This document shows positions 1 to 64,000 of a DNA stretch of 64,000 nt, piece by piece. The translations under genes and the position numbers were made by a program. The notes below the pieces were generated by a model that saw nothing but the letters and a program-made list of their open reading frames with translations, ran no database searches and was not told the origin of the DNA. Source of the stretch: Spirochaetota bacterium (GTDB lineage: Bacteria > Spirochaetota > UBA4802 > JAFGJZ01); contig JAKPJF010000207.1 of NCBI GenBank assembly GCA_029554345.1, positions 1 through 64,000 on the forward strand, written 5' to 3'. Each line of letters opens with the position of its first letter. Within the stretch, counting starts at the first letter, position 1.

Positions 1-1
1 C

Positions 2-583
2 ATCAGAGCTTTTTTTGGTGGATTGATTCTATGTCTTATTGGATTCATTATCTCTCCCGAATACTTAAGTCTCGGCATGAATACGGTCGAAAAATCACTT
101 CACGGGAGCGAAGTTCCTTTTTACGCACCGATAGTAAAAACGGTTTCAACGGCAGTCACACTTGCCTTCGGAGGTGTCGGAGGAATAATCACACCGATAC
201 TATATGTCGGTTCGACTATCGGTTCGGCAGCTTCTTCCTTATTCGGAATAAATCCGCAGACGTTTGCTGCTGTTGCGCTGGTGAGTATGCTCGCAGGCGT
301 TACAAACGCGCCGATCGCGTCCAGTGTAATGGCGATTGAACTTTTCGGTCCTGAGATCGCGCCTTATGCATGCGTATCCTGCCTCGTTAGTTTTCTGATG
401 ACTGGTCATAGAAGCATATATCCTTCGCAGGTGCTTTCAGTCAGAAAGTCGGAATCAGTAGATGTCGAAACCGGAAAGACATTCGGAAAAATAAAGCCTT
501 CATGCGAAATAAACCAGAAGAAGATTCAGCGGAAAATAAAAAAGCGAATGAAAGAAATAATGCATATTGAAGATAAAAAATAA
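2..583 (+). CDS. ClC-family chloride channel/transporter, C-terminal part (cut by window start)
   Basis: The reading frame is open from base 2, so the true start lies outside the window and about 193 residues are visible. The segment GGVGGIITPILYVGSTIGSA matches the conserved helix-N region of ClC chloride channels and H+/Cl- exchangers (family form G-x-F-x-P). It is followed by the hydrophobic helices that end the ClC membrane domain (ALVSMLAGVTNAPIASSVMA). After the last helix there is a lysine-rich cytoplasmic tail of about 60 residues with no visible CBS domains. It acts in the inner membrane in anion transport; substrate and coupling cannot be read from this fragment. A strong hairpin follows the stop codon. 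Confidence 0.85.
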   Translation: MRAFFGGLILCLIGFIISPEYLSLGMNTVEKSLHGSEVPFYAPIVKTVSTAVTLAFGGVGGIITPILYVGSTIGSAASSLFGINPQTFAAVALVSMLAGVTNAPIASSVMAIELFGPEIAPYACVSCLVSFLMTGHRSIYPSQVLSVRKSESVDVETGKTFGKIKPSCEINQKKIQRKIKKRMKEIMHIEDKK

Positions 584-612
584 AAGAGGGGGCGTTACCC
601 CTCTTTTATTTT
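582..612. terminator. Bidirectional intrinsic terminator between the ClC gene and guaA
   Basis: A perfect 10-bp stem (AAAAGAGGGG / CCCCTCTTTT) closes a six-base loop, GCGTTA, and is flanked by A and T tracts. It sits between two converging genes, with stops at 583 (+) and 611 (-), and can serve both. Confidence 0.85.
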
Positions 613-2161
613 ATTCCCATTCTATTGTTGAAGGCGGTTTGGAAGAGACGTCATAGACTACACGGTTAATTCCGCGCACTTCATTGATTATACGGCTCGA
701 TATCTTTTTAACGAAATCGTGCGGAAGATCCGCCCAGTCTGCAGTCATCGCGTCTGTTGATTCGACGGCACGGATTGCGATTACGTTTTCATAAGTTCTA
801 TTATCGCCCATTACGCCGACAGACTTTACAGGAAGAAATATTCCGAATGCCTGCCAGAGTTTGTCATAGTATCCGGCGTTCTTAATTTCGCTGACAATGA
901 TGTCGTCCGCTTCGCGGAGAATGTCGAGGCGCGCTTTTGTGATTTCGCCGATTATGCGTATCGCAAGACCCGGACCCGGAAAAGGATGGCGCGCGATAAG
1001 TTCGCGGGGAATGCCGAGTTCGGTACCGAGAGCGCGTACTTCGTCTTTAAAAAGCTCTTTGAGAGGTTCGACTACCTTGCCTGACTCAATCAGCTTAAGG
1101 ACTTCAGGAACGCGGTTGTGGTGGCTCTTGATGGTGTCTGAAGGTCCTTTGATTGAAACTGACTCAATAACATCAGGATATAATGTTCCCTGCGCAAGAA
1201 AATCGAAACGTCCGATCTTCTTTGCTTCCTTCATGAAAACCTTTATGAATTCTTTTCCGATAATTCTTCTTTTCTTTTCGGGATCAGTCACACCCTTGAG
1301 TTTTTTGAGAAATAGATCCGCCGCGTCAACAGCGATGAGGTTGAGATTAAGTCCTTCCTTGTATCTCTTGATGACGTTCTCGGCTTCATTTTTTCTGAGA
1401 ACGCCGTTATCTACAAATACGCAGTAAAGCTTTTCTCCGATTGCTTTCTGCAAAAGAACAGCTGTTACGGTAGAATCGACTCCGCCCGAAAGCCCGAGAA
1501 GAACGGTTCCGTTTCCGACTTCTCTTCTGATCTGTTCAACCGACGAATCAACGAAGGATTTCATCGTCCATAGTCCCTTGAGTTTGCATATCTCGAAAAG
1601 GAAATTCGCGATGACTTCTTTTCCGTGAACGCTGTGAAAAACTTCGGGATGAAACTGAATGCCGTAGATGTTTTTTTCTTTGTTCTGAATTGCCGCAACC
1701 GGAGTGTTTTCTGATTCGGCAACTATTTCAAAACCGGAAGGAATTTCAGTTACTTTATCGCCGTGGCTCATCCATACGGTTTCGCGTTCTGAAAGACCCT
1801 TGAAAAGAGGGGATTCTTTCTTGATAACGATTTCCGCTCTGCCGTATTCTTTCTTGTTTGATGAAGAGCTCTTTCCGGCAAAACCGTTTACTATCATGTA
1901 AAGACCGTAACAGATGCCGAGTACTGGAACATTCAAGTTGAAGATTTCATTTGAAACGAAGGGAGCGCCTTTGTCATAAGTTGAAGAAGGGCCGCCTGAA
2001 AGGATGATTGCACTTGGTTTTTCGTTTTTGATTTTTTCAACCGGGTAATTGAATGGAACGATTTCCGCATAGACTTTCTGTTCACGCACTTTGCGGGCTA
2101 TAAGCTGAGTGTACTGCGAACCGAAATCCAGTATCAGAACTTTTTCATCATGAAGATTCAT
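611..2161 (-). CDS. guaA: GMP synthase (glutamine-hydrolysing)
   Basis: This enzyme converts XMP, ATP and glutamine to GMP in the cytoplasm, the last step of guanine nucleotide synthesis. The N-terminal class I glutamine amidotransferase domain shows C84 in GICYG and H171/E173 in QFHPEV. The ATP-pyrophosphatase P-loop SGGVDS is at about 225-230, and the dimerisation domain ends in the family-typical KPPSTIEWE. At 516 residues it has the normal length. After the catalytic Cys the sequence reads CYGLYMI, where most GMP synthases have CYGMQ or CYGLQ, a small deviation. The ATG overlaps the purE stop by four bases (ATGA), so purE-guaA is probably translationally coupled. Confidence 0.97.
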
Positions 2162-2688
2162 TTTTTAACTCCGAGTGAATCAATATATTCTTTGTAGCCT
2201 TTTTCATTTAAAAGATCATTTTTCTTTTTGATTTCAGTTTTCATTTCTTCGCGGTATGCCGCGAGTTTTTCGGCAATCGAAGAGTCGGAAACCGAAAGAA
2301 TTGATAAAGCGAAAAGCGCCGAGTTTGCTCCACCCGCTTTACCTGCCGGCATCGCAGCTACCGGAATTCCGGACGGCATCTGAATTATTGAGAGAATGGA
2401 ATCGAGACCGCCCGATACCGGAGATTCAATCGGAATTCCGACAATCGGAAGGGTGGTGTGAGCCGCGCAAACACCAGGAAGATGCGCCGCGCCGCCTGCA
2501 GCGGCGATGATTACTTTGATGCCGCGTGAACGCGCGCTTTCAACCCATTCTTTGGTCTGTTCTGGTGTGCGGTGAGCAGATGAGAAGATGATCTCAAAAC
2601 TGACACCGAATTTATCGAGAATTTCAGGGCACTGTCTGATTTTAGGGAGATCGGAATCGCTGCCGAGAATTATTCCTATTTGGGGCAT
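2158..2688 (-). CDS. purE: N5-carboxyaminoimidazole ribonucleotide mutase
   Basis: PurE moves the carboxyl group of N5-CAIR to C4 in purine synthesis. The class I signature [11 protein letters not shown] opens the protein, followed by SAHRTPEQ with the conserved His and by the glycine-rich [13 protein letters not shown] start at the ATG at 2688 because a strong ribosome site (GGAGGA, about 2698-2703) lies just upstream; the 22 extra residues of the longer frame do not look like PurE. It gives 176 residues, slightly longer than usual (about 160-170). It is the first gene of a purE-guaA pair. Confidence 0.95.
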
Positions 2689-2757
2689 GGTTCGGTTCCT
2701 CCGGAAATTATGAAGTATTTGGGATAAGCACAAATTATAGGCAGATATTGTCAATCA

Positions 2758-3735
2758 GTTTCCGCACGGAGGCGGAAACATTGCCTGCGAGGCGGACGGA
2801 GTCCGCAGCAGGAGAACGCAAGCGTTACCTCGGAGATATAGGTGTTAAATTGATTTAAAGTTACATTCGGAGCGAACAGGAAGTTCGCGGAGATAACGAA
2901 TCATTTGATTGAAGTCATTAGCAAATCCGCAGGCGCTTGCACAGGATGTGCATTGCAAATCGCTTTGTGTCGTCCTCCGTGACGACAAGTTGCGATTTGT
3001 TGCCGGATTCCTTCCGGCAATGAGGCGCGGCCAGGACGGCAAACGCGCCGAGGAGTAGAAACTGTCGAGACGCTTTTGTGCAAACCTCCTGTTTGCGAGG
3101 GAAGCGTCTCGATTGTCGGGATCGTTCCGACTGCCTGCGAGATGGACGAAGTCCGCAGCAGGAGAACGCAAGCGTTACCGCATAGTTTGAGGTGATAAAT
3201 CAATTTGATGTTGTATCCGGAGCGAACAGGAAGTTCGCGGAGATAAAGCAATGGTATACTGAATTTGTGAGTAAATCCGCACGGAGGCGGAAACATTGCC
3301 CGCTATGGACGAAGTCCATAGCGGGAGACCGCAAGCGTTACCGCATAGTTTGAGGTGATAATTGGCATTATTGATATAATCGAAACGGTCAAGGATGACC
3401 GTTGAGAAAAAGCAACAATTGTATTCAAGCATAAATGCTCTAACGCACGGAGGCGGAAACTGTCGAGACGCTTTTGTGCAAACTTTGAGCCATCACGATG
3501 ATGGCAACGAGACTCTGTGCCAGGACGGCACAAAAAGAGTCGAGCAGTTTGCGAGGGAAGCGTCTCGATTGTCGGGATCGTTCCGACTGCCTGCGAGGCG
3601 GACGAAGTCCGCAGCAGGAGAACGCAAGCGTTACCTCGGAGATATAGGTGTTAAATTGATTTAAAGTTGCATTCGGAGCGAACAGGAAGTTCGCGGAGAT
3701 AAAGCAATGGGACACTGAATTTGTGAGTAAATTTT
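2758..3735. repeat. Mosaic array of nested hairpin repeats; no protein gene
   Basis: No convincing coding sequence lies between purE and the vapB promoter; open frames here are by-products of the repeats. The stretch is built from recurring hairpin modules. A is TCCGC-acggag-GCGGA (2758-2779, about 3276-3292, partial at 3445). B is CCTGC..GGAC-gaa-GTCC..GCAGG (about 2783, 3132, 3299, 3590). C is AACGC-aa-GCGTT. D is an AT-rich spacer with TGAGGTG or ATAGGTG. E is GCGAAC-aggaa-GTTCGC (about 2872, 3231, 3678). G is CGAGACGCTT...AAGCGTCTCG (3066-3111 and 3464-3567), always followed by GTCGG-gatcgtt-CCGAC. The loops of G hold further hairpins, nested up to four levels at 3464-3567. Separate nested hairpins fill 2938-3049. 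Modules A to E recur in the same order at 59397-59530. Confidence 0.85.
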
Positions 3736-3770
3736 ACAGGAGCCGAGGTGAGGGCGCACGTATTTTTTTT

Positions 3771-3792
3771 CCACACCTGGCGGTTTGTTTTT
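3771..3792 (+). repeat. 22-bp direct repeat upstream of vapBC (copy 1)
   Basis: The element reads CCACACCT followed by GGCGGTTTGTTTTT. The same 22 bases with two substitutions occur at 4951-4972 upstream of mazEF. It lies about 110 bases before the vapB -35 box and marks the left edge of a cassette-like unit. An inverted match, ACCGCC, occurs at about 3846, so it may be one arm of a larger imperfect palindrome. Confidence 0.75.
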
Positions 3793-3901
3793 GATTCGGC
3801 ATTCAATAAATCATCTGATGATGACGAATTGTTTTTCTGCAATTACCGCCTAACATTTCAACAATCCATTCTCATCACTTAATTCAATGTTAAAAAAAGA
3901 C

Positions 3902-3937
3902 TTGATACTTTGTCAAAAGATATGTATCATGATATCT
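3902..3937 (+). promoter_or_regulatory. vapBC promoter with overlapping palindromic operator
   Basis: A -35 box TTGATA (3902-3907) and a -10 box TATCAT (3925-3930) are 17 bases apart. An inverted repeat, AGATAT-N8-ATATCT (3918-3937), covers the -10 box. This is the expected arrangement for autorepression by a VapB-VapC complex; repression itself is inferred. Confidence 0.65.
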
Positions 3938-3961
3938 ATCAGATGAATGGGGGATAATTAT

Positions 3962-4192
3962 ATGGACGCAGCAAAAATATTTACAACCGGAAGGAGTCAG
4001 GCCGTAAGATTGCCAAAGGAATATAGATTTTTAACCGAATCTGTATTTGTTAAACGGATTGATGATATGGTTATTCTTATACCGAAAGATAAAGTTTGGG
4101 ATAATTTTTCAAAAAGTCTGGAGAAGTTTCCTGAAAATTTTATGTCTGAACGGATTCAGCCGGCCATTGAAGCGAGAGAAATTATCGAATGA
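3962..4192 (+). CDS. VapB-type antitoxin (AbrB/SpoVT fold)
   Basis: This antitoxin of 76 residues should bind and neutralise the downstream PIN-domain RNase and repress the shared promoter. The N-terminus has the AbrB-like swapped-hairpin pattern TTGRSQAVRLPKEYRF, typical of VapB/MazE proteins that act on VapC. The C-terminal half, which would wrap the toxin, is acidic to mixed. I prefer the ATG at 3962; an in-frame ATG at 3947 would add five residues. The TGA stop overlaps the toxin ATG by four bases. Confidence 0.88.
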   Translation: MDAAKIFTTGRSQAVRLPKEYRFLTESVFVKRIDDMVILIPKDKVWDNFSKSLEKFPENFMSERIQPAIEAREIIE

Positions 4193-4587
4193 AGTATCTT
4201 CTTGATACAAACATATGTATTTATATTATCAATAAAAGACCCGTTTCTGTTATACAGCGGTTGTCGAATTATGAAATAGACGATATTGCCATATCTTCAA
4301 TTACGGTTTCGGAACTCGAATACGGCATCAATAAAAGTAAAAATCCTGATAACAGCCGAATTGCATTAATTGAATTCCTGTTGCCGTTTAAATTGATTGA
4401 TTATGATTTTAAAGCGGCAAAAGAATATGGGATTATCAGATCGGACTTGGAAAAATCCGGTCAACCGATCGGAGCGATGGATTATTTATTAGCGGCACAG
4501 GCAATATCGTTAGATTTAATTTTGGTTTCTAATAATTTGAAGGAATTTTCAAAGGTTAAGAAATTGAGAATGGAGAACTGGGTTTAA
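4189..4587 (+). CDS. VapC-type toxin, PIN-domain ribonuclease
   Basis: This is a PIN-domain endoribonuclease of 132 residues; VapC toxins typically cut tRNA or rRNA in a Mg2+-dependent way. Acidic metal-binding positions are visible: the Asp in LLDTNICIYI, the Glu in TVSELEYG and the Asp in GAMDYLLAAQA. The C-terminal SNNLKEFSKVKKLRMENW matches the usual VapC ending. It overlaps the antitoxin start-stop (ATGA), so production is coupled. The hairpin tail at 4588 follows directly. Confidence 0.9.
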   Translation: MKYLLDTNICIYIINKRPVSVIQRLSNYEIDDIAISSITVSELEYGINKSKNPDNSRIALIEFLLPFKLIDYDFKAAKEYGIIRSDLEKSGQPIGAMDYLLAAQAISLDLILVSNNLKEFSKVKKLRMENWV

Positions 4588-4950
4588 TTACATGGTGTCA
4601 TGTGATACATAAAAGGTGCAGAGCACCTTTTAAATCCGATTTGTCCGGTCACCGGACTTGTTGTCAAAGGCTTCGCCTTTGTAATCCGGTTTCGCATGGA
4701 TCATGCGAGAATATTCAAAGGGACGAGGAGCTCAGTCGCCGCTCCTCATCCCTTTGAGATCCCACTCCTGGCTTTTATCGGGCGAATTCCTCGCACCGGC
4801 TTTTCGCCGGACGCTGCGGTCGCGCGTTGCGAGGCGCTTTTATTCCGACTTCCTGTCGGAAATTGAAGCGCCTCGGTGGCGGTTCTCCTACCGCCTTAGT
4901 GTCCGACTGCGTCGGACGTTTTAATGATTTTGTTTTCATTCATCTTTTCC
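4588..4950. repeat. Hairpin-module tail behind vapBC
   Basis: No gene is supported here. Successive hairpins are ACATG-gtgt-CATGT, AAAAGGTGC-aga-GCACCTTTT (4611-4631, terminator-like), GTCCGG-tc-CCGGAC type, AAAGGC-ttc-GCCTTT, CGCATG-gat-CATGCG, and a long AAAGGG...CCCTTT stem with GAGGAGC...GCTCCTC inside. GAGGCGCTT...AAGCGCCTC (4831-4874) encloses CCGAC-ttcct-GTCGG. GGCGGT-tctcct-ACCGCC and GTCCGAC-tgc-GTCGGAC complete the set. The first and last modules recur, with stem changes, behind mazEF. Confidence 0.8.
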
Positions 4951-4972
4951 CCACGCCAGGCGGTTTGTTTTT
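4951..4972 (+). repeat. 22-bp direct repeat upstream of mazEF (copy 2)
   Basis: It matches 3771-3792 at 20 of 22 bases (core GGCGGTTTGTTTTT). It lies about 150 bases before the mazE -35 box, so both toxin-antitoxin units begin with the same element in the same orientation, 1180 bases apart. Confidence 0.75.
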
Positions 4973-5123
4973 AGATTTGAAATTTCTGTAATCACTAAGC
5001 ATGCAGATTTCAATCGTTATGAAGCGGTATATTTTATGGCGATTTAATCTTGCATTGATTTTGGTTTGTTCGAATGCGGCGGAATGAGGTTAGGGGAAGA
5101 GTTGATTTGAAGAAATTAAACAG

Positions 5124-5152
5124 TTGACATGTAACTATATTGTGATTACGTT
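5124..5152 (+). promoter_or_regulatory. Candidate mazEF promoter
   Basis: A consensus -35 box TTGACA (5124-5129) is followed after 17 bases by a weak -10, TACGTT (5147-5152). A start near 5158-5160 would place the ATG at 5155 before the transcript, which favours the mazE start at 5176. Confidence 0.5.
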
Positions 5153-5175
5153 AAATGATCGATAGGTTATTCATT

Positions 5176-5424
5176 ATGAAAGTCAATATTGTACAAATAG
5201 GAAACTCAAAGGGGATACGAATACCTTCTTCAGTTCTATCACAATGTCATATCGGAACAGAAGTTGAAATGAAGATTGAAAATCAGAAAATCATTATTAT
5301 TCCTGTAAAAGAAACACCCAGAAGAGAATGGTCGAAAAAGTTCAAAGAAATGTCTGAAAATAAACACGACTCTTTGCTTATTGATGATTCATTGGATATT
5401 GAGCAGGAAGATTTCGAATGGTAA
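5176..5424 (+). CDS. MazE/PemI-type antitoxin (AbrB fold)
   Basis: The protein has 82 residues. The N-terminus KVNIVQIGNSKGIRIPSS is a clear MazE/PemI DNA-binding swapped hairpin. The C-terminus is acidic (SLLIDDSLDIEQEDFEW), as expected for the part that occupies the MazF active site. An upstream in-frame ATG at 5155 is less likely because it lies at or before the expected transcription start. The gene overlaps mazF by seven bases, the usual coupled arrangement, and together they should autorepress the promoter. Confidence 0.88.
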   Translation: MKVNIVQIGNSKGIRIPSSVLSQCHIGTEVEMKIENQKIIIIPVKETPRREWSKKFKEMSENKHDSLLIDDSLDIEQEDFEW

Positions 5425-5741
5425 TAGATCAATATGATGTTGTGTTGGTAAATCTTGACCCAACAGTCGGTCATGAAATTAAAAAAAGCCGGCCATGTAC
5501 CGTAATTTCGCCGAATGAAATGAATCATAATATTTCAACAATAATCATTGCGCCAATGACAACAAAAGGACATGACTATCCATCCCGTGTTAAGACAAAT
5601 TTTAATTTGAAGGATGGATGGATAGTTATAGATCAGATTAGAACGATAGACAAAGTAAGAATAATTAAAAAATTAGGTAAACTTGACAAGAAAACGATCA
5701 CGAAGATCAAAGCAGTTATTAAAGAAATGTTGGTAGAATAA
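5418..5741 (+). CDS. MazF/PemK-type toxin, sequence-specific mRNA interferase
   Basis: This is a toxin of 107 residues in the MazF/PemK/CcdB fold. Family motifs are visible in order: a start with YDVVLVNLDPTVGHEIKKSRP (G-H-E and S-R-P blocks), then CTVISPNEMN, then IIIAPMTTKG near residue 50. MazF enzymes cut single-stranded mRNA at short sequences; the cut site here is unknown. The stop is followed within a few bases by the hairpin CGCATG-gtgt-CATGCG. Confidence 0.9.
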   Translation: MVIDQYDVVLVNLDPTVGHEIKKSRPCTVISPNEMNHNISTIIIAPMTTKGHDYPSRVKTNFNLKDGWIVIDQIRTIDKVRIIKKLGKLDKKTITKIKAVIKEMLVE

Positions 5742-5945
5742 GTTTCGCATGGTGTCATGCGAGACACAAAAGGTGCTTCGCACCTTTTAAATCCGTTTGC
5801 CGATTTCTTTTGCGTGCCCAAAAGAAATTCGGCGAAAGAAAAGGGCACCGCTGCGCGGGGCTTGTCGCGACAGAACTATCGCGCATTTCTTCGAAATGAC
5901 TGCGATAATCTGCGCTTATTTGGTGTCCGACTGCGTCGGACGGTT
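5742..5945. repeat. Hairpin-module tail behind mazEF
   Basis: No gene is supported. The stretch opens with CGCATG-gtgt-CATGCG (5746-5761) and AAAAGGTGC-ttc-GCACCTTTT (5768-5788), and closes with GTCCGAC-tgc-GTCGGAC (about 5926-5942). These are the same first and last modules as behind vapBC, with compensatory stem or loop changes. The middle modules differ: a long imperfect TTTCTTTTG/CAAAAGAAA stem and an ATCGC..GCGAT stem enclosing ATTTC-ttc-GAAAT. Confidence 0.8.
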
Positions 5946-6028
5946 TTGGTGTTATTGCTATCATCCGTCTTTATTTGAAGTGCTTAGCGCACTTTCTTGA
6001 TTTTAGAAATCATTCATTTTATAATATC

Positions 6029-6071
6029 ATTACGCGTTTATTCGCTGCGCTCAGCATACGCGTAATTTTTT
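6029..6071. terminator. Strong hairpin with T-tract
   Basis: A perfect 9-bp stem, ATTACGCGT / ACGCGTAAT, with a smaller GCT..AGC pairing inside is followed by five or more T. It could end transcripts leaving the mazEF unit. Apart from this hairpin, 5946-6335 shows no recognisable gene; it is AT-rich. Confidence 0.55.
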
Positions 6072-6335
6072 CTGTGACAGTTGGATTATTTTGGATTTGA
6101 CATTCATGAAAACATTATGCATAAAGATCATAATAATCATTGAGTGGAAGATCTTAGGGTGTTCATCGGTTAAAGCTGAACAGTTCGCAACTTTAAAATG
6201 AAAAAACAAAAGAAGCGAGATTGAAACATTTTATAGGTTTAGCTTCGTGTATTATTAGATTTTTGGTGGAGTATGTGACAGAAGTATCATCTATGTTTAG
6301 GATAAATGGATAGAAATTTTGATTTAGGAATGATT

Positions 6336-6818
6336 ATGAAATTTTCAGAAATCAGAGAAAGAATAACCGGAATTAATTGTTCTGTATTTGGAATTTCTTG
6401 GAATCCATCAGAGGCAGAATGTAATATTGCAAAACGGATTATTCGTTTTCTCGAAGATCGCAGGGTTTTATATAGTCCGAGCGAAATGGAAGTGCCCAAC
6501 CACTGTGTTCAATCCATTATTGAAATTCGTAAATTTTTAACTACGGAATTGCAAAGTTTGTCTAATAAATCAAAACTGTATGATCCAGTTAAAGCTATGC
6601 GTATATCCTGTAGGAAATTTCTTGATAAAATGAATATTGAAGATAATAGATTCATGGATAATGCAAGGAGTTGGGGTCATTGGGCAAGTTGGACTTTTGC
6701 TTCTGCGTTAGGAGAATTAAGAGGTAATTTTGGTATCATGGTTGCTCAAATTGCAACTTTATATGGAATTGATGTTGAAGATGATTTAGCTTCGATTATT
6801 CCAGAAAAGGATAATTAA
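6336..6818 (+). CDS. Uncharacterised protein, 160 residues
   Basis: The N-terminal block ITGINCSVFGISWNPSEAE and the following FLEDRRVLY segment look like a small conserved family of unknown function; I believe it corresponds to DUF6650, but this is from memory. The body is predicted mostly helical, with a conserved-looking SWGHWASWTFASALGELRG segment near the C-terminus. There is no signal peptide or membrane segment. I start at 6336 because AGGA (6326-6329) is well spaced; ATGs at 6306 and 6330 are alternatives. It lies alone upstream of a restriction-modification pair, in AT-rich DNA, so a role linked to defence is possible but not shown. Confidence 0.65.
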   Translation: MKFSEIRERITGINCSVFGISWNPSEAECNIAKRIIRFLEDRRVLYSPSEMEVPNHCVQSIIEIRKFLTTELQSLSNKSKLYDPVKAMRISCRKFLDKMNIEDNRFMDNARSWGHWASWTFASALGELRGNFGIMVAQIATLYGIDVEDDLASIIPEKDN

Positions 6819-7215
6819 AATGTTATCCATCTTATATAATACGAAATGATTCAATATAGAAGCTTTCTTTTTTTGAGGAAATAACTATCTCGGACTGACC
6901 CCTGTTCTAATTTCCCTCTCCTCAATAATGTAAAACAGCCTGACGGGATGTCCACCTTTTTCGCCTTGATTTTCAGACCGCTTTCAACGGATTGCAAAAA
7001 AAAAGTTATATTGATAATTAATTTCTAAAATACGTTATATCCTTTGTAAAGTATTCGAGTAATTTGGCGCTGAGAGGTTACTGGTGAGAATTTTCTTGTT
7101 TATAAATTACTATGACGAACATGTTCTTTGTTCATGGTTTTAGTATTGACGATGATAGCGATGGTTTGTAATAAGTTAAGAGGATTTGACTCTCAACAAA
7201 TTATAGGTGTTATCC
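6819..7215. other. Gap with a decayed copy of the flaB terminator region
   Basis: No gene was found. Around 6910-6965 the sequence CCCTCTC...AGCCTGACGGGATGTCC resembles 9320-9358 (CCCTCTC...AGCCGGATGGGATGTCC), but the stem no longer pairs fully. The match suggests duplication when the restriction-modification block was inserted. The rest is AT-rich and featureless. Confidence 0.5.
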
Positions 7216-8193
7216 ATGATTGAAAATTCAAAACAAATGATAAGTGGAAAAGCATTTGAATATGCTTTGTTGAAAGAATTTTTTGAGAAGTTATCCAAAG
7301 AAACTACTGTTCAAGTTATTGAGAACGCCGCGTATATAACTGCCGAAGAATGTTTTAGCCGTATCGATAAAAATGAAAAGAGTCGTTATTTATTAAGTGC
7401 AAGTTTTGCTGTCAATTTTATGATTGATATTGAACCTCGTCTTTCAAATGGTATAAATAAAAAGGACTTGCTTCAACTTGAAATATTGACAGATAATCAT
7501 GGGCAAGAAGGTGATGTAAGAGATGTTCTTGCGATTCGTCTAATGCAAAAATGGGAAATTGGCATATCTGCAAAAAATAATCATCACGCAGTAAAGCATT
7601 CGCGTTTATCTAATGATATAGATTTTGGCGATAAATGGCTTGGTGTTAATTGCTCATCAGAGTATTTTGAAAATGTAGCTCCGGTTTTTGATTTGTTAAA
7701 GAAAATTAAGATAGATAGTAAATCCACTCAGAAATGGGATACGCTAGGCAATTACCATGAATCAATATATAAGCCGATTTTGGAAGCATTCCGAAATGAG
7801 TTGTTGAAATTATATAGTATGAATAAAAAACAAGTAGCTTCAAGAATGATAGAATATTTAGTTGGTAACAAAGATTTTTATAAAGTTATAAGAAGTACGA
7901 ATCATATTGAAATTCAAGCTTTTAATCTGCATGGTACTTTAAATTTGCCTTTTAAGGATAAGTTTCCAAAATTTGTTACGCCCATTGTCGGGCTACCTGA
8001 TCAGATTATAGATGTTCAGTTTAAAGAGAATTCTTTAACAACTATAATTGTAAAATTTAATAAAGGTTGGGAGCTTTCTTTTCGAATACATAATGCCAGT
8101 TCAAGAATTGAGCCATCATTAAAATTTGACATCAATTTGCTAAGTGCGCCTCATACTCTTTTTAAGAATACTTTATCGGTTAATACAATTTAG
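7216..8193 (+). CDS. HaeIII-type restriction endonuclease (GGCC predicted)
   Basis: This type II endonuclease has 325 residues. The segment GDVRDVLAIR...WEIGISAKNNHHAVKHSRLS matches the HaeIII/NgoPII endonuclease family, where the acidic residues and the Lys of ISAKNN suit a PD-(D/E)XK-like centre. DIDFGDKWLGVNC continues the match. The neighbouring methylase closely resembles M.HaeIII, so the predicted site is GGCC. The ATG at 7216 is chosen over the GTG at 7207 because AGG at about 7205 is better spaced for it. No control (C) protein gene is visible. The gene is AT-rich compared with flaB next door, consistent with horizontal transfer. Confidence 0.9.
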   Translation: MIENSKQMISGKAFEYALLKEFFEKLSKETTVQVIENAAYITAEECFSRIDKNEKSRYLLSASFAVNFMIDIEPRLSNGINKKDLLQLEILTDNHGQEGDVRDVLAIRLMQKWEIGISAKNNHHAVKHSRLSNDIDFGDKWLGVNCSSEYFENVAPVFDLLKKIKIDSKSTQKWDTLGNYHESIYKPILEAFRNELLKLYSMNKKQVASRMIEYLVGNKDFYKVIRSTNHIEIQAFNLHGTLNLPFKDKFPKFVTPIVGLPDQIIDVQFKENSLTTIIVKFNKGWELSFRIHNASSRIEPSLKFDINLLSAPHTLFKNTLSVNTI

Positions 8194-8203
8194 GGAGAAA
8201 TAA

Positions 8204-9277
8204 ATGAATATTGTTTCTTTTTTTTCAGGAGCGGGTGGACTTGATTTAGGTTTCCAAAAAGCTGGATTTAATATTGTCTGGGCTAATGAATATGACAAAG
8301 AAATATGGGAAACATTTGAAGCTAATCATAAAAAAACAATTTTAGATAAAAGAAGTATAACGGAAATTTCATCTAATGAAATTCCTGAATGCATCGGTAT
8401 TATTGGAGGTCCACCTTGTCAAAGTTGGAGTGAAGCAGGCGCTCTTCGAGGAATTAATGATAAAAGAGGACAATTGTTTTTTGATTTTATCAGAATTTTG
8501 CGTGATAAAAAACCATTGTTTTTTTTAGCTGAAAATGTATCTGGAATGTTGTTGCCAACACATGGTAAGGCATTGCAAAATATTAAAGAAATGTTTGTTG
8601 AAAGCGGTTATAATTTATCATTCGCTCTTCTGAATGCATCAGATTATGGAGTACCACAGGATAGAAAACGAGTTTTCTTTATTGGTTATCGCTCTGATCT
8701 GGGAATAGAATTTAATTTTCCAGAACCAATTACTGAACACGATAAAGTTCTTCTTAAAGATGTCATTTATGATTTAAAGGATAATGCTTTACCGGCGCTT
8801 TCTCTCCAAAAAACGAATGGAAATAAATGCGTTATTCCTAATCATGAATATATGACTGGAGGTTTCTCTACGATTTTCATGTCTCGCAATAGAGTGAGAT
8901 CTTGGGATGAAGTTTCGTTTACCATCCAAGCTGGTGGAAGGCATGCTCCTTTACATCCGCAAGCTCCCAAAATGGTTTTTGTTGAACAGAATAAAAGAAT
9001 ATTTTCTCCAGGACAAGAGCATTTATACAGAAGATTAAGTATTCGTGAATGTGCTCGGATACAAACTTTTCCAGACAGCTTTGTGTTCAAATACAATAAT
9101 TTGACAGCAGGATATAAAATGATTGGGAATGCTGTTCCGGTTAATTTGGCATATCATTTAGCAAAAAAAATTGAAAAAGATATTTCTAAGTTGTTTAAGA
9201 ATAAAAAGATTACTTTATCGCATACTTTATCAACGGAAGAGTTTTTAGATGAAGAGAAGATAAGCGTAATGGCTTGA
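8204..9277 (+). CDS. HaeIII-type DNA cytosine-5 methyltransferase (GGCC predicted)
   Basis: This is a protein of 357 residues that should methylate a cytosine in GGCC and protect host DNA from the partner enzyme. Canonical m5C methylase motifs appear in order: [27 protein letters not shown] with the catalytic Cys, [23 protein letters not shown], and [22 protein letters not shown]. The target-recognition stretch [13 protein letters not shown]...[14 protein letters not shown] closely follows M.HaeIII from memory. The start lies 10 bases after the endonuclease stop, so the two are probably cotranscribed, endonuclease first. Confidence 0.95.
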
Positions 9278-9332
9278 TTGCTTAAATTCTAAATGTTCTA
9301 TTTGTCTCCCATTTTCATCCCCCTCTCAACAT

Positions 9333-9363
9333 AAAAAAGCCGGATGGGATGTCCGGCTTTTTT
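9333..9363. terminator. Bidirectional terminator between the methylase and flaB
   Basis: A perfect 12-bp stem, AAAAAAGCCGGA / TCCGGCTTTTTT, carries the loop TGGGATG. It can end both the methyltransferase (+) and flaB (-) transcripts. Confidence 0.9.
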
Positions 9364-9367
9364 GGTT

Positions 9368-9393
9368 GTGGTATTGCGAAATTGGCTCAAGCC
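9368..9393. repeat. 26-bp motif shared by the two flagellin loci (copy 1)
   Basis: GTGGTATTGCGAAAT plus the hairpin GGCT-ca-AGCC lies between the flaB stop and its terminator. A copy with three substitutions is found at 41378-41403 upstream of the other flaB gene, where an extra hairpin sits inside the GGCT/AGCC stem. Confidence 0.7.
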
Positions 9394-9407
9394 AAAATTT
9401 AATTTGT

Positions 9408-10256
9408 TTACTGTAACAGTCTGAGCACTCCCTGGCTCTTCTGATTCGCCTGTGCGAGCATCGATGTCGCAGCCTGCTGGAGTATCTGATATCTTGTGAA
9501 TGAAGACATCTGCTCTGCCATGTCTGTGTCTCTGATGCGGGATTCTGATGCCTGTGTATTTTCGTACGCGTTCATCAATCCTTTCGCTGCATGTTCGAGT
9601 CTGTTGTAATATGCTCCAAGATCCGCTCTCTGTTTTGATATAATTCTAAGAGCTTCGTCCGCGAGTCCTATTACGCTGTTTGCTTTGCCCGGAGTCGAGA
9701 TCGATATAAATGTAAGCGTTGTAGGGTTTCTGAGTCCTAGTGCCGCTGTAGTCATTGTCTCGATAAATACTCTTTCTCTCTGGTGCATGTTCGGACCCAT
9801 ATGGAACCACATTGAAGCGGTTGGTCTGAGTCTTGCAAACGAACCTGTCAACAGTTTCATCTTGTTGAACTCGGCCTGTGATGAAATACGGTCTACTTCA
9901 TCGATAAGTTCGGATACTTCAACCTGAATCAGCTGACGGTCTTCAGGTGTATAAATACCGTTTGCCGCCTGCACCGCAAGAACACGTATACGCTGAATGA
10001 TTCCGTGAGTTTCCTCAAGATATCCTTCCGCAGTCTGTATAAGACTCATGCCGTCTTCTGTGTTTCTTTCAGCCTGACGAAGTCCCTGAATCTGTGATCT
10101 CATTTTTTCAGATACTGCAAGTCCGGACGCGTCATCGCCGGCCTTATTGATTCTCAAGCCTGATGAAAGTTTTTCGATATCAGAAGTGAGACTCCAGTCG
10201 TGAAACTTGAGTGTGCGATGTGCGAAAATCGCGCTGACGTTGTGATTGATAATCAT
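9408..10256 (-). CDS. flaB: Periplasmic flagellar core flagellin FlaB (copy 1)
   Basis: This flagellin of 282 residues forms the core of spirochaete periplasmic flagella. The N-terminal D0/D1 region ([39 protein letters not shown]) and the C-terminus ([22 protein letters not shown]...ML AQANQ) are standard. The centre has the spirochaetal block [16 protein letters not shown], and there is no hypervariable domain, as in other FlaB proteins. A strong ribosome site (AAGGAGGAAT) lies just before the ATG. It is about two-thirds similar by eye to the copy at 41564, but differs near the C-terminus ([15 protein letters not shown] against [15 protein letters not shown]), so the two may have distinct places in the filament. 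Confidence 0.97.
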
Positions 10257-10322
10257 TCTATTCCTCCTTGAATATTACCGTTATCATCCGTGATAACTGA
10301 GAATTCCTTATTGTCATATAAA

Positions 10323-10349
10323 GAGTCGGTGTTATTGAATAATCCTTTA
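10323..10349 (-). promoter_or_regulatory. Possible sigma-28-like promoter of flaB copy 1
   Basis: On the minus strand TAAA is followed after 15 bases by ACCGACTC, sharing the CCGA core and the spacing of the FliA consensus TAAA-N15-GCCGATAA. Only the core matches, so this is tentative. The rest of the 330-base divergent gap (10257-10586) is AT-rich with no other clear site. Confidence 0.3.
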
Positions 10350-10586
10350 ATGATTATTAGGTCTCATTAATGGCGAATATTGGCAAAAAAACGAAAATAT
10401 GACATCAAAATGTGGATTTTACATAACAAAATCAAAAAAGATATAAAACTTAGTTTTTATTGTTGAATACCGCGCTTCCTTTTAATCCTATGTCTTTGAC
10501 TGGGCTGTTTTAGGCTTTTCTTCTATTAAATGCGGAAAAACAACGGTTCTGATTCAGTTTCAAAAATAATGATTTTAAGGTGAGTT

Positions 10587-13115
10587 ATGTTTGGTCGGAA
10601 ATTCGGCGGCAAAGCGAAATTAAGTATGATTCGGATTCCTTCGTTTTTAACGAGATTGTATTTTCCCGAGATCCATATTCCGACTTTTGCTTCCGTTCTT
10701 GGTTTTGTCCTCAATTTTAATTTCAAAAAAAATAAACGCCGAATAATCATCGCGCTCAGCGCTGGTGCTTTTATATTTAACGTATTTCTCGTCATGGATT
10801 TTATGAAGGTTCGCGCTCTTGCGGAATACATGCCGGAAACCACTACCAAGCTTTATGATAAAAACGGAATTCTGATTTCTGAACTTTTCCGCCAGAAGCG
10901 AGATGTTGTTCCTTACAAAGATATGCCGAAAAATCTGGTTAACGCTTTCATTGCCATGGAAGACAATGATTTCTACGATCATATAGGAATAAATCCCAAG
11001 GCGATTGTCCGCGCTATGCTTGTGAATATCTCGTCATTCAGCATCAAGCAGGGCGGAAGTACAATAACCCAGCAGCTTGCCAAGGTTCTGATGACTTCGG
11101 GCAAGCGTACCATTTTCAGAAAAATCAAAGACGTCTTTCTTGCTCTGATGATTGAAGCTTTTTATGATAAAGACAAGATCATGGAGCTGTATCTTAATCA
11201 GATTTTTCTCGGTCACGACACCTACGGCGTCGAAGCGGCCTCACAGCTTTACTTTAAGAAACACGTAAGGGATCTTAATCTTGCGGAATGCGCTCTTCTC
11301 TCGACTCTTCCTTCGGCGCCGAACCTTTATTCGCCGATTAAAAATATCAAGCGTTCCAGACAGATGCATATCATTGCTCTCGCTAAAATGGCCGATCTCG
11401 GCTATATCACTGTCAAGGAAGCTGAAGATGCTTATAATGAGTTCTGGCCGGAATACAGTTATGAAATAAGCGATGTTTCTCCGAGCATAAGTTCGTGGTC
11501 TGAACGTATTGACAAGGCTCCATGGTTTACTGAATATGTGCGACGCCAGCTCCTCAAAGAAATGAGCGAGGAGGAACTTTATTCCGGCGGGCTCTCGGTT
11601 TATACGACGCTTGATCTTAATAAACAGTTAGCTGCTAATGAAGTCATGGATTCCGCTTTACGCCAGCAGAACGCGGTTTCAACCAATCTCCTTTTTTTCA
11701 AAGAGGATGTTATTACAGAACAGTTTGCCGCAGAAGCGGAAATGTTTACACTTCTTTTTGGTCTGAACTCAATATCAAACAAGGGTTCTCTTGAAGGCAA
11801 AAAAATAAACGACGCTTTCAAGCAGGACGCGCTTGATGAAATAGAAATAATAAACTTTTTTCTCGGAAGCGACAATATGGGTGAAACCTTTTCCGAGTAT
11901 AAGTTCAACAACTTTCAGGACAAGGATTTCTTGAAGGTTCAGGGCGCTCTCATTTCAGTCAACCAGTCTAACGGATATATCGAAGCGATGATCGGGGGAA
12001 GTACTTTTGAAAGACAAAATCAGCTGAACCGCGCCGTTCAGTCGTACCGTCAGCCGGGTTCTTCAATCAAGCCTCTGCTTTATGCCGCAGCTTTTGAAAA
12101 AGGTGATTTTTCGCCCGCATCTTCTTTCTTTGATTCGCCGGCATTTTATATGGATAATGAGGGCGGCGACTGGACTCCCGAAAACTATGAGGGCGGCTAT
12201 AACGGCATGATGACCCTTCGCCGCGCTCTTGCGATGTCAATTAACGTAATTTCCGTTAAGCTTGCCGAATCAATAGGCATTCAGAATGTAATGGATTATT
12301 ACGCGTCTTTTTTCGGCATGGATAAATCAAGCGCGAAGAGAAGAATTCCGAGAAATTTCTCCATTGCACTTGGTTCAATAGATGTAACTCCGCTTGAAAT
12401 AACATGCGCTTACGGCGCTATAGCTAACGGCGGTATGGAAGTTATTCCTTACGGAATCAGATATATAAAAGACCGCGATAAGAAAATAATTAAAGACTAC
12501 GAGTCTGAGATGAAAAAGAAATTTGAAAAGCGCAGACGGATTCTTGAGCCTGCGACTTCACAGATAATGATAAGCATGCTTCAAAGCACCATCAATTCAG
12601 GAACTGGTGCCGGAGCTTATCCGGGACGTCCGGCGTGCGGCAAAACAGGAACTACGAGCGGATGGCGCGATGCGTGGTTTGTGGGCTTTACTCCGGAAGT
12701 TACTACCGCAATATGGTTCGGTTATGACACTCAGGGTATTTCTCTCGGTGTAGGGCAGACGGGGGGCGGAATCGCGGCACCGACTTGGGGCAGATACATG
12801 CGTCAGGCTTTGAGCCGTTATCCTGTTACAGGTTTCCCTGAGTTTGCCGGACTTGAGTCAATGGAAGTCTGCGCCTTCAGCGGAATGAAACCGACGTCAG
12901 ACTGCAAGGAAATTATCAAAGAAGTTTTTATTCCCGGAAAAACTCCGAAAGAAGACTGCAAATTCTGCGCAGACAGAAACAACGGATATAATCTCAATAT
13001 CAAAGGGCCTAAGGAAAGTATTGTTGAACAGAATAAAAACGAAATCAACAGCGGAATAAAATCCTTGAAGGGCGACAAGATTCTTGATAATATCGGCGAA
13101 GACTTACTTAAATAA
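10587..13115 (+). CDS. Class A penicillin-binding protein (PBP1A-type)
   Basis: This bifunctional peptidoglycan glycosyltransferase/transpeptidase has 842 residues. A cytoplasmic start is followed by one membrane anchor at about 50-70 (IIIALSAGAFIFNVFLVM). The GT51 domain shows the catalytic Glu in FIAMEDNDFYDH and the KQGGSTITQQLAK motif. The transpeptidase domain has S492-S-I-K495 (nucleophile S492), an SIN triad in ALAMSINVISVK, and K686-T-G in GKTGTTSGWRDAWFVG. A C-terminal tail with four Cys follows (CAFSGMKPTSDC...DCKFC). The ATG at 10587 has AAGGTGA upstream. It builds the periplasmic wall; a hydrolase gene follows 12 bases later. Confidence 0.95.
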   Translation: MFGRKFGGKAKLSMIRIPSFLTRLYFPEIHIPTFASVLGFVLNFNFKKNKRRIIIALSAGAFIFNVFLVMDFMKVRALAEYMPETTTKLYDKNGILISELFRQKRDVVPYKDMPKNLVNAFIAMEDNDFYDHIGINPKAIVRAMLVNISSFSIKQGGSTITQQLAKVLMTSGKRTIFRKIKDVFLALMIEAFYDKDKIMELYLNQIFLGHDTYGVEAASQLYFKKHVRDLNLAECALLSTLPSAPNLYSPIKNIKRSRQMHIIALAKMADLGYITVKEAEDAYNEFWPEYSYEISDVSPSISSWSERIDKAPWFTEYVRRQLLKEMSEEELYSGGLSVYTTLDLNKQLAANEVMDSALRQQNAVSTNLLFFKEDVITEQFAAEAEMFTLLFGLNSISNKGSLEGKKINDAFKQDALDEIEIINFFLGSDNMGETFSEYKFNNFQDKDFLKVQGALISVNQSNGYIEAMIGGSTFERQNQLNRAVQSYRQPGSSIKPLLYAAAFEKGDFSPASSFFDSPAFYMDNEGGDWTPENYEGGYNGMMTLRRALAMSINVISVKLAESIGIQNVMDYYASFFGMDKSSAKRRIPRNFSIALGSIDVTPLEITCAYGAIANGGMEVIPYGIRYIKDRDKKIIKDYESEMKKKFEKRRRILEPATSQIMISMLQSTINSGTGAGAYPGRPACGKTGTTSGWRDAWFVGFTPEVTTAIWFGYDTQGISLGVGQTGGGIAAPTWGRYMRQALSRYPVTGFPEFAGLESMEVCAFSGMKPTSDCKEIIKEVFIPGKTPKEDCKFCADRNNGYNLNIKGPKESIVEQNKNEINSGIKSLKGDKILDNIGEDLLK

Positions 13116-13127
13116 TTGAGAGGGGAC

Positions 13128-13673
13128 ATGCTCAGAGATTCTTTTTTGATGATAATAGATATGCAGGAAAAACTCCTTCCGGCAATGAGTCAGCCTGATC
13201 TTCAGGAAGCTGTTTCAAACATTCAGATGATGGTTACTGCATATTCTAAATTCGATATTCCTGTTATTGCGACAGAACAGTATCCGAACGGTGTAGGTTC
13301 TACGATAAAGAAATTAAAGACCGCAGAGGGTTTTGACAAAGTACGCATTATGGAAAAAATTCACTTTGATTCGCTCAAAGAGAGTTCAATTAATGACGCG
13401 GTAAAAAAGCTCAATAGAAAAAAAGCCGTTATCTGCGGCATTGAATCTCACATATGCGTTTATCAGACGGCTCTTTCCTTTCTAGCTGAAGGTTATGAAA
13501 CCTATGTTGTTGCAGATGCCGTAGCTTCAAGAAACTCAAAAAGTATGGAGTATGCTCTCAAATCACTACTTACTGAAGGTGTTAAAGTTCTTCCGGCTGA
13601 GACAATTCTTTTTATGCTTATAGAACGCGCGGGCTGTGAAGATTTCAAATTCATTCACCGCATTATTCGATAA
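13128..13673 (+). CDS. Isochorismatase-family cysteine hydrolase
   Basis: This is a cytoplasmic alpha/beta hydrolase of 181 residues. The Asp-Lys-Cys triad is visible: D11 in IIDMQEK, K77 in IMEKIHF and C110 in GIESHICVYQTA, the last within the typical GIESHxCV turn. Such proteins resemble YcaC and nicotinamidase-like enzymes; the substrate cannot be predicted. The ATG at 13128 follows a GAGGGG ribosome site; a TTG at 13116 gives a longer but less likely start. It probably shares a transcript with the penicillin-binding protein. Confidence 0.88.
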   Translation: MLRDSFLMIIDMQEKLLPAMSQPDLQEAVSNIQMMVTAYSKFDIPVIATEQYPNGVGSTIKKLKTAEGFDKVRIMEKIHFDSLKESSINDAVKKLNRKKAVICGIESHICVYQTALSFLAEGYETYVVADAVASRNSKSMEYALKSLLTEGVKVLPAETILFMLIERAGCEDFKFIHRIIR

Positions 13674-13716
13674 TTTTCTTGACGGAAAACGCACTGAATT
13701 ATATCAAGTATCCATC

Positions 13717-13800
13717 GCCCAGGTGGTGGAATTGGTAGACACACTAGCTTGAGGGGCTAGCGGAAGTTCTTCTGTACGAGTTCGAATCTCGTCCTGGGCA
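13717..13800 (+). tRNA. tRNA-Leu (anticodon GAG)
   Basis: This is an 84-base class II tRNA. The acceptor stem GCCCAGG pairs with CCTGGGC. The D-arm reads TGGTGGAATTGGTAGACA, and the anticodon stem CTAGC / GCTAG carries loop TTGAGGG, giving anticodon GAG. A long variable arm and GTTCGAATC in the T-arm follow. The discriminator base is A and CCA is not encoded. It should read CUC and CUU codons. Confidence 0.97.
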
Positions 13801-13804
13801 CAAA

Positions 13805-13830
13805 AGGATCGCGTAAGCGGTTCTTTTTTT
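13805..13830 (+). terminator. Terminator of the tRNA-Leu transcript
   Basis: An 8-bp stem, AGGATCGC-gtaa-GCGGTTCT (two G-U pairs), is followed by a run of T, directly after the tRNA. Confidence 0.75.
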
Positions 13831-13900
13831 GTTTCTGCAATATAATCCAATACATTTTACTGCTGCAGTTATAAGTTTTTTCAATCAAAAGGAGAAACTT

Positions 13901-14266
13901 ATGAAAACAGATTTATCAAAAATTATAACATCTTCAGGCATGAACGAAAATGATTCATGGAATCCGCATCCGTCATTTGACGGAGTCTATATGCGTAATC
14001 TCATCACGTCAAAAGACAGCGGAGGGAAAATAAGCTGTCATATAGTACGTCTTGAACCTGGTGCTGAACTTAAGTCTCATATGCATGAAGGGAAAAATGA
14101 AACACATGAAGTGCTTGCCGGCAGCGGAATCTTTAATCTTGCCGGCATCGAATACTCTTATGAAATGGGTGTCGCCGCTTTCATTCCTGAAGATACTCTT
14201 CATTCAGTAAAAGCAGGGCATGACGGTATAATACTTCTTGCAAAATTTGTTCCGCCCCTAAATTAG
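13901..14266 (+). CDS. Cupin-domain protein
   Basis: This is a single-domain cupin of 121 residues. Motif 1 is seen as ELKSHMHEGKNETHEVLAGSG (metal-ligand His and Glu residues) and motif 2 as AAFIPEDTLHSVKAG. It is a small metal-binding beta-barrel of unknown substrate. The ATG at 13901 has a strong AAAGGAGA ribosome site; the longer upstream frame is not needed. An AraC regulator starts five bases after the stop, so the pair is an operon and the regulator may respond to the same compound. Confidence 0.88.
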   Translation: MKTDLSKIITSSGMNENDSWNPHPSFDGVYMRNLITSKDSGGKISCHIVRLEPGAELKSHMHEGKNETHEVLAGSGIFNLAGIEYSYEMGVAAFIPEDTLHSVKAGHDGIILLAKFVPPLN

Positions 14267-14271
14267 GAGAA

Positions 14272-14976
14272 ATGAGTCTCAGGAAGGAAGAAGTTTATTT
14301 ATCGAGAAAAGATCATTCTTTTCCGCTTCATATACACGAAAGAATAATCGCCGGATTTGTTTCATCCGGGAGAGTGCGTCTTTCTTTTGAAGAGGAATCT
14401 TATGAACTTTCTTCCGGTGATGCTTATATAATTTTTCCTTATACTCCGCATAGAGCGAGGACGTTTGATGATGCTTCAATCGCTGTTATAACCTTTGCGC
14501 AAAATGCGGATGCATTATGCCGGACTCGTAAGAAGTATCTGATACTGAAGGATATTGCCCGGCAATATCCTTCAGTCTATAAGAATAATATACCTGATAC
14601 CGGACTCATCGAGAAGATATTGATGGAACAGGCTGAGCCGTCTTTTCAGTTTGCGGAAACGGATTGTGAAAGAATCCGGAATATAATCAGTGAAAATTAT
14701 TCAGAAAAAAATACGCTTGAAGATGTTAGCGTTTACGGACAATCAAAATATTCCGTACTGCGTTCTTTCAGGAAAGATTTCGGCGTTACGCCTTCAGTAT
14801 ATCACATTCTTGTGCGTATTCGCAAAGCAAAAGCAATGATGCTTGACGGCAGAAGTCTTATTGAGACCGCATTTGACTGCGGTTTTTGCGATCAGAGTCA
14901 TTTTAACAGAACATTTAAAAAATATACAGGTCTTACTCCTGAAGAATTCAGGAATAAGACCATGAGAAGCAATTAA
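14272..14976 (+). CDS. AraC-family transcriptional regulator
   Basis: This regulator has 234 residues. The N-terminal half is a cupin-like sensor (HIHERIIAGFVSSGRVRLSFEE...YIIFPYTPHRA). The C-terminal half is the double helix-turn-helix domain, with the family signature TAFDCGFCDQSHFNRTFKKYTGLTPEEFR. An AGGAGA site precedes the ATG. Its stop overlaps the stop of the convergent glycosyltransferase by three bases, with no room for a terminator between them. Confidence 0.92.
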   Translation: MSLRKEEVYLSRKDHSFPLHIHERIIAGFVSSGRVRLSFEEESYELSSGDAYIIFPYTPHRARTFDDASIAVITFAQNADALCRTRKKYLILKDIARQYPSVYKNNIPDTGLIEKILMEQAEPSFQFAETDCERIRNIISENYSEKNTLEDVSVYGQSKYSVLRSFRKDFGVTPSVYHILVRIRKAKAMMLDGRSLIETAFDCGFCDQSHFNRTFKKYTGLTPEEFRNKTMRSN

Positions 14977-15956
14977 TTCTTTTCTTTGATATTAGCGGTT
15001 TCTTTTACGTAGTAGAGTTCTTTTCCTTCAGTTTCGTGATAAATGCGGATAAGAATTTCCGCCTGAATTCCCATCAGAATCATTATTACACTGAGAAGAA
15101 AGAGAATCGACGAAAGCATAAGAAGGGGATTCCCCGTCATATTCATTCCCTTGAAATATTTCATGAGAATTGTTCCGGCAAGCGACATGATGCTGAGAAG
15201 AAATACTCCAAGTGCAACTCCTCCGTAGAGATAAATCGGCTTGGTTGCGTATGAACTCATAAATTTGACTGTTATGAGATCAAGAAGAACCTTGAGAGTT
15301 CTTTGTATTCCGTATTTTGATTTTCCGAACTGACGCGCGTGGTGTTTAACCGGAATTTCAATTATTTTCGCGCCGACCCAAGAAGCATGAATCGGAATGA
15401 AGCGGTGCATTTCGCCGTATAGACGCACTTTTTTCAGAACTTCAGCGCGGTATCCTTTGAGCGAGCATCCCAGATCGTGCAGAGGTACGCCGCTGACTTT
15501 CGCTATCAGGCGGTTTGCGATTTTTGAAGGAATCTTTCTAGAAATCATTTTGTCTTTGCGGAATTTTCTCCAACCGCTTACGACATCGTAGCCTTCTTCA
15601 ATTTTTTCAAGAACAGTCTTTATGTCAGACGGATCATTCTGCAGATCCGAATCCATAAATACTATTATTTCACCTTCGGAATAATCAATTCCGGCTGCCA
15701 TAGCCGCAGTCTGACCGAAATTGCGTCTGAACTTCACTAGTTTTACGTTTTTGTCTTTTGCCGCAATTTTTGAAAGAATTGAATATGAGTTGTCGCGGCT
15801 TCCGTCGTCCACGAAAATTACTTCATAAGTTTTTTTAATCGCATTCAGGTTTTCTCTGATCTTCTGATACTGCATTTCGATATTTTCTTCTTCATTATAA
15901 ACAGGAAGAACAACCGAAAGATATGTTTTCTTTTTAACTGTTTTTTTAGGAGGCAT
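14973..15956 (-). CDS. Family 2 glycosyltransferase, membrane-anchored (DPM1/GtrB/ArnC type)
   Basis: This protein of 327 residues likely transfers a sugar to undecaprenyl phosphate on the cytoplasmic face. GT-A features are present: SVVLPVYNEEENI at the start, VIFVDDGSRDNS, KLVKFRRNFGQTAAMAAG, the metal-binding VFMDSDLQNDP, and HHARQFGKSKYG. Two C-terminal membrane helices (YGGVALGVFLLSIMSLAGTI and LLMLSSILFLLSVIMILMGI) match the GtrB/ArnC topology. AAAGGG precedes the ATG. The sugar cannot be predicted. Confidence 0.9.
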   Translation of the reverse strand: MPPKKTVKKKTYLSVVLPVYNEEENIEMQYQKIRENLNAIKKTYEVIFVDDGSRDNSYSILSKIAAKDKNVKLVKFRRNFGQTAAMAAGIDYSEGEIIVFMDSDLQNDPSDIKTVLEKIEEGYDVVSGWRKFRKDKMISRKIPSKIANRLIAKVSGVPLHDLGCSLKGYRAEVLKKVRLYGEMHRFIPIHASWVGAKIIEIPVKHHARQFGKSKYGIQRTLKVLLDLITVKFMSSYATKPIYLYGGVALGVFLLSIMSLAGTILMKYFKGMNMTGNPLLMLSSILFLLSVIMILMGIQAEILIRIYHETEGKELYYVKETANIKEKN

Positions 15957-15973
15957 ATATTTACCCTTTTATA

Positions 15974-16001
15974 ATCACAGACGGGTTGAGCCGTCTGTGA
16001 T
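15974..16001. terminator. 11-bp perfect hairpin between prc and the glycosyltransferase
   Basis: ATCACAGACGG-gttgag-CCGTCTGTGAT lies in the 53-base gap. There is no good T-tract on the minus strand, so it may be a partial terminator or an mRNA-stabilising hairpin. Confidence 0.45.
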
Positions 16002-16009
16002 AGTGTTTA

Positions 16010-17965
16010 TTATTTTGCTCCGAGCATTTTAGCATAATCTTCGGTGATTGTAAAGGCTTCGCGGAGAAAAATGTCCTTTGTTACGTCGAACACTTTTTCA
16101 TCCTTGCTTTTGTCTTCAGAGATCTTTCTGATATCATCTTCAACAGCTTCTGCTTTTGCATCTTTTTTCAGGCTGACTCTTTTTGCTGAGAGAACTGCTT
16201 TGTACTCTTCAATTTTCTTGTTCAGATCCTGAAATTCCTTATCAGATTTGATTCTTCTTTCTGAATTTCTCTTCAGCATCGAAAGAGTTGCCGGAGTGAG
16301 ATATTTGTTCGCCACCGAACGGTATTCGGCTTTTTTTATCGGCTGCCAAGCGAGAGGATATTTCATCTTGCTTTCGTCGAAATCAAATACTTCCATGAGA
16401 TCCGGAATCTTAATGTCGGCTTCGATTCCGTTTAAGTTGTTTGAAGTTCCTGAAGGCTGATAAAAAATCTGAATGGTAACTTTAATCGCCCCGGTTGAAT
16501 CAAAGCTTCTTAAATCCTGAACTGTTCCTTTGCCGAAAGTTCTTGATGAACCGAGGATTATTCCGCGGCCGTAGTCTTTTATCGCGCCTGCGAAAATTTC
16601 AGACGCACTCGCGCTTCCTTTGTCTATTAGCACGGTTAGAGGACCGTCATAGTAAATATTCGAATCTTCATCTTTATGAATATCGATATTGTCGCTGTAT
16701 TTTACCTGAAGAACCGGACCGCTCTTTATGAAAAGCCCGACAGCTCTTACAGCCTCGGCGAGAGATCCGCCGGGATTGCCTCTGAGATCGACTACTATTC
16801 CGCTGACTTTATTTTTCTGAAGTTCAACGAGAGCATTATACAAATCCTGTGAACAGTATTTGCTTCCTTCTTTTACCGGTGCGTAAAATTCAGGAAACTT
16901 GATGTATCCGATTTTTCCGTTTTTGCCGTTATAAACATCATATTTGATTTCTTTGTCTTTAAGTGCAACCGTGTCTCTGACTATCGGAATGATAACAGTT
17001 TTTTCCTGTTTTGTTCCAGGATCTGTTCTTACGACGGTTAGAACAACTTTAGTTCCTTTCTTTCCCCTTATCTTGCTCACAGCCTTTGAAAGAGGAATGT
17101 CTATAACTTCTTCAGGTTCGTCGCTTCCCTGTGCCACAGCGATAATTTTATCATTTACCTTAAGTGCTGTCGGCTCCGGAAGCTTAGATGCGGGTCCGCC
17201 CTTAATGATGGATTCTACAAAAACGAATCCGTCTTCTGATCTCAAAACCGCACCTATTCCAGAGAGCTGAAGTTCCATGGATATTCTGAAATCCTGAAAT
17301 TCTTCAGGCGTCAGATAGTTCGTGTGCGGATCGAGAGCCATACAGAACATGTTTAAATAAATCGAAAAAATCCTGTCTTTTGAGAAGACTTCGTTTTCTT
17401 TTTTTACTGTATTATACTTTTTAGAGAGCTTCTCTCTCGCCTCATCAAGATTCTTTCCTGTTTTCATGTAGTTGAGAAGCTGATATTTGACGAAAATGCG
17501 CCATCTTTCATTGAGTTCTTTTTCATCCGAGCAATAGAGAAGCTTTTCGCGGTCTAGGTCGATATACTCATCGACATCGAAATTGTGATCGGCTTTCACG
17601 AGCTCGTCAAAATATTTCATACGTTCGGAAAATCTTTTTACGAATGTACCGAAAATCTTGTTTAAAAACGTATAATCTCTTGAAGCAGTGAAGTCATCGA
17701 GATTATTTTTATCTTTCATAAATTCGTCTACATCCGACTGGTGGAAATAGAGCTTAGATGAATCAAGATATGAAAGCATTAGATTCAGTGTGCGTTCCGA
17801 AATTTCATCATTGAAACTGTGCTGGGAAACGTGCATCGAAAGAATGCGGTTCATCAGCGGCATAATATCACCCTGATTGAGTTTTTCGGTGCGTGATCCG
17901 CAGCCGAAAACAAACAGCAGAGTGAAAAGTGTTATCGAAGCGGTACGCTTGAAGATTTTGTTCAT
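16010..17965 (-). CDS. prc: C-terminal processing protease Prc/Tsp, lipoprotein
   Basis: This is a long-form S41 protease of 651 residues. The N-terminus is a lipoprotein signal (LLFVFGC, Cys 22). A Tsp N-terminal domain follows (LDSSKLYFHQSDVDEF), then a PDZ domain (about 230-320, with LSGIGAVLRSEDGFVFVESI and GGPAS), the S41 core and a DUF3340-like tail. The Ser-Lys dyad lies in KGSASASEIFAGAIKDY (about residue 452) and RTFGKGTVQ (about 478). It trims or degrades envelope proteins in the periplasm. GGGGGA stands before the ATG. Confidence 0.94.
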   Translation of the reverse strand: MNKIFKRTASITLFTLLFVFGCGSRTEKLNQGDIMPLMNRILSMHVSQHSFNDEISERTLNLMLSYLDSSKLYFHQSDVDEFMKDKNNLDDFTASRDYTFLNKIFGTFVKRFSERMKYFDELVKADHNFDVDEYIDLDREKLLYCSDEKELNERWRIFVKYQLLNYMKTGKNLDEAREKLSKKYNTVKKENEVFSKDRIFSIYLNMFCMALDPHTNYLTPEEFQDFRISMELQLSGIGAVLRSEDGFVFVESIIKGGPASKLPEPTALKVNDKIIAVAQGSDEPEEVIDIPLSKAVSKIRGKKGTKVVLTVVRTDPGTKQEKTVIIPIVRDTVALKDKEIKYDVYNGKNGKIGYIKFPEFYAPVKEGSKYCSQDLYNALVELQKNKVSGIVVDLRGNPGGSLAEAVRAVGLFIKSGPVLQVKYSDNIDIHKDEDSNIYYDGPLTVLIDKGSASASEIFAGAIKDYGRGIILGSSRTFGKGTVQDLRSFDSTGAIKVTIQIFYQPSGTSNNLNGIEADIKIPDLMEVFDFDESKMKYPLAWQPIKKAEYRSVANKYLTPATLSMLKRNSERRIKSDKEFQDLNKKIEEYKAVLSAKRVSLKKDAKAEAVEDDIRKISEDKSKDEKVFDVTKDIFLREAFTITEDYAKMLGAK

Positions 17966-18148
17966 TAGTTCCCCCGTTTATTGCAGATATTGAGATTCCT
18001 TAAAAAGCGTCTTTTCGTCAATAAATATTTCGTATTCCGGAATTGCACTCCTGTTTGAAAATCCGGTTAATGATGAAAAGAGCATAAAAATGATTTGATT
18101 ATATCAGCGTATGAAATAAAATCATTATCTATTAGTTTCGGAGGAACA

Positions 18149-18460
18149 ATGATTGTTACACTGGTAAATGTCTGGGTTAAAAAAGACCATTTGGACGATT
18201 TTATAAATGCAACTGTTGAAAACCACACTCATTCGGTAATGGAGGATGGTAATCTCCGCTTTGATGTGCTTCAGAATAATTCCGATCCGTGCCGCTTTAC
18301 ATTATATGAAGCGTATGAATCGGAAGCCGCAGCGGCGAAACATAAGGAAACCGCCCATTATCTAAAATGGCGTGATGCGGTTGCTCCCTGGATGGAAAAA
18401 CCGCGTGAAGGCGTATCGCATTCGGTAATAATGCCTTCTGATAAAAAGGGCTGGAAATGA
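18149..18460 (+). CDS. LsrG-like ABM-domain protein (putative monooxygenase/isomerase)
   Basis: This is a small dimeric alpha+beta-barrel protein of 103 residues. The run VTLVNVWVKKDHLDDFINAT...NLRFDVLQN...RFTLYEAYESEAAAAKHKET.HYLKWRD closely parallels E. coli LsrG, which acts on phosphorylated AI-2, but homologues elsewhere are annotated as quinol monooxygenases. No other lsr genes are in view, so an AI-2 role is not supported. GGAGGA before the ATG at 18149 decides the start. Its stop overlaps the next ATG by four bases, so it is coupled to the alcohol dehydrogenase. Confidence 0.88.
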   Translation: MIVTLVNVWVKKDHLDDFINATVENHTHSVMEDGNLRFDVLQNNSDPCRFTLYEAYESEAAAAKHKETAHYLKWRDAVAPWMEKPREGVSHSVIMPSDKKGWK

Positions 18461-19629
18461 ATTTTTCTGTTTCAAAAATGCCTGAACTCTATTTCGGTGC
18501 GGGAAAGTTTCCTTTTCTTACCGATCTTATTCTGCGCTACGGCAAACGTGCGCTGGTTATTACCGGCGGTATTTCTTTCGAGAAATCCGGTAATCTTCAA
18601 ATTCTAATGGAACACTCTGCCGCAAAGGGGATTGAGCTTTATTTCTACCGTGTTGCAGCCGAACCATCGCCGTCAATAATAGATGAAGCTGTTTCCATTC
18701 ATTCCAAACACGGAATAGACTGTGTTGTTGCAATAGGAGGCGGAAGTTCCATTGATGCCGGCAAGGCGATCAGCTGTATGCTTAAAGAAACGGGTAGTGT
18801 TACCGACTATCTCGAAGGTGTCGGGAAACACAAACCATCGGGCAGAAAACTTCCGTTTATAGCTCTTCCGACTACGGCAGGAACGGGAAGCGAAGCTACC
18901 AAGAATGCCGTTATAACAGAAAGAGGGGAACACGGATTTAAGAAATCTTTACGCCATGACTTATTCGTGCCGGATGTTGCTCTCATTGATCCGGCTTTGT
19001 CGTCAACACTTCCGCCGGCAACAACTGCTTACTGCGCGCTGGATGCTTTTTCACAGCTCATCGAGTCTTATCTGTCGGATAAATCGAATATATTTACGGA
19101 TTCACTTGCGCTGCCTTCCATTAACAAAGCTCTTGAATCCCTGGAAAAAATTTCACAGGGTGAAATTATTGATATCGGTATCCGTTCATCGCTAGCATAT
19201 TGCGCTTATATCTCGGGTGTTACCCTTGCAAATGCAGGTCTGGGGCTTTGCCATGGTGTTGCGGGTCCCATGGGCGGATTCACGGATATCCCTCACGGAA
19301 TAGCGTGCGCGAATATGATAGTGCCGACACTAAGATACAGTCTTGAAAAGTTTTCAGAAGATAATAAAAAATATTCATCTTATGTAAAGAAGATGTCTAT
19401 GATCGGATGTATTTCGGCCGAAGCTCATTCACATGAAGATATGTCATGTGCGCGGAAATTTATCGACCGGCTTGAGAAAATAGTTAAAACAGCCGGGATT
19501 CCGAAACTTTCAGCATTCGGTATAGACTCACAGACTGCCGTTAAAATCGCAGAATCATCCGAAAGCAAGAATTCTCCGGTAAAGGCTTCTGCGGCTGATT
19601 TCGCGGCGATGATTGAATCAATGATATAA
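18457..19629 (+). CDS. Iron-containing alcohol dehydrogenase
   Basis: This NAD(P)- and Fe2+-dependent oxidoreductase of group III has 390 residues. The nucleotide motif VVAIGGGSSIDAGKAI is near residue 90, the substrate/metal block ALPTTAGTGSEATKNAVI at about 135, and the iron-binding His residues lie in GLGLCHGVAGPMGGFTDIPHGIACA at about 260. Members reduce aldehydes, or oxidise alcohols or hydroxyketones. Coupling to the LsrG-like gene suggests a shared carbonyl substrate; this is inference. Confidence 0.93.
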   Translation: MNFSVSKMPELYFGAGKFPFLTDLILRYGKRALVITGGISFEKSGNLQILMEHSAAKGIELYFYRVAAEPSPSIIDEAVSIHSKHGIDCVVAIGGGSSIDAGKAISCMLKETGSVTDYLEGVGKHKPSGRKLPFIALPTTAGTGSEATKNAVITERGEHGFKKSLRHDLFVPDVALIDPALSSTLPPATTAYCALDAFSQLIESYLSDKSNIFTDSLALPSINKALESLEKISQGEIIDIGIRSSLAYCAYISGVTLANAGLGLCHGVAGPMGGFTDIPHGIACANMIVPTLRYSLEKFSEDNKKYSSYVKKMSMIGCISAEAHSHEDMSCARKFIDRLEKIVKTAGIPKLSAFGIDSQTAVKIAESSESKNSPVKASAADFAAMIESMI

Positions 19630-19715
19630 TAAAACTGACTGTGTTTATATTTATTTCTTTATAAATGTTCCGAATAGTGCGAAAATGCTATGAGCCTTGT
19701 TTTATCTGGAGTATT

Positions 19716-21137
19716 ATGCGCGGACTTGTTTTAATTCTATCTTTGTCTATAACTGTTTTTCCCGTTCTTTATGCGGACACTCCTCAGGAAATCAACAGAA
19801 GGGGTGCCGAGCTCGGCAAGCAGAGCAAATATGACGAGGCGATGAAGGAATTCGCCGAAGCATCGGAAATGTATAACAAAGAAGGCGCCAAATATTATCA
19901 TAATAAGGCATGGGCTCTGGAGCTTCAGGGAAAAAATGAAGAAGCTGTAAGGTTCTACGAAAAGGCACTTGAAAGAAATCCTTCCCAGGCTGATTCGATT
20001 GAAAGACTGGGTTATCATCACTACAAAAAAGGCGAATATGAAAAAGCCGTTGAACTTGGAGAAAAAGCCGCTGAGATAAATCCGCGCGTTCCGTATCTGA
20101 ATGAGTGGCTTCCTGAGGCTTACAGGCTTAATCTTCTGGCGAAATCATCTGAACCCGAAAAAGTTACAAATGAAGAGATAGAATCTGATGAAGCACCGCA
20201 GGCAGAATCGGCTGAGACTAATAACGGGTTTGAATTTTTCGGATTATCATTCGATCTCAATTTGCGTTACGGCAGAAATGTCAGAGGCGGAAGACCGTAT
20301 TATATTAAATCAGAATCCAAAACAATAAATTTACCTTTCTCGCTGAATATGTGGTTCCGTCCGAATGATTTTTTTACGTTCAGTATGAGGGCTGAAAATC
20401 CTCACTGGGGGGCAGCTGTTGACCGTGCTGTTTCACAGCACGAATTTCTTGAAGGAATGTTTTCGATCGGTTCCTTTTCATTGGGATGCGGTCTCTGGTT
20501 TACTCATTATACGGATGATTTTGTTTTTGGAAGTTCTGAGAGTCTCAATGACTGCAAAATGGGAATACTGATGTCGTATGCCAACGAAAAATCCGAGACA
20601 AATGTGCGCCTTTATCCCAGACTATTTTTGCGTGATACGGAAAAATTTTCTGACGGCAGAACGCTTGACTGCGGAATGTATGAGTTTTCGTATTCGTATA
20701 CTGTTCATAAGGCTCTCAGGTATTATTCGAGAATTTCCGAGTACGATTTTTATGTTTTTGATCATGATGCAGTTCAATCTCATTATTGGGGTTATTTTGA
20801 AATTGCAATAGGCTTATCTCTTGATTATAAATCCGGAAAATTTATGAAAGGCGGTTCTATTTATATCGAATATGCGAAAAGAATTAATCTAAGAAAACTT
20901 AATGAAGATGAACCATATAAAACATTTAATGGTCAGGGATTTCTCGGATTTGATTCATCGAAAGACCCTTCTTATTTTTCGGGACAGCGTTCAAGAAGCA
21001 ATATAATCCGTATGGGAGCTTCCGAAAAAATAGATTCAAAGACATATCTTTATCAGAAATTGATTCTTGAAATAGTCGACCGTCACGAAGATCATCAGGA
21101 GCTTTTGATCGGTTTCGGAGGAGGAATAAGTTTATGA
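19716..21137 (+). CDS. TPR-repeat protein with C-terminal barrel-like domain (copy 1)
   Basis: A signal peptide (LVLILSLSITVFPVLYA) begins a protein of 473 residues. Three TPR-like repeats follow at about 25-130 (INRRGAELGKQSKYDEAMKEF, YYHNKAWALELQGKNEEAVRFYEKAL, RLGYHHYKKGEYEKAVELGEKA), then an acidic linker. The remaining 280 residues alternate aromatic and polar residues and end in GFGGGISL, resembling an outer-membrane beta barrel. The ATG at 19716 follows GGAG. It overlaps a paralogue by four bases. Function is unknown; an envelope assembly or scaffold role is plausible. Confidence 0.8.
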   Translation: MRGLVLILSLSITVFPVLYADTPQEINRRGAELGKQSKYDEAMKEFAEASEMYNKEGAKYYHNKAWALELQGKNEEAVRFYEKALERNPSQADSIERLGYHHYKKGEYEKAVELGEKAAEINPRVPYLNEWLPEAYRLNLLAKSSEPEKVTNEEIESDEAPQAESAETNNGFEFFGLSFDLNLRYGRNVRGGRPYYIKSESKTINLPFSLNMWFRPNDFFTFSMRAENPHWGAAVDRAVSQHEFLEGMFSIGSFSLGCGLWFTHYTDDFVFGSSESLNDCKMGILMSYANEKSETNVRLYPRLFLRDTEKFSDGRTLDCGMYEFSYSYTVHKALRYYSRISEYDFYVFDHDAVQSHYWGYFEIAIGLSLDYKSGKFMKGGSIYIEYAKRINLRKLNEDEPYKTFNGQGFLGFDSSKDPSYFSGQRSRSNIIRMGASEKIDSKTYLYQKLILEIVDRHEDHQELLIGFGGGISL

Positions 21138-22537
21138 AAAAAATTATTCCTTTAATTATGATACTTGCCGGCTTTTCTATTTACGCCCAAAGCGCATCCG
21201 AATTCAACAGAAGAGGCGTAGAAAAGGCAAAATCAAATAATCTGAATAGCGCGATTGAAGATTTTGATTCAGCTATAGAAAAAAATGACATATCTTCAGC
21301 AAAAGTATATCACAACATGGGTCATGTTGCTGAACTGAAAGGTGATGAGACCAATGCTCTGAAATATTACGAAGAGGCGTTGAGCCGTGATCCTAACTTG
21401 ATTCCTTCTCTCGAAAGGGCATGCGAATTATATTCAAAATCGGGTCTTTATGCGAACGCAATTGTCGCGGGAGAGAAAGTTCTTAAGCTGGATCCTTTGA
21501 ATAAAAATGTTCTACCGTGGCTTGAAACGGCTTATTCTGAGAGATTCAGGGTAAAGAGAAATGAAATTACACTGCTTGAAAAAGATAAACTGTATTCTAA
21601 ATCTCTTGAATCGGCAAAGGAAGAGAAGACTGATGAAAAGAAATCTGTTTTCAGAATTTCACTTTCAGGGATTCTGCGCTATGCTTTTATTTCCGGAGAT
21701 GATAAAGATTTTAAGTATGTGAAAACAGAGGGACCGGGTTCGCTTGATTTTCCATTAAAGGCAGCTGTTAACATTGATCCTTCCGAAAACTGGTCTTTTG
21801 CCGCAGTCTGCGGAGTTCCTTATTTCGGAGCGCTGATGCCTGAAGTTTTAAATTTCTATGAAAGAGCTGAGGTATATTACGGCCGGGAAGATGTTTTTCT
21901 GGGTCTCGGGTTTTCCGCTTATCATTACCGGGGTGATGAAATCTGGGGAGAGAAAGAAAAATTCAATGATTTTAAAATCGGTTTCGCCCTGAAAACTTTC
22001 TCTGAGAAGAGTGAATTTATATTGCAGTTTTATCCGGCACTCATTCCCAATGATGCGGGTTACAGTCCCGTGCGTACTCTTGATGTGTCTCATCTGAATA
22101 TTGAATACCTGTCCAGAATAAAGAATCTGGGTATTAAGACCCGTTTTACTACATACGGGTTTACTTTCTATGATCACGGCGCGGAACTTTCAAATTATGC
22201 CGGTTCATATGATATTGCTTTGGGTGTACTTTTCTCACAAAATAGAAATTTCAGTATTTTCGGGGAATTCTGCGAGCGGATATACATGATAGATATCCTG
22301 AATGAGAAGCCTTATTCCGGCATGAACGGTCAGGGTTTTTTCGGATTCAACAGGTTCAAGTGGTTCAAAGGGTCTCCCATGAGCGGACATTATTCAAATT
22401 CTCATGTAATTTCGTGCAAACTGGAAGAAAGGACCGGTCAGGCTTCATTCTATCAGAAGCTTTCAGTCGAAATAGTGCCGCCTTCTAAGAAACAGTATGA
22501 TATCGTACTTGACTGCGGAATTTCGCTCGGATTCTAG
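21134..22537 (+). CDS. TPR-repeat protein with C-terminal barrel-like domain (copy 2)
   Basis: This is a paralogue of the preceding gene with the same plan in 467 residues: signal peptide (IIPLIMILAGFSIYAQ), TPR repeats (FNRRGVEKAKSNNLNSAIEDF, KVYHNMGHVAELKGDETNALKYYEEAL), linker, and a long aromatic-rich C-terminal domain ending DCGISLGF. Both share the block KPYSGMNGQGFFGF / EPYKTFNGQGFLGF near the C-terminus, so they arose by tandem duplication. The start codon overlaps the upstream stop, so translation is coupled and the two products may form a hetero-complex. Confidence 0.8.
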   Translation: MKKIIPLIMILAGFSIYAQSASEFNRRGVEKAKSNNLNSAIEDFDSAIEKNDISSAKVYHNMGHVAELKGDETNALKYYEEALSRDPNLIPSLERACELYSKSGLYANAIVAGEKVLKLDPLNKNVLPWLETAYSERFRVKRNEITLLEKDKLYSKSLESAKEEKTDEKKSVFRISLSGILRYAFISGDDKDFKYVKTEGPGSLDFPLKAAVNIDPSENWSFAAVCGVPYFGALMPEVLNFYERAEVYYGREDVFLGLGFSAYHYRGDEIWGEKEKFNDFKIGFALKTFSEKSEFILQFYPALIPNDAGYSPVRTLDVSHLNIEYLSRIKNLGIKTRFTTYGFTFYDHGAELSNYAGSYDIALGVLFSQNRNFSIFGEFCERIYMIDILNEKPYSGMNGQGFFGFNRFKWFKGSPMSGHYSNSHVISCKLEERTGQASFYQKLSVEIVPPSKKQYDIVLDCGISLGF

Positions 22538-22633
22538 CAAATTATTTTAAATCACGCGAAAATTTCTTTTAAGCAAAAGCTAATCTTCCGATATATAGTA
22601 AGAAGCGGAATGTATTCTGTCCCGGAGGATTCG

Positions 22634-23248
22634 ATGTTTAGAAGAATTTATATAATGCTGGCTTTAATTGTTCCCGTGTCTTTCGTTTTTTCCCAGAGTG
22701 ATGCGGTAAAAGACGAAAAGAATAAAACAAAAATCGAAAAGCCTGAACAGATTGTTTCAACCGATGTTTTCGGTATAGAAAATCTATCATTCAATAAAAA
22801 GATAGATCCTACCGGAAAAGGCGAGCTTCTTCAGGTCGAATTTGCCCTCAAAAATAATACTGATTCGCCGCTTGAACTTTATATTTTTATGATGGGCACA
22901 GTTGAGGACAAGGAATGGGTTTGGAACACTTTCAACAACCGAAAAGTCACTCTCAAGAAAATAATAATTAAACATTTCGCGTCTACGCCTGATGATAAAA
23001 CACAGTTTGAAAAGGAAGAAGACGGAAAAAAAGTAATTAATAAATATCCGAAAGATTTCAAAACCGGAATTAATCCTAACACGGGCAAACCATATATTCT
23101 TGAAAGCTATCTTCCGGTAAGAACGGAGCTTCTGTCGCAATACAGAAAGAAGTATCAGTTTTTCAATTATGCCACAATTTATATTTTCGATAATGAAGGA
23201 GAGTTATTGTTTTATCAGAATTATTCTTTAGATAAAATAAGAAGATAA
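22634..23248 (+). CDS. Secreted hypothetical protein
   Basis: The protein has 204 residues and a signal peptide (IYIMLALIVPVSFVFSQ), then a Lys/Glu-rich linker and a mainly beta domain (LLQVEFALKNNTDSPLELYIFMMG) that reads like an immunoglobulin-type or DUF4352-like fold. I recognise no specific family. The ATG at 22634 is chosen because GGAGG lies eight bases upstream. It sits close behind the TPR pair and ahead of a strong terminator, so it may belong to that transcript. Confidence 0.72.
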   Translation: MFRRIYIMLALIVPVSFVFSQSDAVKDEKNKTKIEKPEQIVSTDVFGIENLSFNKKIDPTGKGELLQVEFALKNNTDSPLELYIFMMGTVEDKEWVWNTFNNRKVTLKKIIIKHFASTPDDKTQFEKEEDGKKVINKYPKDFKTGINPNTGKPYILESYLPVRTELLSQYRKKYQFFNYATIYIFDNEGELLFYQNYSLDKIRR

Positions 23249-23261
23249 CTTGATTGAAAAT

Positions 23262-23289
23262 AAAAAGGACCGCTTTCGCGGTCTTTTTT
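23262..23289 (+). terminator. Intrinsic terminator
   Basis: GACCGC-tttc-GCGGTC with an A-tract before and six T after stands between converging genes, and probably ends both the TPR-region transcript and the reductase transcript. Confidence 0.85.
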
Positions 23290-23314
23290 ATTTGTTTAAA
23301 GATATGGTATTCCG

Positions 23315-24418
23315 TTAAGGCATTGATACTTTTGTGAGAGATTCAAATGCTTTTGGAAAATCTTCTTCCTTAAGCGCGTCGACTCTTGCATGGAATTCAG
23401 GAAGCATTTTCTGAAAATCATCATCAGTGCGGAGTTCTTCTTTATTGAAGTCAGGTTTGAATATTTCCATTGTCTCTTCTGCAAGAGTATGAAGATTCTT
23501 GAATTTACCTTTTTCATTAAGAACAACGCTTGTCATTGCAAGCATCAATAATCCGCCAGGGATTGCTCCAATTGCCGTTGTATCCATCGCAGGATAGCAA
23601 AGTCTGACAGCTTTTACACCGAAATTGTTCTTTGCGTCAGCCATACTTTTTCTCTGAAGAATTTTGGCGCCTGCAAGAGGGCCCATTCCGTAGACGGGAT
23701 CATCTTTCTCGAAATCGTAATCTGCGAAAGCAACTATGCTTACATCTTTTTTTATAAGACCTGCTTTTGCAAGAGGTTCAACCCAAAGAGTAGTGGAAGT
23801 TCCCATGAACTTATTTGTTCTTTCTATGTCGCCCTCATTTGCTACTGCAACATCAACCATTCCGAATTTTTTAAAATTGTCGATTTTTGAAAAATCAGGA
23901 TACTGATAAACCGGATGATAAGACAGATCGATATCTTTGACTTTTATTGTGCCGTGTTCTTCGTAGCGTTTTGTTGCACCGGCTGCAATTCCGTTAATCA
24001 GATGAACAACTGAATACTTTTCTTTGATTGTGTTAACTACTTCTTCTATTGCTTTAGGATCAGTCGCGTCAATATTCCACCATCTTGAATCAACATTCTG
24101 TTTAGCCGCTTCTTTTTTGATAGATTCAACATGATTGTAGCCTATCTGAAGATTGGCTCTGTCATAATGCACTCCGTAAACCGGAATCTTTTCGCCGAAA
24201 AGAAGCTGAAGCGTTACTGCGCGGAGAATTCCGTTTGATCCGCCGAGCATTAGCACAACATGGTCTGACGGAAGTTTTACGCCGAGAGTTTTTATCTCTT
24301 TTATCTGTTTTTCGAGAAGCTCGTCTGCGCCTTTCTGTCCCTCTGACATGAGGGTTTTCATGATAACCTTCAAATCAGCCCCGCCGAGAGGCTTCTTTTC
24401 AAATGTTTCAAGCTGCAT
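23315..24418 (-). CDS. Divergent FabV/TER-family trans-2-enoyl reductase
   Basis: The protein has 367 residues. A Rossmann-type start (VVLMLGGSNGILRAV) and the sequence DPVYGMGPLAGAKILQRK give a Y-x8-K catalytic pair, the mark of FabV/trans-2-enoyl-CoA reductases rather than FabI (Y-x6-K). The later stretch AIGAIPGGLLMLAMTSVVLNE parallels the FabV block ASAAIPVxPLYxSLLFKVMKE. It is shorter than typical FabV (about 400) and the N-terminal motifs are poorly kept, so the substrate may differ. It would reduce enoyl-thioesters with NADH. GGAGGA precedes the ATG, and a MocR-type regulator lies just upstream on the same strand. Confidence 0.72.
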   Translation of the reverse strand: MQLETFEKKPLGGADLKVIMKTLMSEGQKGADELLEKQIKEIKTLGVKLPSDHVVLMLGGSNGILRAVTLQLLFGEKIPVYGVHYDRANLQIGYNHVESIKKEAAKQNVDSRWWNIDATDPKAIEEVVNTIKEKYSVVHLINGIAAGATKRYEEHGTIKVKDIDLSYHPVYQYPDFSKIDNFKKFGMVDVAVANEGDIERTNKFMGTSTTLWVEPLAKAGLIKKDVSIVAFADYDFEKDDPVYGMGPLAGAKILQRKSMADAKNNFGVKAVRLCYPAMDTTAIGAIPGGLLMLAMTSVVLNEKGKFKNLHTLAEETMEIFKPDFNKEELRTDDDFQKMLPEFHARVDALKEEDFPKAFESLTKVSMP

Positions 24419-24458
24419 TTATTCCTCCAAAATATGAACAAAAACAGAATTTGAGCAG

Positions 24459-24473
24459 TTACATTTTATGTAA
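24459..24473. promoter_or_regulatory. Palindrome upstream of the FabV-like gene
   Basis: TTACAT-TTT-ATGTAA is a perfect inverted repeat in the 60-base gap between the MocR-type gene and the reductase, and may be a regulator site. Confidence 0.4.
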
Positions 24474-24478
24474 AGTAA

Positions 24479-25894
24479 TTATTTTCTGATAAGTTCCGCG
24501 AAAATTTTAAGCGCTTTCTCGGTTTTTTCAGAAAAGAGACATGCGGAGTTGAGCCTGAAATAATTAGCAAAATTGCTTCTTGCAGAAAAAATTATTCCAG
24601 GTGCGATTGTAAAACCGTTTTTAACCGCCAGATAAGCTATATTCCTTGAATCGGTTTTATCCGGTGCTTTTATCCAGAGAAAGAATCCTCCTTCCGGATT
24701 GCTGACTTCGCATTCGGGGATATGTTCAGAGAAAAATGCCTGATAAGCCGATATGTTTTCTCTGTAAATTCTGCGGAGTTTTTTCATCGAATGAGAATAA
24801 AAGCTTTTAGACATGAATGAAGCGAGCCCTGACTGAATAAATGCCGACGGAACTGAGTAGGCCGTGTTTAATATTTTATGAATGTCCTTTTGATAAATTC
24901 CCCCCGCAACCCAGCCTGTTTTATATCCCGGCGCGATTGATTTGCTGAGACTGGATACGTAAATTGTATTGTCGGGATTATATGATTTTATCGCGCGCGG
25001 CTTTGACGCGAAAAACAAATCGCCGTAGCTGTCGTCTTCGATAACAGGAATTCCGTATTGTGCTGAAATGCAGGCGAGCCTTTCTTTCGCCGGATCGCTC
25101 ATTTTCGCGCCGGTCGGATTCGAAAAATTCGGTGACAGTATTACTGCTGAAATCTTTTTCTTTTTAACAGTTTTTTCAAATGTTTCAACGTCAAAACCCG
25201 AAACAGAATTAGTTTGAACTTCGAGTGCTTTTAGACCGAGTTTTGATATCAGACCGAAGAATCCGTGATAGCCGGGTGACTCAACCGCAACCGAATCACC
25301 GGTTTTAGTAACTGCGAGCAGAGCCGACAAAAGTCCCGGCGTTGCTCCGGAAGTTATTATTATTTCATCGGATGATGTTTCGCAGAATGATTCGATCATC
25401 TTCCGTGAAAAAATTTCCCTTAAAGCGTTATTTCCTCTGCCGAAATTGTAACGGTTATTTTTATCGGGATTTTCGCGTATGCGTCTCGACAGGTGAAGAG
25501 AAAGTTCTTCATTTATTTTTTCGTCCGAATAGGGGAATCCGATGCCGAGCGGGATGATGTCTTCGCGCATTGAATCTTCAAGAAGCTTTTCGGTCTCCGG
25601 AGAAATTTTTATATGATCGGTTAAGATTTTTATTTTCGTGTCTGATTCGATAAAATTGCTGATGGCGGAATGACTGAATCTCATGTTTTCGGGGCGCACG
25701 TAATAGCCGGATTGCGGATGGCTCGCGATAATTCCCTGTTCTTCGAGAAGCCTGTATCCGTTCAGGATAGTCATCATGCTGAGATTCATCTGAACGGACA
25801 TTTCGCGTATAGAAGGAATTTTATCGCGGGATTTTAAAACGCCGCTTTCAATAAGTTTTGTTATGCGGTCTGCAACAGTCAGATATTTCTTCAT
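24479..25894 (-). CDS. MocR-type regulator (GntR DNA-binding domain fused to aminotransferase fold)
   Basis: The protein has 471 residues. The N-terminal winged helix-turn-helix (KSRDKIPSIREMSVQMNLSMMTILNGYRLLEEQGII) is of GntR type. The C-terminal domain is a fold-type I PLP enzyme, with NFSNPTGAKMSDPAKE, VIEDDSYGDLFF, and the PLP lysine in YVSSLSKSIAPGYKTGWVAG. MocR proteins usually sense PLP or amino-acid-derived ligands. The ATG at 25894 is preferred to a TTG at 25918. It may regulate the downstream reductase or the divergent acetyltransferase. Confidence 0.92.
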   Translation of the reverse strand: MKKYLTVADRITKLIESGVLKSRDKIPSIREMSVQMNLSMMTILNGYRLLEEQGIIASHPQSGYYVRPENMRFSHSAISNFIESDTKIKILTDHIKISPETEKLLEDSMREDIIPLGIGFPYSDEKINEELSLHLSRRIRENPDKNNRYNFGRGNNALREIFSRKMIESFCETSSDEIIITSGATPGLLSALLAVTKTGDSVAVESPGYHGFFGLISKLGLKALEVQTNSVSGFDVETFEKTVKKKKISAVILSPNFSNPTGAKMSDPAKERLACISAQYGIPVIEDDSYGDLFFASKPRAIKSYNPDNTIYVSSLSKSIAPGYKTGWVAGGIYQKDIHKILNTAYSVPSAFIQSGLASFMSKSFYSHSMKKLRRIYRENISAYQAFFSEHIPECEVSNPEGGFFLWIKAPDKTDSRNIAYLAVKNGFTIAPGIIFSARSNFANYFRLNSACLFSEKTEKALKIFAELIRK

Positions 25895-26009
25895 TACGCC
25901 TGAGTATAACAGAATCAATAAATGTCAACTGTTATATGTGAATTCTGTTTGTACTGCATATTGCAATTCCTTTTTAAAAGTATAGAAAATGAAAGAAAAA
26001 GGAGTTTAT

Positions 26010-26501
26010 ATGAATATTAAATTTGAACGTCTTTCTGAAAATCATGCAGTTGATGTAATGGATATTTTTAATTACTATGCTGAGAATGAATTTTCGGCAT
26101 TTGCCGATGTACGGATGCCGGATAAATATTTTGCGATGATGCTTAAGACCGTTGCAAATTATCCCGCGTATGCCGTTTATCAAAATTCAAATTTTGCCGG
26201 ATTCGGTTTTATGCGGCCGTACAGCCCGATGGGGATTTTTAAGAAAACTGCATCGGTATCATATTTTCTGCATCCGTCATTTACCGGCAAAGGAATAGGA
26301 AGCTCCATTCTCGGCAAACTTATTGAAGATGCCGCAGAAGCCGGAATAGAAAATATTATGGCTGAAATAGCTTCTGAAAACCATGGAAGCATAAATTTTC
26401 ATAAGAAACATGATTTTAATGAATGCGGAAATTTTCCCGCCATTGCGGAAAAATTCGGCAAAAAACTCGATATAATCTGGATGCATAGAAAAATAAAGTA
26501 G
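26010..26501 (+). CDS. GNAT-family N-acetyltransferase (phosphinothricin-acetyltransferase-like)
   Basis: The protein has 163 residues. The acetyl-CoA loop is seen as SYFLHPSFTGKGIGSSILGKLIEDA (Q/R-x-x-G-x-G/A class), and ENHGSINFHKKHDFNECGNFPAIAEKFGKKLDIIWM matches the end of PAT/YwnH-like enzymes. AAAGGAG fixes the ATG at 26010. The substrate is unknown. It is divergent from the MocR-type gene. Confidence 0.88.
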   Translation: MNIKFERLSENHAVDVMDIFNYYAENEFSAFADVRMPDKYFAMMLKTVANYPAYAVYQNSNFAGFGFMRPYSPMGIFKKTASVSYFLHPSFTGKGIGSSILGKLIEDAAEAGIENIMAEIASENHGSINFHKKHDFNECGNFPAIAEKFGKKLDIIWMHRKIK

Positions 26502-26519
26502 ATGCTTTTGTGAAAATAA

Positions 26520-27011
26520 TCAATCGGCGAAATTGAAAAGATATCCGAGTTTGAAATAGAATTCATTTTCAGATTTGCGCGAATAGAAATTGAATCCAGC
26601 GGCTGCAGAGATCAGAGAACTGCTATTAGCAGGATAGGTGAAGCAGAGACCCGTGTAAGCACCCGGAAAGTATTTTTTTGAGTCATCGTCTGTTTTGTAT
26701 TTTGACGAGAAACCGGCTTCAATCCCCGCAAATAGAATCATGGTCTGAAGTCCGAGTTTTCCAGAGTATGATTTTTCTCTGATTTTATAACCGGCGTCGG
26801 CAGATGCGAGAAAAGAGAAAAATCCGAAATAGCCCGCTTTTCCTGATAAAAATACTGCACCGTCATTGCGTTTATCGCCGTCGAATGAATGAATATAATC
26901 AATTGAAGTGCCAATTGCCTTGACGGGCATTGACGCGCCCATCTGGTTTGCGAATATTTCGGAACTAAAAACCAGTGTTGCAAGGAGGGAGACAGCAATT
27001 AATTTAATCAT
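26520..27011 (-). CDS. Small outer-membrane-barrel-like protein
   Basis: The protein has 163 residues with a signal peptide (LIAVSLLATLVFSSEIFA). The remainder is a series of short amphipathic beta segments (AVFLSGKAGYFGFFSFLASADAGYKI, KLGLQTMILFAGIEAGFSSKY, YFKLGYLFNF) ending near a Phe, consistent with a small beta barrel. No specific family is recognised. The ribosome site is weak. Confidence 0.65.
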   Translation of the reverse strand: MIKLIAVSLLATLVFSSEIFANQMGASMPVKAIGTSIDYIHSFDGDKRNDGAVFLSGKAGYFGFFSFLASADAGYKIREKSYSGKLGLQTMILFAGIEAGFSSKYKTDDDSKKYFPGAYTGLCFTYPANSSSLISAAAGFNFYSRKSENEFYFKLGYLFNFAD

Positions 27012-27394
27012 ATATTCTTTATAGCATATTCATTTGTTTTGTCAATTATTATGATACAAGAAGTCTAAAAAATTATTACTATTATGATGCCTTAGCAGTA
27101 AAATGAGAAACATGAAGCTGTTGAATGCATGAAATTGTTATGTGTATCAAAAAAGGATTAAAAGCATTGATTGGCGATGTTATCATCGTAATTTATAGGA
27201 ATTAATCCAAACAATTATTTCTTTGTTTGAGTTTAATGTAGCGATTACGGCGTTGAATTATGCAAACTATAAAAAATAATTGACTATATATACTAATTAT
27301 GCATTATGATATTGTTTTGTTAATAAATACCTGATAAACAATAGTATTTCGTAAAATTAGAAACTGAAAAATACTCAGAATTGAGGAGATTTAG
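27012..27394. other. AT-rich gap, no feature recognised
   Basis: These 383 bases are markedly AT-rich. I found no convincing gene, RNA or repeat. The stretch probably holds the promoter of the lipoprotein gene that follows, and it marks the left edge of an AT-rich segment running to about 32150. Confidence 0.5.
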
Positions 27395-28066
27395 ATGAAA
27401 GCAAAAATTATCGTAACGATGATCCTTATATCACTGATATCATTATTTGCCTGCTCGAAAGCTTTATCTTCGGATAATTTAAAAGATGAAGAAAGTATCA
27501 ATAAACTGCTTCAGGATTTTACGGAAGCTGCCAAAGAAAAAAATGCAGATAATATCATACAGTATTTTGATCTTCAGGAATATGTCGACGGTTATAATCT
27601 GGAAATGGCAAAAAAAGATTTTGGAGATAATGCAAAACGTCCTGCTTATGAAGAAAAGCACCGTCGAATGGTTAATCAGTATGTTACTTTTTTGATTGGA
27701 TTTACCTTAACAGATGCCAATAAAGAACAGAATATACTTAAGGATATTGATATAAAGCTTCAGCAGTTGAATCTTGAAGATTTAACAATTGAAAGAATAG
27801 ATGTTCCGAATGAACAACAGACTAGAACTGATAATTTTAAAAATATACTGAAAACCCGCTGTAAGAAATATGGCGCAGAGAGTATAACTTTCAGAACAGT
27901 ATTATACCGTTGTGGTACACAAACCTATTATTGCGGTTTTGAGTTACGTAAATATAATGGAACATGGAAAATTGATGAATTAAGAGCATCTTTGACCAAT
28001 GTGGATGTTAATATCGTGATTCAGCCGGTTAGTGAAAAAGAATATTTAAAGATCATTGGAAAGTAA
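27395..28066 (+). CDS. Lipoprotein of unknown function
   Basis: The protein has 223 residues. The signal ends in a lipobox (LISLISLFAC, Cys 20). The mature part is charged, with helices at about 28-110 and a beta-rich end (FRTVLYRCGTQTYYCGFELRKYNGTWKIDELRA) that reads like an NTF2-like or DUF4878-type fold. Two Cys lie in RCGTQTYYCG and could form a disulphide. GAGGAG stands well placed before the ATG. Confidence 0.75.
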   Translation: MKAKIIVTMILISLISLFACSKALSSDNLKDEESINKLLQDFTEAAKEKNADNIIQYFDLQEYVDGYNLEMAKKDFGDNAKRPAYEEKHRRMVNQYVTFLIGFTLTDANKEQNILKDIDIKLQQLNLEDLTIERIDVPNEQQTRTDNFKNILKTRCKKYGAESITFRTVLYRCGTQTYYCGFELRKYNGTWKIDELRASLTNVDVNIVIQPVSEKEYLKIIGK

Positions 28067-28197
28067 TAAAAATTATCACAATATTCCTAAAAAGAAAAAA
28101 ATATTTTCCGAATATTTTCTAACAAAAAAAGAATTGATCAAAATATAAAATTATTTCTGATAATGAAATTAAGGTTATAAACCTGTCTGGAGCCGTT

Positions 28198-29532
28198 ATG
28201 TTTGAGAAGGATTTTATTTTTGGTGCAGCAACTGCAGCATATCAGATTGAGGGAGCACATGATAGTGATGGAAAGACTTCTTCTATCTGGGATGTGTTTT
28301 CGCATATTCCCGGTAAAATTGCTAATGGAGATAATGGAGATGTTGCATGCGACCATTATCATCTTTATGAAAATGATATTGCATTGATGAAAGAAATCGG
28401 GCTTGATTCTTACAGATTTTCTGTTTCCTGGCCGAGAGTTATTCCTCATCCCGGACATGTAAATGAGAAGGGAATTGATTTTTATAATAGATTAATAGAT
28501 AAGCTTCTTGATAATGGAATAAGTCCGATGCTGACTATGTATCATTGGGATTTGCCTCAATGGATGTATGAGAAGGGCGGATGGATTTCAAGAGAAATCT
28601 GCGGATATTTTGAAGATTATTCAGAACTTTTATTTAATAAATTCGGAGATAGGGTAAAATACTGGGTTACTCATAATGAGCCGTATTGCATAAGTATGCT
28701 TGGGCATCTTTATGGTCAGCATGCTCCAGGGCATAAAAATCTTCAGGATGCTATTCAAACCGCGCATCACCTTTTGCTGACTCATGGCAGAGCTTTGAAT
28801 ATATTCCGGCAAACGGGGCTTAAATCAAAAATTGGAATAACTCTAAATTTAGGACCTGCATATCCATATTCGGAAACAGAAACGGATAAGCTCGCAGCTT
28901 CAAGATATGACGGTTTTGCCAATCGATGGTTTTTAGAACCTCTTTTTAAAGGTCAGTATCCGGTTGATATGCTTGATTATTACGAGTCCAATCATATTGA
29001 TTTTTCTCACATTCAGGATGATGATCTCAAAATTATAAATGGAGAAACAGATTTTCTTGGAGTTAATTACTACATGGATTTTAACATGCGTTATGACCGA
29101 GATGCATTCTTGCAGGGATCGCATGTTGACATGGGCCGAAAGAAGACTGCTATGGGTTGGGAAATTTCTCCTGAAGGTTTTATTGATATTGTCAGACAGA
29201 TTAGAGAAAAATATACTGATATTCCGGTAATGATTACTGAAAATGGTTCAGCATTTAAAGATGAAATAAAAAATGGTGAAATTGAAGATACTGAAAGGCT
29301 GGAATATTTAAGAAGTCATCTTGAGGCAGTTGTAAAAATGAATGAAGAAGGATTAAATGTGATAGCATATTATGTCTGGTCATTAATGGATAATTTCGAA
29401 TGGGCTTTCGGATATGATAAAAGATTTGGAATTATAGGAGTTGACTATGATTCTCAAAAAAGAATTATTAAAAAGAGCGGAAGATATTACAGCAATATAA
29501 TAAAAAAACGTTCTTTGCAGGCAATAGAGTAA
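28198..29532 (+). CDS. Family 1 glycoside hydrolase (beta-glucosidase or 6-phospho-beta-glucosidase)
   Basis: The protein has 444 residues, the normal length for the family. The start FIFGAATAAYQIEGA is the GH1 N-terminal signature. The acid/base is E161 in VTHNEPY and the nucleophile E348 in ITENGSAF. WSLMDNFEWAFGYDKRFGI provides the aglycone/+1 site. This last segment resembles beta-glucosidases (WAxGY) more than 6-phospho enzymes. There is no signal peptide, so it acts in the cytoplasm on imported disaccharides. No sugar transporter is adjacent. Codon use is AT-rich. The stop lies four bases before an rRNA remnant. Confidence 0.93.
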   Translation: MFEKDFIFGAATAAYQIEGAHDSDGKTSSIWDVFSHIPGKIANGDNGDVACDHYHLYENDIALMKEIGLDSYRFSVSWPRVIPHPGHVNEKGIDFYNRLIDKLLDNGISPMLTMYHWDLPQWMYEKGGWISREICGYFEDYSELLFNKFGDRVKYWVTHNEPYCISMLGHLYGQHAPGHKNLQDAIQTAHHLLLTHGRALNIFRQTGLKSKIGITLNLGPAYPYSETETDKLAASRYDGFANRWFLEPLFKGQYPVDMLDYYESNHIDFSHIQDDDLKIINGETDFLGVNYYMDFNMRYDRDAFLQGSHVDMGRKKTAMGWEISPEGFIDIVRQIREKYTDIPVMITENGSAFKDEIKNGEIEDTERLEYLRSHLEAVVKMNEEGLNVIAYYVWSLMDNFEWAFGYDKRFGIIGVDYDSQKRIIKKSGRYYSNIIKKRSLQAIE

Positions 29533-29535
29533 ATA

Positions 29536-29970
<435 letters not shown>

Positions 29971-29987
29971 TTATTATATCTTTCTTA

Positions 29988-30034
29988 ATGCAATTAAAAC
30001 ATTCGTTTCAAAAGAACGAGGGTTTTAATTGCAT
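29988..30034 (+). terminator. Strong hairpin after the 23S remnant
   Basis: A 13-bp stem, ATGCAATTAAAAC / GTTTTAATTGCAT, has CGTT/AACG paired inside its loop. It is placed like the terminator of an rRNA operon and was probably carried along with the rRNA end. Confidence 0.7.
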
Positions 30035-30123
30035 CTTACTATGACTGTCCCCTGCTAAATGTAAAAAAAGGATGACATAAAATGTTAAAATTGATACAAG
30101 TAGTTTCATGAGATGCCTCCTGT

Positions 30124-30309
30124 ATGGGAAATATGATGGGTTATATAAATGCCGGAAAGTTCATTCCATTGCAAAAAGTACCTCATGAAAATGAGTTGTT
30201 AAAATTTGGGAAAAGTTATGCCCTTGTGTGCGAAGAAGCTTTTTATAAACTTAACAAGATGCTTATCAGGAGAATAGATTCGGGGTTCTATGGTGAAGTA
30301 GTTATTTAA
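30124..30309 (+). CDS. Small open frame, possible gene fragment
   Basis: The frame gives 61 residues with protein-like composition (GYINAGKFIPLQKVPHENEL), but there is no good ribosome site and no family I recognise. It could be the tail of a broken gene in this remnant-rich stretch. I include it with low confidence. Confidence 0.3.
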   Translation: MGNMMGYINAGKFIPLQKVPHENELLKFGKSYALVCEEAFYKLNKMLIRRIDSGFYGEVVI

Positions 30310-30410
30310 TTGGTAGCCATTTCACTGTATTTTGTTTTATTGCAGTAACAGACACGTAAAGATATAATTCTTTACCGGAAACATCTAAAAAACTATTCTG
30401 AAGGTGAAGT

Positions 30411-31499
30411 ATGAAAAGAAGATTAATATTTACTGCCGCAATGACAGGTTTGTTAATTACAACCCTGTTTAGTGCAGCCAGCAGCAAATCCGCAACCACT
30501 GTCAATACCCGATGGCAGAATCTTTTCAAGTATGTTAAACCCTATAATTTTTCCGGTGGGCTCGCACCGATTGCTACTGATAGAGGATGGGGACTGATTG
30601 ATAAAAAAGGGAAAATCGTTATAGCCCCGGTTTATAAAGACATACCCTCTGACTTTTATTCTGAAGGGATCTTCTGTGTAGCGAAGTATGACAAAGTAAA
30701 ACAACACGATGTTTTTCTTTTTATAAACAACAAGGGCATTCAAATCACCTCTGAAACCTTTGATGATTATAAACCTTTTTCAGAAGGTCTTGCTGCTGTT
30801 AGAAAAGATGGACAAGCAGGGTACATAGATAAACAGGGGAAAGTTGTCCTCGATTATCAGTTCGCCACAGCAGGCAGTTTTCATGAAGGGTTTGCACCGG
30901 TCTGGAGAAACGGGAGAAAAGGGCGTGTTGATTTTATAAACAAGGGAGGAAAAATCGTTTTTGAAACAGAGTTTGATTTTTCAACCGGGTTCTCCGGCGG
31001 ACTCGCAATGGTCAAAATACTGAAAGAAAAAAACAGGTACGGTTTTATAAACAAAGAAGGAAAGCTGATAATTAATACGGAATATGATGATGCCATGGGC
31101 TTTTCAAGCGGACTTGCGCCGGTGGCCCGCAATGGGAAATGGGGCTATATCAACACCGAAGGCCGTGTTATTGTGGATTTTCAGTATGAACGTGCTTCCA
31201 TATTCCACGAAGGGCTTGCCCTGGTTAATAAAAACGGAAAATACGGTTTCATTGATAATATGGGGAATGTTGTTATTGGACTTCAATATGAATCATGCGA
31301 CTGGTTTTTTGATGACCTAGCTCTTGCAAAAAAAGACGGGAAGTACGGCTTTATTGATAAAAATAATAAAACAGTAATCGATTTTCAATTCACCATGGCG
31401 TGGTCTTTTCATGATGGTCTGGCCAGATTTGAATCAGAAACAGAGTGGGGCTTTATTGATAAAAAAGGGAATATCTTAATGACATTCCAGAAGAAATAA
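30411..31499 (+). CDS. Secreted WG-repeat protein
   Basis: The protein has 362 residues. A signal peptide (LIFTAAMTGLLITTLFSAAS) precedes about ten WG (KWG) repeats, each near 23-34 residues with the core GxIDKxGKxVIxxxY/F, for example WGLIDKKGKIVIAPVY and YGFIDNMGNVVIGLQY. These form a beta-propeller-like or solenoid surface used in protein or ligand contacts. The repeats run to the C-terminus with no catalytic domain. AAGGTGA precedes the ATG. Confidence 0.88.
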   Translation: MKRRLIFTAAMTGLLITTLFSAASSKSATTVNTRWQNLFKYVKPYNFSGGLAPIATDRGWGLIDKKGKIVIAPVYKDIPSDFYSEGIFCVAKYDKVKQHDVFLFINNKGIQITSETFDDYKPFSEGLAAVRKDGQAGYIDKQGKVVLDYQFATAGSFHEGFAPVWRNGRKGRVDFINKGGKIVFETEFDFSTGFSGGLAMVKILKEKNRYGFINKEGKLIINTEYDDAMGFSSGLAPVARNGKWGYINTEGRVIVDFQYERASIFHEGLALVNKNGKYGFIDNMGNVVIGLQYESCDWFFDDLALAKKDGKYGFIDKNNKTVIDFQFTMAWSFHDGLARFESETEWGFIDKKGNILMTFQKK

Positions 31500-31652
31500 A
31501 AAGTATTAAATTTTAATGGATCTGAGCCATCGGGCGTTTATTATGGAATAGTTAGATTTAATCACACAATATGTGATTTTATTTATTTGAATTGGGCCGT
31601 TGCGAGTCAGGATTTGCTAGTGGAAAATATTAGATAGACAATGGAAAACTAT

Positions 31653-32117
31653 ATGAAGAAAATTTATCTGTTTGTAGCTGTAATTATGTCACTGTCATGC
31701 GGTGCATGCAGAATGAGAGCAGCAATTTCAAATGGTTCAATGCAACCAACTTTGGAAATTGGAGATATTATTGTTTATGAAAAATATGAATTCGGAAAAT
31801 ATACTAAAGGTGATATTTTGGTTATCTGTGATAAGAAAAAAGAAACATATGCCAAACGATTTATTGCTTCAGAGAATGATCAATTGGAGTTTAAAAACGG
31901 AAAAGTCATTTTGAATGGTAAAACACTTCATGAACCATATGTTAAAGGTGAAACGTATCTTAAAGGCAACATCGATTTGAACGGTTTGGTTCCAAAGGGA
32001 GTGATTGTAGTTTTAGGTGATAATAGAGAGAATTCCTGTGATAGCCGTTCATTTGGTTATTTGTCTATATCCAATATTGAAGGAAAAGTTATTAAAGTAA
32101 ATGAGATTTTTCTTTAA
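31653..32117 (+). CDS. Signal peptidase I-like protein with cysteine-rich N-terminus
   Basis: The protein has 154 residues. The S26 Ser/Lys dyad is visible as S29 in NGSMQPTLEIGD and K68 in YAKRFIA, with GDNRENSCDSRSFGYL as the conserved box E. It is short, so it lacks the large periplasmic insertion of E. coli LepB. The N-terminal helix contains Cys 16 and Cys 19 (IMSLSCGACRM), so it may be lipidated instead of spanning the membrane. The start at 31653 is preferred; 31641 would add four residues. It is unlikely to be the housekeeping enzyme. Confidence 0.8.
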   Translation: MKKIYLFVAVIMSLSCGACRMRAAISNGSMQPTLEIGDIIVYEKYEFGKYTKGDILVICDKKKETYAKRFIASENDQLEFKNGKVILNGKTLHEPYVKGETYLKGNIDLNGLVPKGVIVVLGDNRENSCDSRSFGYLSISNIEGKVIKVNEIFL

Positions 32118-32227
32118 ATAATATTAAAAAATCATTATATAATTATTACATTGTCACGTCGCCATGGAAATAAGTCTATTCTTCTTTTTCTGTTTTTGTT
32201 GAATACTATCTCGAAACAAATTTTCTT

Positions 32228-32584
32228 TCAGGCTTTTCTTACGAATTCGGACTTCAGGTACATCGATCCAATTCCGTCGATTTTACATGAGATGTTGTGT
32301 CCGTTATCGCTTTCGATGATGCGGATACCTTTTACTTTGGTTCCCGCTTTTATTCCAGATGATGAGCCTTTTACTTTCAATTCTTTCAATACTGTAACGG
32401 AGTCTCCGTTATTAAGTATATTTCCGTGCGCATCGCGTACGGTATTTGTCTCTTCTTCAGCTTCGGAAGCATCGGACGTTTTAGTCTGGTCCCATTCAAA
32501 GTTGCAGTCAGGGCAGACCCATAGATTTCCGTCATGGTATGAATTTGCAGAGCTGCATTCCGGGCATTTAGGTTCGTTGCTCAT
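32228..32584 (-). CDS. YjdM/PhnA-family zinc-ribbon protein
   Basis: The protein has 118 residues. The N-terminal zinc ribbon is CPECSSANSYHDGNLWVCPDC, written here as two CxxC pairs (residues about 7-10 and 24-27). It is followed by FEWDQ and the PhnA C-terminal domain (VRDAHGNILNNGDSVTVLKELKVKGSS). The acidic linker between them is longer than in E. coli YjdM. The ATG at 32584 has AGGA upstream and removes 12 extra residues. The family's role is unclear; the phosphonate link is historical. Confidence 0.9.
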   Translation of the reverse strand: MSNEPKCPECSSANSYHDGNLWVCPDCNFEWDQTKTSDASEAEEETNTVRDAHGNILNNGDSVTVLKELKVKGSSSGIKAGTKVKGIRIIESDNGHNISCKIDGIGSMYLKSEFVRKA

Positions 32585-32824
32585 ATTGATCCTCGCTGTC
32601 TTTTCGAAATTTAATGACATCTTCCGGAAGAGTTCTTATGCTTTCAAGTATAATCATGATATTATGAAGTTTTTTGGGGTAATAAATAAAATAATTACAT
32701 ATAATTATTTTATGTTATCAGCGCCACTTTTGCGGTATTAAACTTTTCTTCTGCCGAGTAATTCTTCTTTGACATAAAAGCCATCTAATTATTATGTTAT
32801 ACAGGAAGTTTATGAATCTTATTT

Positions 32825-32888
32825 TTGACTCATTTGTATCGCATTAAATATATTACGGAGGCAGTTTTTTCCGGGTGATTTTCCCGGA
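32825..32888 (+). promoter_or_regulatory. Promoter and leader hairpin of the GlcG/HbpS-like gene
   Basis: TTGACT (32825-32830) and TATATT (32849-32854) are 18 bases apart. The leader contains the hairpin TCCGGG-tgatttt-CCCGGA (32870-32888) just before the start codon. The rest of the 320-base divergent gap shows nothing else. Confidence 0.5.
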
Positions 32889-32905
32889 TAAAAACATATA
32901 ATTTT

Positions 32906-33337
32906 ATGGAATCAACAATTCAAAAAATAATCGATACTCTGAATGAGCTTGTGCCGGTTCACATGAAAACACCTGAAGATTATGCAATTGCAAAAGGTGT
33001 TGTTTCTGTATGTATCATCGATGAAAACGGTCAGATTTACGGGAAACTTTGGGGTGAAGATAAAATCAGGTGCAGGGACTCATTTAAGATTGCCTGGACA
33101 AAGGCAAACCAAGTTTGGATTACAGGTTACAAAACAAACGAATATGAGAAACTTGTATTTTCAGATAAACTTGATCATGGCAAATACGGAATTAATATGC
33201 CGGATTTTATCGGGTGGGAAGGCGGTCAGCCTGTTACTTTGAAGAACGGAATTAAACTTTCCATAGGATTTAGCGGATTCAGAGGTACAACGGATTTAAG
33301 TATTGTAACTGAAGCAATTGCCGAAGCCGGTTTATAA
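32906..33337 (+). CDS. GlcG/HbpS-domain protein
   Basis: The protein has 143 residues. The segments KGVVSVCIIDENGQIYGKLWGEDKI, IAWTKANQVWITGYKTNEYEKLV and IGFSGFRGTTDLSIVTEAIAEAGL fit the GlcG/HbpS (PF03928) alpha/beta fold found in haem-binding and corrinoid-related small proteins. There is no signal peptide, so it should be cytoplasmic. No clear ribosome site precedes the ATG. Function is unknown. Confidence 0.75.
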   Translation: MESTIQKIIDTLNELVPVHMKTPEDYAIAKGVVSVCIIDENGQIYGKLWGEDKIRCRDSFKIAWTKANQVWITGYKTNEYEKLVFSDKLDHGKYGINMPDFIGWEGGQPVTLKNGIKLSIGFSGFRGTTDLSIVTEAIAEAGL

Positions 33338-33457
33338 ATTATTTCATCAGTGTTATCTTCGCTGTATTAGTTGTGTACAATATTTGCGGAAACTGTTATC
33401 ATTCTCATTGGGCTGACACCGTTTTCCGCGGCAGAAAAAAGTATAGAGGTGATTATC

Positions 33458-33619
33458 ATGCAGCAATCAGGTTCAATTTCCGAAGTTCTGCTTTCAGGCA
33501 GCATTTCGAGAGCAATCGGTGCGCTGCGCTTAGGATTAACTAGGATGATCATCATGATCACAGGCGGGTATCTTACGCTTAGCTTTATTGCAGCCATATG
33601 TAAAAACAGGAGAGATTAA
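33458..33619 (+). CDS. Possible small membrane protein
   Basis: The frame gives 53 residues with one hydrophobic helix (MIIMITGGYLTLSFIAAIC) followed by KNRRD. An AGAGGTGA ribosome site precedes the ATG at 33458, and the stop lies two bases before the next start, so it may be a leader or small partner gene. An in-frame longer version starts at 33371. Confidence 0.4.
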   Translation: MQQSGSISEVLLSGSISRAIGALRLGLTRMIIMITGGYLTLSFIAAICKNRRD

Positions 33620-33621
33620 CA

Positions 33622-34740
33622 ATGATATACCGTACACTTGCCGGAGAAAAAGTATCACAGCTCGGTTTCGGCGCAATGCGTCTGCCGCAGATCGGAGGAC
33701 AAATAGATGAAAAAGAGTCAATACGGATGATTCATCATGCGATTGACTCCGGAATCAACTATGTTGATACCGCCTGGGTTTATCATAACGGTACCAGTGA
33801 GGATCTTGTTGCAAAGGCCTTCAAAGGCGGGTATCGGGAAAAGAGCTTTATCGCAACAAAATCTCCGGTTTGGCTTATTCAGAAGGATGAAGACTTCGAA
33901 TATTATCTCGACAAACAGCTTGAAAATCTTCAGGTGGACTGCATTGACTTTTATCTGCTGCATGCCCTTAATAGCGGGACATGGGCAACATGTAAGAAGC
34001 ATAACGCGATTGATTTCTGCGAAAAAATGGTAAAAAAAGGTAAAATCAAGCATTTCGGTTTTTCGTTTCACGATGCTCATCCGGTATTTATAGATATTGT
34101 TGATGCATATAACTGGGAATTCTGTCAGATTCAGTATAACTATCTGGACAGAAAAGAGCAGGCCGGTCTCGACGGGCTGAATTATGCACGTTCAAAGAAT
34201 ATTGATATAATTATAATGGAACCTCTTCGCGGCGGAAATCTTGTAGAGCCTCTTCCTGAAACGGTAAAAGAGCTGTGGAAGAGTGCCGGAAAACAGCGGT
34301 CGGCGGTAGAGTGGGCTCTCGGATGGATATTCAGCCATAAGGACATCGGTGTTGTTCTAAGCGGTATGAGTACTATGGAGCAGCTGGTTGAAAATCTCGC
34401 GATTGCCGGCTCAAACGGACCTGATTGCTTTACATCCGAAGAACTGGCGCTGATTGATAAAACAGAAGAACTTTACCGCCAGAATACCCGTATCGGATGC
34501 ACGCAGTGCGCGTATTGCATGCCGTGCCCTTCCGGTGTCGATATTCCCCGTAATTTCAAGGTTTGGAATGAATTGTATATGTTCGGCAAGAGTGAAACTG
34601 CCCGCGGTGCATGGCAATGGATTGATGCCCCGGTTCGTGCCGATAAGTGCACAAGATGCGGTGTCTGTGTCAGCCACTGTCCTCAGCAGATTGCAATTCC
34701 TGACGAATTAGAAATGATGGTAAAAGATTTTGCTGGTTGA
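33622..34740 (+). CDS. Aldo/keto reductase with C-terminal 4Fe-4S domain
   Basis: The protein has 372 residues. The barrel starts YRTLAGEKVSQLGFGAMRLP. The catalytic Asp-Tyr pair of aldo/keto reductases is seen in NYVDTAWVYHNG, and the Lys in FIATKSPVWL. At the C-terminus CTQCAYCMPCPSGVDIPR and CTRCGVCVSHCPQQIAIP supply eight Cys for two 4Fe-4S clusters. This ferredoxin-like fusion is common in anaerobes; the substrate is unknown. AGGAGAG precedes the ATG. Confidence 0.92.
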   Translation: MIYRTLAGEKVSQLGFGAMRLPQIGGQIDEKESIRMIHHAIDSGINYVDTAWVYHNGTSEDLVAKAFKGGYREKSFIATKSPVWLIQKDEDFEYYLDKQLENLQVDCIDFYLLHALNSGTWATCKKHNAIDFCEKMVKKGKIKHFGFSFHDAHPVFIDIVDAYNWEFCQIQYNYLDRKEQAGLDGLNYARSKNIDIIIMEPLRGGNLVEPLPETVKELWKSAGKQRSAVEWALGWIFSHKDIGVVLSGMSTMEQLVENLAIAGSNGPDCFTSEELALIDKTEELYRQNTRIGCTQCAYCMPCPSGVDIPRNFKVWNELYMFGKSETARGAWQWIDAPVRADKCTRCGVCVSHCPQQIAIPDELEMMVKDFAG

Positions 34741-35108
34741 AGAACTGCCTGATGGAATATCTGCCAGCAGCAGAAAGAAATTTCAATTAGTCGGTGAAAG
34801 ATGCTTCGTTCTGTTTTGTGAATGGGAAATATGATGAAAACCGGAGATGTGTTCAAGTATCTAAAAAGATTAAGACGGTTTATTTGTTCTCATCATCTGT
34901 GTGAAAAAGGCACAAGAGGCGGAAAGTGTGTCATATGATTGAAATAATATAAGCTAAGTTTCCAATTATCTGATTAACAGAATAGTAGAACTCAATGCGA
35001 GTTCTAAGTATTTGCTTGCCCACCAGTAAATTTTAATTGACCTCTTTATAAATTCAGGATGTTTCTGAATATAATTGTAGCTATATGTTCGGACAAAAGG
35101 TTTTTTAA
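34741..35108. other. Gap with no recognised feature
   Basis: These 368 bases contain no supported gene on either strand. A minus-strand frame of 62 codons at its right end (34966-35154) overlaps the next gene and looks spurious. A GGGAAATATGATG stretch (about 34823) resembles the start of the small frame at 30124, which suggests shared remnants. Confidence 0.4.
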
Positions 35109-36008
35109 ATGAAAATTCTGAAAGTTGCATTGCTTCAGATGAAGCCAAATTCAAATTTTGATGAAAATATACTAAAGGGAATTGAATACTGCCGAAAAGC
35201 TAAAAACGCTGGAGCTGATTTAGCACTATTTCCCGAAATGTGGTCTGTCGGTTATTCTTTTCCTACAGATGAGGCGTCTCTTCTGAAGTGGAAACAGAGT
35301 GCTATCGAGAGAGATTCAACGGAGATCAGCCAATATTGTTCGCTTGCAAAAGAATTAGATATGTCGATTGCTTTTACATATCTTGAAAAAAGCGATCTTC
35401 TGCCGGCGAACTCGCTTATGCTGATTGATAGATTCGGTGAAATTAAATTTAATTACCGTAAAATCCATACCTGCGATTATTGTGAAGAGAAGTACTGCCG
35501 TCCTGGTGATGAATTTTTCGTAGATGAGCTTGATACCAGTCAAGGGCTGGTTAAAATCGGTGCTATGATATGTTTTGACCGGGAGCTTCCAGAGTCGGCC
35601 CGTATACTGATGCTCAAGGGTGCGGAAATTATCTTAGTTCCAAACGCATGCCGTATCGAGACAAACCGTAAAAATCAACTAATGACAAGAGCCTTTGAAA
35701 ATATGACAGGTATTGCATTGGCAAACTATGCAGGTGAGATTTATAAGGGGCATTCTATTGCTTTTGACGGGGTTGCGTTTGTCAGTGAAAATGATGATGA
35801 AAACGGAACAAGAAATCACTGCATACTTGAATGCGGCAGTGACGAAGGTGTCTTCATTGCTGAGTTCGATCTTGACATTATGCGTAAATACAGGCAGTCA
35901 GAAGTGTGGGGAAATGCCTACAGAAAGGTTTATGCATATAATGATATTCTTTCAAAGAATGTGAACAGCCCATTTATCCGCCCTGATTCGCGGGTAGACA
36001 AAATATAA
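35109..36008 (+). CDS. Carbon-nitrogen hydrolase (nitrilase superfamily)
   Basis: The protein has 299 residues. The Glu-Lys-Cys triad is E43 (LALFPEMWSVGY), K118 (NYRKIHTC) and C155 (GAMICFDRELPESARIL). Members hydrolyse amides or N-carbamoyl compounds such as carbamoylputrescine, omega-amides or deaminated glutathione. The insertion YCEEKYCRPGDEFFV and the long C-terminus are within family range. It is cytoplasmic. No pathway partners are adjacent, so the substrate is open. Confidence 0.92.
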   Translation: MKILKVALLQMKPNSNFDENILKGIEYCRKAKNAGADLALFPEMWSVGYSFPTDEASLLKWKQSAIERDSTEISQYCSLAKELDMSIAFTYLEKSDLLPANSLMLIDRFGEIKFNYRKIHTCDYCEEKYCRPGDEFFVDELDTSQGLVKIGAMICFDRELPESARILMLKGAEIILVPNACRIETNRKNQLMTRAFENMTGIALANYAGEIYKGHSIAFDGVAFVSENDDENGTRNHCILECGSDEGVFIAEFDLDIMRKYRQSEVWGNAYRKVYAYNDILSKNVNSPFIRPDSRVDKI

Positions 36009-36057
36009 GCAGCGTTGCTAATTGCCCCGATGCATTTTTATTTCAGGAGAAGCACTA

Positions 36058-36672
36058 ATGTTTGATATGATTCCTAATCCGGTTCCTCTTTCCATTCTCG
36101 CAGTCAGCATAGTTATGAGCATTCTCGCGTTCAAACACGAACATCTCATGCGGAAATGGCTGCTGACTCCTTATGATATCAGCCGCAGCGGGTCATACCG
36201 GACCTTTATAACGAGCGGATTTATTCATGCGGATTATCAGCATCTCTTCTTTAACATGTTTACTTTCTTCTTTTTCGCCTTTCCTCTCGAAAATATAATG
36301 GGACCGGCTAAATTTGCGGTTCTTTATTTCGCGAGCATGATAATTGCAAGCATTCCATCATATCTGAAGAACAAAAACAATCCGCGATATGCGTCACTCG
36401 GCGCTTCGGGAGCGGTCAGCGGTGTCGTGTTCGGATATATCCTATACGATCCGCTTTCACGGATTTATATTATGTTTATTCCTATCGGCATCCCCGCTTT
36501 CATATACGCTTTTCTATATCTCGGATATTGCATCTACGCGTCGAGACGTCAGGGGGATAACATAAATCATTCCGCTCACTTCTGGGGCTCTCTCACGGGA
36601 TTCCTTATAACTGTTGCGTTTGATCCGGATGTCATCGGCAGATTTGTTGAGCGCATTCAGGGTTTCATTTAA
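36058..36672 (+). CDS. Rhomboid-family intramembrane serine protease
   Basis: The protein has 204 residues and about six membrane helices. The catalytic dyad is S117 in SLGASGAVSG and H174 in HSAHFWGSLTG. The HLFFNMFTFFFF segment matches the HxxxN motif that shapes the oxyanion hole. CAGGAGA before the ATG at 36058 fixes the start. It cleaves membrane proteins inside the bilayer; its substrate is unknown. The DUF2167 gene follows 21 bases later. Confidence 0.92.
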   Translation: MFDMIPNPVPLSILAVSIVMSILAFKHEHLMRKWLLTPYDISRSGSYRTFITSGFIHADYQHLFFNMFTFFFFAFPLENIMGPAKFAVLYFASMIIASIPSYLKNKNNPRYASLGASGAVSGVVFGYILYDPLSRIYIMFIPIGIPAFIYAFLYLGYCIYASRRQGDNINHSAHFWGSLTGFLITVAFDPDVIGRFVERIQGFI

Positions 36673-36693
36673 TCAGGCAAAAGGAGAAAACAA

Positions 36694-37560
36694 GTGAAAA
36701 TAAAATCGTTATACTTTTTTGCAGCGATCGCGTTAGTCGTTGGTGCTGTTCATATTTTCGCGGCGGATCAGGCGCCGTCATTCAAATGGAAAACAGGTAA
36801 AATCGAAATCGGCGACAATATAGCTGTAATGAATCTTCCCGGCGATTTCAGGTATCTCGATCCGAAACAGAGCAAGACGGTAATCGAAGATCTTTGGGGA
36901 AATCCCGAGGGATCCGCTGACGGTGTTCTCGGAATGATTTTTCCATCAAATATGAATCCGATAGCGGATGACAGTTGGGGGATCGTTATTACCTATGAGG
37001 ACTCCGGATTCGTCAAGGACGATGATGCGGACAAGATTGACTATGATGAACTTCTCTCTACGATGAAGGAGGAGATAAAAGAATCTAATCCCGAACGGAA
37101 GAAAGCCGGATACAGTTCGATCGAGCTTGTCGGCTGGGCGACTCCGCCGCATTATGACAAAGCATCGCATAAACTATTCTGGGCGAAGGAACTTAAGTTC
37201 GAAGGTAGCAATGAAAACACTCTCAATTATAACTTCAGAATTTTAGGACGCAAAGGAGTCCTTGTTCTTAATGCCGTTTCGGGAATGAAACAGCTGAAAG
37301 ACATAGAGTCTAAATCGGCTCCGCTACTTGCATCGGTAAACTTCTCGGATGGTAACCGTTATGCAGAATATGTTCCCGGAAAGGACAGGGTGGCAGAGTT
37401 CGGAATCGCCGCACTTATTGCCGGGGGAGCCGCGGCAGCAGCGAAGACGGGTCTTTTGAAAAGTCTGTGGGTAGGCATTCTCGCCGCCAAGAAATTTATC
37501 ATAATAGGTCTGATTGCGGCTGCCGGATTTGTCAAAAAATTCTTTTTCAGCAAAAAGTAA
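36694..37560 (+). CDS. DUF2167 membrane-anchored protein
   Basis: The protein has 288 residues. It begins at GTG with GGAG upstream and has a signal peptide (LYFFAAIALVVGAVHIFA). The exported domain includes LPGDFRYLDPKQSKTVIEDLWGNP, DSWGIVITYEDSGFVKDDDAD, and WATPPHYDKASHKLFWAKEL, which match DUF2167. Two C-terminal hydrophobic segments and a lysine tail (KKFFFSKK) anchor it. E. coli-type homologues are inner-membrane stress proteins of unknown mechanism. It is probably cotranscribed with the rhomboid gene. Confidence 0.88.
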   Translation: MKIKSLYFFAAIALVVGAVHIFAADQAPSFKWKTGKIEIGDNIAVMNLPGDFRYLDPKQSKTVIEDLWGNPEGSADGVLGMIFPSNMNPIADDSWGIVITYEDSGFVKDDDADKIDYDELLSTMKEEIKESNPERKKAGYSSIELVGWATPPHYDKASHKLFWAKELKFEGSNENTLNYNFRILGRKGVLVLNAVSGMKQLKDIESKSAPLLASVNFSDGNRYAEYVPGKDRVAEFGIAALIAGGAAAAAKTGLLKSLWVGILAAKKFIIIGLIAAAGFVKKFFFSKK

Positions 37561-37818
37561 TTTAATCAGCTACATGCCGCGAATACCGCGGAGGAAATTA
37601 TCTGAGCGCTGATGAGGATCTGGCGATCGGTTTGACGCAATTGCTTCCGTCATCTTTGTCCACTGAAGTCATAATCGGATTTCGTATCGCACGAACCAGG
37701 TGATTGACTATGCCGATCAGAACTAGACGGTGTCGATTCTTGGGGTGTGTCAACAGAGCTGGGTAAATTCTAATAAGTCTGCAAGTCCTGTTTCATATAT
37801 TGCGATGGCAGAAGATGG

Positions 37819-38769
37819 TTGAATAAAACTTATATGGTAAAATTAAATATTATATCCAGTCTTCCGATTCCTCCGGGAGTGAATAATCTTCCGGTTCCAT
37901 CAGGCATTCCGGGTAATTTAAAGGTACTCAATTGGGCAGGATTTACGGGGGCTGTTTCGTATACATTTGATGACAGTACTTCATCCCAATTAGATAATTA
38001 TGCTGAATTGCAGGCACTTGGTATTCCTATGACATTTTACATACAAACAAATCGGATAACCATGAAACCTGTGGATTTGGCAGCACTTTGGTCTAAGATT
38101 GTCAAAGATGGACATGAGATTGGTAATCATACTAATGATCACACAACTGTTTCAGCGGCAAATATCGATATTGCGACTGATTTCATTCAAAATACATTTG
38201 GTACTGATGTTTATTCTATAGCGTATCCCTATGGTGATACTTCATACATTCCATTAGCGAAGACGCGTTTTTTTATCGGTCGCGGTGTTTCAGGCGGAAA
38301 TATTTTGCCTAATGACAGCACAGACCCTTATAATCTTAAATGTGATATTCATTCAACTTCACGAATGGATTTTGTTGTCGATTCAGCTCGTAGTGTCAAA
38401 GGCTGGAGAATTATTCTTGTGCATGGTTTTACAGGAGGCAATGATGGTGCATATCAGCCTGTGAATTATGATCAGTTTGCGGCCGGCGTTGTGTATGCTA
38501 AATCATTAGGCGATATTTGGATTGATACTGTGACCAACATCGGAGCATATTGGCGTGCTCAGAAAATATTATCCTCTGTTACGCCGGTTTTTTCCGGTAA
38601 TACTACTACGTGGAATTGGACTTTGCCGGATCATTTCCCTCCAGGAAAATATTTAAGGGTTACGGTTGACGGCGGTACTCTCTATCAAAATGACAAGCTT
38701 TTGGAATGGGACGGTCATGGATATTATGAAGTCTCTTTAGATGCAGGTTCGCTTACTCTTGCACATTAG
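37819..38769 (+). CDS. Polysaccharide deacetylase (NodB domain), no signal peptide
   Basis: The protein has up to 316 residues. NodB motifs are present: motif 1 AVSYTFDDS (Asp pair), motif 2 GHEIGNHTNDHT (metal His residues), SIAYPYGD, and ILVHGFTG for the last His. The C-terminal 70 residues look like a small beta domain. The start is uncertain: TTG at 37819 or ATG at 37834. Neither gives the signal peptide expected for an enzyme that acts on wall polysaccharides, and a stop lies at 37774. The gene may be 5'-truncated. The upstream gap 37561-37818 shows no gene. Confidence 0.75.
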   Translation: MNKTYMVKLNIISSLPIPPGVNNLPVPSGIPGNLKVLNWAGFTGAVSYTFDDSTSSQLDNYAELQALGIPMTFYIQTNRITMKPVDLAALWSKIVKDGHEIGNHTNDHTTVSAANIDIATDFIQNTFGTDVYSIAYPYGDTSYIPLAKTRFFIGRGVSGGNILPNDSTDPYNLKCDIHSTSRMDFVVDSARSVKGWRIILVHGFTGGNDGAYQPVNYDQFAAGVVYAKSLGDIWIDTVTNIGAYWRAQKILSSVTPVFSGNTTTWNWTLPDHFPPGKYLRVTVDGGTLYQNDKLLEWDGHGYYEVSLDAGSLTLAH

Positions 38770-38923
38770 ATTTGATTCGATTCTTTCTGATATTAAAAGT
38801 TTAGCTTGAAAAAATATCCGTGTTTCAAACTAAACTTGTGAGTAGGTTTTAATATTGAGATTAACAACTAACAGCTGATAAATAATTGATTGACTGATTG
38901 TGAAAAAGTGTTATCAGTTTCGT

Positions 38924-38952
38924 GCGCGCGTTTTACCGCGCGCGATTTTTTT
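38924..38952 (+). terminator. GC-rich intrinsic terminator
   Basis: GCGCGCG-ttttac-CGCGCGC is followed by seven T. It ends transcription from upstream and lies just before the start of the next gene, so a start upstream of 38971 is unlikely. Confidence 0.85.
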
Positions 38953-38970
38953 GTATTACGGCGGAAACGA

Positions 38971-39804
38971 ATGACTGAAGAAAATTCTTTTACCGATGAA
39001 GATTTAAGCCGCATCAGGCAAAAGGCTTTCAGTTCAGAGCTGAAGGGGCTTATTTCAAAAGTCACAAGGGAAGTTCATTCCGAAGATTCCGTAAAAAAAC
39101 CGGACCCCTTATATTCTGCATCAAATATTTTTTACCGAGCGTTGAATAGGCCGTATTTGAATTCGGATTATATTGATGGCATGGAATTTCGTTTTTTTTT
39201 GGAAGAATCCCATGCGTCTGCTGAAATATACTGCTATGATTGTGAAAAGTCGCTCTATTCTTCGAATTCTTCTAAATCGATTATCCCTACTAAGGATTTT
39301 TTCCGCAAACTTCGCAAAAAAAAGCCTTTTGAATATCCATTTTCAGGTTCAGTTTTAAAAATATTACCTTTTTCTGATTTTACGGAATTATTTGATAATG
39401 AATACTTTCCGCCTTTTGTTGTGTCCTCCGGCAGTGATTTCAGCAAACTTGCTGCAGTTGATGTGCTTATACGGAAAATTAAATCCAGAACTTATGAATT
39501 GGATTTTTCGGCTCTCTCAAAAATTATGATTCATCTTACTGATTATTATGATAAGATTTTTCTTATATCTCTTTCTGATTCGGAGAAACTTCCTGAATCA
39601 ATATTTCTTTTAAGCCGCATAAAATCCATCATCAAATTGAAATGCCCGGATGTTGAAATTATGATTTCCTCTCAGCGTAAAATGGTATTATTTGCCGAGT
39701 CTGCCTCGGCAGAAAAAGCGCTTTCTCTTGCGGTTGAAAACGAAAAGGTTGTTTTTGAAGAAATAAAAAACATCCGAAACGAAATTTTTTCAATTTTCGG
39801 ATGA
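38971..39804 (+). CDS. Hypothetical protein, 277 residues
   Basis: I do not recognise the family. The N-terminus is charged and helical (TEENSFTDEDLSRIRQKAF). The middle is rich in Phe, Ser and Lys (FFRKLRKKKPFEYPFSG), and the C-terminal part alternates helix and strand (YYDKIFLISLSDSEKLPESI). No signal peptide or membrane helix is visible. The start at 38971 lies after the terminator, with GGCGGA upstream. It converges on the HD-GYP gene. Confidence 0.65.
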   Translation: MTEENSFTDEDLSRIRQKAFSSELKGLISKVTREVHSEDSVKKPDPLYSASNIFYRALNRPYLNSDYIDGMEFRFFLEESHASAEIYCYDCEKSLYSSNSSKSIIPTKDFFRKLRKKKPFEYPFSGSVLKILPFSDFTELFDNEYFPPFVVSSGSDFSKLAAVDVLIRKIKSRTYELDFSALSKIMIHLTDYYDKIFLISLSDSEKLPESIFLLSRIKSIIKLKCPDVEIMISSQRKMVLFAESASAEKALSLAVENEKVVFEEIKNIRNEIFSIFG

Positions 39805-39832
39805 GAGCCGATTCCCGGAATTTTGTTATAAT

Positions 39833-40990
39833 TCAAATAAGCTTTTTTTCTTTCAATGCGAGCCGTATTGAATCAAGCTGATTTGCATTGTTTATTACTT
39901 TGACGATATGTATTCCGTCATCTGAAAGTTTTACCGGTTTTGTTTCAGAATAATAACTTGCCGCGATCTTTCCCTGAACTCTTTTAAATTTGCAGAAAAC
40001 ACGTACTTCAGGATGAAGAATTTTCTCCGGATTGTATGAATCAATAAGAGCGAGTTCTTCCGAATTGAGTGCGCAGATGTCGTTTTTTTTGAAAATATCT
40101 TCCGTACAGTTAAGAAGAGAAGGCATTATGCTTATAAAATCAGAAACGAGTTCGTAATCGAATATCGTATCAATGCTGTTTATTATTGCGTGAACGGCTT
40201 GAATTGACGTGAAAGATTCTTTCCGGAACGGCCTAACCGTAGTTAGCGCGTCATAAATATCGCAGATTGAAATCAGTTTCGGAAAAACCGGAAGATTTTC
40301 ATACGGGAGCTGATAATAGCCGTTGTTGTTGAATTTCTCATGATGAAACAAAACTCCCTGCTGAATGATAGGGTCGGTATTGTTTACGTTTTTTATCATC
40401 TCATAGCCTAGCTGGGGATGGCGTTTTACCTTTTGAAATTCAGAGACGTTGAATGCCCCTTCTTTGTTGAGTAATTGTTTGTCTATCTGCTTATGCCCGA
40501 TATCGTGAAGATATGCCGAAAGCGTTATGGAGCGAAGTTCGTCTTCATTGAATTTTTTCATGCGCTTGGCAAGCACCGCTGTCATGAATCCGACGTTAAC
40601 GGAATGGTTATAAATATAATCATCAAAAGAGCTGAGTTCTTTCAATAAGTCAATTTCTTCTATCTCAATTGAATTGAGCTCCGAAAGAACTTCGTCAACT
40701 ACCTGTTCGGCTGCACGATAGCCTGTTTTGCTGAGCTTATTCGTTTTTTCAACTTCATCCAGAATTGTTTTTGCGTTATTGTAAACAATATTGACGCGGT
40801 AATGCGGAATCTTTACCTTTTCGTTTGAAGAATCGTAATAGAGATATTTTCCGTATTTTGCCTGAAAGCTTTCAATCATCTCCTTGGTGATTGCAATCCT
40901 TGCTTCAAGCACCTTTTTTCCGTCTTCAGAAAAAAGCGGATTAACAAAACTGGAACCGGGTGAAATATACAATAGATCAACTTTCTTCAT
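39833..40990 (-). CDS. HD-GYP domain protein (putative c-di-GMP phosphodiesterase)
   Basis: The protein has 385 residues. An N-terminal region of about 140 residues of unknown fold precedes the HD-GYP domain: HSVNVGFMTAVLAKR, AYLHDIGHKQIDKQLL (HD pair), RHPQLGYEMI, LFHHEKFNNNGYYQLP (the GYP position reads GYY), and ICDIYDALTTVRPFR. The change of Pro to Tyr in GYP leaves activity uncertain. If active it breaks down c-di-GMP in the cytoplasm, opposing the two GGDEF proteins in this window. Confidence 0.88.
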   Translation of the reverse strand: MKKVDLLYISPGSSFVNPLFSEDGKKVLEARIAITKEMIESFQAKYGKYLYYDSSNEKVKIPHYRVNIVYNNAKTILDEVEKTNKLSKTGYRAAEQVVDEVLSELNSIEIEEIDLLKELSSFDDYIYNHSVNVGFMTAVLAKRMKKFNEDELRSITLSAYLHDIGHKQIDKQLLNKEGAFNVSEFQKVKRHPQLGYEMIKNVNNTDPIIQQGVLFHHEKFNNNGYYQLPYENLPVFPKLISICDIYDALTTVRPFRKESFTSIQAVHAIINSIDTIFDYELVSDFISIMPSLLNCTEDIFKKNDICALNSEELALIDSYNPEKILHPEVRVFCKFKRVQGKIAASYYSETKPVKLSDDGIHIVKVINNANQLDSIRLALKEKKLI

Positions 40991-41563
40991 TTTATTATTC
41001 TACACTAATATTTATTAAATTCAAATAATTATTATTAATTTGTCTTAAATTTGAAAGCATTTTGAAAAATATAAAGTAGTAAATCATTATTAAAGTGTAT
41101 AATAATTCATAATTTTGCTGTCAAAGCATAAATTGTGCCATTTTTTTTAAAAAAATTAACGGAAAAAATGAGTTATTCCGATTATATATATGAAGGGGGA
41201 GAACAGCGGAAAAAAACCATAAATACCCAATTCATGCCTAAAAAGATTCAAAAACGCAAATATATCCATATAAACGCCAAAAAACGACAATAATCACCTT
41301 CCAGATTCAGTGCTCTGACACCGAATAGTTATCTGTAACTGATAAATGCTTCCGGATGATGGAAGCGGATAACTTTGGTGGTATTGCGAAATCGGCTGAA
41401 GGCGGATTTTCCGCCAGCCGGTTTGGCATTACAAATATATTGTACGCAAACTGGGATGTTCTTTGAAATTCAGACCGGCATTATGCCGGAATACTTTTGG
41501 TTCTAACGGCATATATAGCGCCCGGTAAGGAGATCGGGTGAGAATATACAAAGGAGTGTATAT
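40991..41563 (+). promoter_or_regulatory. Long structured leader region of flaB copy 2
   Basis: No gene is present in these 573 bases. The left half is AT-rich and could hold promoters; TCCGATTA at 41177-41184 resembles the sigma-28 -10. The right half carries hairpins: GCTTCC-ggatgat-GGAAGC (41348-41366), CGGCT-gaa-GGCGG-atttt-CCGCC-AGCCG (about 41393-41420) and CCGGCAT-t-ATGCCGG (41473-41488). The 26-bp motif shared with the other flaB locus lies at 41378-41403. AAGGAG sites occur near 41528 and at the ribosome site (about 41553). Confidence 0.5.
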
Positions 41564-42412
41564 ATGATTATTAACCATAACATGAGCGCGATTAATGCAA
41601 ACCGTGTTTTGAAGTTCAAACACTGGGACGTTAACAGATCTACTGAGAAGCTTTCTTCCGGTATGAGAATTAACAAATCAGGGGACGATGCTTCCGGACT
41701 TGCAGTATCAGAAAAAATGAGAACTCAGATTCAGGGTCTTCGTCAGGCTGAAAGAAATGCTGAAGACGGCATGAGCTTTGTTCAGACTACAGAAGGTTAC
41801 CTTGACCAGACTTCTCAGATTCTTCAGAGAATACGCGTTCTTGCAGTTCAGTCTTCAAACGGTATTTATACTAATGAAGACCGCCAGCTCATCCAGGTTG
41901 AAGTTTCGGCTTTGATCGATGAAGTTGACAGAATTGCGTCTCAGGCAGAGTTTAACAAATTTAAACTTCTTCTTGGTGATTATTCCAGAACTAATCCTAA
42001 GGCTTCTATGTGGTTCCACATCGGAGCTAATATGCATCAGAGAGAAAGAGTTTACATCGGAACTATGACTGCTGAGGGTCTTAGCCTCAAAGAAAAAACC
42101 GGTGAATTCTTGGCAAATCTTTCGACTGCTGACAAAGCTAACAGAACAATCGGTGTTGTCGACGAAGCACTTCAGAAGATTGCAAAACAGAGAGCGGATC
42201 TTGGAGCATATTACAACAGACTCGAATTTGCTTCTAAAGGTCTCATGAATGCTTATGAAAACATTCAGGCTTCTGAATCCCGTATTCGTGACGCTGATAT
42301 GGCTGAAACAATGGTTGATCTTACTAAAGATCAGATTCTTGTTCAGAGCGGCACTTCAATGCTTGCTCAGGCTAATCAGAAAGCGCAGACTGTCCTCCAG
42401 CTTTTAAGATAA
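41564..42412 (+). CDS. flaB: Periplasmic flagellar core flagellin FlaB (copy 2)
   Basis: The protein has 282 residues, the same length as copy 1. The N-terminus [39 protein letters not shown], the spirochaetal block [23 protein letters not shown], and a C-terminus with [22 protein letters not shown] are all typical FlaB. Codon use is strongly biased (many GCT, GTT, CTT, AAA), as in highly expressed genes. A strong AAAGGAG lies eight bases before the ATG, and a clear terminator follows. It is probably the major filament core subunit. Confidence 0.97.
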
Positions 42413-42495
42413 TCGGGAGTGAAGGCGAACAATAGAACATCCCTTTTTGAATAAACTGTATGTTGCAAACCGAAAGTATTTTTTCTGAATAAATA

Positions 42496-42522
42496 AAAAC
42501 CGGCTCATTGAGCCGGTTTTTC
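42496..42522 (+). terminator. Terminator of flaB copy 2
   Basis: AAAACCGGCTC-att-GAGCCGGTTTT followed by T is a classic intrinsic terminator, and can also serve the convergent acetyltransferase operon. Confidence 0.9.
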
Positions 42523-42546
42523 GCATTAATAAGGTTCTATCAAAAC

Positions 42547-43038
42547 TCAGATATTGAGTTCCATAAAACAAACTTTAAAAGGAAGATGATCGTAGCTTTT
42601 AATCATTGTTTCTTTGAAGCCGTATTCGATATACCATGATTTCAGGATTTCGTTGCTGTCGATGACGCCGATTGATATTTTTTTTGCTTTTTCAACAGCG
42701 GCCCGATTTTTGGCAAAATCCATGAGCTTTCTTCCGTAGCCGAGATGACGTTTTTCCGGAAGAACGGACAATCGTTCGAGATAAAAGATTTCCGGATTCT
42801 CTTTTGATTTTTCAAGAGCCACGGTACCGACAAGAATTCCATTCTCGAATAAACCGAAGAGTGAAACTCCGTCTCCGGTTGTTTCGATAAGCCTTTCCAG
42901 TGTCATGAATGCGGCATTTGTAGGTGCGTTTTCTTTTGTTAAACCGAATTCATCCGCAACAGTTTTAAATGATTTTTTTAAAACAGAAAGAGCATCGGAA
43001 AGTTCTTCTTTTGAATCAAGTTTTTTAAATGTGATCAT
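42547..43038 (-). CDS. GNAT-family N-acetyltransferase
   Basis: The protein has 163 residues. The acetyl-CoA binding loop is RLSVLPEKRHLGYGRKLMDFAKNRA, preceded by the beta-4 strand EIFYLERLSV, and the end SWYIEYGFKETMIKSYDHLPFKVCFME is typical. It is the third gene of an operon with a sensor kinase and a diguanylate cyclase; the ATG overlaps the upstream stop (ATGA). Its substrate is unknown; the linkage suggests that it is an output of this signalling unit. Confidence 0.88.
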   Translation of the reverse strand: MITFKKLDSKEELSDALSVLKKSFKTVADEFGLTKENAPTNAAFMTLERLIETTGDGVSLFGLFENGILVGTVALEKSKENPEIFYLERLSVLPEKRHLGYGRKLMDFAKNRAAVEKAKKISIGVIDSNEILKSWYIEYGFKETMIKSYDHLPFKVCFMELNI

Positions 43039-44513
43039 TGATCAGAATCCTTGTTCCATTTTAATGTATTTTCAGACATCATAAAACGGTTTTTGCCGTT
43101 TGTCTTTGCTTTATATAAAACATGATCTGCGAAATCGATAAAAGACTCTGCCATCTTCTGAAAATAGCTCTGAGGTATGGGCTTCGGCATTTCGTTGATA
43201 TCAAAATCGGGTGAATCAAGAAGGCCGACTCCGATAGAGCATCTGATTGTGAGAGGTTCGGCGTCGCCGTTTATGGGATTATCTTCAAGCTGGCGGTAGA
43301 AACGGTTAAGAATAATCTCGACGGAGTCAAGATTTGTCTGCGGCAAAAGTACTGTAAATTCGTCACCGCCGTAACGGCCTACCGCATCGGTGTTTCTGGT
43401 TGCTTTAAGCAGAGAGCGTCCTATAAGCGCAATTGCCTGATCCCCCGCGATGTGACCGTGTTCGTCGTTGATGATTTTTAAATTATCAATATCAACCATC
43501 ATTAGAACGAGAGGGTAGTTGTTGCGGAATGCTCCCCGAAGATCACGAAGCAGGCATTGAAAGAAAAATCCTCTCACATAGACTCCAGTCAGAGGATCGA
43601 TTGTCGCGATTTGATGCAGTCGTGAATTATGAATTGCAACAGCGGCCTGATTCGCGAATACGCTTAGAAGCGAAACGTCGTCTTCGAGACTTATTTCACG
43701 GTCTACATAGACGACTCCTACATTATAATCGGCGACTCTTAGAGGTATGGCCGTTCTGCCGTTTTTGACATAAACGATTCCTTCGTTAAGAGCTTTACCT
43801 ATGATTTCTGTTTCATTTCCTTCAAGAAAATCTTTGATATGATGTTTCGGATTGAAGCGTCCTGTTCCAGCCTGAATTATAAGACCCGCCTCATCATCCA
43901 TCATCGCAAGAAAAGAATCTTCATGCTGTTCAACGTTCATCGAGTTGTTGTCGCCGAATACAGCCAAAAACGAATTCCCGACACCGAGAAGACCCATAAT
44001 CTGAATCAGAATTCCGTTAAGAAGTTCTTCTAATGGCTGAATGCGGTGCAGATCCGGTGTTACATTCAGAATATAGTTCAGGCTTTCACGGCTTTTGCTG
44101 ATTTGTTTTATTGAATTGGCGGATTTGAGTCCTACCTCAACCCATAACAGAAGCCTGTCAGGGCCTTCACTTTTATCGAAGTATCCCTGTATGTCCAGTC
44201 TTCGAAGCAGTTCGCGCGGAGGATGTTCTGATGCGTATCCTGTCTGAAGTATTATCTGGATTATCTTATTTTTCTTGCGAAGTTCTGAGACAAATTCTTC
44301 TCCAGTCATGCCGGGCATAAAATAGTCGAGAAGAATCAAGTCGAAAGATTTTTTTTCCAGTATTGCCAGAGCCTCCGCTCCTCCCGGAGCGGTTGTGACA
44401 TTGTGTCCTTCGCGCGAAAGTAAAAGGCGTGTTGCTTCGAGATATTCAAGATTATCATCCACTAGAAGTATTTCACCGCCTTTCTCAGAGCTGACTTTAT
44501 ATTTTCGAGCCAA
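43035..44513 (-). CDS. Response regulator with GAF-like and GGDEF domains (diguanylate cyclase)
   Basis: The protein has 492 residues. The receiver domain (about 14-130) has LLVDDN, the phospho-acceptor Asp in LILLDYFMPGMTG, and a Lys in YFDKSEG. A GAF-like middle follows (about 150-310). The GGDEF domain has DIDNLKIINDEHGHIAGD and GRYGGDEFTVL. An inhibitory RNTD site (RxxD) stands five residues before GGDEF. It makes c-di-GMP when phosphorylated, presumably by the kinase encoded just upstream. It starts at TTG with AGGAGGA before it, and overlaps the kinase gene by 17 bases. Confidence 0.93.
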   Translation of the reverse strand: MARKYKVSSEKGGEILLVDDNLEYLEATRLLLSREGHNVTTAPGGAEALAILEKKSFDLILLDYFMPGMTGEEFVSELRKKNKIIQIILQTGYASEHPPRELLRRLDIQGYFDKSEGPDRLLLWVEVGLKSANSIKQISKSRESLNYILNVTPDLHRIQPLEELLNGILIQIMGLLGVGNSFLAVFGDNNSMNVEQHEDSFLAMMDDEAGLIIQAGTGRFNPKHHIKDFLEGNETEIIGKALNEGIVYVKNGRTAIPLRVADYNVGVVYVDREISLEDDVSLLSVFANQAAVAIHNSRLHQIATIDPLTGVYVRGFFFQCLLRDLRGAFRNNYPLVLMMVDIDNLKIINDEHGHIAGDQAIALIGRSLLKATRNTDAVGRYGGDEFTVLLPQTNLDSVEIILNRFYRQLEDNPINGDAEPLTIRCSIGVGLLDSPDFDINEMPKPIPQSYFQKMAESFIDFADHVLYKAKTNGKNRFMMSENTLKWNKDSDQ

Positions 44514-47046
44514 TGTGATCCTCCTGATTTGACTTGAGATGAATGATAAACTTTGTACCGCCGTTGATGCCGTTAGTTATTTCAATGCTTCCGCCGAATT
44601 CTGCACATACTATGTTGTGAACAAGTGTGAGACCGAGTCCTGTTCCTACACCGAAAGGTTTTGTTGTGAACATCGGATCGAATATTTTTGTTAAGTTTTC
44701 CTTGGTTATTCCGCTGCCGTTATCAGCTACACTCAGAATGACTTCGTTTTCTGTTTCGGTAATATTTACTTCTATTCTGCCGCTTCCGTCATTCGGACAT
44801 GCTTCGATTGAATTATTGACAAGGTTTGTGATAACCTGGGAAAGCCTCCCCGGAACTCCGTTAATTTCTATGTAGTCCCGTTCACATGTCAATTCCATAT
44901 CGCATTTGTTCTGCTTTAAAGAATGACTGAGCAGAAGAAGTGCTTCGCGTATTACTTCTACAGCATTGAAGTTAAAACGGTCTTTCGGATCAAGATCGCG
45001 CGTTTGCGATTTTATACCGTGAACGAAAGCCGCTGCTTTTTCTGCTGCTTTTTCGGCCAGATTCAACGAGTGTTTTATTTCTGCGGCGATTTCGCGGTGG
45101 TCTTCATCGCTTACATCAGGATCGCCGATTGACTTATCATATTCTTCGGTCAGTCTTGATATTTCAGAGAGAGAAGTGCGGATCGATGCTACGGGAGTAT
45201 TCATTTCGTGAGCAATACCCGCAGTCATTTTCCCGAGCGAGGCCATCTTGTCAATGACGAGCATTTTTTCCTGATTTTCCTTTAATGAATGATAGGCTTC
45301 TTCGAGAAGTTCCTGTTTTGTTTCGAGATTCTGCAGAAGAGTTTTGAGCTGTTTGTCTTTTATAACTTCCTGCGCCAGCAGTATGCTTAAAAATGAGTTC
45401 GATACGAGCTGCCGGATGTTTTCAATTATTTCGGCCGGTTCAGCCAGCTGAAAGACGAAATAACCGATGATTTCCTCATAATTCAATAGAGGCTCGATTA
45501 CCAGATCCGAAGAGCTGTCTGTGATGAGTTCTTCCGGTAAAATTTTATTGCTTTGAAATTCTTTTCCGTCAATATCCCAGTATGTGTTTCCGTTCGGCAG
45601 ATAATAGAGTACTATTTTTGATTTGGAAAGTTCTTTGTCGCAAAATAATGAAATAAAAAAAGATGTTACTCCGAATTTCGGTAATTCTCTTGAGATGTGG
45701 TTTAAATAGTTTTTCATGTCAATCAGCGGAGAAAAATATGAACTGAACAGGATAAAAAGATAATCTTTTTTCTGTGTTTCAAGCCGCTTTGCGGCAATCA
45801 GATTTTTTTCGGCTTCGATAATCATGAAGCGTGCACTTTCAAAGAAGGATGCTGCTGAAATTTTCTGAGTGCTGTTATAAATTGATGATTCAAGAATATC
45901 CGCACTCCATGTTGTTAGAAAATTGTGCCATCCGGTGAAAACTTCGTCACTGTTATTGCTTTCTGCCGAGGTAAGTAATTCTTCATTAAAAGCATAAAGC
46001 AGTTTTGAGATATCATCATTCTTTATGAATTCATCAAAATGTTTATTTAGAATCTCAGGATTTTCGGGCTTGGTAAAAACAGTATTTTTAATAAGTTCAG
46101 GTTTTGAGTTTTGGCCTGTTATGAAGTCTTTTTGAGAGATATAATTCTTTAATATGCATCCGCATGAATTTCTCACGATAAGTTTTGCCGGTATCAAGCG
46201 GCGTTTTTCAACTGCTTCTCCTGATAGAATAGAATGTATTGCTTCAAGTGCGCTTTCTGCCATTTCCCTGTGCGGCTGCTGAACCGTTGTCAGGGGGACG
46301 GCATTGGATTGCGACTGATCCGTGTTGTCAAATCCGCTGAGAGAAATTTCGTGAGGAACTTTTATTCCGTGTTTCTTAAGTGCATCGTAAGCTCCCAGTG
46401 CGCTGTCATCATTTACTGCTATTATTGAATCGAAATCAATTTCTGATTTTATTACTTCTTCAACAGCTTCAATTGCCAGATCGTATCTATAAGATACATG
46501 GCGAATCAATTCATCATTAATCGGAATACCCCGCCTAAGCATTTCTTCTTTGAAAACAGAAAGACGCAAATGAGCTTCCTCGTTATTCTCGGGACCGGCA
46601 AGAAAAAGCACTTTGGCCGTGTCATGCTCGTCAAGCATGTGGTTAACGATTTGACGCATTCCTTCTTTGTTATCAAGAAGAATGGATACGGCATTTGCCA
46701 GTTCGACTCCGATGCTGACAACCGGTATGGGAGAAAATCGTTTAAGAAATTCCGATAATTTGTCTTTGCCGCAGCTTTGAGACAGAGATGCCGAGAGAAC
46801 TATTAGTCCATCGATGCGTTGAGTTGATGCCAGATCGTATATTTTATTCCATTGCCGGTGCAGAATGCTTTCGTCAAGAAGGACTCCGCCGCAGAAGGTT
46901 ATCATTTGAATATTTTTATTGCGGGCGGCATTAAACAGATGGCGCCACATGGTGTTATTGTAGGTGCCGGCTATATCAAAGGTTAGAAATCCAATTGTAT
47001 GCTTGCCCGCTTTTGTTCTCACTCTTTGGTGCTCCGGAATAATCAA
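44497..47046 (-). CDS. LacI-like sensor histidine kinase without DNA-binding domain
   Basis: The protein has about 849 residues. The N-terminal 300 residues are a LacI/PurR-type ligand domain (KHTIGFLTFDIAGTYNNTMW, VVSIGVELANAVSILLDN, LFLAGPENNEEAHLR, LSGFDNTDQ, VRNSCGC), but no helix-turn-helix precedes it. There is no signal peptide or membrane helix, so it senses a cytoplasmic ligand. A long helical region leads to a HisKA-like part (LGKMTAGIAHEMNTPVASI, His acceptor) and an ATPase domain (ITNLVNNSIEACP, VADNGSGITKENL, GVGTGLGLTLVHNIV). I prefer the TTG start at 47046, with GGGGGA five bases upstream; an ATG at 47097 has poor spacing. Confidence 0.9.
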   Translation of the reverse strand: MIIPEHQRVRTKAGKHTIGFLTFDIAGTYNNTMWRHLFNAARNKNIQMITFCGGVLLDESILHRQWNKIYDLASTQRIDGLIVLSASLSQSCGKDKLSEFLKRFSPIPVVSIGVELANAVSILLDNKEGMRQIVNHMLDEHDTAKVLFLAGPENNEEAHLRLSVFKEEMLRRGIPINDELIRHVSYRYDLAIEAVEEVIKSEIDFDSIIAVNDDSALGAYDALKKHGIKVPHEISLSGFDNTDQSQSNAVPLTTVQQPHREMAESALEAIHSILSGEAVEKRRLIPAKLIVRNSCGCILKNYISQKDFITGQNSKPELIKNTVFTKPENPEILNKHFDEFIKNDDISKLLYAFNEELLTSAESNNSDEVFTGWHNFLTTWSADILESSIYNSTQKISAASFFESARFMIIEAEKNLIAAKRLETQKKDYLFILFSSYFSPLIDMKNYLNHISRELPKFGVTSFFISLFCDKELSKSKIVLYYLPNGNTYWDIDGKEFQSNKILPEELITDSSSDLVIEPLLNYEEIIGYFVFQLAEPAEIIENIRQLVSNSFLSILLAQEVIKDKQLKTLLQNLETKQELLEEAYHSLKENQEKMLVIDKMASLGKMTAGIAHEMNTPVASIRTSLSEISRLTEEYDKSIGDPDVSDEDHREIAAEIKHSLNLAEKAAEKAAAFVHGIKSQTRDLDPKDRFNFNAVEVIREALLLLSHSLKQNKCDMELTCERDYIEINGVPGRLSQVITNLVNNSIEACPNDGSGRIEVNITETENEVILSVADNGSGITKENLTKIFDPMFTTKPFGVGTGLGLTLVHNIVCAEFGGSIEITNGINGGTKFIIHLKSNQEDHIGSKI

Positions 47047-47237
47047 GTTTTCCCCCTGCTTATACGCATGAAGAAAACTGAAGCCTGGTAAAATCATTTC
47101 CTGAATGTATTATGAACTATTTTAACGAATGGGTCAATTATAATTCTAAAGTCCATTATAAAAGATACCCCGGTTTAAGAACCAACTTTACAATCCAAAA
47201 ATATTTTAGAAAGAGACGGCGTATCATTTAAAAACAC

Positions 47238-47265
47238 TTGACAAAAAGTATACTAATAGTATACC
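47238..47265 (+). promoter_or_regulatory. Promoter and palindromic operator of the TetR-type operon
   Basis: TTGACA (47238-47243) and TATACC (47260-47265) are 16 bases apart. The palindrome GTATACT-aat-AGTATAC (47248-47264) fills the spacer and the -10 box, as expected for TetR autorepression. Confidence 0.7.
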
Positions 47266-47306
47266 TGATAAACGAAAAGTAAAATAAATATAATAAAGGT
47301 GAAAAA

Positions 47307-47957
47307 ATGAAGTCGAGACGCGAAAAGGAAAAAGAATCACGAAGGGAGCTTATTCTTGATGCGGCTGAAAAAGTGTTTATCGAAAGAGGATATGAATCGG
47401 CGACGATGGATGAAATTGCAGCTTCGGCAGAATTTACAAAAAAATCTGTTTATAGCTATTTCCCAACCAAGGATGAACTTTTTGCAGCTGTGATATTGAG
47501 AGCATCAGAAATCCTTTTCCGGATATTCAGCGAGGTATTTGTTAATAATAAGACCGGATTGGATAAAATCAGTGCAATCGGCGATGCATACGTTCATTTT
47601 TACCGTGAATATAATGCCGGCTTTAAAATTCTTTCGATGCGGCGCTTCGGCGGCGTCGAACATCCCGGTGAATACAGGGTAAAAATTGAGAAATACTGGT
47701 CGGAAGTTTTTTCGCTGATGTCAGACAGTTTTGTCGAGGGGCGTAAAGACGGAACTTTGAGAAAAGATATAGATCCGGTTACGGCGGCTTTATTTGTCAT
47801 GAGTTCGTCAAACGGTGTTCTTGATTTTGTCGCATCATGCGGTGACTCACTTGAAAAGTATTACAAAGTGAATGCTGATGATTTTATCAAAACATCGATG
47901 AATATGATCGGTGATGCAATTATTTCTGAAAAAGTAAAAAAAGGAGGAAAAAAATGA
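47307..47957 (+). CDS. TetR-family transcriptional regulator
   Basis: The protein has 216 residues. The N-terminal TetR helix-turn-helix reads LILDAAEKVFIERGYESATMDEIAASAEFTKKSVYSYF..KDEL. The C-terminal ligand domain is not assignable. It probably represses its own operon through the palindrome at 47248-47264. Its stop overlaps the ATG of the next gene (ATGA), so it controls the double flavodoxin-like reductase and its ligand may be that enzyme's substrate. Confidence 0.94.
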   Translation: MKSRREKEKESRRELILDAAEKVFIERGYESATMDEIAASAEFTKKSVYSYFPTKDELFAAVILRASEILFRIFSEVFVNNKTGLDKISAIGDAYVHFYREYNAGFKILSMRRFGGVEHPGEYRVKIEKYWSEVFSLMSDSFVEGRKDGTLRKDIDPVTAALFVMSSSNGVLDFVASCGDSLEKYYKVNADDFIKTSMNMIGDAIISEKVKKGGKK

Positions 47958-49327
47958 AGATATTGGTTTTGCACGGGAGTCCGAAGGGAGAAGACAGTGT
48001 TACTATGCAGTATTCCAAATTTCTTATGAAGAAATTTCCGGAGCATGAATGGGGTGTCGAAAATGTCGGTTCGATGATTAATGTTATTGAAAAAGATTCA
48101 GCCCGTTTTGATTCGGTTATTGATTCTGTTCGGAGAGCGGATTTTATTATTTGGTCGTTTCCGGTCTATGTTCTGCTTGTTCCTTATCAGATAAAGCGTT
48201 TTATTGAACTGGTTTACGAAAGGAATTCCTTTGATGCATTTAATGGAAAGTATGCGGCAGCGATAATGACTTCTATTCATTATCAGGATCATATTGCCAA
48301 GAATTATATTCACGCAGTAAGCGAAGATTTGGGAATGAATTTCTGCGCTTCGTTTACTCCAGAGATGAATGATTTGATGAAGGAAAAAATAAGAAAAGGG
48401 ATTGTTACTTTTGCGAAAAATATTTTCAGCGATTGCGAGTTGAAAAATCCTGTATCACGGGCATTTAACACACTGAAGGAAAACTCTTTTTCTTATAATT
48501 CAATTGGAGGACAAACTCCGGTAAGTGATTCAAACGCCCGTGTGCGTATTATCTATGATTCAACCGGTAACAATTCAGTAAAAGAGACAGCATTACAAAT
48601 TGCTGCAAGATTTAGTAATGCTGTTGCAGGAGACCTTGCTGAAGTTAACATAAAAGGCGGCTGTCTGGGATGTCTCAGATGCGGATTAAAAAGCGAGTGC
48701 ATTTACGACGGTTCGGATGATTACCGTGCGTTTCATCAGAAAATGATTCTGGACGCCGATATCGTATTTTTTGTCGGTGAGATACGCGACAGATACTTGT
48801 CTTCAAGATTCAAGATGTTCTTTGACCGCAGTTTTTACAGAAATCACATGCCGAGTTTGTCAGGGAAGCAGACAGCATGGGTTGTTGTTGGTGAACTCAG
48901 CGCAATTCCGAATATAAGGCAGTTCATTGAAGCATATTCAGAAGTATCTCAAGCAAATATTGCCGGAATTGTTTCTTCTGAATCAAATGATCCGCAGGCT
49001 TTTTCTAAGGATATTGATTTGCTTGTTAAACGCGCAGCTTTTTTTCATGAAGAGAAGTTTCTTGCGCCGGATACTTTTCTGGGTAACGGAGGCAGAAGAA
49101 TTTTCCGTGACGAGATATGGGGCTTTATGCGGATTATTTTTTCCGCTGATTATAAGTTCTATAAAAAGAACAAGATGTTTGATTTTCCGACAAAAAAGCT
49201 TATCAATAAAACCGTTATACCTTTTGCTTCCAGACTCATGCGTATTCCTGCACTCAGAAACGGCATGAATAAAAATATGAAGAAGGGTATGATTGCCGGT
49301 CTTTCTAAAATTGTAAAAGAAGCATAA
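47954..49327 (+). CDS. Two-domain NAD(P)H:FMN-reductase/flavodoxin-like protein
   Basis: The protein has 457 residues. The first domain (about 1-170) begins MKILVLHGSPKGEDSVTMQY and has SFPVYVLLVPYQIKRFIE, both typical of the NADPH-dependent FMN reductase/flavodoxin-2 fold. A second similar domain (about 190-340) starts RVRIIYDSTGNNSVKETAL and contains a Cys cluster (GGCLGCLRCGLKSEC) like that of iron-sulphur flavoproteins, where such Cys bind a 4Fe-4S cluster. The C-terminal 100 residues are basic and helical. Internal duplication within one chain is unusual. It is translationally coupled to the TetR gene. Confidence 0.82.
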   Translation: MKILVLHGSPKGEDSVTMQYSKFLMKKFPEHEWGVENVGSMINVIEKDSARFDSVIDSVRRADFIIWSFPVYVLLVPYQIKRFIELVYERNSFDAFNGKYAAAIMTSIHYQDHIAKNYIHAVSEDLGMNFCASFTPEMNDLMKEKIRKGIVTFAKNIFSDCELKNPVSRAFNTLKENSFSYNSIGGQTPVSDSNARVRIIYDSTGNNSVKETALQIAARFSNAVAGDLAEVNIKGGCLGCLRCGLKSECIYDGSDDYRAFHQKMILDADIVFFVGEIRDRYLSSRFKMFFDRSFYRNHMPSLSGKQTAWVVVGELSAIPNIRQFIEAYSEVSQANIAGIVSSESNDPQAFSKDIDLLVKRAAFFHEEKFLAPDTFLGNGGRRIFRDEIWGFMRIIFSADYKFYKKNKMFDFPTKKLINKTVIPFASRLMRIPALRNGMNKNMKKGMIAGLSKIVKEA

Positions 49328-49337
49328 TAGATTCTGC

Positions 49338-49376
49338 ATTTCACTAAACTCTTGATTTTTAAGAGTTTAGTGAAAT
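49338..49376. terminator. Perfect 16-bp inverted repeat
   Basis: The arm reads ATTTCACTAAACTCTT, the loop is GATTTTT, and the second arm is its exact complement. It follows the two-domain reductase. There is no T-tract after it, so it may be a terminator for either strand or an mRNA-stability element. Confidence 0.55.
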
Positions 49377-49457
49377 TGTATGATGTGCCTGTATTAATTA
49401 AATAAATTACAGGATTCTGTTATTTTAAGTCAAAGCCTGTGAATGAATAGAAAAACT

Positions 49458-50162
49458 TCATCCGTATAAATATTTGATGATATAAGCGAAAAGGGGAGCG
49501 AGAAGGGAAGTTATTATTCCTGTGACGCATAGAGCAAGTCCGCCGTAAGCGGCGTATGTTTCGCCTTTTTCAGCTATTGCCGCGGTTCCAAGTGCATGAG
49601 CTGCGCATCCAATAGCGAGTCCGCCGCCTTTATGGCTGTGCTCATTTATCAAACGTAAAAAGAAGAGTCCTCCGCCGGCGCCGATGATTCCGGTGATTAC
49701 GACAAATCCTGCAGTAAGTGAGGGTTCTCCTCCGATTTTAGATGAGACTTCTATCGCTATTGCGCTTGTAACAGATTTGGGAAGAAGAGATATTACTGTA
49801 AGCGTATCGGCGCCGAGCAGAAGTGATATTCCGGAAACACTTAGAAGACCGGCAAGGCTTCCTGCCGTGAGAGAAATAAAAATAGCCATATGATTTTTTT
49901 TTATTTCTTCAAGTTCTTTGTAAAGAGGAAGAGCAAGAGCGATAACTGACGGCGCGAGAAAAAATGATATGATGTCCGTGTTGGATTTATAAGATGAATA
50001 ATCTATTCCTGCGAGTTTGAGAAGTATTATCAGAACAGTTACAGAAAAAAGAACGGGATTAAAAAGAATGAATTTTGTTTTTGCGCTTAGATATTTGCCA
50101 AGAATAAAGAGTCCTATCGTAAGCGTCACCCAGAATAATTGACTGTCTATTATATAGTTCAT
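49458..50162 (-). CDS. lrgB: LrgB-family membrane protein
   Basis: The protein has 234 residues and about seven membrane helices. LPKSVTSAIAIEVSSKIGGEPSLTAG and GLAIGCAAHALGTAAIAEKGETYAAYGGLALC are the LrgB/CidB signatures. With LrgA it forms a holin/antiholin-like pair now also linked to pyruvate or organic-acid transport. The start overlaps the lrgA stop by four bases. Confidence 0.93.
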   Translation of the reverse strand: MNYIIDSQLFWVTLTIGLFILGKYLSAKTKFILFNPVLFSVTVLIILLKLAGIDYSSYKSNTDIISFFLAPSVIALALPLYKELEEIKKNHMAIFISLTAGSLAGLLSVSGISLLLGADTLTVISLLPKSVTSAIAIEVSSKIGGEPSLTAGFVVITGIIGAGGGLFFLRLINEHSHKGGGLAIGCAAHALGTAAIAEKGETYAAYGGLALCVTGIITSLLAPLFAYIIKYLYG

Positions 50163-50503
50163 TTCTTTCCGCGCGATAATTTTTTAAATGTCCACGATAC
50201 TGTAATGATGACTATGAATGTGCTTATTGCGCATGAAGCACCGATCGGAAGAATTTCTTTTTTTAACACTTCAGAATAAAGTATTAATCCGACACCGGCA
50301 GGCACAAAAAAGAGAGCCATATTGTTTATAAGAAGATTAGAACCTTCGCGGATATCTTCCGGTTTAATAAGCTTGAATTCGAGTAATGCGGTTATTAAAA
50401 CCAGGCCTATTATACTTCCGGGTAACGGAAGTTTCAACAGATCGGAAAGAGTATTTCCGGCCAGAAGAGCTGCGAATATTATGAATAAAGATTTCAGCAT
50501 CAT
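50159..50503 (-). CDS. lrgA: LrgA/CidA-family holin-like protein
   Basis: The protein has 114 residues and four membrane helices. LKLPLPGSIIGLVLITALLE and NMALFFVPAGVGLILY match the CidA/LrgA family, including the P-G-x-x-x-G-L motif. It overlaps both neighbours by four bases and is the penultimate gene of the long minus-strand operon. Confidence 0.93.
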   Translation of the reverse strand: MMLKSLFIIFAALLAGNTLSDLLKLPLPGSIIGLVLITALLEFKLIKPEDIREGSNLLINNMALFFVPAGVGLILYSEVLKKEILPIGASCAISTFIVIITVSWTFKKLSRGKK

Positions 50504-51009
50504 GAGTAATTATACGGATCAACTGCGTTCATGTCAACATGTGTTACATCACCGGTTGATGTATCGAGAATTGCGATTGTATTCTCTTCACCCTTGCGGA
50601 GTGAACCGGGATTGATTATTCTGGTGTTTTTTCTTTCATAGTTTTCAACGCAGTGAAGATGACCTTTGATGATATAATCGTATTTTTCAGAGTTAACAGC
50701 GTCGCGGAACATCGGAACATTATCACCGTGAAACAGAATGAATTTTTTGCCGTCAAATTCAAATTCTTTGGCACAGCATGCGGGTTCCAGTCCTAGAGAC
50801 GCAAGCTTCTGATTCATTTCATCATTTGAGCAGTCATCGTTTCCAAGAACGATATACAGGTCAAATCCTCTGAAGAAGTCCAGCATCTGGGGAGATGAAA
50901 GATCTCCCGCGTGGATCAATGTATTAATCCTGCGGGAGCGCAGATACGAAACCGCTTTGATTATCATTTCAACATTGTTGTGCGTATCCGCGATTATCCC
51001 TATAAGCAT
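50500..51009 (-). CDS. YfcE-family metallophosphoesterase
   Basis: The protein has 169 residues. Calcineurin-like metal motifs are seen in order: IADTHNN, HAGDLSS, VLGNDDC (family GNCD/GNND), FHGDN, and IKGHLHCVENYE. The family (YfcE/MJ0936) hydrolyses small phosphodiesters in vitro. Thirteen bases separate it from metG upstream. Confidence 0.93.
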   Translation of the reverse strand: MLIGIIADTHNNVEMIIKAVSYLRSRRINTLIHAGDLSSPQMLDFFRGFDLYIVLGNDDCSNDEMNQKLASLGLEPACCAKEFEFDGKKFILFHGDNVPMFRDAVNSEKYDYIIKGHLHCVENYERKNTRIINPGSLRKGEENTIAILDTSTGDVTHVDMNAVDPYNYS

Positions 51010-51021
51010 ATTTATCAGCTT

Positions 51022-52920
51022 TTAAGAAAGCCGGCTTCCCGTTTCAATCGAGTCATCTACAATGATGACGCTCGGGAGATCCTTTTTGGATTTTTTTGCT
51101 GCGAGAAGCATTCCCTCGCTTTTGTTGCCGAAAATTTCTGCAGGTTTCAAGTTCGCAACAACGATTATTTTTTTACCTTTTATATTTTCCGGAGTCATTT
51201 TTTCACCGATGCCGGCTATGATCTGACGTTTGTCAGAACCCGTATCTATTTGAAGTTTCAGAAGTTTTGCCGAGCCTTCGACTTTCTCCGCTGAAAGAAC
51301 CTGTGCCACCTTGAGTTCAATTTTCGCAAAGTCTGTGATCTCGATTTTTTCCGAATCATTAGCTGCAGTTTTTGTTTCGGCAACTTCAGCCTTTGCCTGT
51401 TTTTCAATTTTAGGAAAAAGAATTCCAGGATTTTCGATCTTTGTTCCTGTTATTAAGTTATTCATAGAAGTTATTTTATCATAAGATGGCAGTTCTGCGC
51501 CGAGTGCTTTGAGTATTTTCGGTGCCGTATTGAAGCAGACCGGGGAAATGAGTGCCGTTACTGAAAAAATAGCTTCCGCGCAGTTTCTTAAAACAGATGC
51601 GAGCTCGTCAGTTTTATTTTCTTTAGCAAGAGTCCATGGTTTGTTCTGATCGATGTATTTGTTAAGAAAGCGTACGAATTCCCAGAGTGACTCGAGTGCG
51701 TTGCTGAACTGAAATTTATCCGTATTTTCTCTCATGCCGTTTTCAGCTTTATCAAGTAGATTCCTGATTTCATCAAGCCCCGCGATATTTGCTGTGCGAT
51801 CGGGTATTTTGCCTTCAAAATATTTTTCTATCATGTTGAAAGCGCGGTTAATCAGATTGCCGAGGTCATTCGCAAGATCATAATTTATTCTGTCGATTAC
51901 TGCATCGTCTGTAAACTTAGCATCCTGTCCGAAAGTCATTTCCCTGAGGAAGAAATAGCGCGACTGGTCATTTCCGTATTTCTCGAGAAGATCATTCGGT
52001 CTCACGACATTGCCGAGAGTTTTGCTCATCTTAGCTTCGGCCATATTCCAGTATCCGTGAACATTCAGGTGATAATATGGTTCGATTCCGGCGGCTTTGA
52101 GCATTGTCGGCCAGAAAACCCCGTGAGGCTTAAGTATGTCTTTTGCGATGATGTGATTAACTACAGGCCAGTATTTTTTAAATTTTTCGCCGTCAGGATA
52201 TTCTATGGCGCTTATATAGTTTATAAGGGCGTCAAACCAGACATAAGTAACATACTTGTCGTCAAACGGAAGTTGTATTCCCCACGAAAGACGCGACTTT
52301 GGTCTTGATATGCAAAGATCTTCCAATTCCTCATTTTTAATTAAAGCAAGTACTTCATTTCTATAGCGTTCCGGCCTGATGAAATCAGGATTTTTTTCGA
52401 TATGATCAACAAGCCACGACTGGTATTTTTTCATTTTGAAGAAATAATTATGCTCTTCAATCCACTGAACGGGTTTTCCGTGTTCGGGGCATTTGCCGTC
52501 TATGATGTCTTTGTCGGTGAGAAATCTTTCGCATCCGTAGCAGTAATTTCCGCCGTAGCTGCCGTAATAAATGTCGCCTGTATCAAAAACTTTCTGCAAC
52601 ACGCTTTGAACAACCTTCTTGTGGCGTTCTTCGGTAGTGCGGATGAAGTCGTCGTATTCTATGCCGAGAAGTTTCCATGCTGATTTGAATTTAGCGCTTA
52701 TATCGTCGGTATATGATTTAACATCTGTTTTCTTTTCATCGGCGGCTTTCTGAATTTTATCGCCGTGTTCATCCGTGCCGGTTAGAAAATACGTGTCAAA
52801 ACCGCGGAGCTTGTAATGACGTTTGAGAAAATCCGCGACGATTGTGCTGTATGCGTGGCCTATGTGAGGTTCCGCATTGACGTAATAAATCGGTGTTGTT
52901 ATATAAAACTTTTTTTCCAT
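51022..52920 (-). CDS. metG: Methionyl-tRNA synthetase
   Basis: The protein has 632 residues. It charges tRNA-Met in the cytoplasm. The class I signature is HIGHAYSTIVADF (about 20) and KMSKTLGN (about 297). A single-knuckle zinc site appears in CYGCERFLTDKDIIDGKCPEHG, split here as CxxC and C..H (residues about 127-148). The C-terminal EMAP-II/Trbp111-like tRNA-binding domain starts at about 530 (IEITDFAKIELKVAQVLSAE). AGGA precedes the ATG. Confidence 0.97.
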   Translation of the reverse strand: MEKKFYITTPIYYVNAEPHIGHAYSTIVADFLKRHYKLRGFDTYFLTGTDEHGDKIQKAADEKKTDVKSYTDDISAKFKSAWKLLGIEYDDFIRTTEERHKKVVQSVLQKVFDTGDIYYGSYGGNYCYGCERFLTDKDIIDGKCPEHGKPVQWIEEHNYFFKMKKYQSWLVDHIEKNPDFIRPERYRNEVLALIKNEELEDLCISRPKSRLSWGIQLPFDDKYVTYVWFDALINYISAIEYPDGEKFKKYWPVVNHIIAKDILKPHGVFWPTMLKAAGIEPYYHLNVHGYWNMAEAKMSKTLGNVVRPNDLLEKYGNDQSRYFFLREMTFGQDAKFTDDAVIDRINYDLANDLGNLINRAFNMIEKYFEGKIPDRTANIAGLDEIRNLLDKAENGMRENTDKFQFSNALESLWEFVRFLNKYIDQNKPWTLAKENKTDELASVLRNCAEAIFSVTALISPVCFNTAPKILKALGAELPSYDKITSMNNLITGTKIENPGILFPKIEKQAKAEVAETKTAANDSEKIEITDFAKIELKVAQVLSAEKVEGSAKLLKLQIDTGSDKRQIIAGIGEKMTPENIKGKKIIVVANLKPAEIFGNKSEGMLLAAKKSKKDLPSVIIVDDSIETGSRLS

Positions 52921-52938
52921 GATGTCCTTCTGTAAATA

Positions 52939-53802
52939 TTAATCTTCTTCTTTTTCTTCATCTGTGTGATTCATCAACCGTTCAATTACCGGCATTGAAA
53001 CCGAGAAATTGATACCGTCTGAAGTGATGTCATTTTTCTGAATATGAAGATATGCATCCATGTATTTTAGTCTGATAGTCTGTTTGAGAGTATCAACTGA
53101 ATCTACATAGCATTTATTATCGCCGATGCGTATTTCGGTTCCCTGCTGCGGCAGACCCATATTCAGATCGCAGTATACTTCATATTCATAATCAAGACAG
53201 CAGAGCAGTCTTCCGCAGCATCCTGATATTTTCTGACTGTTGAGATTCAGATTCTGCTCTTTTGCCATTTTAATTGATACAGGGGAAAATACTCCGCGCA
53301 TTTTTGTACAGCAGAGCGACTGACCGCAGGTTCCGTGACCGCCTATAATACGTGACTTGTCGCGTACGCCTATCTGACGCATTTCGATACGTGTTTTGAA
53401 AATTCCGGCAAGGTCGCGGACAAGTTCGCGGAAATCGACTCTGTTCTCTGCAACGAAATAAAATATAATTTTCGATTTGTCGAAAATTGCCTTAACGTTG
53501 ACGAGCGTCATATCGAGATTCTTTTCTTTTGCTTTCAGTTTGCACTCTTCAAAAGATCTTTTTTCGAGATCAAGAAGAGAATTGGCCTGAGCAATATCCT
53601 CATCAGAAGCCAGCCTTAGAATTTTTCCGCGGGCCTCGCATTCCTGGCTTTTACATGCAGGAATACCCGACAAGACGTAACCTATGTCGACACCGTGTTC
53701 GGTTTCTGCAATGCATGCCGAACCCGGATTGATAAAGATATTATTCGAGTCAAGATTGTATATGGCACAGTTGTTGCGCATTTTTACGCTGGTAAATTCC
53801 AT
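52939..53802 (-). CDS. ricT: PSP1-domain protein RicT/YaaT-like
   Basis: The protein has 287 residues. The PSP1 C-terminal signature is strong: VDFRELVRDLAGIFKTRIEMRQIGVRDKSRIIGG, then GTCGQSLCCTK and SGCCGRLLCCLDYE. In B. subtilis, YaaT (RicT) with RicA and RicF binds 4Fe-4S clusters through such Cys and modulates RNase Y and phosphorelay outputs. Neither ricA nor ricF is in view. It lies between holB and metG, the same neighbours as in Firmicutes. Confidence 0.93.
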   Translation of the reverse strand: MEFTSVKMRNNCAIYNLDSNNIFINPGSACIAETEHGVDIGYVLSGIPACKSQECEARGKILRLASDEDIAQANSLLDLEKRSFEECKLKAKEKNLDMTLVNVKAIFDKSKIIFYFVAENRVDFRELVRDLAGIFKTRIEMRQIGVRDKSRIIGGHGTCGQSLCCTKMRGVFSPVSIKMAKEQNLNLNSQKISGCCGRLLCCLDYEYEVYCDLNMGLPQQGTEIRIGDNKCYVDSVDTLKQTIRLKYMDAYLHIQKNDITSDGINFSVSMPVIERLMNHTDEEKEED

Positions 53803-53809
53803 TTAAACC

Positions 53810-54784
53810 TCATATTAGTTTCTCCGCGAGTAAGTTATAAGAAAGAGCTTTTACCGAAAAAGCCGGATTCAGGTTCCGTGCAGAGCCTTTTTTCGCGGAG
53901 AGAAGCATTTTGATAATGTTGTGAAGCGTTTTATCCGCGTCAATATATAAATCGTTCAAAAAAGAGCTGAAGGTCACTTTTCCTGTAAGTTTGTTTTTCA
54001 GAAGAAATGAATAAATATTTACGGCTCCGTCAATCAAACCGTAGCCGTCTTTTCCCGACATTGCGGAAAGAGAGGACGGTTCTATGAAAGAATTTGAAAG
54101 ATATGCTTTTCGTATTCCAGCTGCGAAATTCTTAAGTTCTTCTCTTGTTTTTTCTGATGAAAACCTGATTGCATTTTCCATTGATCCGCCCGAAGCCGCG
54201 GCAATAAAATCTTTTTCTGCTTCCGGCATATCTCCAAGCAGTTTCTTAATTGAATCAAAGGGAAGGGGAGAGAACCTGATTACTGATGAACGTGAAAGTA
54301 TTGTTCTTAGAATTCTTGATTCGGAAGAAGTCGTCATAATTATCAGAGTATTTTCAGAGGGTTCTTCAATTGTTTTTAAGAGAGCATTCATTCCGGCTGT
54401 TTTCGCACAGTCGATTTCTTTTATTAAAACGGCGCGTTTTCCTCCGAAAGGTTTTTCGCTTAATGAACTTAGAAGCGCTCTAACGCTTCCTTCTTCTTTT
54501 TTATCTTTGTCGCCGATAGGTATCGAGCCTTTTTCATCGGGTTCGAGAATCAGAAAATCAGGGTGCGAAAAAGAAAATACCTGACGGCACGAACGGCATT
54601 TTCCGCATGGAGAGTTTGCATCGGCGCATAAAAACGCTGCAATAGATTCAACTGCGACTGCGCTTTTTCCTATTCCGTTGACACCCGTGAAAAGCAGAGC
54701 ATGCGGCCGTGACGGTGACGCTATTATTTTTTTGATATAATTCTTCTGCTTTTGGTGGCCTTCTATTTGGGGTATCATAATCAC
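53810..54784 (-). CDS. holB: DNA polymerase III delta' subunit
   Basis: The protein has 324 residues. AAA+ clamp-loader features are GVNGIGKSAVAVESIAA (Walker A-like), a four-Cys zinc module (CGKCRSCRQVFSFSHPDF), IKEIDCAKTAGMNALLKTIEEPSENTLIIM (DEAD-like and sensor regions), and RSSVIRFSPLP. The start may be the first or the third codon (MIMIPQIEGHQKQ). It overlaps the yaaR gene by four bases. Confidence 0.9.
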   Translation of the reverse strand: MIMIPQIEGHQKQKNYIKKIIASPSRPHALLFTGVNGIGKSAVAVESIAAFLCADANSPCGKCRSCRQVFSFSHPDFLILEPDEKGSIPIGDKDKKEEGSVRALLSSLSEKPFGGKRAVLIKEIDCAKTAGMNALLKTIEEPSENTLIIMTTSSESRILRTILSRSSVIRFSPLPFDSIKKLLGDMPEAEKDFIAAASGGSMENAIRFSSEKTREELKNFAAGIRKAYLSNSFIEPSSLSAMSGKDGYGLIDGAVNIYSFLLKNKLTGKVTFSSFLNDLYIDADKTLHNIIKMLLSAKKGSARNLNPAFSVKALSYNLLAEKLI

Positions 54785-55221
54785 TTTGTATAATCGAGAA
54801 TAAGACCGCGGATTTCATCAAGCTCTTTGAGGAGATTGAAAGCCTTGTTGCCGCGTGAAATCTGCTGTGAGATTTCGAGAAGTTTTTCATTGATTTTTTT
54901 TGTAATAAGAAAGGGAGCCTTGGTTGACTTAAGTCTTGAAAGCTCCTTCGATTCAAAAGAGCTGTCGCTTATGAACGTAAGAAGTTTCTGAACAAGAGCC
55001 TTGTAGTTTGCCAGCTCTTCAAGATCGCGTTTTTCGAGAAAGCGTTTTTCCTGATCATGAAGATCGTCCATCATATCCTGAAAATCGCGCATGTTTTTTT
55101 CACTGACGGCGTTTGAAAGCTCTGCTGAGAAAGATGCATCGGTTTTTTTTGCCGATGAAGCGCCTGAACCGCTTTTGATTCTCGCCGAGTCAGCCGATTT
55201 GAATTGATTTACTCTCAGCAT
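54781..55221 (-). CDS. yaaR: YaaR-family protein (DUF327)
   Basis: The protein has 146 residues. It is helical, starting with LRVNQFKSADSARIKSG and containing LHDQEKRFLEKRDLEELANYKALVQKLLTFI, the DUF327 core. The function of YaaR is unknown. Its place directly before holB and ricT matches the B. subtilis yaaQ-yaaR-holB-yaaT order. One base separates it from the bactofilin gene. Confidence 0.88.
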   Translation of the reverse strand: MLRVNQFKSADSARIKSGSGASSAKKTDASFSAELSNAVSEKNMRDFQDMMDDLHDQEKRFLEKRDLEELANYKALVQKLLTFISDSSFESKELSRLKSTKAPFLITKKINEKLLEISQQISRGNKAFNLLKELDEIRGLILDYTK

Positions 55222-55222
55222 A

Positions 55223-55582
55223 TTATACCGGATGTTCTTTGTTGATTACACAGCTTCCGTCGAATTTGACTCCGTCTTCCATTATGATTGAAGGAGTGAT
55301 GATATTTCCCTTAACATCACCGGATGCCAGAAGTACGACTCTTTCGCTTGCGAGAATGTTTCCCTTGACGGTTCCGCCCACTATGACAACTCGAGCCTGA
55401 ATGTCGGTAAGCGCTTCGCCGTACTGACCGATCAGAACCTTTCCTTCAGTCTGAATAGTTCCCGTAAATTTGCCGTCAATTCGCAAAAGCCCGTTTATCT
55501 TGAATTCGCCTTTGAATTCACTGCCTTCACCGATGATGCTGTTTACTATATGATCTTCATTAAGCCTGTTCTGTCGTGTCAT
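55223..55582 (-). CDS. Bactofilin
   Basis: The protein has 119 residues. The DUF583 beta-helix is clear: IGEGSEFKGEFKINGLLRIDGKFTGTIQTEGKVLIGQYG, VRGNI-type repeats (VKGNILASERVVLLASGDVKGNI), and DGVKFDGSCV. Bactofilins polymerise without nucleotide into membrane-associated filaments that affect cell shape and wall synthesis; in Leptospira a bactofilin affects helical shape. It is the first gene of the eight-gene minus-strand operon. A CAGGAAAC ribosome site precedes the ATG. Confidence 0.95.
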   Translation of the reverse strand: MTRQNRLNEDHIVNSIIGEGSEFKGEFKINGLLRIDGKFTGTIQTEGKVLIGQYGEALTDIQARVVIVGGTVKGNILASERVVLLASGDVKGNIITPSIIMEDGVKFDGSCVINKEHPV

Positions 55583-55666
55583 GTTTCCTGCCGGTGTCAG
55601 TTTCTAAACAAGTTTATTATTTGACGATTATTATTGTAAAGGATTTTTCTTGTCCGATAATATAAC

Positions 55667-56494
55667 ATGAAAACATTTAGATTATTAACAGCACTGCTTT
55701 TTGTTATTTTTTCGGGTTTGGCGGTATTTTGGATATATTCATCCGGAAAACCGGGCGGTGAATACTCGGAATCGTACAAAGAGCGTGAAAAAGAGAAAAT
55801 TGACCGGTTATTTGCGGTTCCCATTCTTCTATATCATAATATTGACGGAAAGGGGCCGTTTTCAGTTACTTCGGAACAACTGAGAGAGCATTTCCGTCTT
55901 ATAAGGGAGAGCGGGGTTGATGTAGTTTCCCTTCGTGATCTTGTAAGCCGGATAGAAAGCCGGACTCCGTACCAGCGAAAATCCGCCGTAATAACGTTTG
56001 ATGATGGATACAAGTCGATGTATGAAAAACTTATTCCGATTGCAAAAGAATTCGGTTATCCTATAACGCTTTTTATCTATATCGATTTTGTTCATCCTTC
56101 TTCAAAAAACCTTATCAACTGGGAAGAAATCCGCGAACTCGAAAGATCCGGAATCGATGTCGAATCACACACTTATTCGCATGCCGATCTTGTTAAGATA
56201 TTGTCTTCCGATAATCCTGATTCGTTTCATAAATTATTTAAGGAAATGTATCTTTCAAGAAGAATCATTTCTCTTGAAACGGGAGATAAATGCGAGTTTA
56301 TTGCTTTTCCATACGGGAACTATAATTCTTATCTGGTTAATATGGCGCGTCTTGCCGGATATAAGAGAGCGTTTACCACTGAATACGGAATGAATCCCGT
56401 AACAAGGGATAATTTCTGTTTAAGGAGACATCATGTGAAAAGCAGTTATTCGGCCAAACAGATTCTTTCGATTCTAAATCAAAGTGTTCCGTGA
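55667..56494 (+). CDS. Membrane-anchored polysaccharide deacetylase
   Basis: The protein has 275 residues. An N-terminal membrane anchor or signal (LLTALLFVIFSGLAVFWIY) precedes a NodB/PgaB-like domain: VPILLYHNI, VITFDDGYKSMYEKLIPIAKEFGYPITLFI, DVESHTYSHADL (metal His residues) and FIAFPYGNYN. It probably deacetylates an exopolysaccharide or peptidoglycan at the outer face of the inner membrane. It is divergent from bactofilin, and both bear on the envelope. Confidence 0.92.
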   Translation: MKTFRLLTALLFVIFSGLAVFWIYSSGKPGGEYSESYKEREKEKIDRLFAVPILLYHNIDGKGPFSVTSEQLREHFRLIRESGVDVVSLRDLVSRIESRTPYQRKSAVITFDDGYKSMYEKLIPIAKEFGYPITLFIYIDFVHPSSKNLINWEEIRELERSGIDVESHTYSHADLVKILSSDNPDSFHKLFKEMYLSRRIISLETGDKCEFIAFPYGNYNSYLVNMARLAGYKRAFTTEYGMNPVTRDNFCLRRHHVKSSYSAKQILSILNQSVP

Positions 56495-56538
56495 GAATTT
56501 ATAAGTTGATTTCTTTGAGATGTAAGGCAATAAAATGC

Positions 56539-56568
56539 TTTACAATAATATAAAGGGATTATTACTAT
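56539..56568 (+). promoter_or_regulatory. Candidate promoter of the small lipoprotein gene
   Basis: TTTACA (56539-56544) and TACTAT (56563-56568) are 18 bases apart. They give a leader of about 45 bases ending in a strong AAGGAG ribosome site. Confidence 0.45.
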
Positions 56569-56620
56569 AGTTTATTCGGTTTTCGAACCAATTTTAAATG
56601 ACAAAATTAAGGAGACTAAA

Positions 56621-57010
56621 ATGAAAAAAGCATTAGTATGCTTGGTTCTATTGACAGTTGTTGCTGTTGCCGCTGCTTGTGAAACTGCACAGCCTAAGAC
56701 TGCTCTAGGAGTTCTTTCTACAATCGTTGTAGATCCTTCATCTGCACAGATTGAAAAAGGAAATGTTTTCTCTTTTACAGCTAAAGGTCTTGATTCTGCA
56801 GGTAATCCTGTTGTTATCAATCCTACATGGTCTGTTGACAAAAAATTCGCAGGTATCATAACTCTTGTTAATCCAGTAGGTCCTAAAGCTGCTGTTAGAG
56901 CTAAAGCTGAAGGTGCTGCTGAGCTTGTTGTTTCTCAGGGAGACATCAAAACTGTAGTTAATATCGACGTTGCAGGTCCGGACAAGTTTACTTCAAGAAC
57001 TTCTAAGTAA
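56621..57010 (+). CDS. Small abundant-looking lipoprotein with Ig-like domain
   Basis: The protein has 129 residues. The signal has a lipobox (TVVAVAAAC, Cys 20). The mature part is a bacterial Ig-like (Big_2-type) domain: IVVDPSSAQIEKGNVFSFTAKGLDSAGNPV, WSVD, and a final VVNIDVAGP. Codon choice is strongly biased to GCT, GTT, GGT and AAA, as in flaB, and the gene has its own promoter and a following hairpin. It is therefore likely an abundant envelope lipoprotein. Function is unknown. Confidence 0.82.
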   Translation: MKKALVCLVLLTVVAVAAACETAQPKTALGVLSTIVVDPSSAQIEKGNVFSFTAKGLDSAGNPVVINPTWSVDKKFAGIITLVNPVGPKAAVRAKAEGAAELVVSQGDIKTVVNIDVAGPDKFTSRTSK

Positions 57011-57023
57011 TCAACGATAATCC

Positions 57024-57046
57024 CGGGGAGCTCTTGCAGCTCCCCG
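57024..57046 (+). terminator. Hairpin after the lipoprotein gene
   Basis: CGGGGAGCT-cttgc-AGCTCCCCG is a perfect 9-bp stem with only a weak T-rich tail. It probably ends or trims the lipoprotein transcript before the glycosidase gene. Confidence 0.65.
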
Positions 57047-57070
57047 AATTCCATTTCTAAAGATCTTTAA

Positions 57071-58048
57071 ATGAAAAAATTATTATTATGTGCTGTTACA
57101 GGCTTCTTCTGCCTGGCGTTTTCTTACGTCCGTGCGGATATTGAAGCAGAAGCCGCGTCTCCTGTATTTTTTACGGAAATATGGGGATATCTGATGAGCG
57201 GTGAAGAAAAATATTTTACTAAAAATTCTCCGGTTACGGATATTGGATATTTTTCCGCAAAGGTTTCTTTGGACGGGAGTCTTCGTGGCGTTCCTGATGT
57301 CGGAGCGATAAGTCATTTCGGCAGAAGAGTTCATCTTGTTATAGCCGAAACTTCGGATTATTCGCTGACCCACTTTGTTCTGCGTCCGGATCTTCCCTTC
57401 AGAGCCGAACTTTTAGAAAGCATTGCCGTCAAGTCGAAGCCGTTTGCGGGGGTTCAGATTGATTTTGAGGCTGTGCGTCCGGCAGACAGGGATAATTTCA
57501 TTTCTTTTCTTTATGAGCTGAAGGCTAAAATTAAAGATAAGACTTTGAGTGTTGCTCTTCCTGCGAGAAGAAAAAAAGTGGATGATGCATATGATTATGA
57601 AAAAATATCGAAATCAGTAGACCGCATCATTATTATGGCTTATGACGAGCACTGGAGCACGAGTAAACCCGGACCTGTTGCATCAAACGCATGGTGCCGG
57701 GAAGTATCGTCTTATGCCGCGAAACATATACCTCGAGAAAAGCTCGTAATGGGAATTCCGTTCTACGGAAGGGCGTGGATTGATAAGAATCCGGCTAAGG
57801 CTTACATCAACCGCGGAGTTGCAAATCTCATAAAGTTGAAAAATCTTTCAATAAGCAGGACTGAAGACGGAATTCCGAATGTCAGGTATACCGAAACTGT
57901 TGAGGTGTCGCTTTATTATGATGACGAGGAATCACTTCGGAAAAAATTCGGCATATATAAAAATGCGGGGGCCGCGAAGATTGCTTTCTGGCGCATAGGT
58001 CAGGAGAATCCGGAAATCTGGCAAAAAATTTCTTCAGAAGAAAAATAA
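57071..58048 (+). CDS. Family 18 glycoside hydrolase-like secreted protein
   Basis: The protein has 325 residues with a signal peptide (LLLCAVTGFFCLAFSYVRA). The GH18 catalytic strand is seen as FAGVQIDFEAV, where the family has DGxDxDxE; the final Glu is kept. AYDEHWSTSKPGPVA and MGIPFYGRAW are also GH18 marks. It resembles the YaaH/YvbX branch, which acts on peptidoglycan or cortex glycans, so it may remodel the wall. The first Asp of the motif is replaced (V-Q), so activity should be checked. Confidence 0.88.
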   Translation: MKKLLLCAVTGFFCLAFSYVRADIEAEAASPVFFTEIWGYLMSGEEKYFTKNSPVTDIGYFSAKVSLDGSLRGVPDVGAISHFGRRVHLVIAETSDYSLTHFVLRPDLPFRAELLESIAVKSKPFAGVQIDFEAVRPADRDNFISFLYELKAKIKDKTLSVALPARRKKVDDAYDYEKISKSVDRIIIMAYDEHWSTSKPGPVASNAWCREVSSYAAKHIPREKLVMGIPFYGRAWIDKNPAKAYINRGVANLIKLKNLSISRTEDGIPNVRYTETVEVSLYYDDEESLRKKFGIYKNAGAAKIAFWRIGQENPEIWQKISSEEK

Positions 58049-58137
58049 TTTAATCCGACGGTTGACGTTTCTGCAGTCAATTGTATATTAATTGCAGAAG
58101 CGCACTGCGAGGTTTAAATGTCAGTATCCCCTGCTTC

Positions 58138-58203
58138 AGTGCGGAAGAGACACGGCATAGATGCCTAACGTACCTTGAGTACTTATTTCAGTCCTTCCGC
58201 ACT
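58138..58203. ncRNA. Candidate structured RNA (three-way junction) between GH18 and MFS genes
   Basis: A 10-bp outer stem, AGTGCGGAAG / CTTCCGCACT, closes a junction with two inner hairpins: GGCAT-ag-ATGCC (58154-58165) and GTAC-cttga-GTAC (58170-58182). Upstream, CGCACTG (about 58101) could pair alternatively with CAGTGCG of the outer stem, and CAATTgtatattAATTG forms another hairpin. I recognise no known RNA family. The MFS gene seems to have its own promoter downstream, so this may be an independent small RNA or a 3' element. Confidence 0.45.
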
Positions 58204-58228
58204 CTTCAAATGAAAACCATATTGTTTC

Positions 58229-58276
58229 TTGACAAAAGTATATGCGGTTCATAATTGCACGCGGCGGTGCAATTAT
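58229..58276 (+). promoter_or_regulatory. MFS promoter with palindrome over the -10 and start codon
   Basis: TTGACA (58229-58234) and CATAAT (58250-58255) are 15 bases apart. A perfect 10-bp inverted repeat, ATAATTGCAC-gcggcg-GTGCAATTAT (58251-58276), spans the -10 box and the ATG. It may be an operator or an mRNA hairpin hiding the start. Confidence 0.55.
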
Positions 58277-59438
58277 GAAGAAAAATTTTGCCGAGTATTC
58301 GGCCTTTTTTATATTTAAGGCGGTTGTGTTTCCGCTTTCATGGTTTATTCCTCTATTTCTTGAGCAGAAAGGTATTACCGGAATCTATACGGGGATATTG
58401 ATGGCGGAGGTTCCGCTTGTAAGCTTTCTTCTTGCTTTTCCTTCAGGTATAATTAATGACAGGGTAGAATCAAGAAAACTCATTCTATTTGCGTTTCTTC
58501 TTCTGTCGGGTTTTGCCGCGGCGCTCAGTTTCGGCTCAAGCTTTGCGGTGCTTATTCCCGTATTCGCGCTTTTCGCTTGCGGAAAAAGTCTATTTCAGTC
58601 AAGCTTCGATTCACTTTTCATAAAGCGTCTTCTCGGTGAACATTCTGAAAAGCATCTTGTAAAATATTTGTTTGTGACTGCAGCGGCCGGATTTATCGGA
58701 TTGGCCTCGGTTTTTCTTTTTCAGATTATTTACGGCGAAAATTCCAATTTTAAGCTGATGACGATTGCAGCATGCGTGATTTTCGCAGTTTCATCTTTGA
58801 TAGCGTTCAAGCTTAAAAAAACACATACGGCAAAAGTTCCTCTGCGCGAATACGGAAAGACGAAAACAGGCAAGGGTATAATTGTTTTCTGTATAATTCT
58901 ATTTCTCTTTTCATCGCACTGGGGAGCCGAAGAAACATGCTACGCGTTGTTTCTTAAGCATTATTTACACGCCGGAATGGTGGATACAACAGTATACATG
59001 ATGTGCGAGTTTTTAGCGTTTCCGGCAGCTGCATTTTTCTTTGCCGGAATAATAGAGAAGGGCAAGATGTCGCTTCTGACATTATTTATGATCGGCGTAT
59101 TTTTTTCAGGATTAACGATGATACTGAAAGTAAATCCGAACTATTATTTTTCATTAGCGATGAGAATGATTCACGGCGCGAGCGACGGAATGGTTTTGCT
59201 TGTAACACTTCACGGACTCGGTTCGCTTTTTGATAAGAAGAAGCTCGGCGGAAACATGGGGATATGGGGAATATCGCAAGTCGCTGGAAGCCTCTTCGGA
59301 ATGATGATATATCCGAAAATAGGTCATTCACTCGGATATCAGTATTCGTTTATCATAAGCGGAATATCATTAATCATTACCGCGATGCTGATTTTACTTT
59401 CCGCATGGATGCGGAAAGATAGCCCGCGAGGTGGTTGA
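58275..59438 (+). CDS. Major facilitator superfamily transporter
   Basis: The protein has 387 residues and about 12 membrane helices. The loop 2-3 motif is seen as FPSGIINDRVESRKLIL (family GxxxDRxGRR), and a mid-protein basic loop (KLKKTHTAKVPLREYGKTKTGKG) divides the halves. The substrate is unknown. The ATG at 58275 is chosen because of the promoter position; 58242 would lie before transcription starts. The last 14 codons and the stop fall inside the hairpin mosaic, so the C-terminus AWMRKDSPRGG is repeat-derived. Confidence 0.85.
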   Translation: MKKNFAEYSAFFIFKAVVFPLSWFIPLFLEQKGITGIYTGILMAEVPLVSFLLAFPSGIINDRVESRKLILFAFLLLSGFAAALSFGSSFAVLIPVFALFACGKSLFQSSFDSLFIKRLLGEHSEKHLVKYLFVTAAAGFIGLASVFLFQIIYGENSNFKLMTIAACVIFAVSSLIAFKLKKTHTAKVPLREYGKTKTGKGIIVFCIILFLFSSHWGAEETCYALFLKHYLHAGMVDTTVYMMCEFLAFPAAAFFFAGIIEKGKMSLLTLFMIGVFFSGLTMILKVNPNYYFSLAMRMIHGASDGMVLLVTLHGLGSLFDKKKLGGNMGIWGISQVAGSLFGMMIYPKIGHSLGYQYSFIISGISLIITAMLILLSAWMRKDSPRGG

Positions 59439-59660
59439 AGACCACAGCGGGAAAACGCAAGCATTACCTTGGAGTTTGAGGTGTTAAGTTAATTTCAAGT
59501 TATAATCGAAGCGAATAGGATGTTCGCTGAGAAAAACTTATAACGTAATGATTCCAAAAATAAATCCGCATGGAAGCCGCTCCTGTCGAGACGCTTTTAA
59601 ACCGGCTTCCTGCCGGATTTGTAGCGTCTCGGTTGTCGGGATCGTTCCGACTGCCTGCGA
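59397..59660. repeat. Second locus of the nested hairpin mosaic
   Basis: Modules recur in the order seen at 2758-2890. A is CTTTCCGCAT-gg-ATGCGGAAAG (59397-59418). B is CCCGC-gagg-TGGT-tgaag-ACCA-ca-GCGGG. C is AACGC-aa-GCATT. D is the spacer with TTTGAGGTGTTAA. E is AGCGAA..TTCGCT. G is CGAGACGCT...AGCGTCTCG (59587-59631), enclosing CCGGC-ttcct-GCCGG and followed by GTCGG-gatcgtt-CCGAC. Stem bases differ from the 2758 copy but pairing is kept. The gap 59439-59736 holds no gene. Confidence 0.8.
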
Positions 59661-59736
59661 GTTTAGCGTACTCTATAAGACTTCGCCTTGTAGCACCTTC
59701 CAGTGATTGCATAACACCATGCAATCACTGATCCCA

Positions 59737-62037
59737 TCAGCTTCCAGCATGTTTCTTTTTTTTCTGCTCATACAATCGGCTGTCGGCTATCTGCATATAT
59801 TCTTCGATACTTAGCGATTCGTTAACCGGGCATATAACATGACCGATGCTTATAGTCAGTTGATATTCCTTTTGTTTTCCTGCGCATTTTTGTTTTAAAA
59901 AATCATTTATACGGGCCTGAGATCTTGGAAGAAGTTCTTCTTTCATGTTTGTCGCGAAAACTGTAAATTCGTCTCCGCCGAGACGCGCAACTACATCATT
60001 GGAACGGAATGTCTTCTTCAAAGCTTCGGAAACTGTTTTTATCGCCCAGTCGCCTTCATCATGTCCGTAAGTGTCGTTGATTTTCTTGAGTTTATCGAGA
60101 TCTGCGAATATCAGCATCGAAGACTGTCCCATTTGGCGCGCGAGAAAGGATGAATGTTCTGCCATTTTCATAAAACCGCGTCTGTTGAATAATCCCGTCA
60201 ATTCATCCGTTATTGAAAGCTGACTAAGCTGTGCATTAAAAATTTCAAGATCGCGCATAGCCTGACGGAGCCCCTGTTCGGCTTTATCTTTCGCGTCATA
60301 TAGAAATATACGTTTTAAAACTCCTGATATCTGGGTTGTCAGACTTTCGTATATGAATCCGCTTTGAAGCGAAAGTTCGTAGGCAATAATTCCGTAATGA
60401 TTTTCACGGAAAAACAGGGGATAAATGACAAAAGCTCTGCTTCTGTCATTTTCGGATCTGCCTGGTGATGAAATCCACTTTAATGCCCCGCTGTCATTAA
60501 GTTCAAGTGTATTCATTTCACTGCTGTCGCACATAGAGGCCACGCATTTCAGATCCGGGAGTTCTGACCATTCGTCATCGCGCTTCTGTTCCCAATCGGT
60601 TTTATATTTTGACAGCATGAATGTATTGATTCCCACGCTTGGAAGCTTTCTTACGAGAATTTGTATGAGAGAATTCAAATCGACTACAGAAGAGATATCA
60701 TATTCTAAATCATGAATGCGTTCAATTATTCTTTCAAATTCGAAATGATTCGCGACGCGCATGTTGAGCGCGGAATCAAGGGTTAAAACCGCGCATGCAC
60801 GCAGAAGAAATCTGAACTGATCAAGCATAATATCTGTTGCACGTGAGGAATTTACTAACTCAGATAGAATTGAAAGCGGAATCTCCCAATGTTCCGGCGG
60901 AAGTTCTTGTGAAGCTTCTTCCATCAGTATTCGGCTGAAAAAATTGAAAAAGGAATAAATGTCTTTTTCTTCGGCTGTTTCGTTTTCATTGCCGGATGAT
61001 AAAGAAATAATCTTGCGAATTACCTGTTCGACATTGGTACGCCTTGTGTTTTTATCGGAATAGTTTTCAAAATGATATTTATCAAGAATCTTGAGAACCT
61101 GACTGCAAACATCTTCTTTATCATCTTTGATGAATTGGTTTTTTCTTATACTTACAACGTCATTTACGCAATGAGCAATGCATCCGCATGATGATCTGAT
61201 TACGGCGTGTGTCGGAAGAATGGTTTCAAAAGGGCTTTCCTTTCCCTGCGCAAGTTCAACAGCCAGATTTACCGCGCGGTCTATCATTTCCGCAAGGGGC
61301 TGTGATACTGTGGTTATCGGAACAGACTGCGATGCAGCCTCATGTATATCATCAAATCCAGTAATAGATGTATCTCCGGGAATATCTATGCCTTTTTCTC
61401 TGAGAAGCCTCATGCCATGTATTGCCATTTCATCGTTTGCAAACATAAATACTTCAGGAAGAAGATCGTTTGAATTTAGTATTTTCTCAATCGCGGGAGC
61501 TACACTGTGAGAAGTGAAATCTCCGTTGCCAATTAGTCTTTCATCAAAAGGAATTCCGTTTGCTTCTAACTCTAACTTGTATGCCTGATATCTTTCGTCG
61601 GCTTCCCAATTATTTTCAGGCCCTTTTATAAATGCGATTCTTTTTGCACCGTGAACTTCAATTTGATGTCTTACAAGATCTCTTATTCCGGACCGGTTGT
61701 CTATGAGAATGCTGGGGGTATTTTCAATCCTTGCTCCGACACTGATAATTGGAAGATCTGAAAATCTCATGCGGAATTTGTTTAACTCTTCTTTGTCAAC
61801 GTAATTGCTGATAAGTGTTGTAATCAGAATGAGTGAATCAATATTTTCAAGATTCATCAAACTGAAGATGCTGTTATACTGATAATCATATCCATGGGGA
61901 GAATTCAGATTGCGTCCTGGAAATACTATTAGATCCGCATCTCTTTGTTTTGCGGAAATCAGCGCTCCCTGCCACAATTTTACACCGTACCCGTATTCCA
62001 GTCTCGCAGTTTGGAGGCCGATTCTGAGTCTTTTCAT
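59737..62037 (-). CDS. LacI-like ligand-binding domain fused to GGDEF (diguanylate cyclase)
   Basis: The protein has 766 residues. Residues 1-300 form a LacI/PurR-type sugar-sensor fold without helix-turn-helix (MKRLRIGLQTARLEYGYGVKL, IISVGARIENTPSILIDN, FIKGPENNWEADERY, ITGFDDIHEA, VIRSSCGC). A helical and GAF-like middle follows, then a GGDEF domain at about 590-760: DELTGLFNRRGF, FADLDKLKKINDTYGHDEGD, ARLGGDEFTVF. An RSND (RxxD) inhibitory site stands five residues before GGDEF. No membrane segment is visible, so a cytoplasmic ligand would set c-di-GMP output directly. GGAGA precedes the ATG. Confidence 0.92.
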   Translation of the reverse strand: MKRLRIGLQTARLEYGYGVKLWQGALISAKQRDADLIVFPGRNLNSPHGYDYQYNSIFSLMNLENIDSLILITTLISNYVDKEELNKFRMRFSDLPIISVGARIENTPSILIDNRSGIRDLVRHQIEVHGAKRIAFIKGPENNWEADERYQAYKLELEANGIPFDERLIGNGDFTSHSVAPAIEKILNSNDLLPEVFMFANDEMAIHGMRLLREKGIDIPGDTSITGFDDIHEAASQSVPITTVSQPLAEMIDRAVNLAVELAQGKESPFETILPTHAVIRSSCGCIAHCVNDVVSIRKNQFIKDDKEDVCSQVLKILDKYHFENYSDKNTRRTNVEQVIRKIISLSSGNENETAEEKDIYSFFNFFSRILMEEASQELPPEHWEIPLSILSELVNSSRATDIMLDQFRFLLRACAVLTLDSALNMRVANHFEFERIIERIHDLEYDISSVVDLNSLIQILVRKLPSVGINTFMLSKYKTDWEQKRDDEWSELPDLKCVASMCDSSEMNTLELNDSGALKWISSPGRSENDRSRAFVIYPLFFRENHYGIIAYELSLQSGFIYESLTTQISGVLKRIFLYDAKDKAEQGLRQAMRDLEIFNAQLSQLSITDELTGLFNRRGFMKMAEHSSFLARQMGQSSMLIFADLDKLKKINDTYGHDEGDWAIKTVSEALKKTFRSNDVVARLGGDEFTVFATNMKEELLPRSQARINDFLKQKCAGKQKEYQLTISIGHVICPVNESLSIEEYMQIADSRLYEQKKKKHAGS

Positions 62038-62339
62038 GTTGATCTCCGCCGGTTACTTAATATTTCATTTATAATAAAAAAAATCAATCATTTTCTCTTT
62101 GTTTTTATGCTGTTTGCAGAACTTTATAAGATTTTAGTTTTTAGATGAATTGCTGAAGTGAAATTGAAGCTTCTCTATGCATGTCGTGTGATTCAATTTC
62201 CATTTATTGTTTCGGTCTTGAAGCGGAGCTCTGTTATTGGAGAAGTAAAAATAATAAACTTCGAAAAATATGTAATGCAAAAATGTTTTGTAACGCAAAA
62301 ATATCTTGCAGATAATTATTTATTTGCTAAGCTGACAGT
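62038..62339. other. Divergent intergenic region, no gene supported
   Basis: These 302 bases separate the LacI-GGDEF gene from the DUF362 gene. A 61-codon frame at 62158-62343 lacks a ribosome site and looks spurious. AT-rich blocks probably hold the two promoters; none matches a consensus well. Confidence 0.45.
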
Positions 62340-63461
62340 ATGAAAAGCGTAGTTGCACTTTCAAGGCTTGATACATATAATCTTAAAGATGTTAAAGAAG
62401 CTCTTAATAAAACATTTACTCTTGCCGGGGGCATTGATTCTTTAAAGACAAAAGGAAGAAGAGTTCTTCTTAAACCGAATATGCTGATGGGAGCGCATCC
62501 GGATGAAGCGGTGACGACGCATCCGGCGGTATTTGAGGCTGCTGCTTCTCTTTTTCTGGATCATGGTTTTATCGTTTCGGCCGGAGATTCTCCGGCTGTT
62601 GAATCTGTTTACAGTGTTGCGGAAAAATGCGGAATTGCACAAGCCGCACGAAGACTCGGCGTTCAAATTGTAGATTTCAAGGACACTGTTTCTGCCGAAG
62701 CGCCCAACGGCAAAGTCACAAGAAAATTTAATATAGCAAAAGCGGTTTTAGATAATGATATAATCGTTTCTATGGCAAAGCTTAAGACTCATCAGCAGAT
62801 GTACTATACAGGTGTCATTAAAAACATTTTCGGTGTTATCAGCGGTCTTGAAAAATCTAAATTTCATTTTCGTTTCGTTGAGAGAAAATATTTCGCCGGA
62901 ATGATCGTTGATCTTCATGATCTGGTTGCTCCGTCATTTGCCATTATGGATGCTGTTGTATCGATGGAAGGTGACGGCCCGAGAAACGGTTCGCCTGTCA
63001 GCACGAATTTTATCGGTGCATCATTCGATCCGCTGGCACTGGACTGCGTCTGTTCGGAAATTATCGGCTACAAATCAAATGATATTCCGATTCTATATGA
63101 GGCTAAAAAGCGCCGTGAGAGTTTTGAAGTCGAAGTATCCGGTGATGAAGCAGTATCATTAAAACCTTCATCTTTTAAACTAGTTGAAAAAGTTACGGAT
63201 ATCGCTTTTCTGAGGAAAATTCTTAACCGCAGAATTTATAATCTCATCCGTAATGTTTTTATACCGGCTCCTTCAATAGGAGAAAAATGCGTTTTGTGCA
63301 TGAAGTGTTTTTCGATATGTTCGCCTCAGGCTATTTCCGTAAAACAGTCCAAAGAAGGCAGGCATTTGAAGATTGATTTGTCCAAGTGCATCCGTTGTTA
63401 CTGCTGTCATGAAGTCTGTGCATTTGAAGCGATGAACATAAAACGTCACTTCAAATTCTGA
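62340..63461 (+). CDS. DUF362 iron-sulphur protein
   Basis: The protein has 373 residues. The DUF362 domain is clear: VLLKPNMLMGAHPDEAVTTHPAVFEAAASL, VSAGDSPAVESV, and MAKLKTHQQMYYTGVIKNIFGVI. At the C-terminus two clusters, CVLCMKCFSICSPQAI and CIRCYCCHEVCAFEAM, bind 4Fe-4S. Such proteins are common in anaerobes and probably carry electrons or act as redox enzymes; the reaction is unknown. The ribosome site is weak. It precedes the phosphofructokinase gene on the same strand, about 120 bases away. Confidence 0.9.
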   Translation: MKSVVALSRLDTYNLKDVKEALNKTFTLAGGIDSLKTKGRRVLLKPNMLMGAHPDEAVTTHPAVFEAAASLFLDHGFIVSAGDSPAVESVYSVAEKCGIAQAARRLGVQIVDFKDTVSAEAPNGKVTRKFNIAKAVLDNDIIVSMAKLKTHQQMYYTGVIKNIFGVISGLEKSKFHFRFVERKYFAGMIVDLHDLVAPSFAIMDAVVSMEGDGPRNGSPVSTNFIGASFDPLALDCVCSEIIGYKSNDIPILYEAKKRRESFEVEVSGDEAVSLKPSSFKLVEKVTDIAFLRKILNRRIYNLIRNVFIPAPSIGEKCVLCMKCFSICSPQAISVKQSKEGRHLKIDLSKCIRCYCCHEVCAFEAMNIKRHFKF

Positions 63462-63578
63462 TTTTGTTAAGATTATGTTTAGTCTTAATTTTAAATTTAT
63501 ACCCGCCTTATTCTATTGATTTGACATTTTCTGCGCTAAAGCTCTACAATAAACACGACTTTTTCAATCGGGGAACTT

Positions 63579-64000
63579 ATGAAAAGTAAAGGTATGCGGA
63601 TCGGAATTCTGACAGCTGGTGGGGATTGTCCGGGGCTTAATGCTGCTATACGGGGTGTCGGAAAAAGCGCCATCGTCGAATACGGCATGGAAGTTATCGG
63701 AATCTGTTCAGGTTTCAGGGGTCTAATCGACCGGGAATATGTTACTCTTACGGAAAATCTTCTTTCGGGGATTCTGACTGAGGGCGGTACTATTCTGCGT
63801 ACTTCAAGGGAAAAACCATTCAAAAACGACAACGGCACTCTCGATAAGGTGCAGACTATCAAGGAAAATTACAAAGAGCTTGGTCTTGATTGTCTGATAT
63901 GCCTCGGCGGTAACGGAACCATGAAAACGGCCTATCAGCTTCACAAGGAAGGTCTCAATATCATAGGGGTTCCTAAGACTATTGATAATGATGTCTGGGG
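63579..64000 (+). CDS. 6-phosphofructokinase, N-terminal part (cut by window end)
   Basis: The first 140 or so residues are visible. [19 protein letters not shown] is the phosphofructokinase start, and [12 protein letters not shown] and VPKTIDND are the donor- and sugar-binding motifs. In the family numbering the residue after GGN is Gly, as in ATP-using enzymes (PPi-users have Asp), while the Lys in PKTIDND is shared with PPi-type and some actinobacterial ATP-type enzymes. The phosphate donor is therefore uncertain. The gene continues beyond the window. A GGGGAAC site precedes the ATG. Confidence 0.92.

Follow-up and report, generated by a model that had tools for sequence, protein, structure and literature searches.

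Within the 64,000-nucleotide stretch of Spirochaetota DNA analysed here (the window), purE, encoded on the minus strand, and a vapBC-like pair flank a gene-free stretch (2758-3735) that is filled with hairpins, some of them lying in the loops of others. What these hairpins are, how they multiply and what keeps their stems paired are the questions raised by this locus, for which the original prediction offered either a palindromic element that targets the loops of existing copies or a family of structured RNAs. The stretch is built from four copies of a multi-hairpin unit of ~165 bp (unit A) and two copies of a two-hairpin module of 66 bp (module G). These elements probably form a family of modular, non-autonomous hairpin repeats confined to one genus, in which arm-to-arm DNA copying and/or selection keeps the stems paired.

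Unit A contains four hairpins: H1 and H2 come first, followed by the conserved linker AACGCAAGCGTTACC, by H3 and by a palindromic, AT-rich tail. All copies in the window lie on the plus strand. Copy 1 (2758..2901) was recovered by the covariance model for unit A (R1) with 157.5 bits (E = 9.1e-32) and has a DNA fold z of -4.60; its H1 (2758-2779) carries the loop ACGGAG, its H2 (2784-2812), which precedes the linker, the loop GGA, and its H3 (2868-2892) the loop AGGAA with a flanking GA-rich internal loop. The bases on either side of H3, here and in other copies, read CGA(A/G)..(T/G)GAG and may form a tandem G-A internal loop, and an H3 variant in locus L036 has a second tandem G-A within the stem. 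In place of the H1 loop of the next unit stands a block of hairpins (2925..3062; DNA fold z -4.95), located at 2938-2952 (loop GGA), 2956-2999 enclosing 2968-2987 (inner loop CTCCGT), 3000-3020 (loop TTCCT) and 3024-3049 (enclosing the loop AGGAC).

Module G is positioned between H1 and H2 in unit-A copies 2 and 4. Its first copy (3066..3131; covariance model R2, E = 6.1e-15; fold z -6.18) consists of the stem CGAGACGCTT/AAGCGTCTCG with the inner hairpin GCAAAC/GTTTGC, followed by a second hairpin (GTCGG/CCGAC) that occupies the H1 slot of unit-A copy 2 (3115..3251; R1 E = 3.0e-23). Unit-A copy 3 (3275..3415; R1 E = 1.1e-26) has the H2 stem CTATGGAC/GTCCATAG and the H3 stem AACGGTC/GACCGTT with the loop AAGGAT. 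In the second module G copy (3464..3587; R2 E = 7.3e-5), a branched insert of ~60 nt with hairpin loops CGA and AGGAC replaces the inner hairpin loop, as judged from an empty/filled comparison of positions 3085 and 3483. Unit-A copy 4 (3571..3707; R1 E = 2.2e-25) is followed by the AT-rich tail and a 3' terminal motif, GGTGAGGGCGCAC (3708..3765), which is common to other copies; a similar motif lies downstream of copies in L027, L034, L036, L037, L038, L039 and L043.

Two further arrays with many matches in the congener lie on the same strand of the window. One (4589..4930), made of other hairpin modules, includes a module G copy (4830-4895; stem GAGGCGC/GCGCCTC; R2 E = 1.6e-12), and the other (5742..6070) is located 3' of mazEF-like genes. 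Both putative toxin-antitoxin pairs, vapBC-like (3947-4587) and mazEF-like (5155-5741), are bounded by hairpin arrays. In addition, a unit-A copy (59398..59540, plus strand; R1 E = 5.3e-31) with the H1 loop ATGGAT and the H2 stem GTGGTT/GACCAC is followed by a module G copy with a CCGGC inner hairpin (59587..59651, plus strand; R2 E = 1.6e-12; fold z -6.13). All modules named in the original prediction were found at the positions claimed, including three module G copies with the differing contents described (3066-3111, 3464-3567 and 59587-59631); the fourth, at 4830-4895, had been overlooked. Module B of the original prediction, said to keep its pairing while changing bases, indeed does so and is the H2 of the larger unit A. 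Elsewhere in the window, an Rfam large-subunit rRNA match (29629-29956), with model positions 2045-2912 squeezed into 328 bases, represents a shortened or chimeric 23S fragment.

Covariance-model searches of this genome and its relatives bore out the expectation of a multicopy family. The 3.03-Mb draft genome (96% complete) contains 38 unit-A copies (best E = 5.6e-32) and 30 module G copies, and its sole congener, a draft metagenome assembly that is 66% complete, at least 10 of each; a hairpin survey covered about 0.5 Mb of the former. R1 identified no unit A in the other 391 of 393 genomes of the phylum searched, 44 members of the order included, and R2 no module G in the order beyond this genus (44 genomes). 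The sole match to a unit-A pattern scanned against one genome per species was the congener, uncultured Spirochaetes MAG UR.bin167. Among the genomes searched, the elements are restricted to this genus. A plasmid or phage origin was rejected, as a plasmid search returned no similar DNA, the neighbouring array L030 matched neither plasmids nor phages, and the unit-A pattern was absent from viral contigs.

Copies are intergenic, located between unrelated genes and frequently at contig ends, since repeats break the assembly. The gene upstream of unit A is mostly directed away from the element and the downstream gene towards it, with unit A opposite to the neighbouring gene on 31 of 44 gene sides (p about 0.01), a statistic that is indicative only because the copies are related. 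For the purE locus, the congener contig available for comparison terminates inside purE.

The nested structure at 3462-3590 is, as originally proposed, the predicted minimum-energy fold of the single-stranded DNA (z -7.05), and the other blocks have predicted folds with z values of -4.6 to -6.2; none of 200 shuffled sequences folded as well. Across 46 unit-A copies, which are related and non-independent like all copies underlying the covariation and wobble counts reported here, 94.5% of stem cells are paired and 17 of 25 pairs show double changes. When the pairing was shifted by 1-3 columns, the paired fraction dropped to 32-42% and the covariation score to 0.05-0.10, compared with 0.441 in the correct register and 0.173 +/- 0.009 in shuffled alignments. 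Compensatory cells number 175 (49.8 +/- 6.7 in shuffles), confirming that the compensatory changes noticed earlier are real and that the fold is selected or copied. For instance, the inner H2 pair 35-49 is UA in 18 copies, AU in 16, CG in seven, GC in four and UG in one. Module G reaches a covariation score of 0.596 (0.201 +/- 0.023 shuffled). A chance or low-complexity artefact was rejected in view of the 38 covariance-model matches and of covariation far above shuffles in both elements. Such strength of shape conservation, together with the swapping of whole modules, is unusual for dispersed hairpin repeats.

Selection on an RNA is expected to leave more G-U pairs than A-C mismatches on the transcribed strand, while a palindrome kept at the DNA level should contain both equally. 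It is possible, though unlikely, that unit A is a structured RNA, either a dispersed multicopy noncoding RNA or a 3' or 5' UTR element, with a selected plus-strand fold and with G and other modules as optional domains. On the plus strand of unit A, about 14 G-U and 3 A-C stem events were counted (hand count of listed cells; p = 0.013), close to the 8:2 in stems of nine tRNAs from the same genomes, yet modules outside unit A yield 29 G-U versus 57 A-C on the same strand, even though G sits inside A. The plus-strand RNA folds better than the minus strand in 38 of 46 unit-A copies, which, like the wobble bias, is what an RNA gene would show and speaks against a repeat family maintained as DNA. 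The non-random orientation relative to genes and the possible tandem G-A pairs beside H3 also fit an RNA, but loops are no better conserved than spacers (0.843 versus 0.838; stems 0.875), a search of Rfam 15 gave no match above the gathering threshold for either A or G, the distribution is confined to the genus, and the copies share no common promoter, the 5' flank being different at each.

Over all array hairpins, 44 G-U and 48 A-C position-type events indicate no overall wobble asymmetry, and orienting the hairpins of all modules by their purine-rich loops gives a non-significant 54:39 (p = 0.15); hairpins with GGA loops listed across the sample included too few with mismatches for use. Transitions are more frequent among compensated pair changes (97:44) than among one-sided ones (161:127; p = 0.012), which hints at G-U intermediates and hence at selection. 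Loop inversion, a possible result of template switching, left no sign. We conclude that DNA-level maintenance explains most modules; RNA-level selection is weakly supported for unit A only, where it is possible but unproven.

How the arrays change was followed by array-against-array BLAST, which yielded 154 empty/filled pairs that reduce to 19 distinct junction contexts when pairs due to a coding gene's tandem repeats are left out. Insertions of hairpins into loops, as originally envisaged, do exist: some G copies carry the branched insert in their inner loop, G itself lies inside a CAAAGG hairpin, and a two-hairpin module is housed by a long hairpin in both L018 and L030 but by a different hairpin in L048. 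Loops are not a preferred target, however, as 6 of the 19 junction contexts fall in a hairpin loop, whereas shifting the positions within the same DNA predicts 7.5 (p = 0.84), so that loops are hit no more often than their hairpin-dense surroundings; this part of the original prediction is unsupported. The stems of G fall into three classes, CGAGACGCTT, CGAGGCGCTT and GCGATGCCTT, also listed as GAGACGC, GAGGCGC and GCGATGCC, each bound to its own context; these contexts are the position between H1 and H2 of unit A, a terminal block after CGCCCG, and the loop of a CAAAGGCTTC/GCCTTTG hairpin. The H1 slot of unit A can be occupied by four different hairpins.

Loci with and without insertions differ in module content at shared flanks, although an exact empty site for unit A was not found. 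Unit A is present in L018 of the congener and missing from the orthologous L100 (flank of 917 bp, 86% identical). L030 and L048 share a left flank of 1237 bp (98.2% identical) and differ both by G, which only L030 contains, and by their loop insert, another module occupying a loop in L048. In L049 (1440) and L099 (880), unit A starts directly after the T-run of the terminator of the same upstream gene, with differing stems. Simple tandem duplication, which the original prediction had set against its own account, adds to arrays, with a period of 165-170 bp in L021, L036 and L047, but was rejected as the whole account because it cannot explain module presence and absence. Separately, apparently coding short-unit repeats that expand and contract between copies occur in L027, L034, L036, L038, L042 (about 300-1600) and L147 (about 2100).

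In the mechanism that we favour, unit A and smaller modules such as G would be copied across intergenic DNA as single units, tandem arrays or composite blocks, and modules would come and go between hairpins and, less often, within loops, the latter building up the nesting. Stems may stay paired mainly through quasipalindrome template switching: where single-stranded DNA folds back during replication, one arm would serve as the template for the other and pass its changes on to it; template switching during replication has been described to create and maintain hairpins (PMC8794818). Unit A may be subject to additional selection on its RNA or DNA fold. As no dedicated transposase was identified, we infer that the elements are copied by DNA-based recombination or template switching, often in composite blocks. 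Against this reading, neither target-site duplications nor terminal inverted repeats were recognisable at the copies.

GGA is present in nearly every H1 loop and in most H3 loops although their stems differ; these loops (ANGGAN, AGGAN) resemble CsrA sites, and the genome encodes CsrA with its conserved arginine kept (HRKE). A rather improbable combination would be a mobile family of covarying RNA hairpins: transcripts of unit A would bind CsrA or another cellular RNA-binding protein through their GGA loops, and the arrays would make up a decoy or regulatory RNA, dispersed and evolvable, that expands as new hairpin domains are taken up, some of them within its own loops. We regard as very unlikely that the elements are CsrA-binding decoys proper, with the GGA of H1 and H3 loops in array transcripts titrating CsrA in the manner of CsrB/RsmZ. 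The presence of csrA and the recurrence of GGA on differing stems would suit such decoys, but several H3 loops read CGA, the loops of module G are TCC or TCG with GGA or CGA on the opposite strand only, and the copies are scattered without a common promoter. A weak match to CsrB (RF00018) in L022 would also favour decoys, but its 16.5 bits fall well short of the 71 bits required for gathering, and the window contains none.

That the family consists of REP/BIME-type elements moved by a Y1 transposase (RAYT), or of MITE relatives of IS200/IS605, deserves little credence: the copies are interspersed, palindromic, mosaic, intergenic and multicopy, with GGAG motifs close to hairpins, but Y1_Tnp (PF01797) is absent from the 96%-complete genome while present in 5 of 14 control genomes, and a unit of ~165 bp comprises several dissimilar hairpins. 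By the Y1 test, the family falls outside the REP elements that depend on RAYT. That the arrays are attC-like sites of a chromosomal integron with toxin-antitoxin cassettes between them is hardly credible, for although hairpin arrays separate the vapBC-like and mazEF-like pairs, no integrase exceeds the cut-off (TIGR02249 best 90.8 versus 265 bits) and copies are dispersed on many contigs, next to purE and other housekeeping genes.

Both unit A and module G are dispersed hairpins whose stems are kept paired by double changes, as in hairpin-forming elements. Organelle genomes contain repetitive hairpin-forming and double-hairpin elements, such as those of sponge mtDNA (PMC2800124), which likewise are dispersed in intergenic DNA as single and double hairpins with complementary stem changes and no known transposase. 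The present family differs from these in residing on a bacterial chromosome, in the larger size of unit A with four different hairpins in fixed order, and in optional modules at defined places. Double-hairpin elements also occur in Allomyces and Volvox. BOX elements of bacteria are modular mosaics of palindromic pieces and are similar in this respect. BIME/REP elements (PMC3733652) share this mosaic build, an intergenic location, high copy number and no evident coding capacity. Compared with both, no RAYT transposase was found here, and stems vary with compensation among copies in one genome. The sponge RNAs CsrB/RsmZ (RF00018) are similar in their multiple hairpins with GGA in penta- and hexaloops, as seen here in most H1 and H3 loops though not in module G on the same strand, but no significant match was obtained, the copies are dispersed, and CGA and reverse-strand loops are present.

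Hairpin repeats dispersed through genomes are familiar as genomic passengers, and covariation normally counts as proof that an RNA is functional. In the present case, genus-restricted repeats display strong covariation within one genome, while most modules lack the G-U bias expected from RNA selection, and they therefore offer a way to test whether RNA covariation can be mimicked in bacteria by template copying from one arm to the other. With arrays in two species and partly conserved flanks, the gain and loss of hairpin modules can be watched.

Flavo-1 RNA (RF01705; PMC2864571) is comparable as a hairpin-rich dispersed element but differs in sequence and fold, and A and G have no RF01705 match. 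In Flavobacterium, Flavo-1 is reported to occur in both orientations relative to transcripts (PMC9723704). Rfam matches to Flavo-1 are present in both genomes of the genus and in none of 44 other members of the order searched. In the congener, they lie on the minus strand of L162 (G001:C206; 95-168, 1836-1912, 7228-7299 and 9027-9100), spaced between repeated Rhs-like C-terminal gene modules, and further matches are found in L163 (G000:C191; 675-742 and 5510-5561). A module upstream of unit A in L018 (about 950-1057) and L030 (about 1384-1490), on the minus strand and of the form GCGTGAGGGATTG...GCGGAAAGG...AAGCCCGACC...GGCACGCCC, resembles the Flavo-1 of L150 by eye only, cmscan reporting none. 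The L150 copy lies in a viral contig (8467-8541), and parts of this Flavo-1 element have matches in plasmids from Paraclostridium, Moraxella, Phocaeicola and Bacteroides, which represent three phyla.
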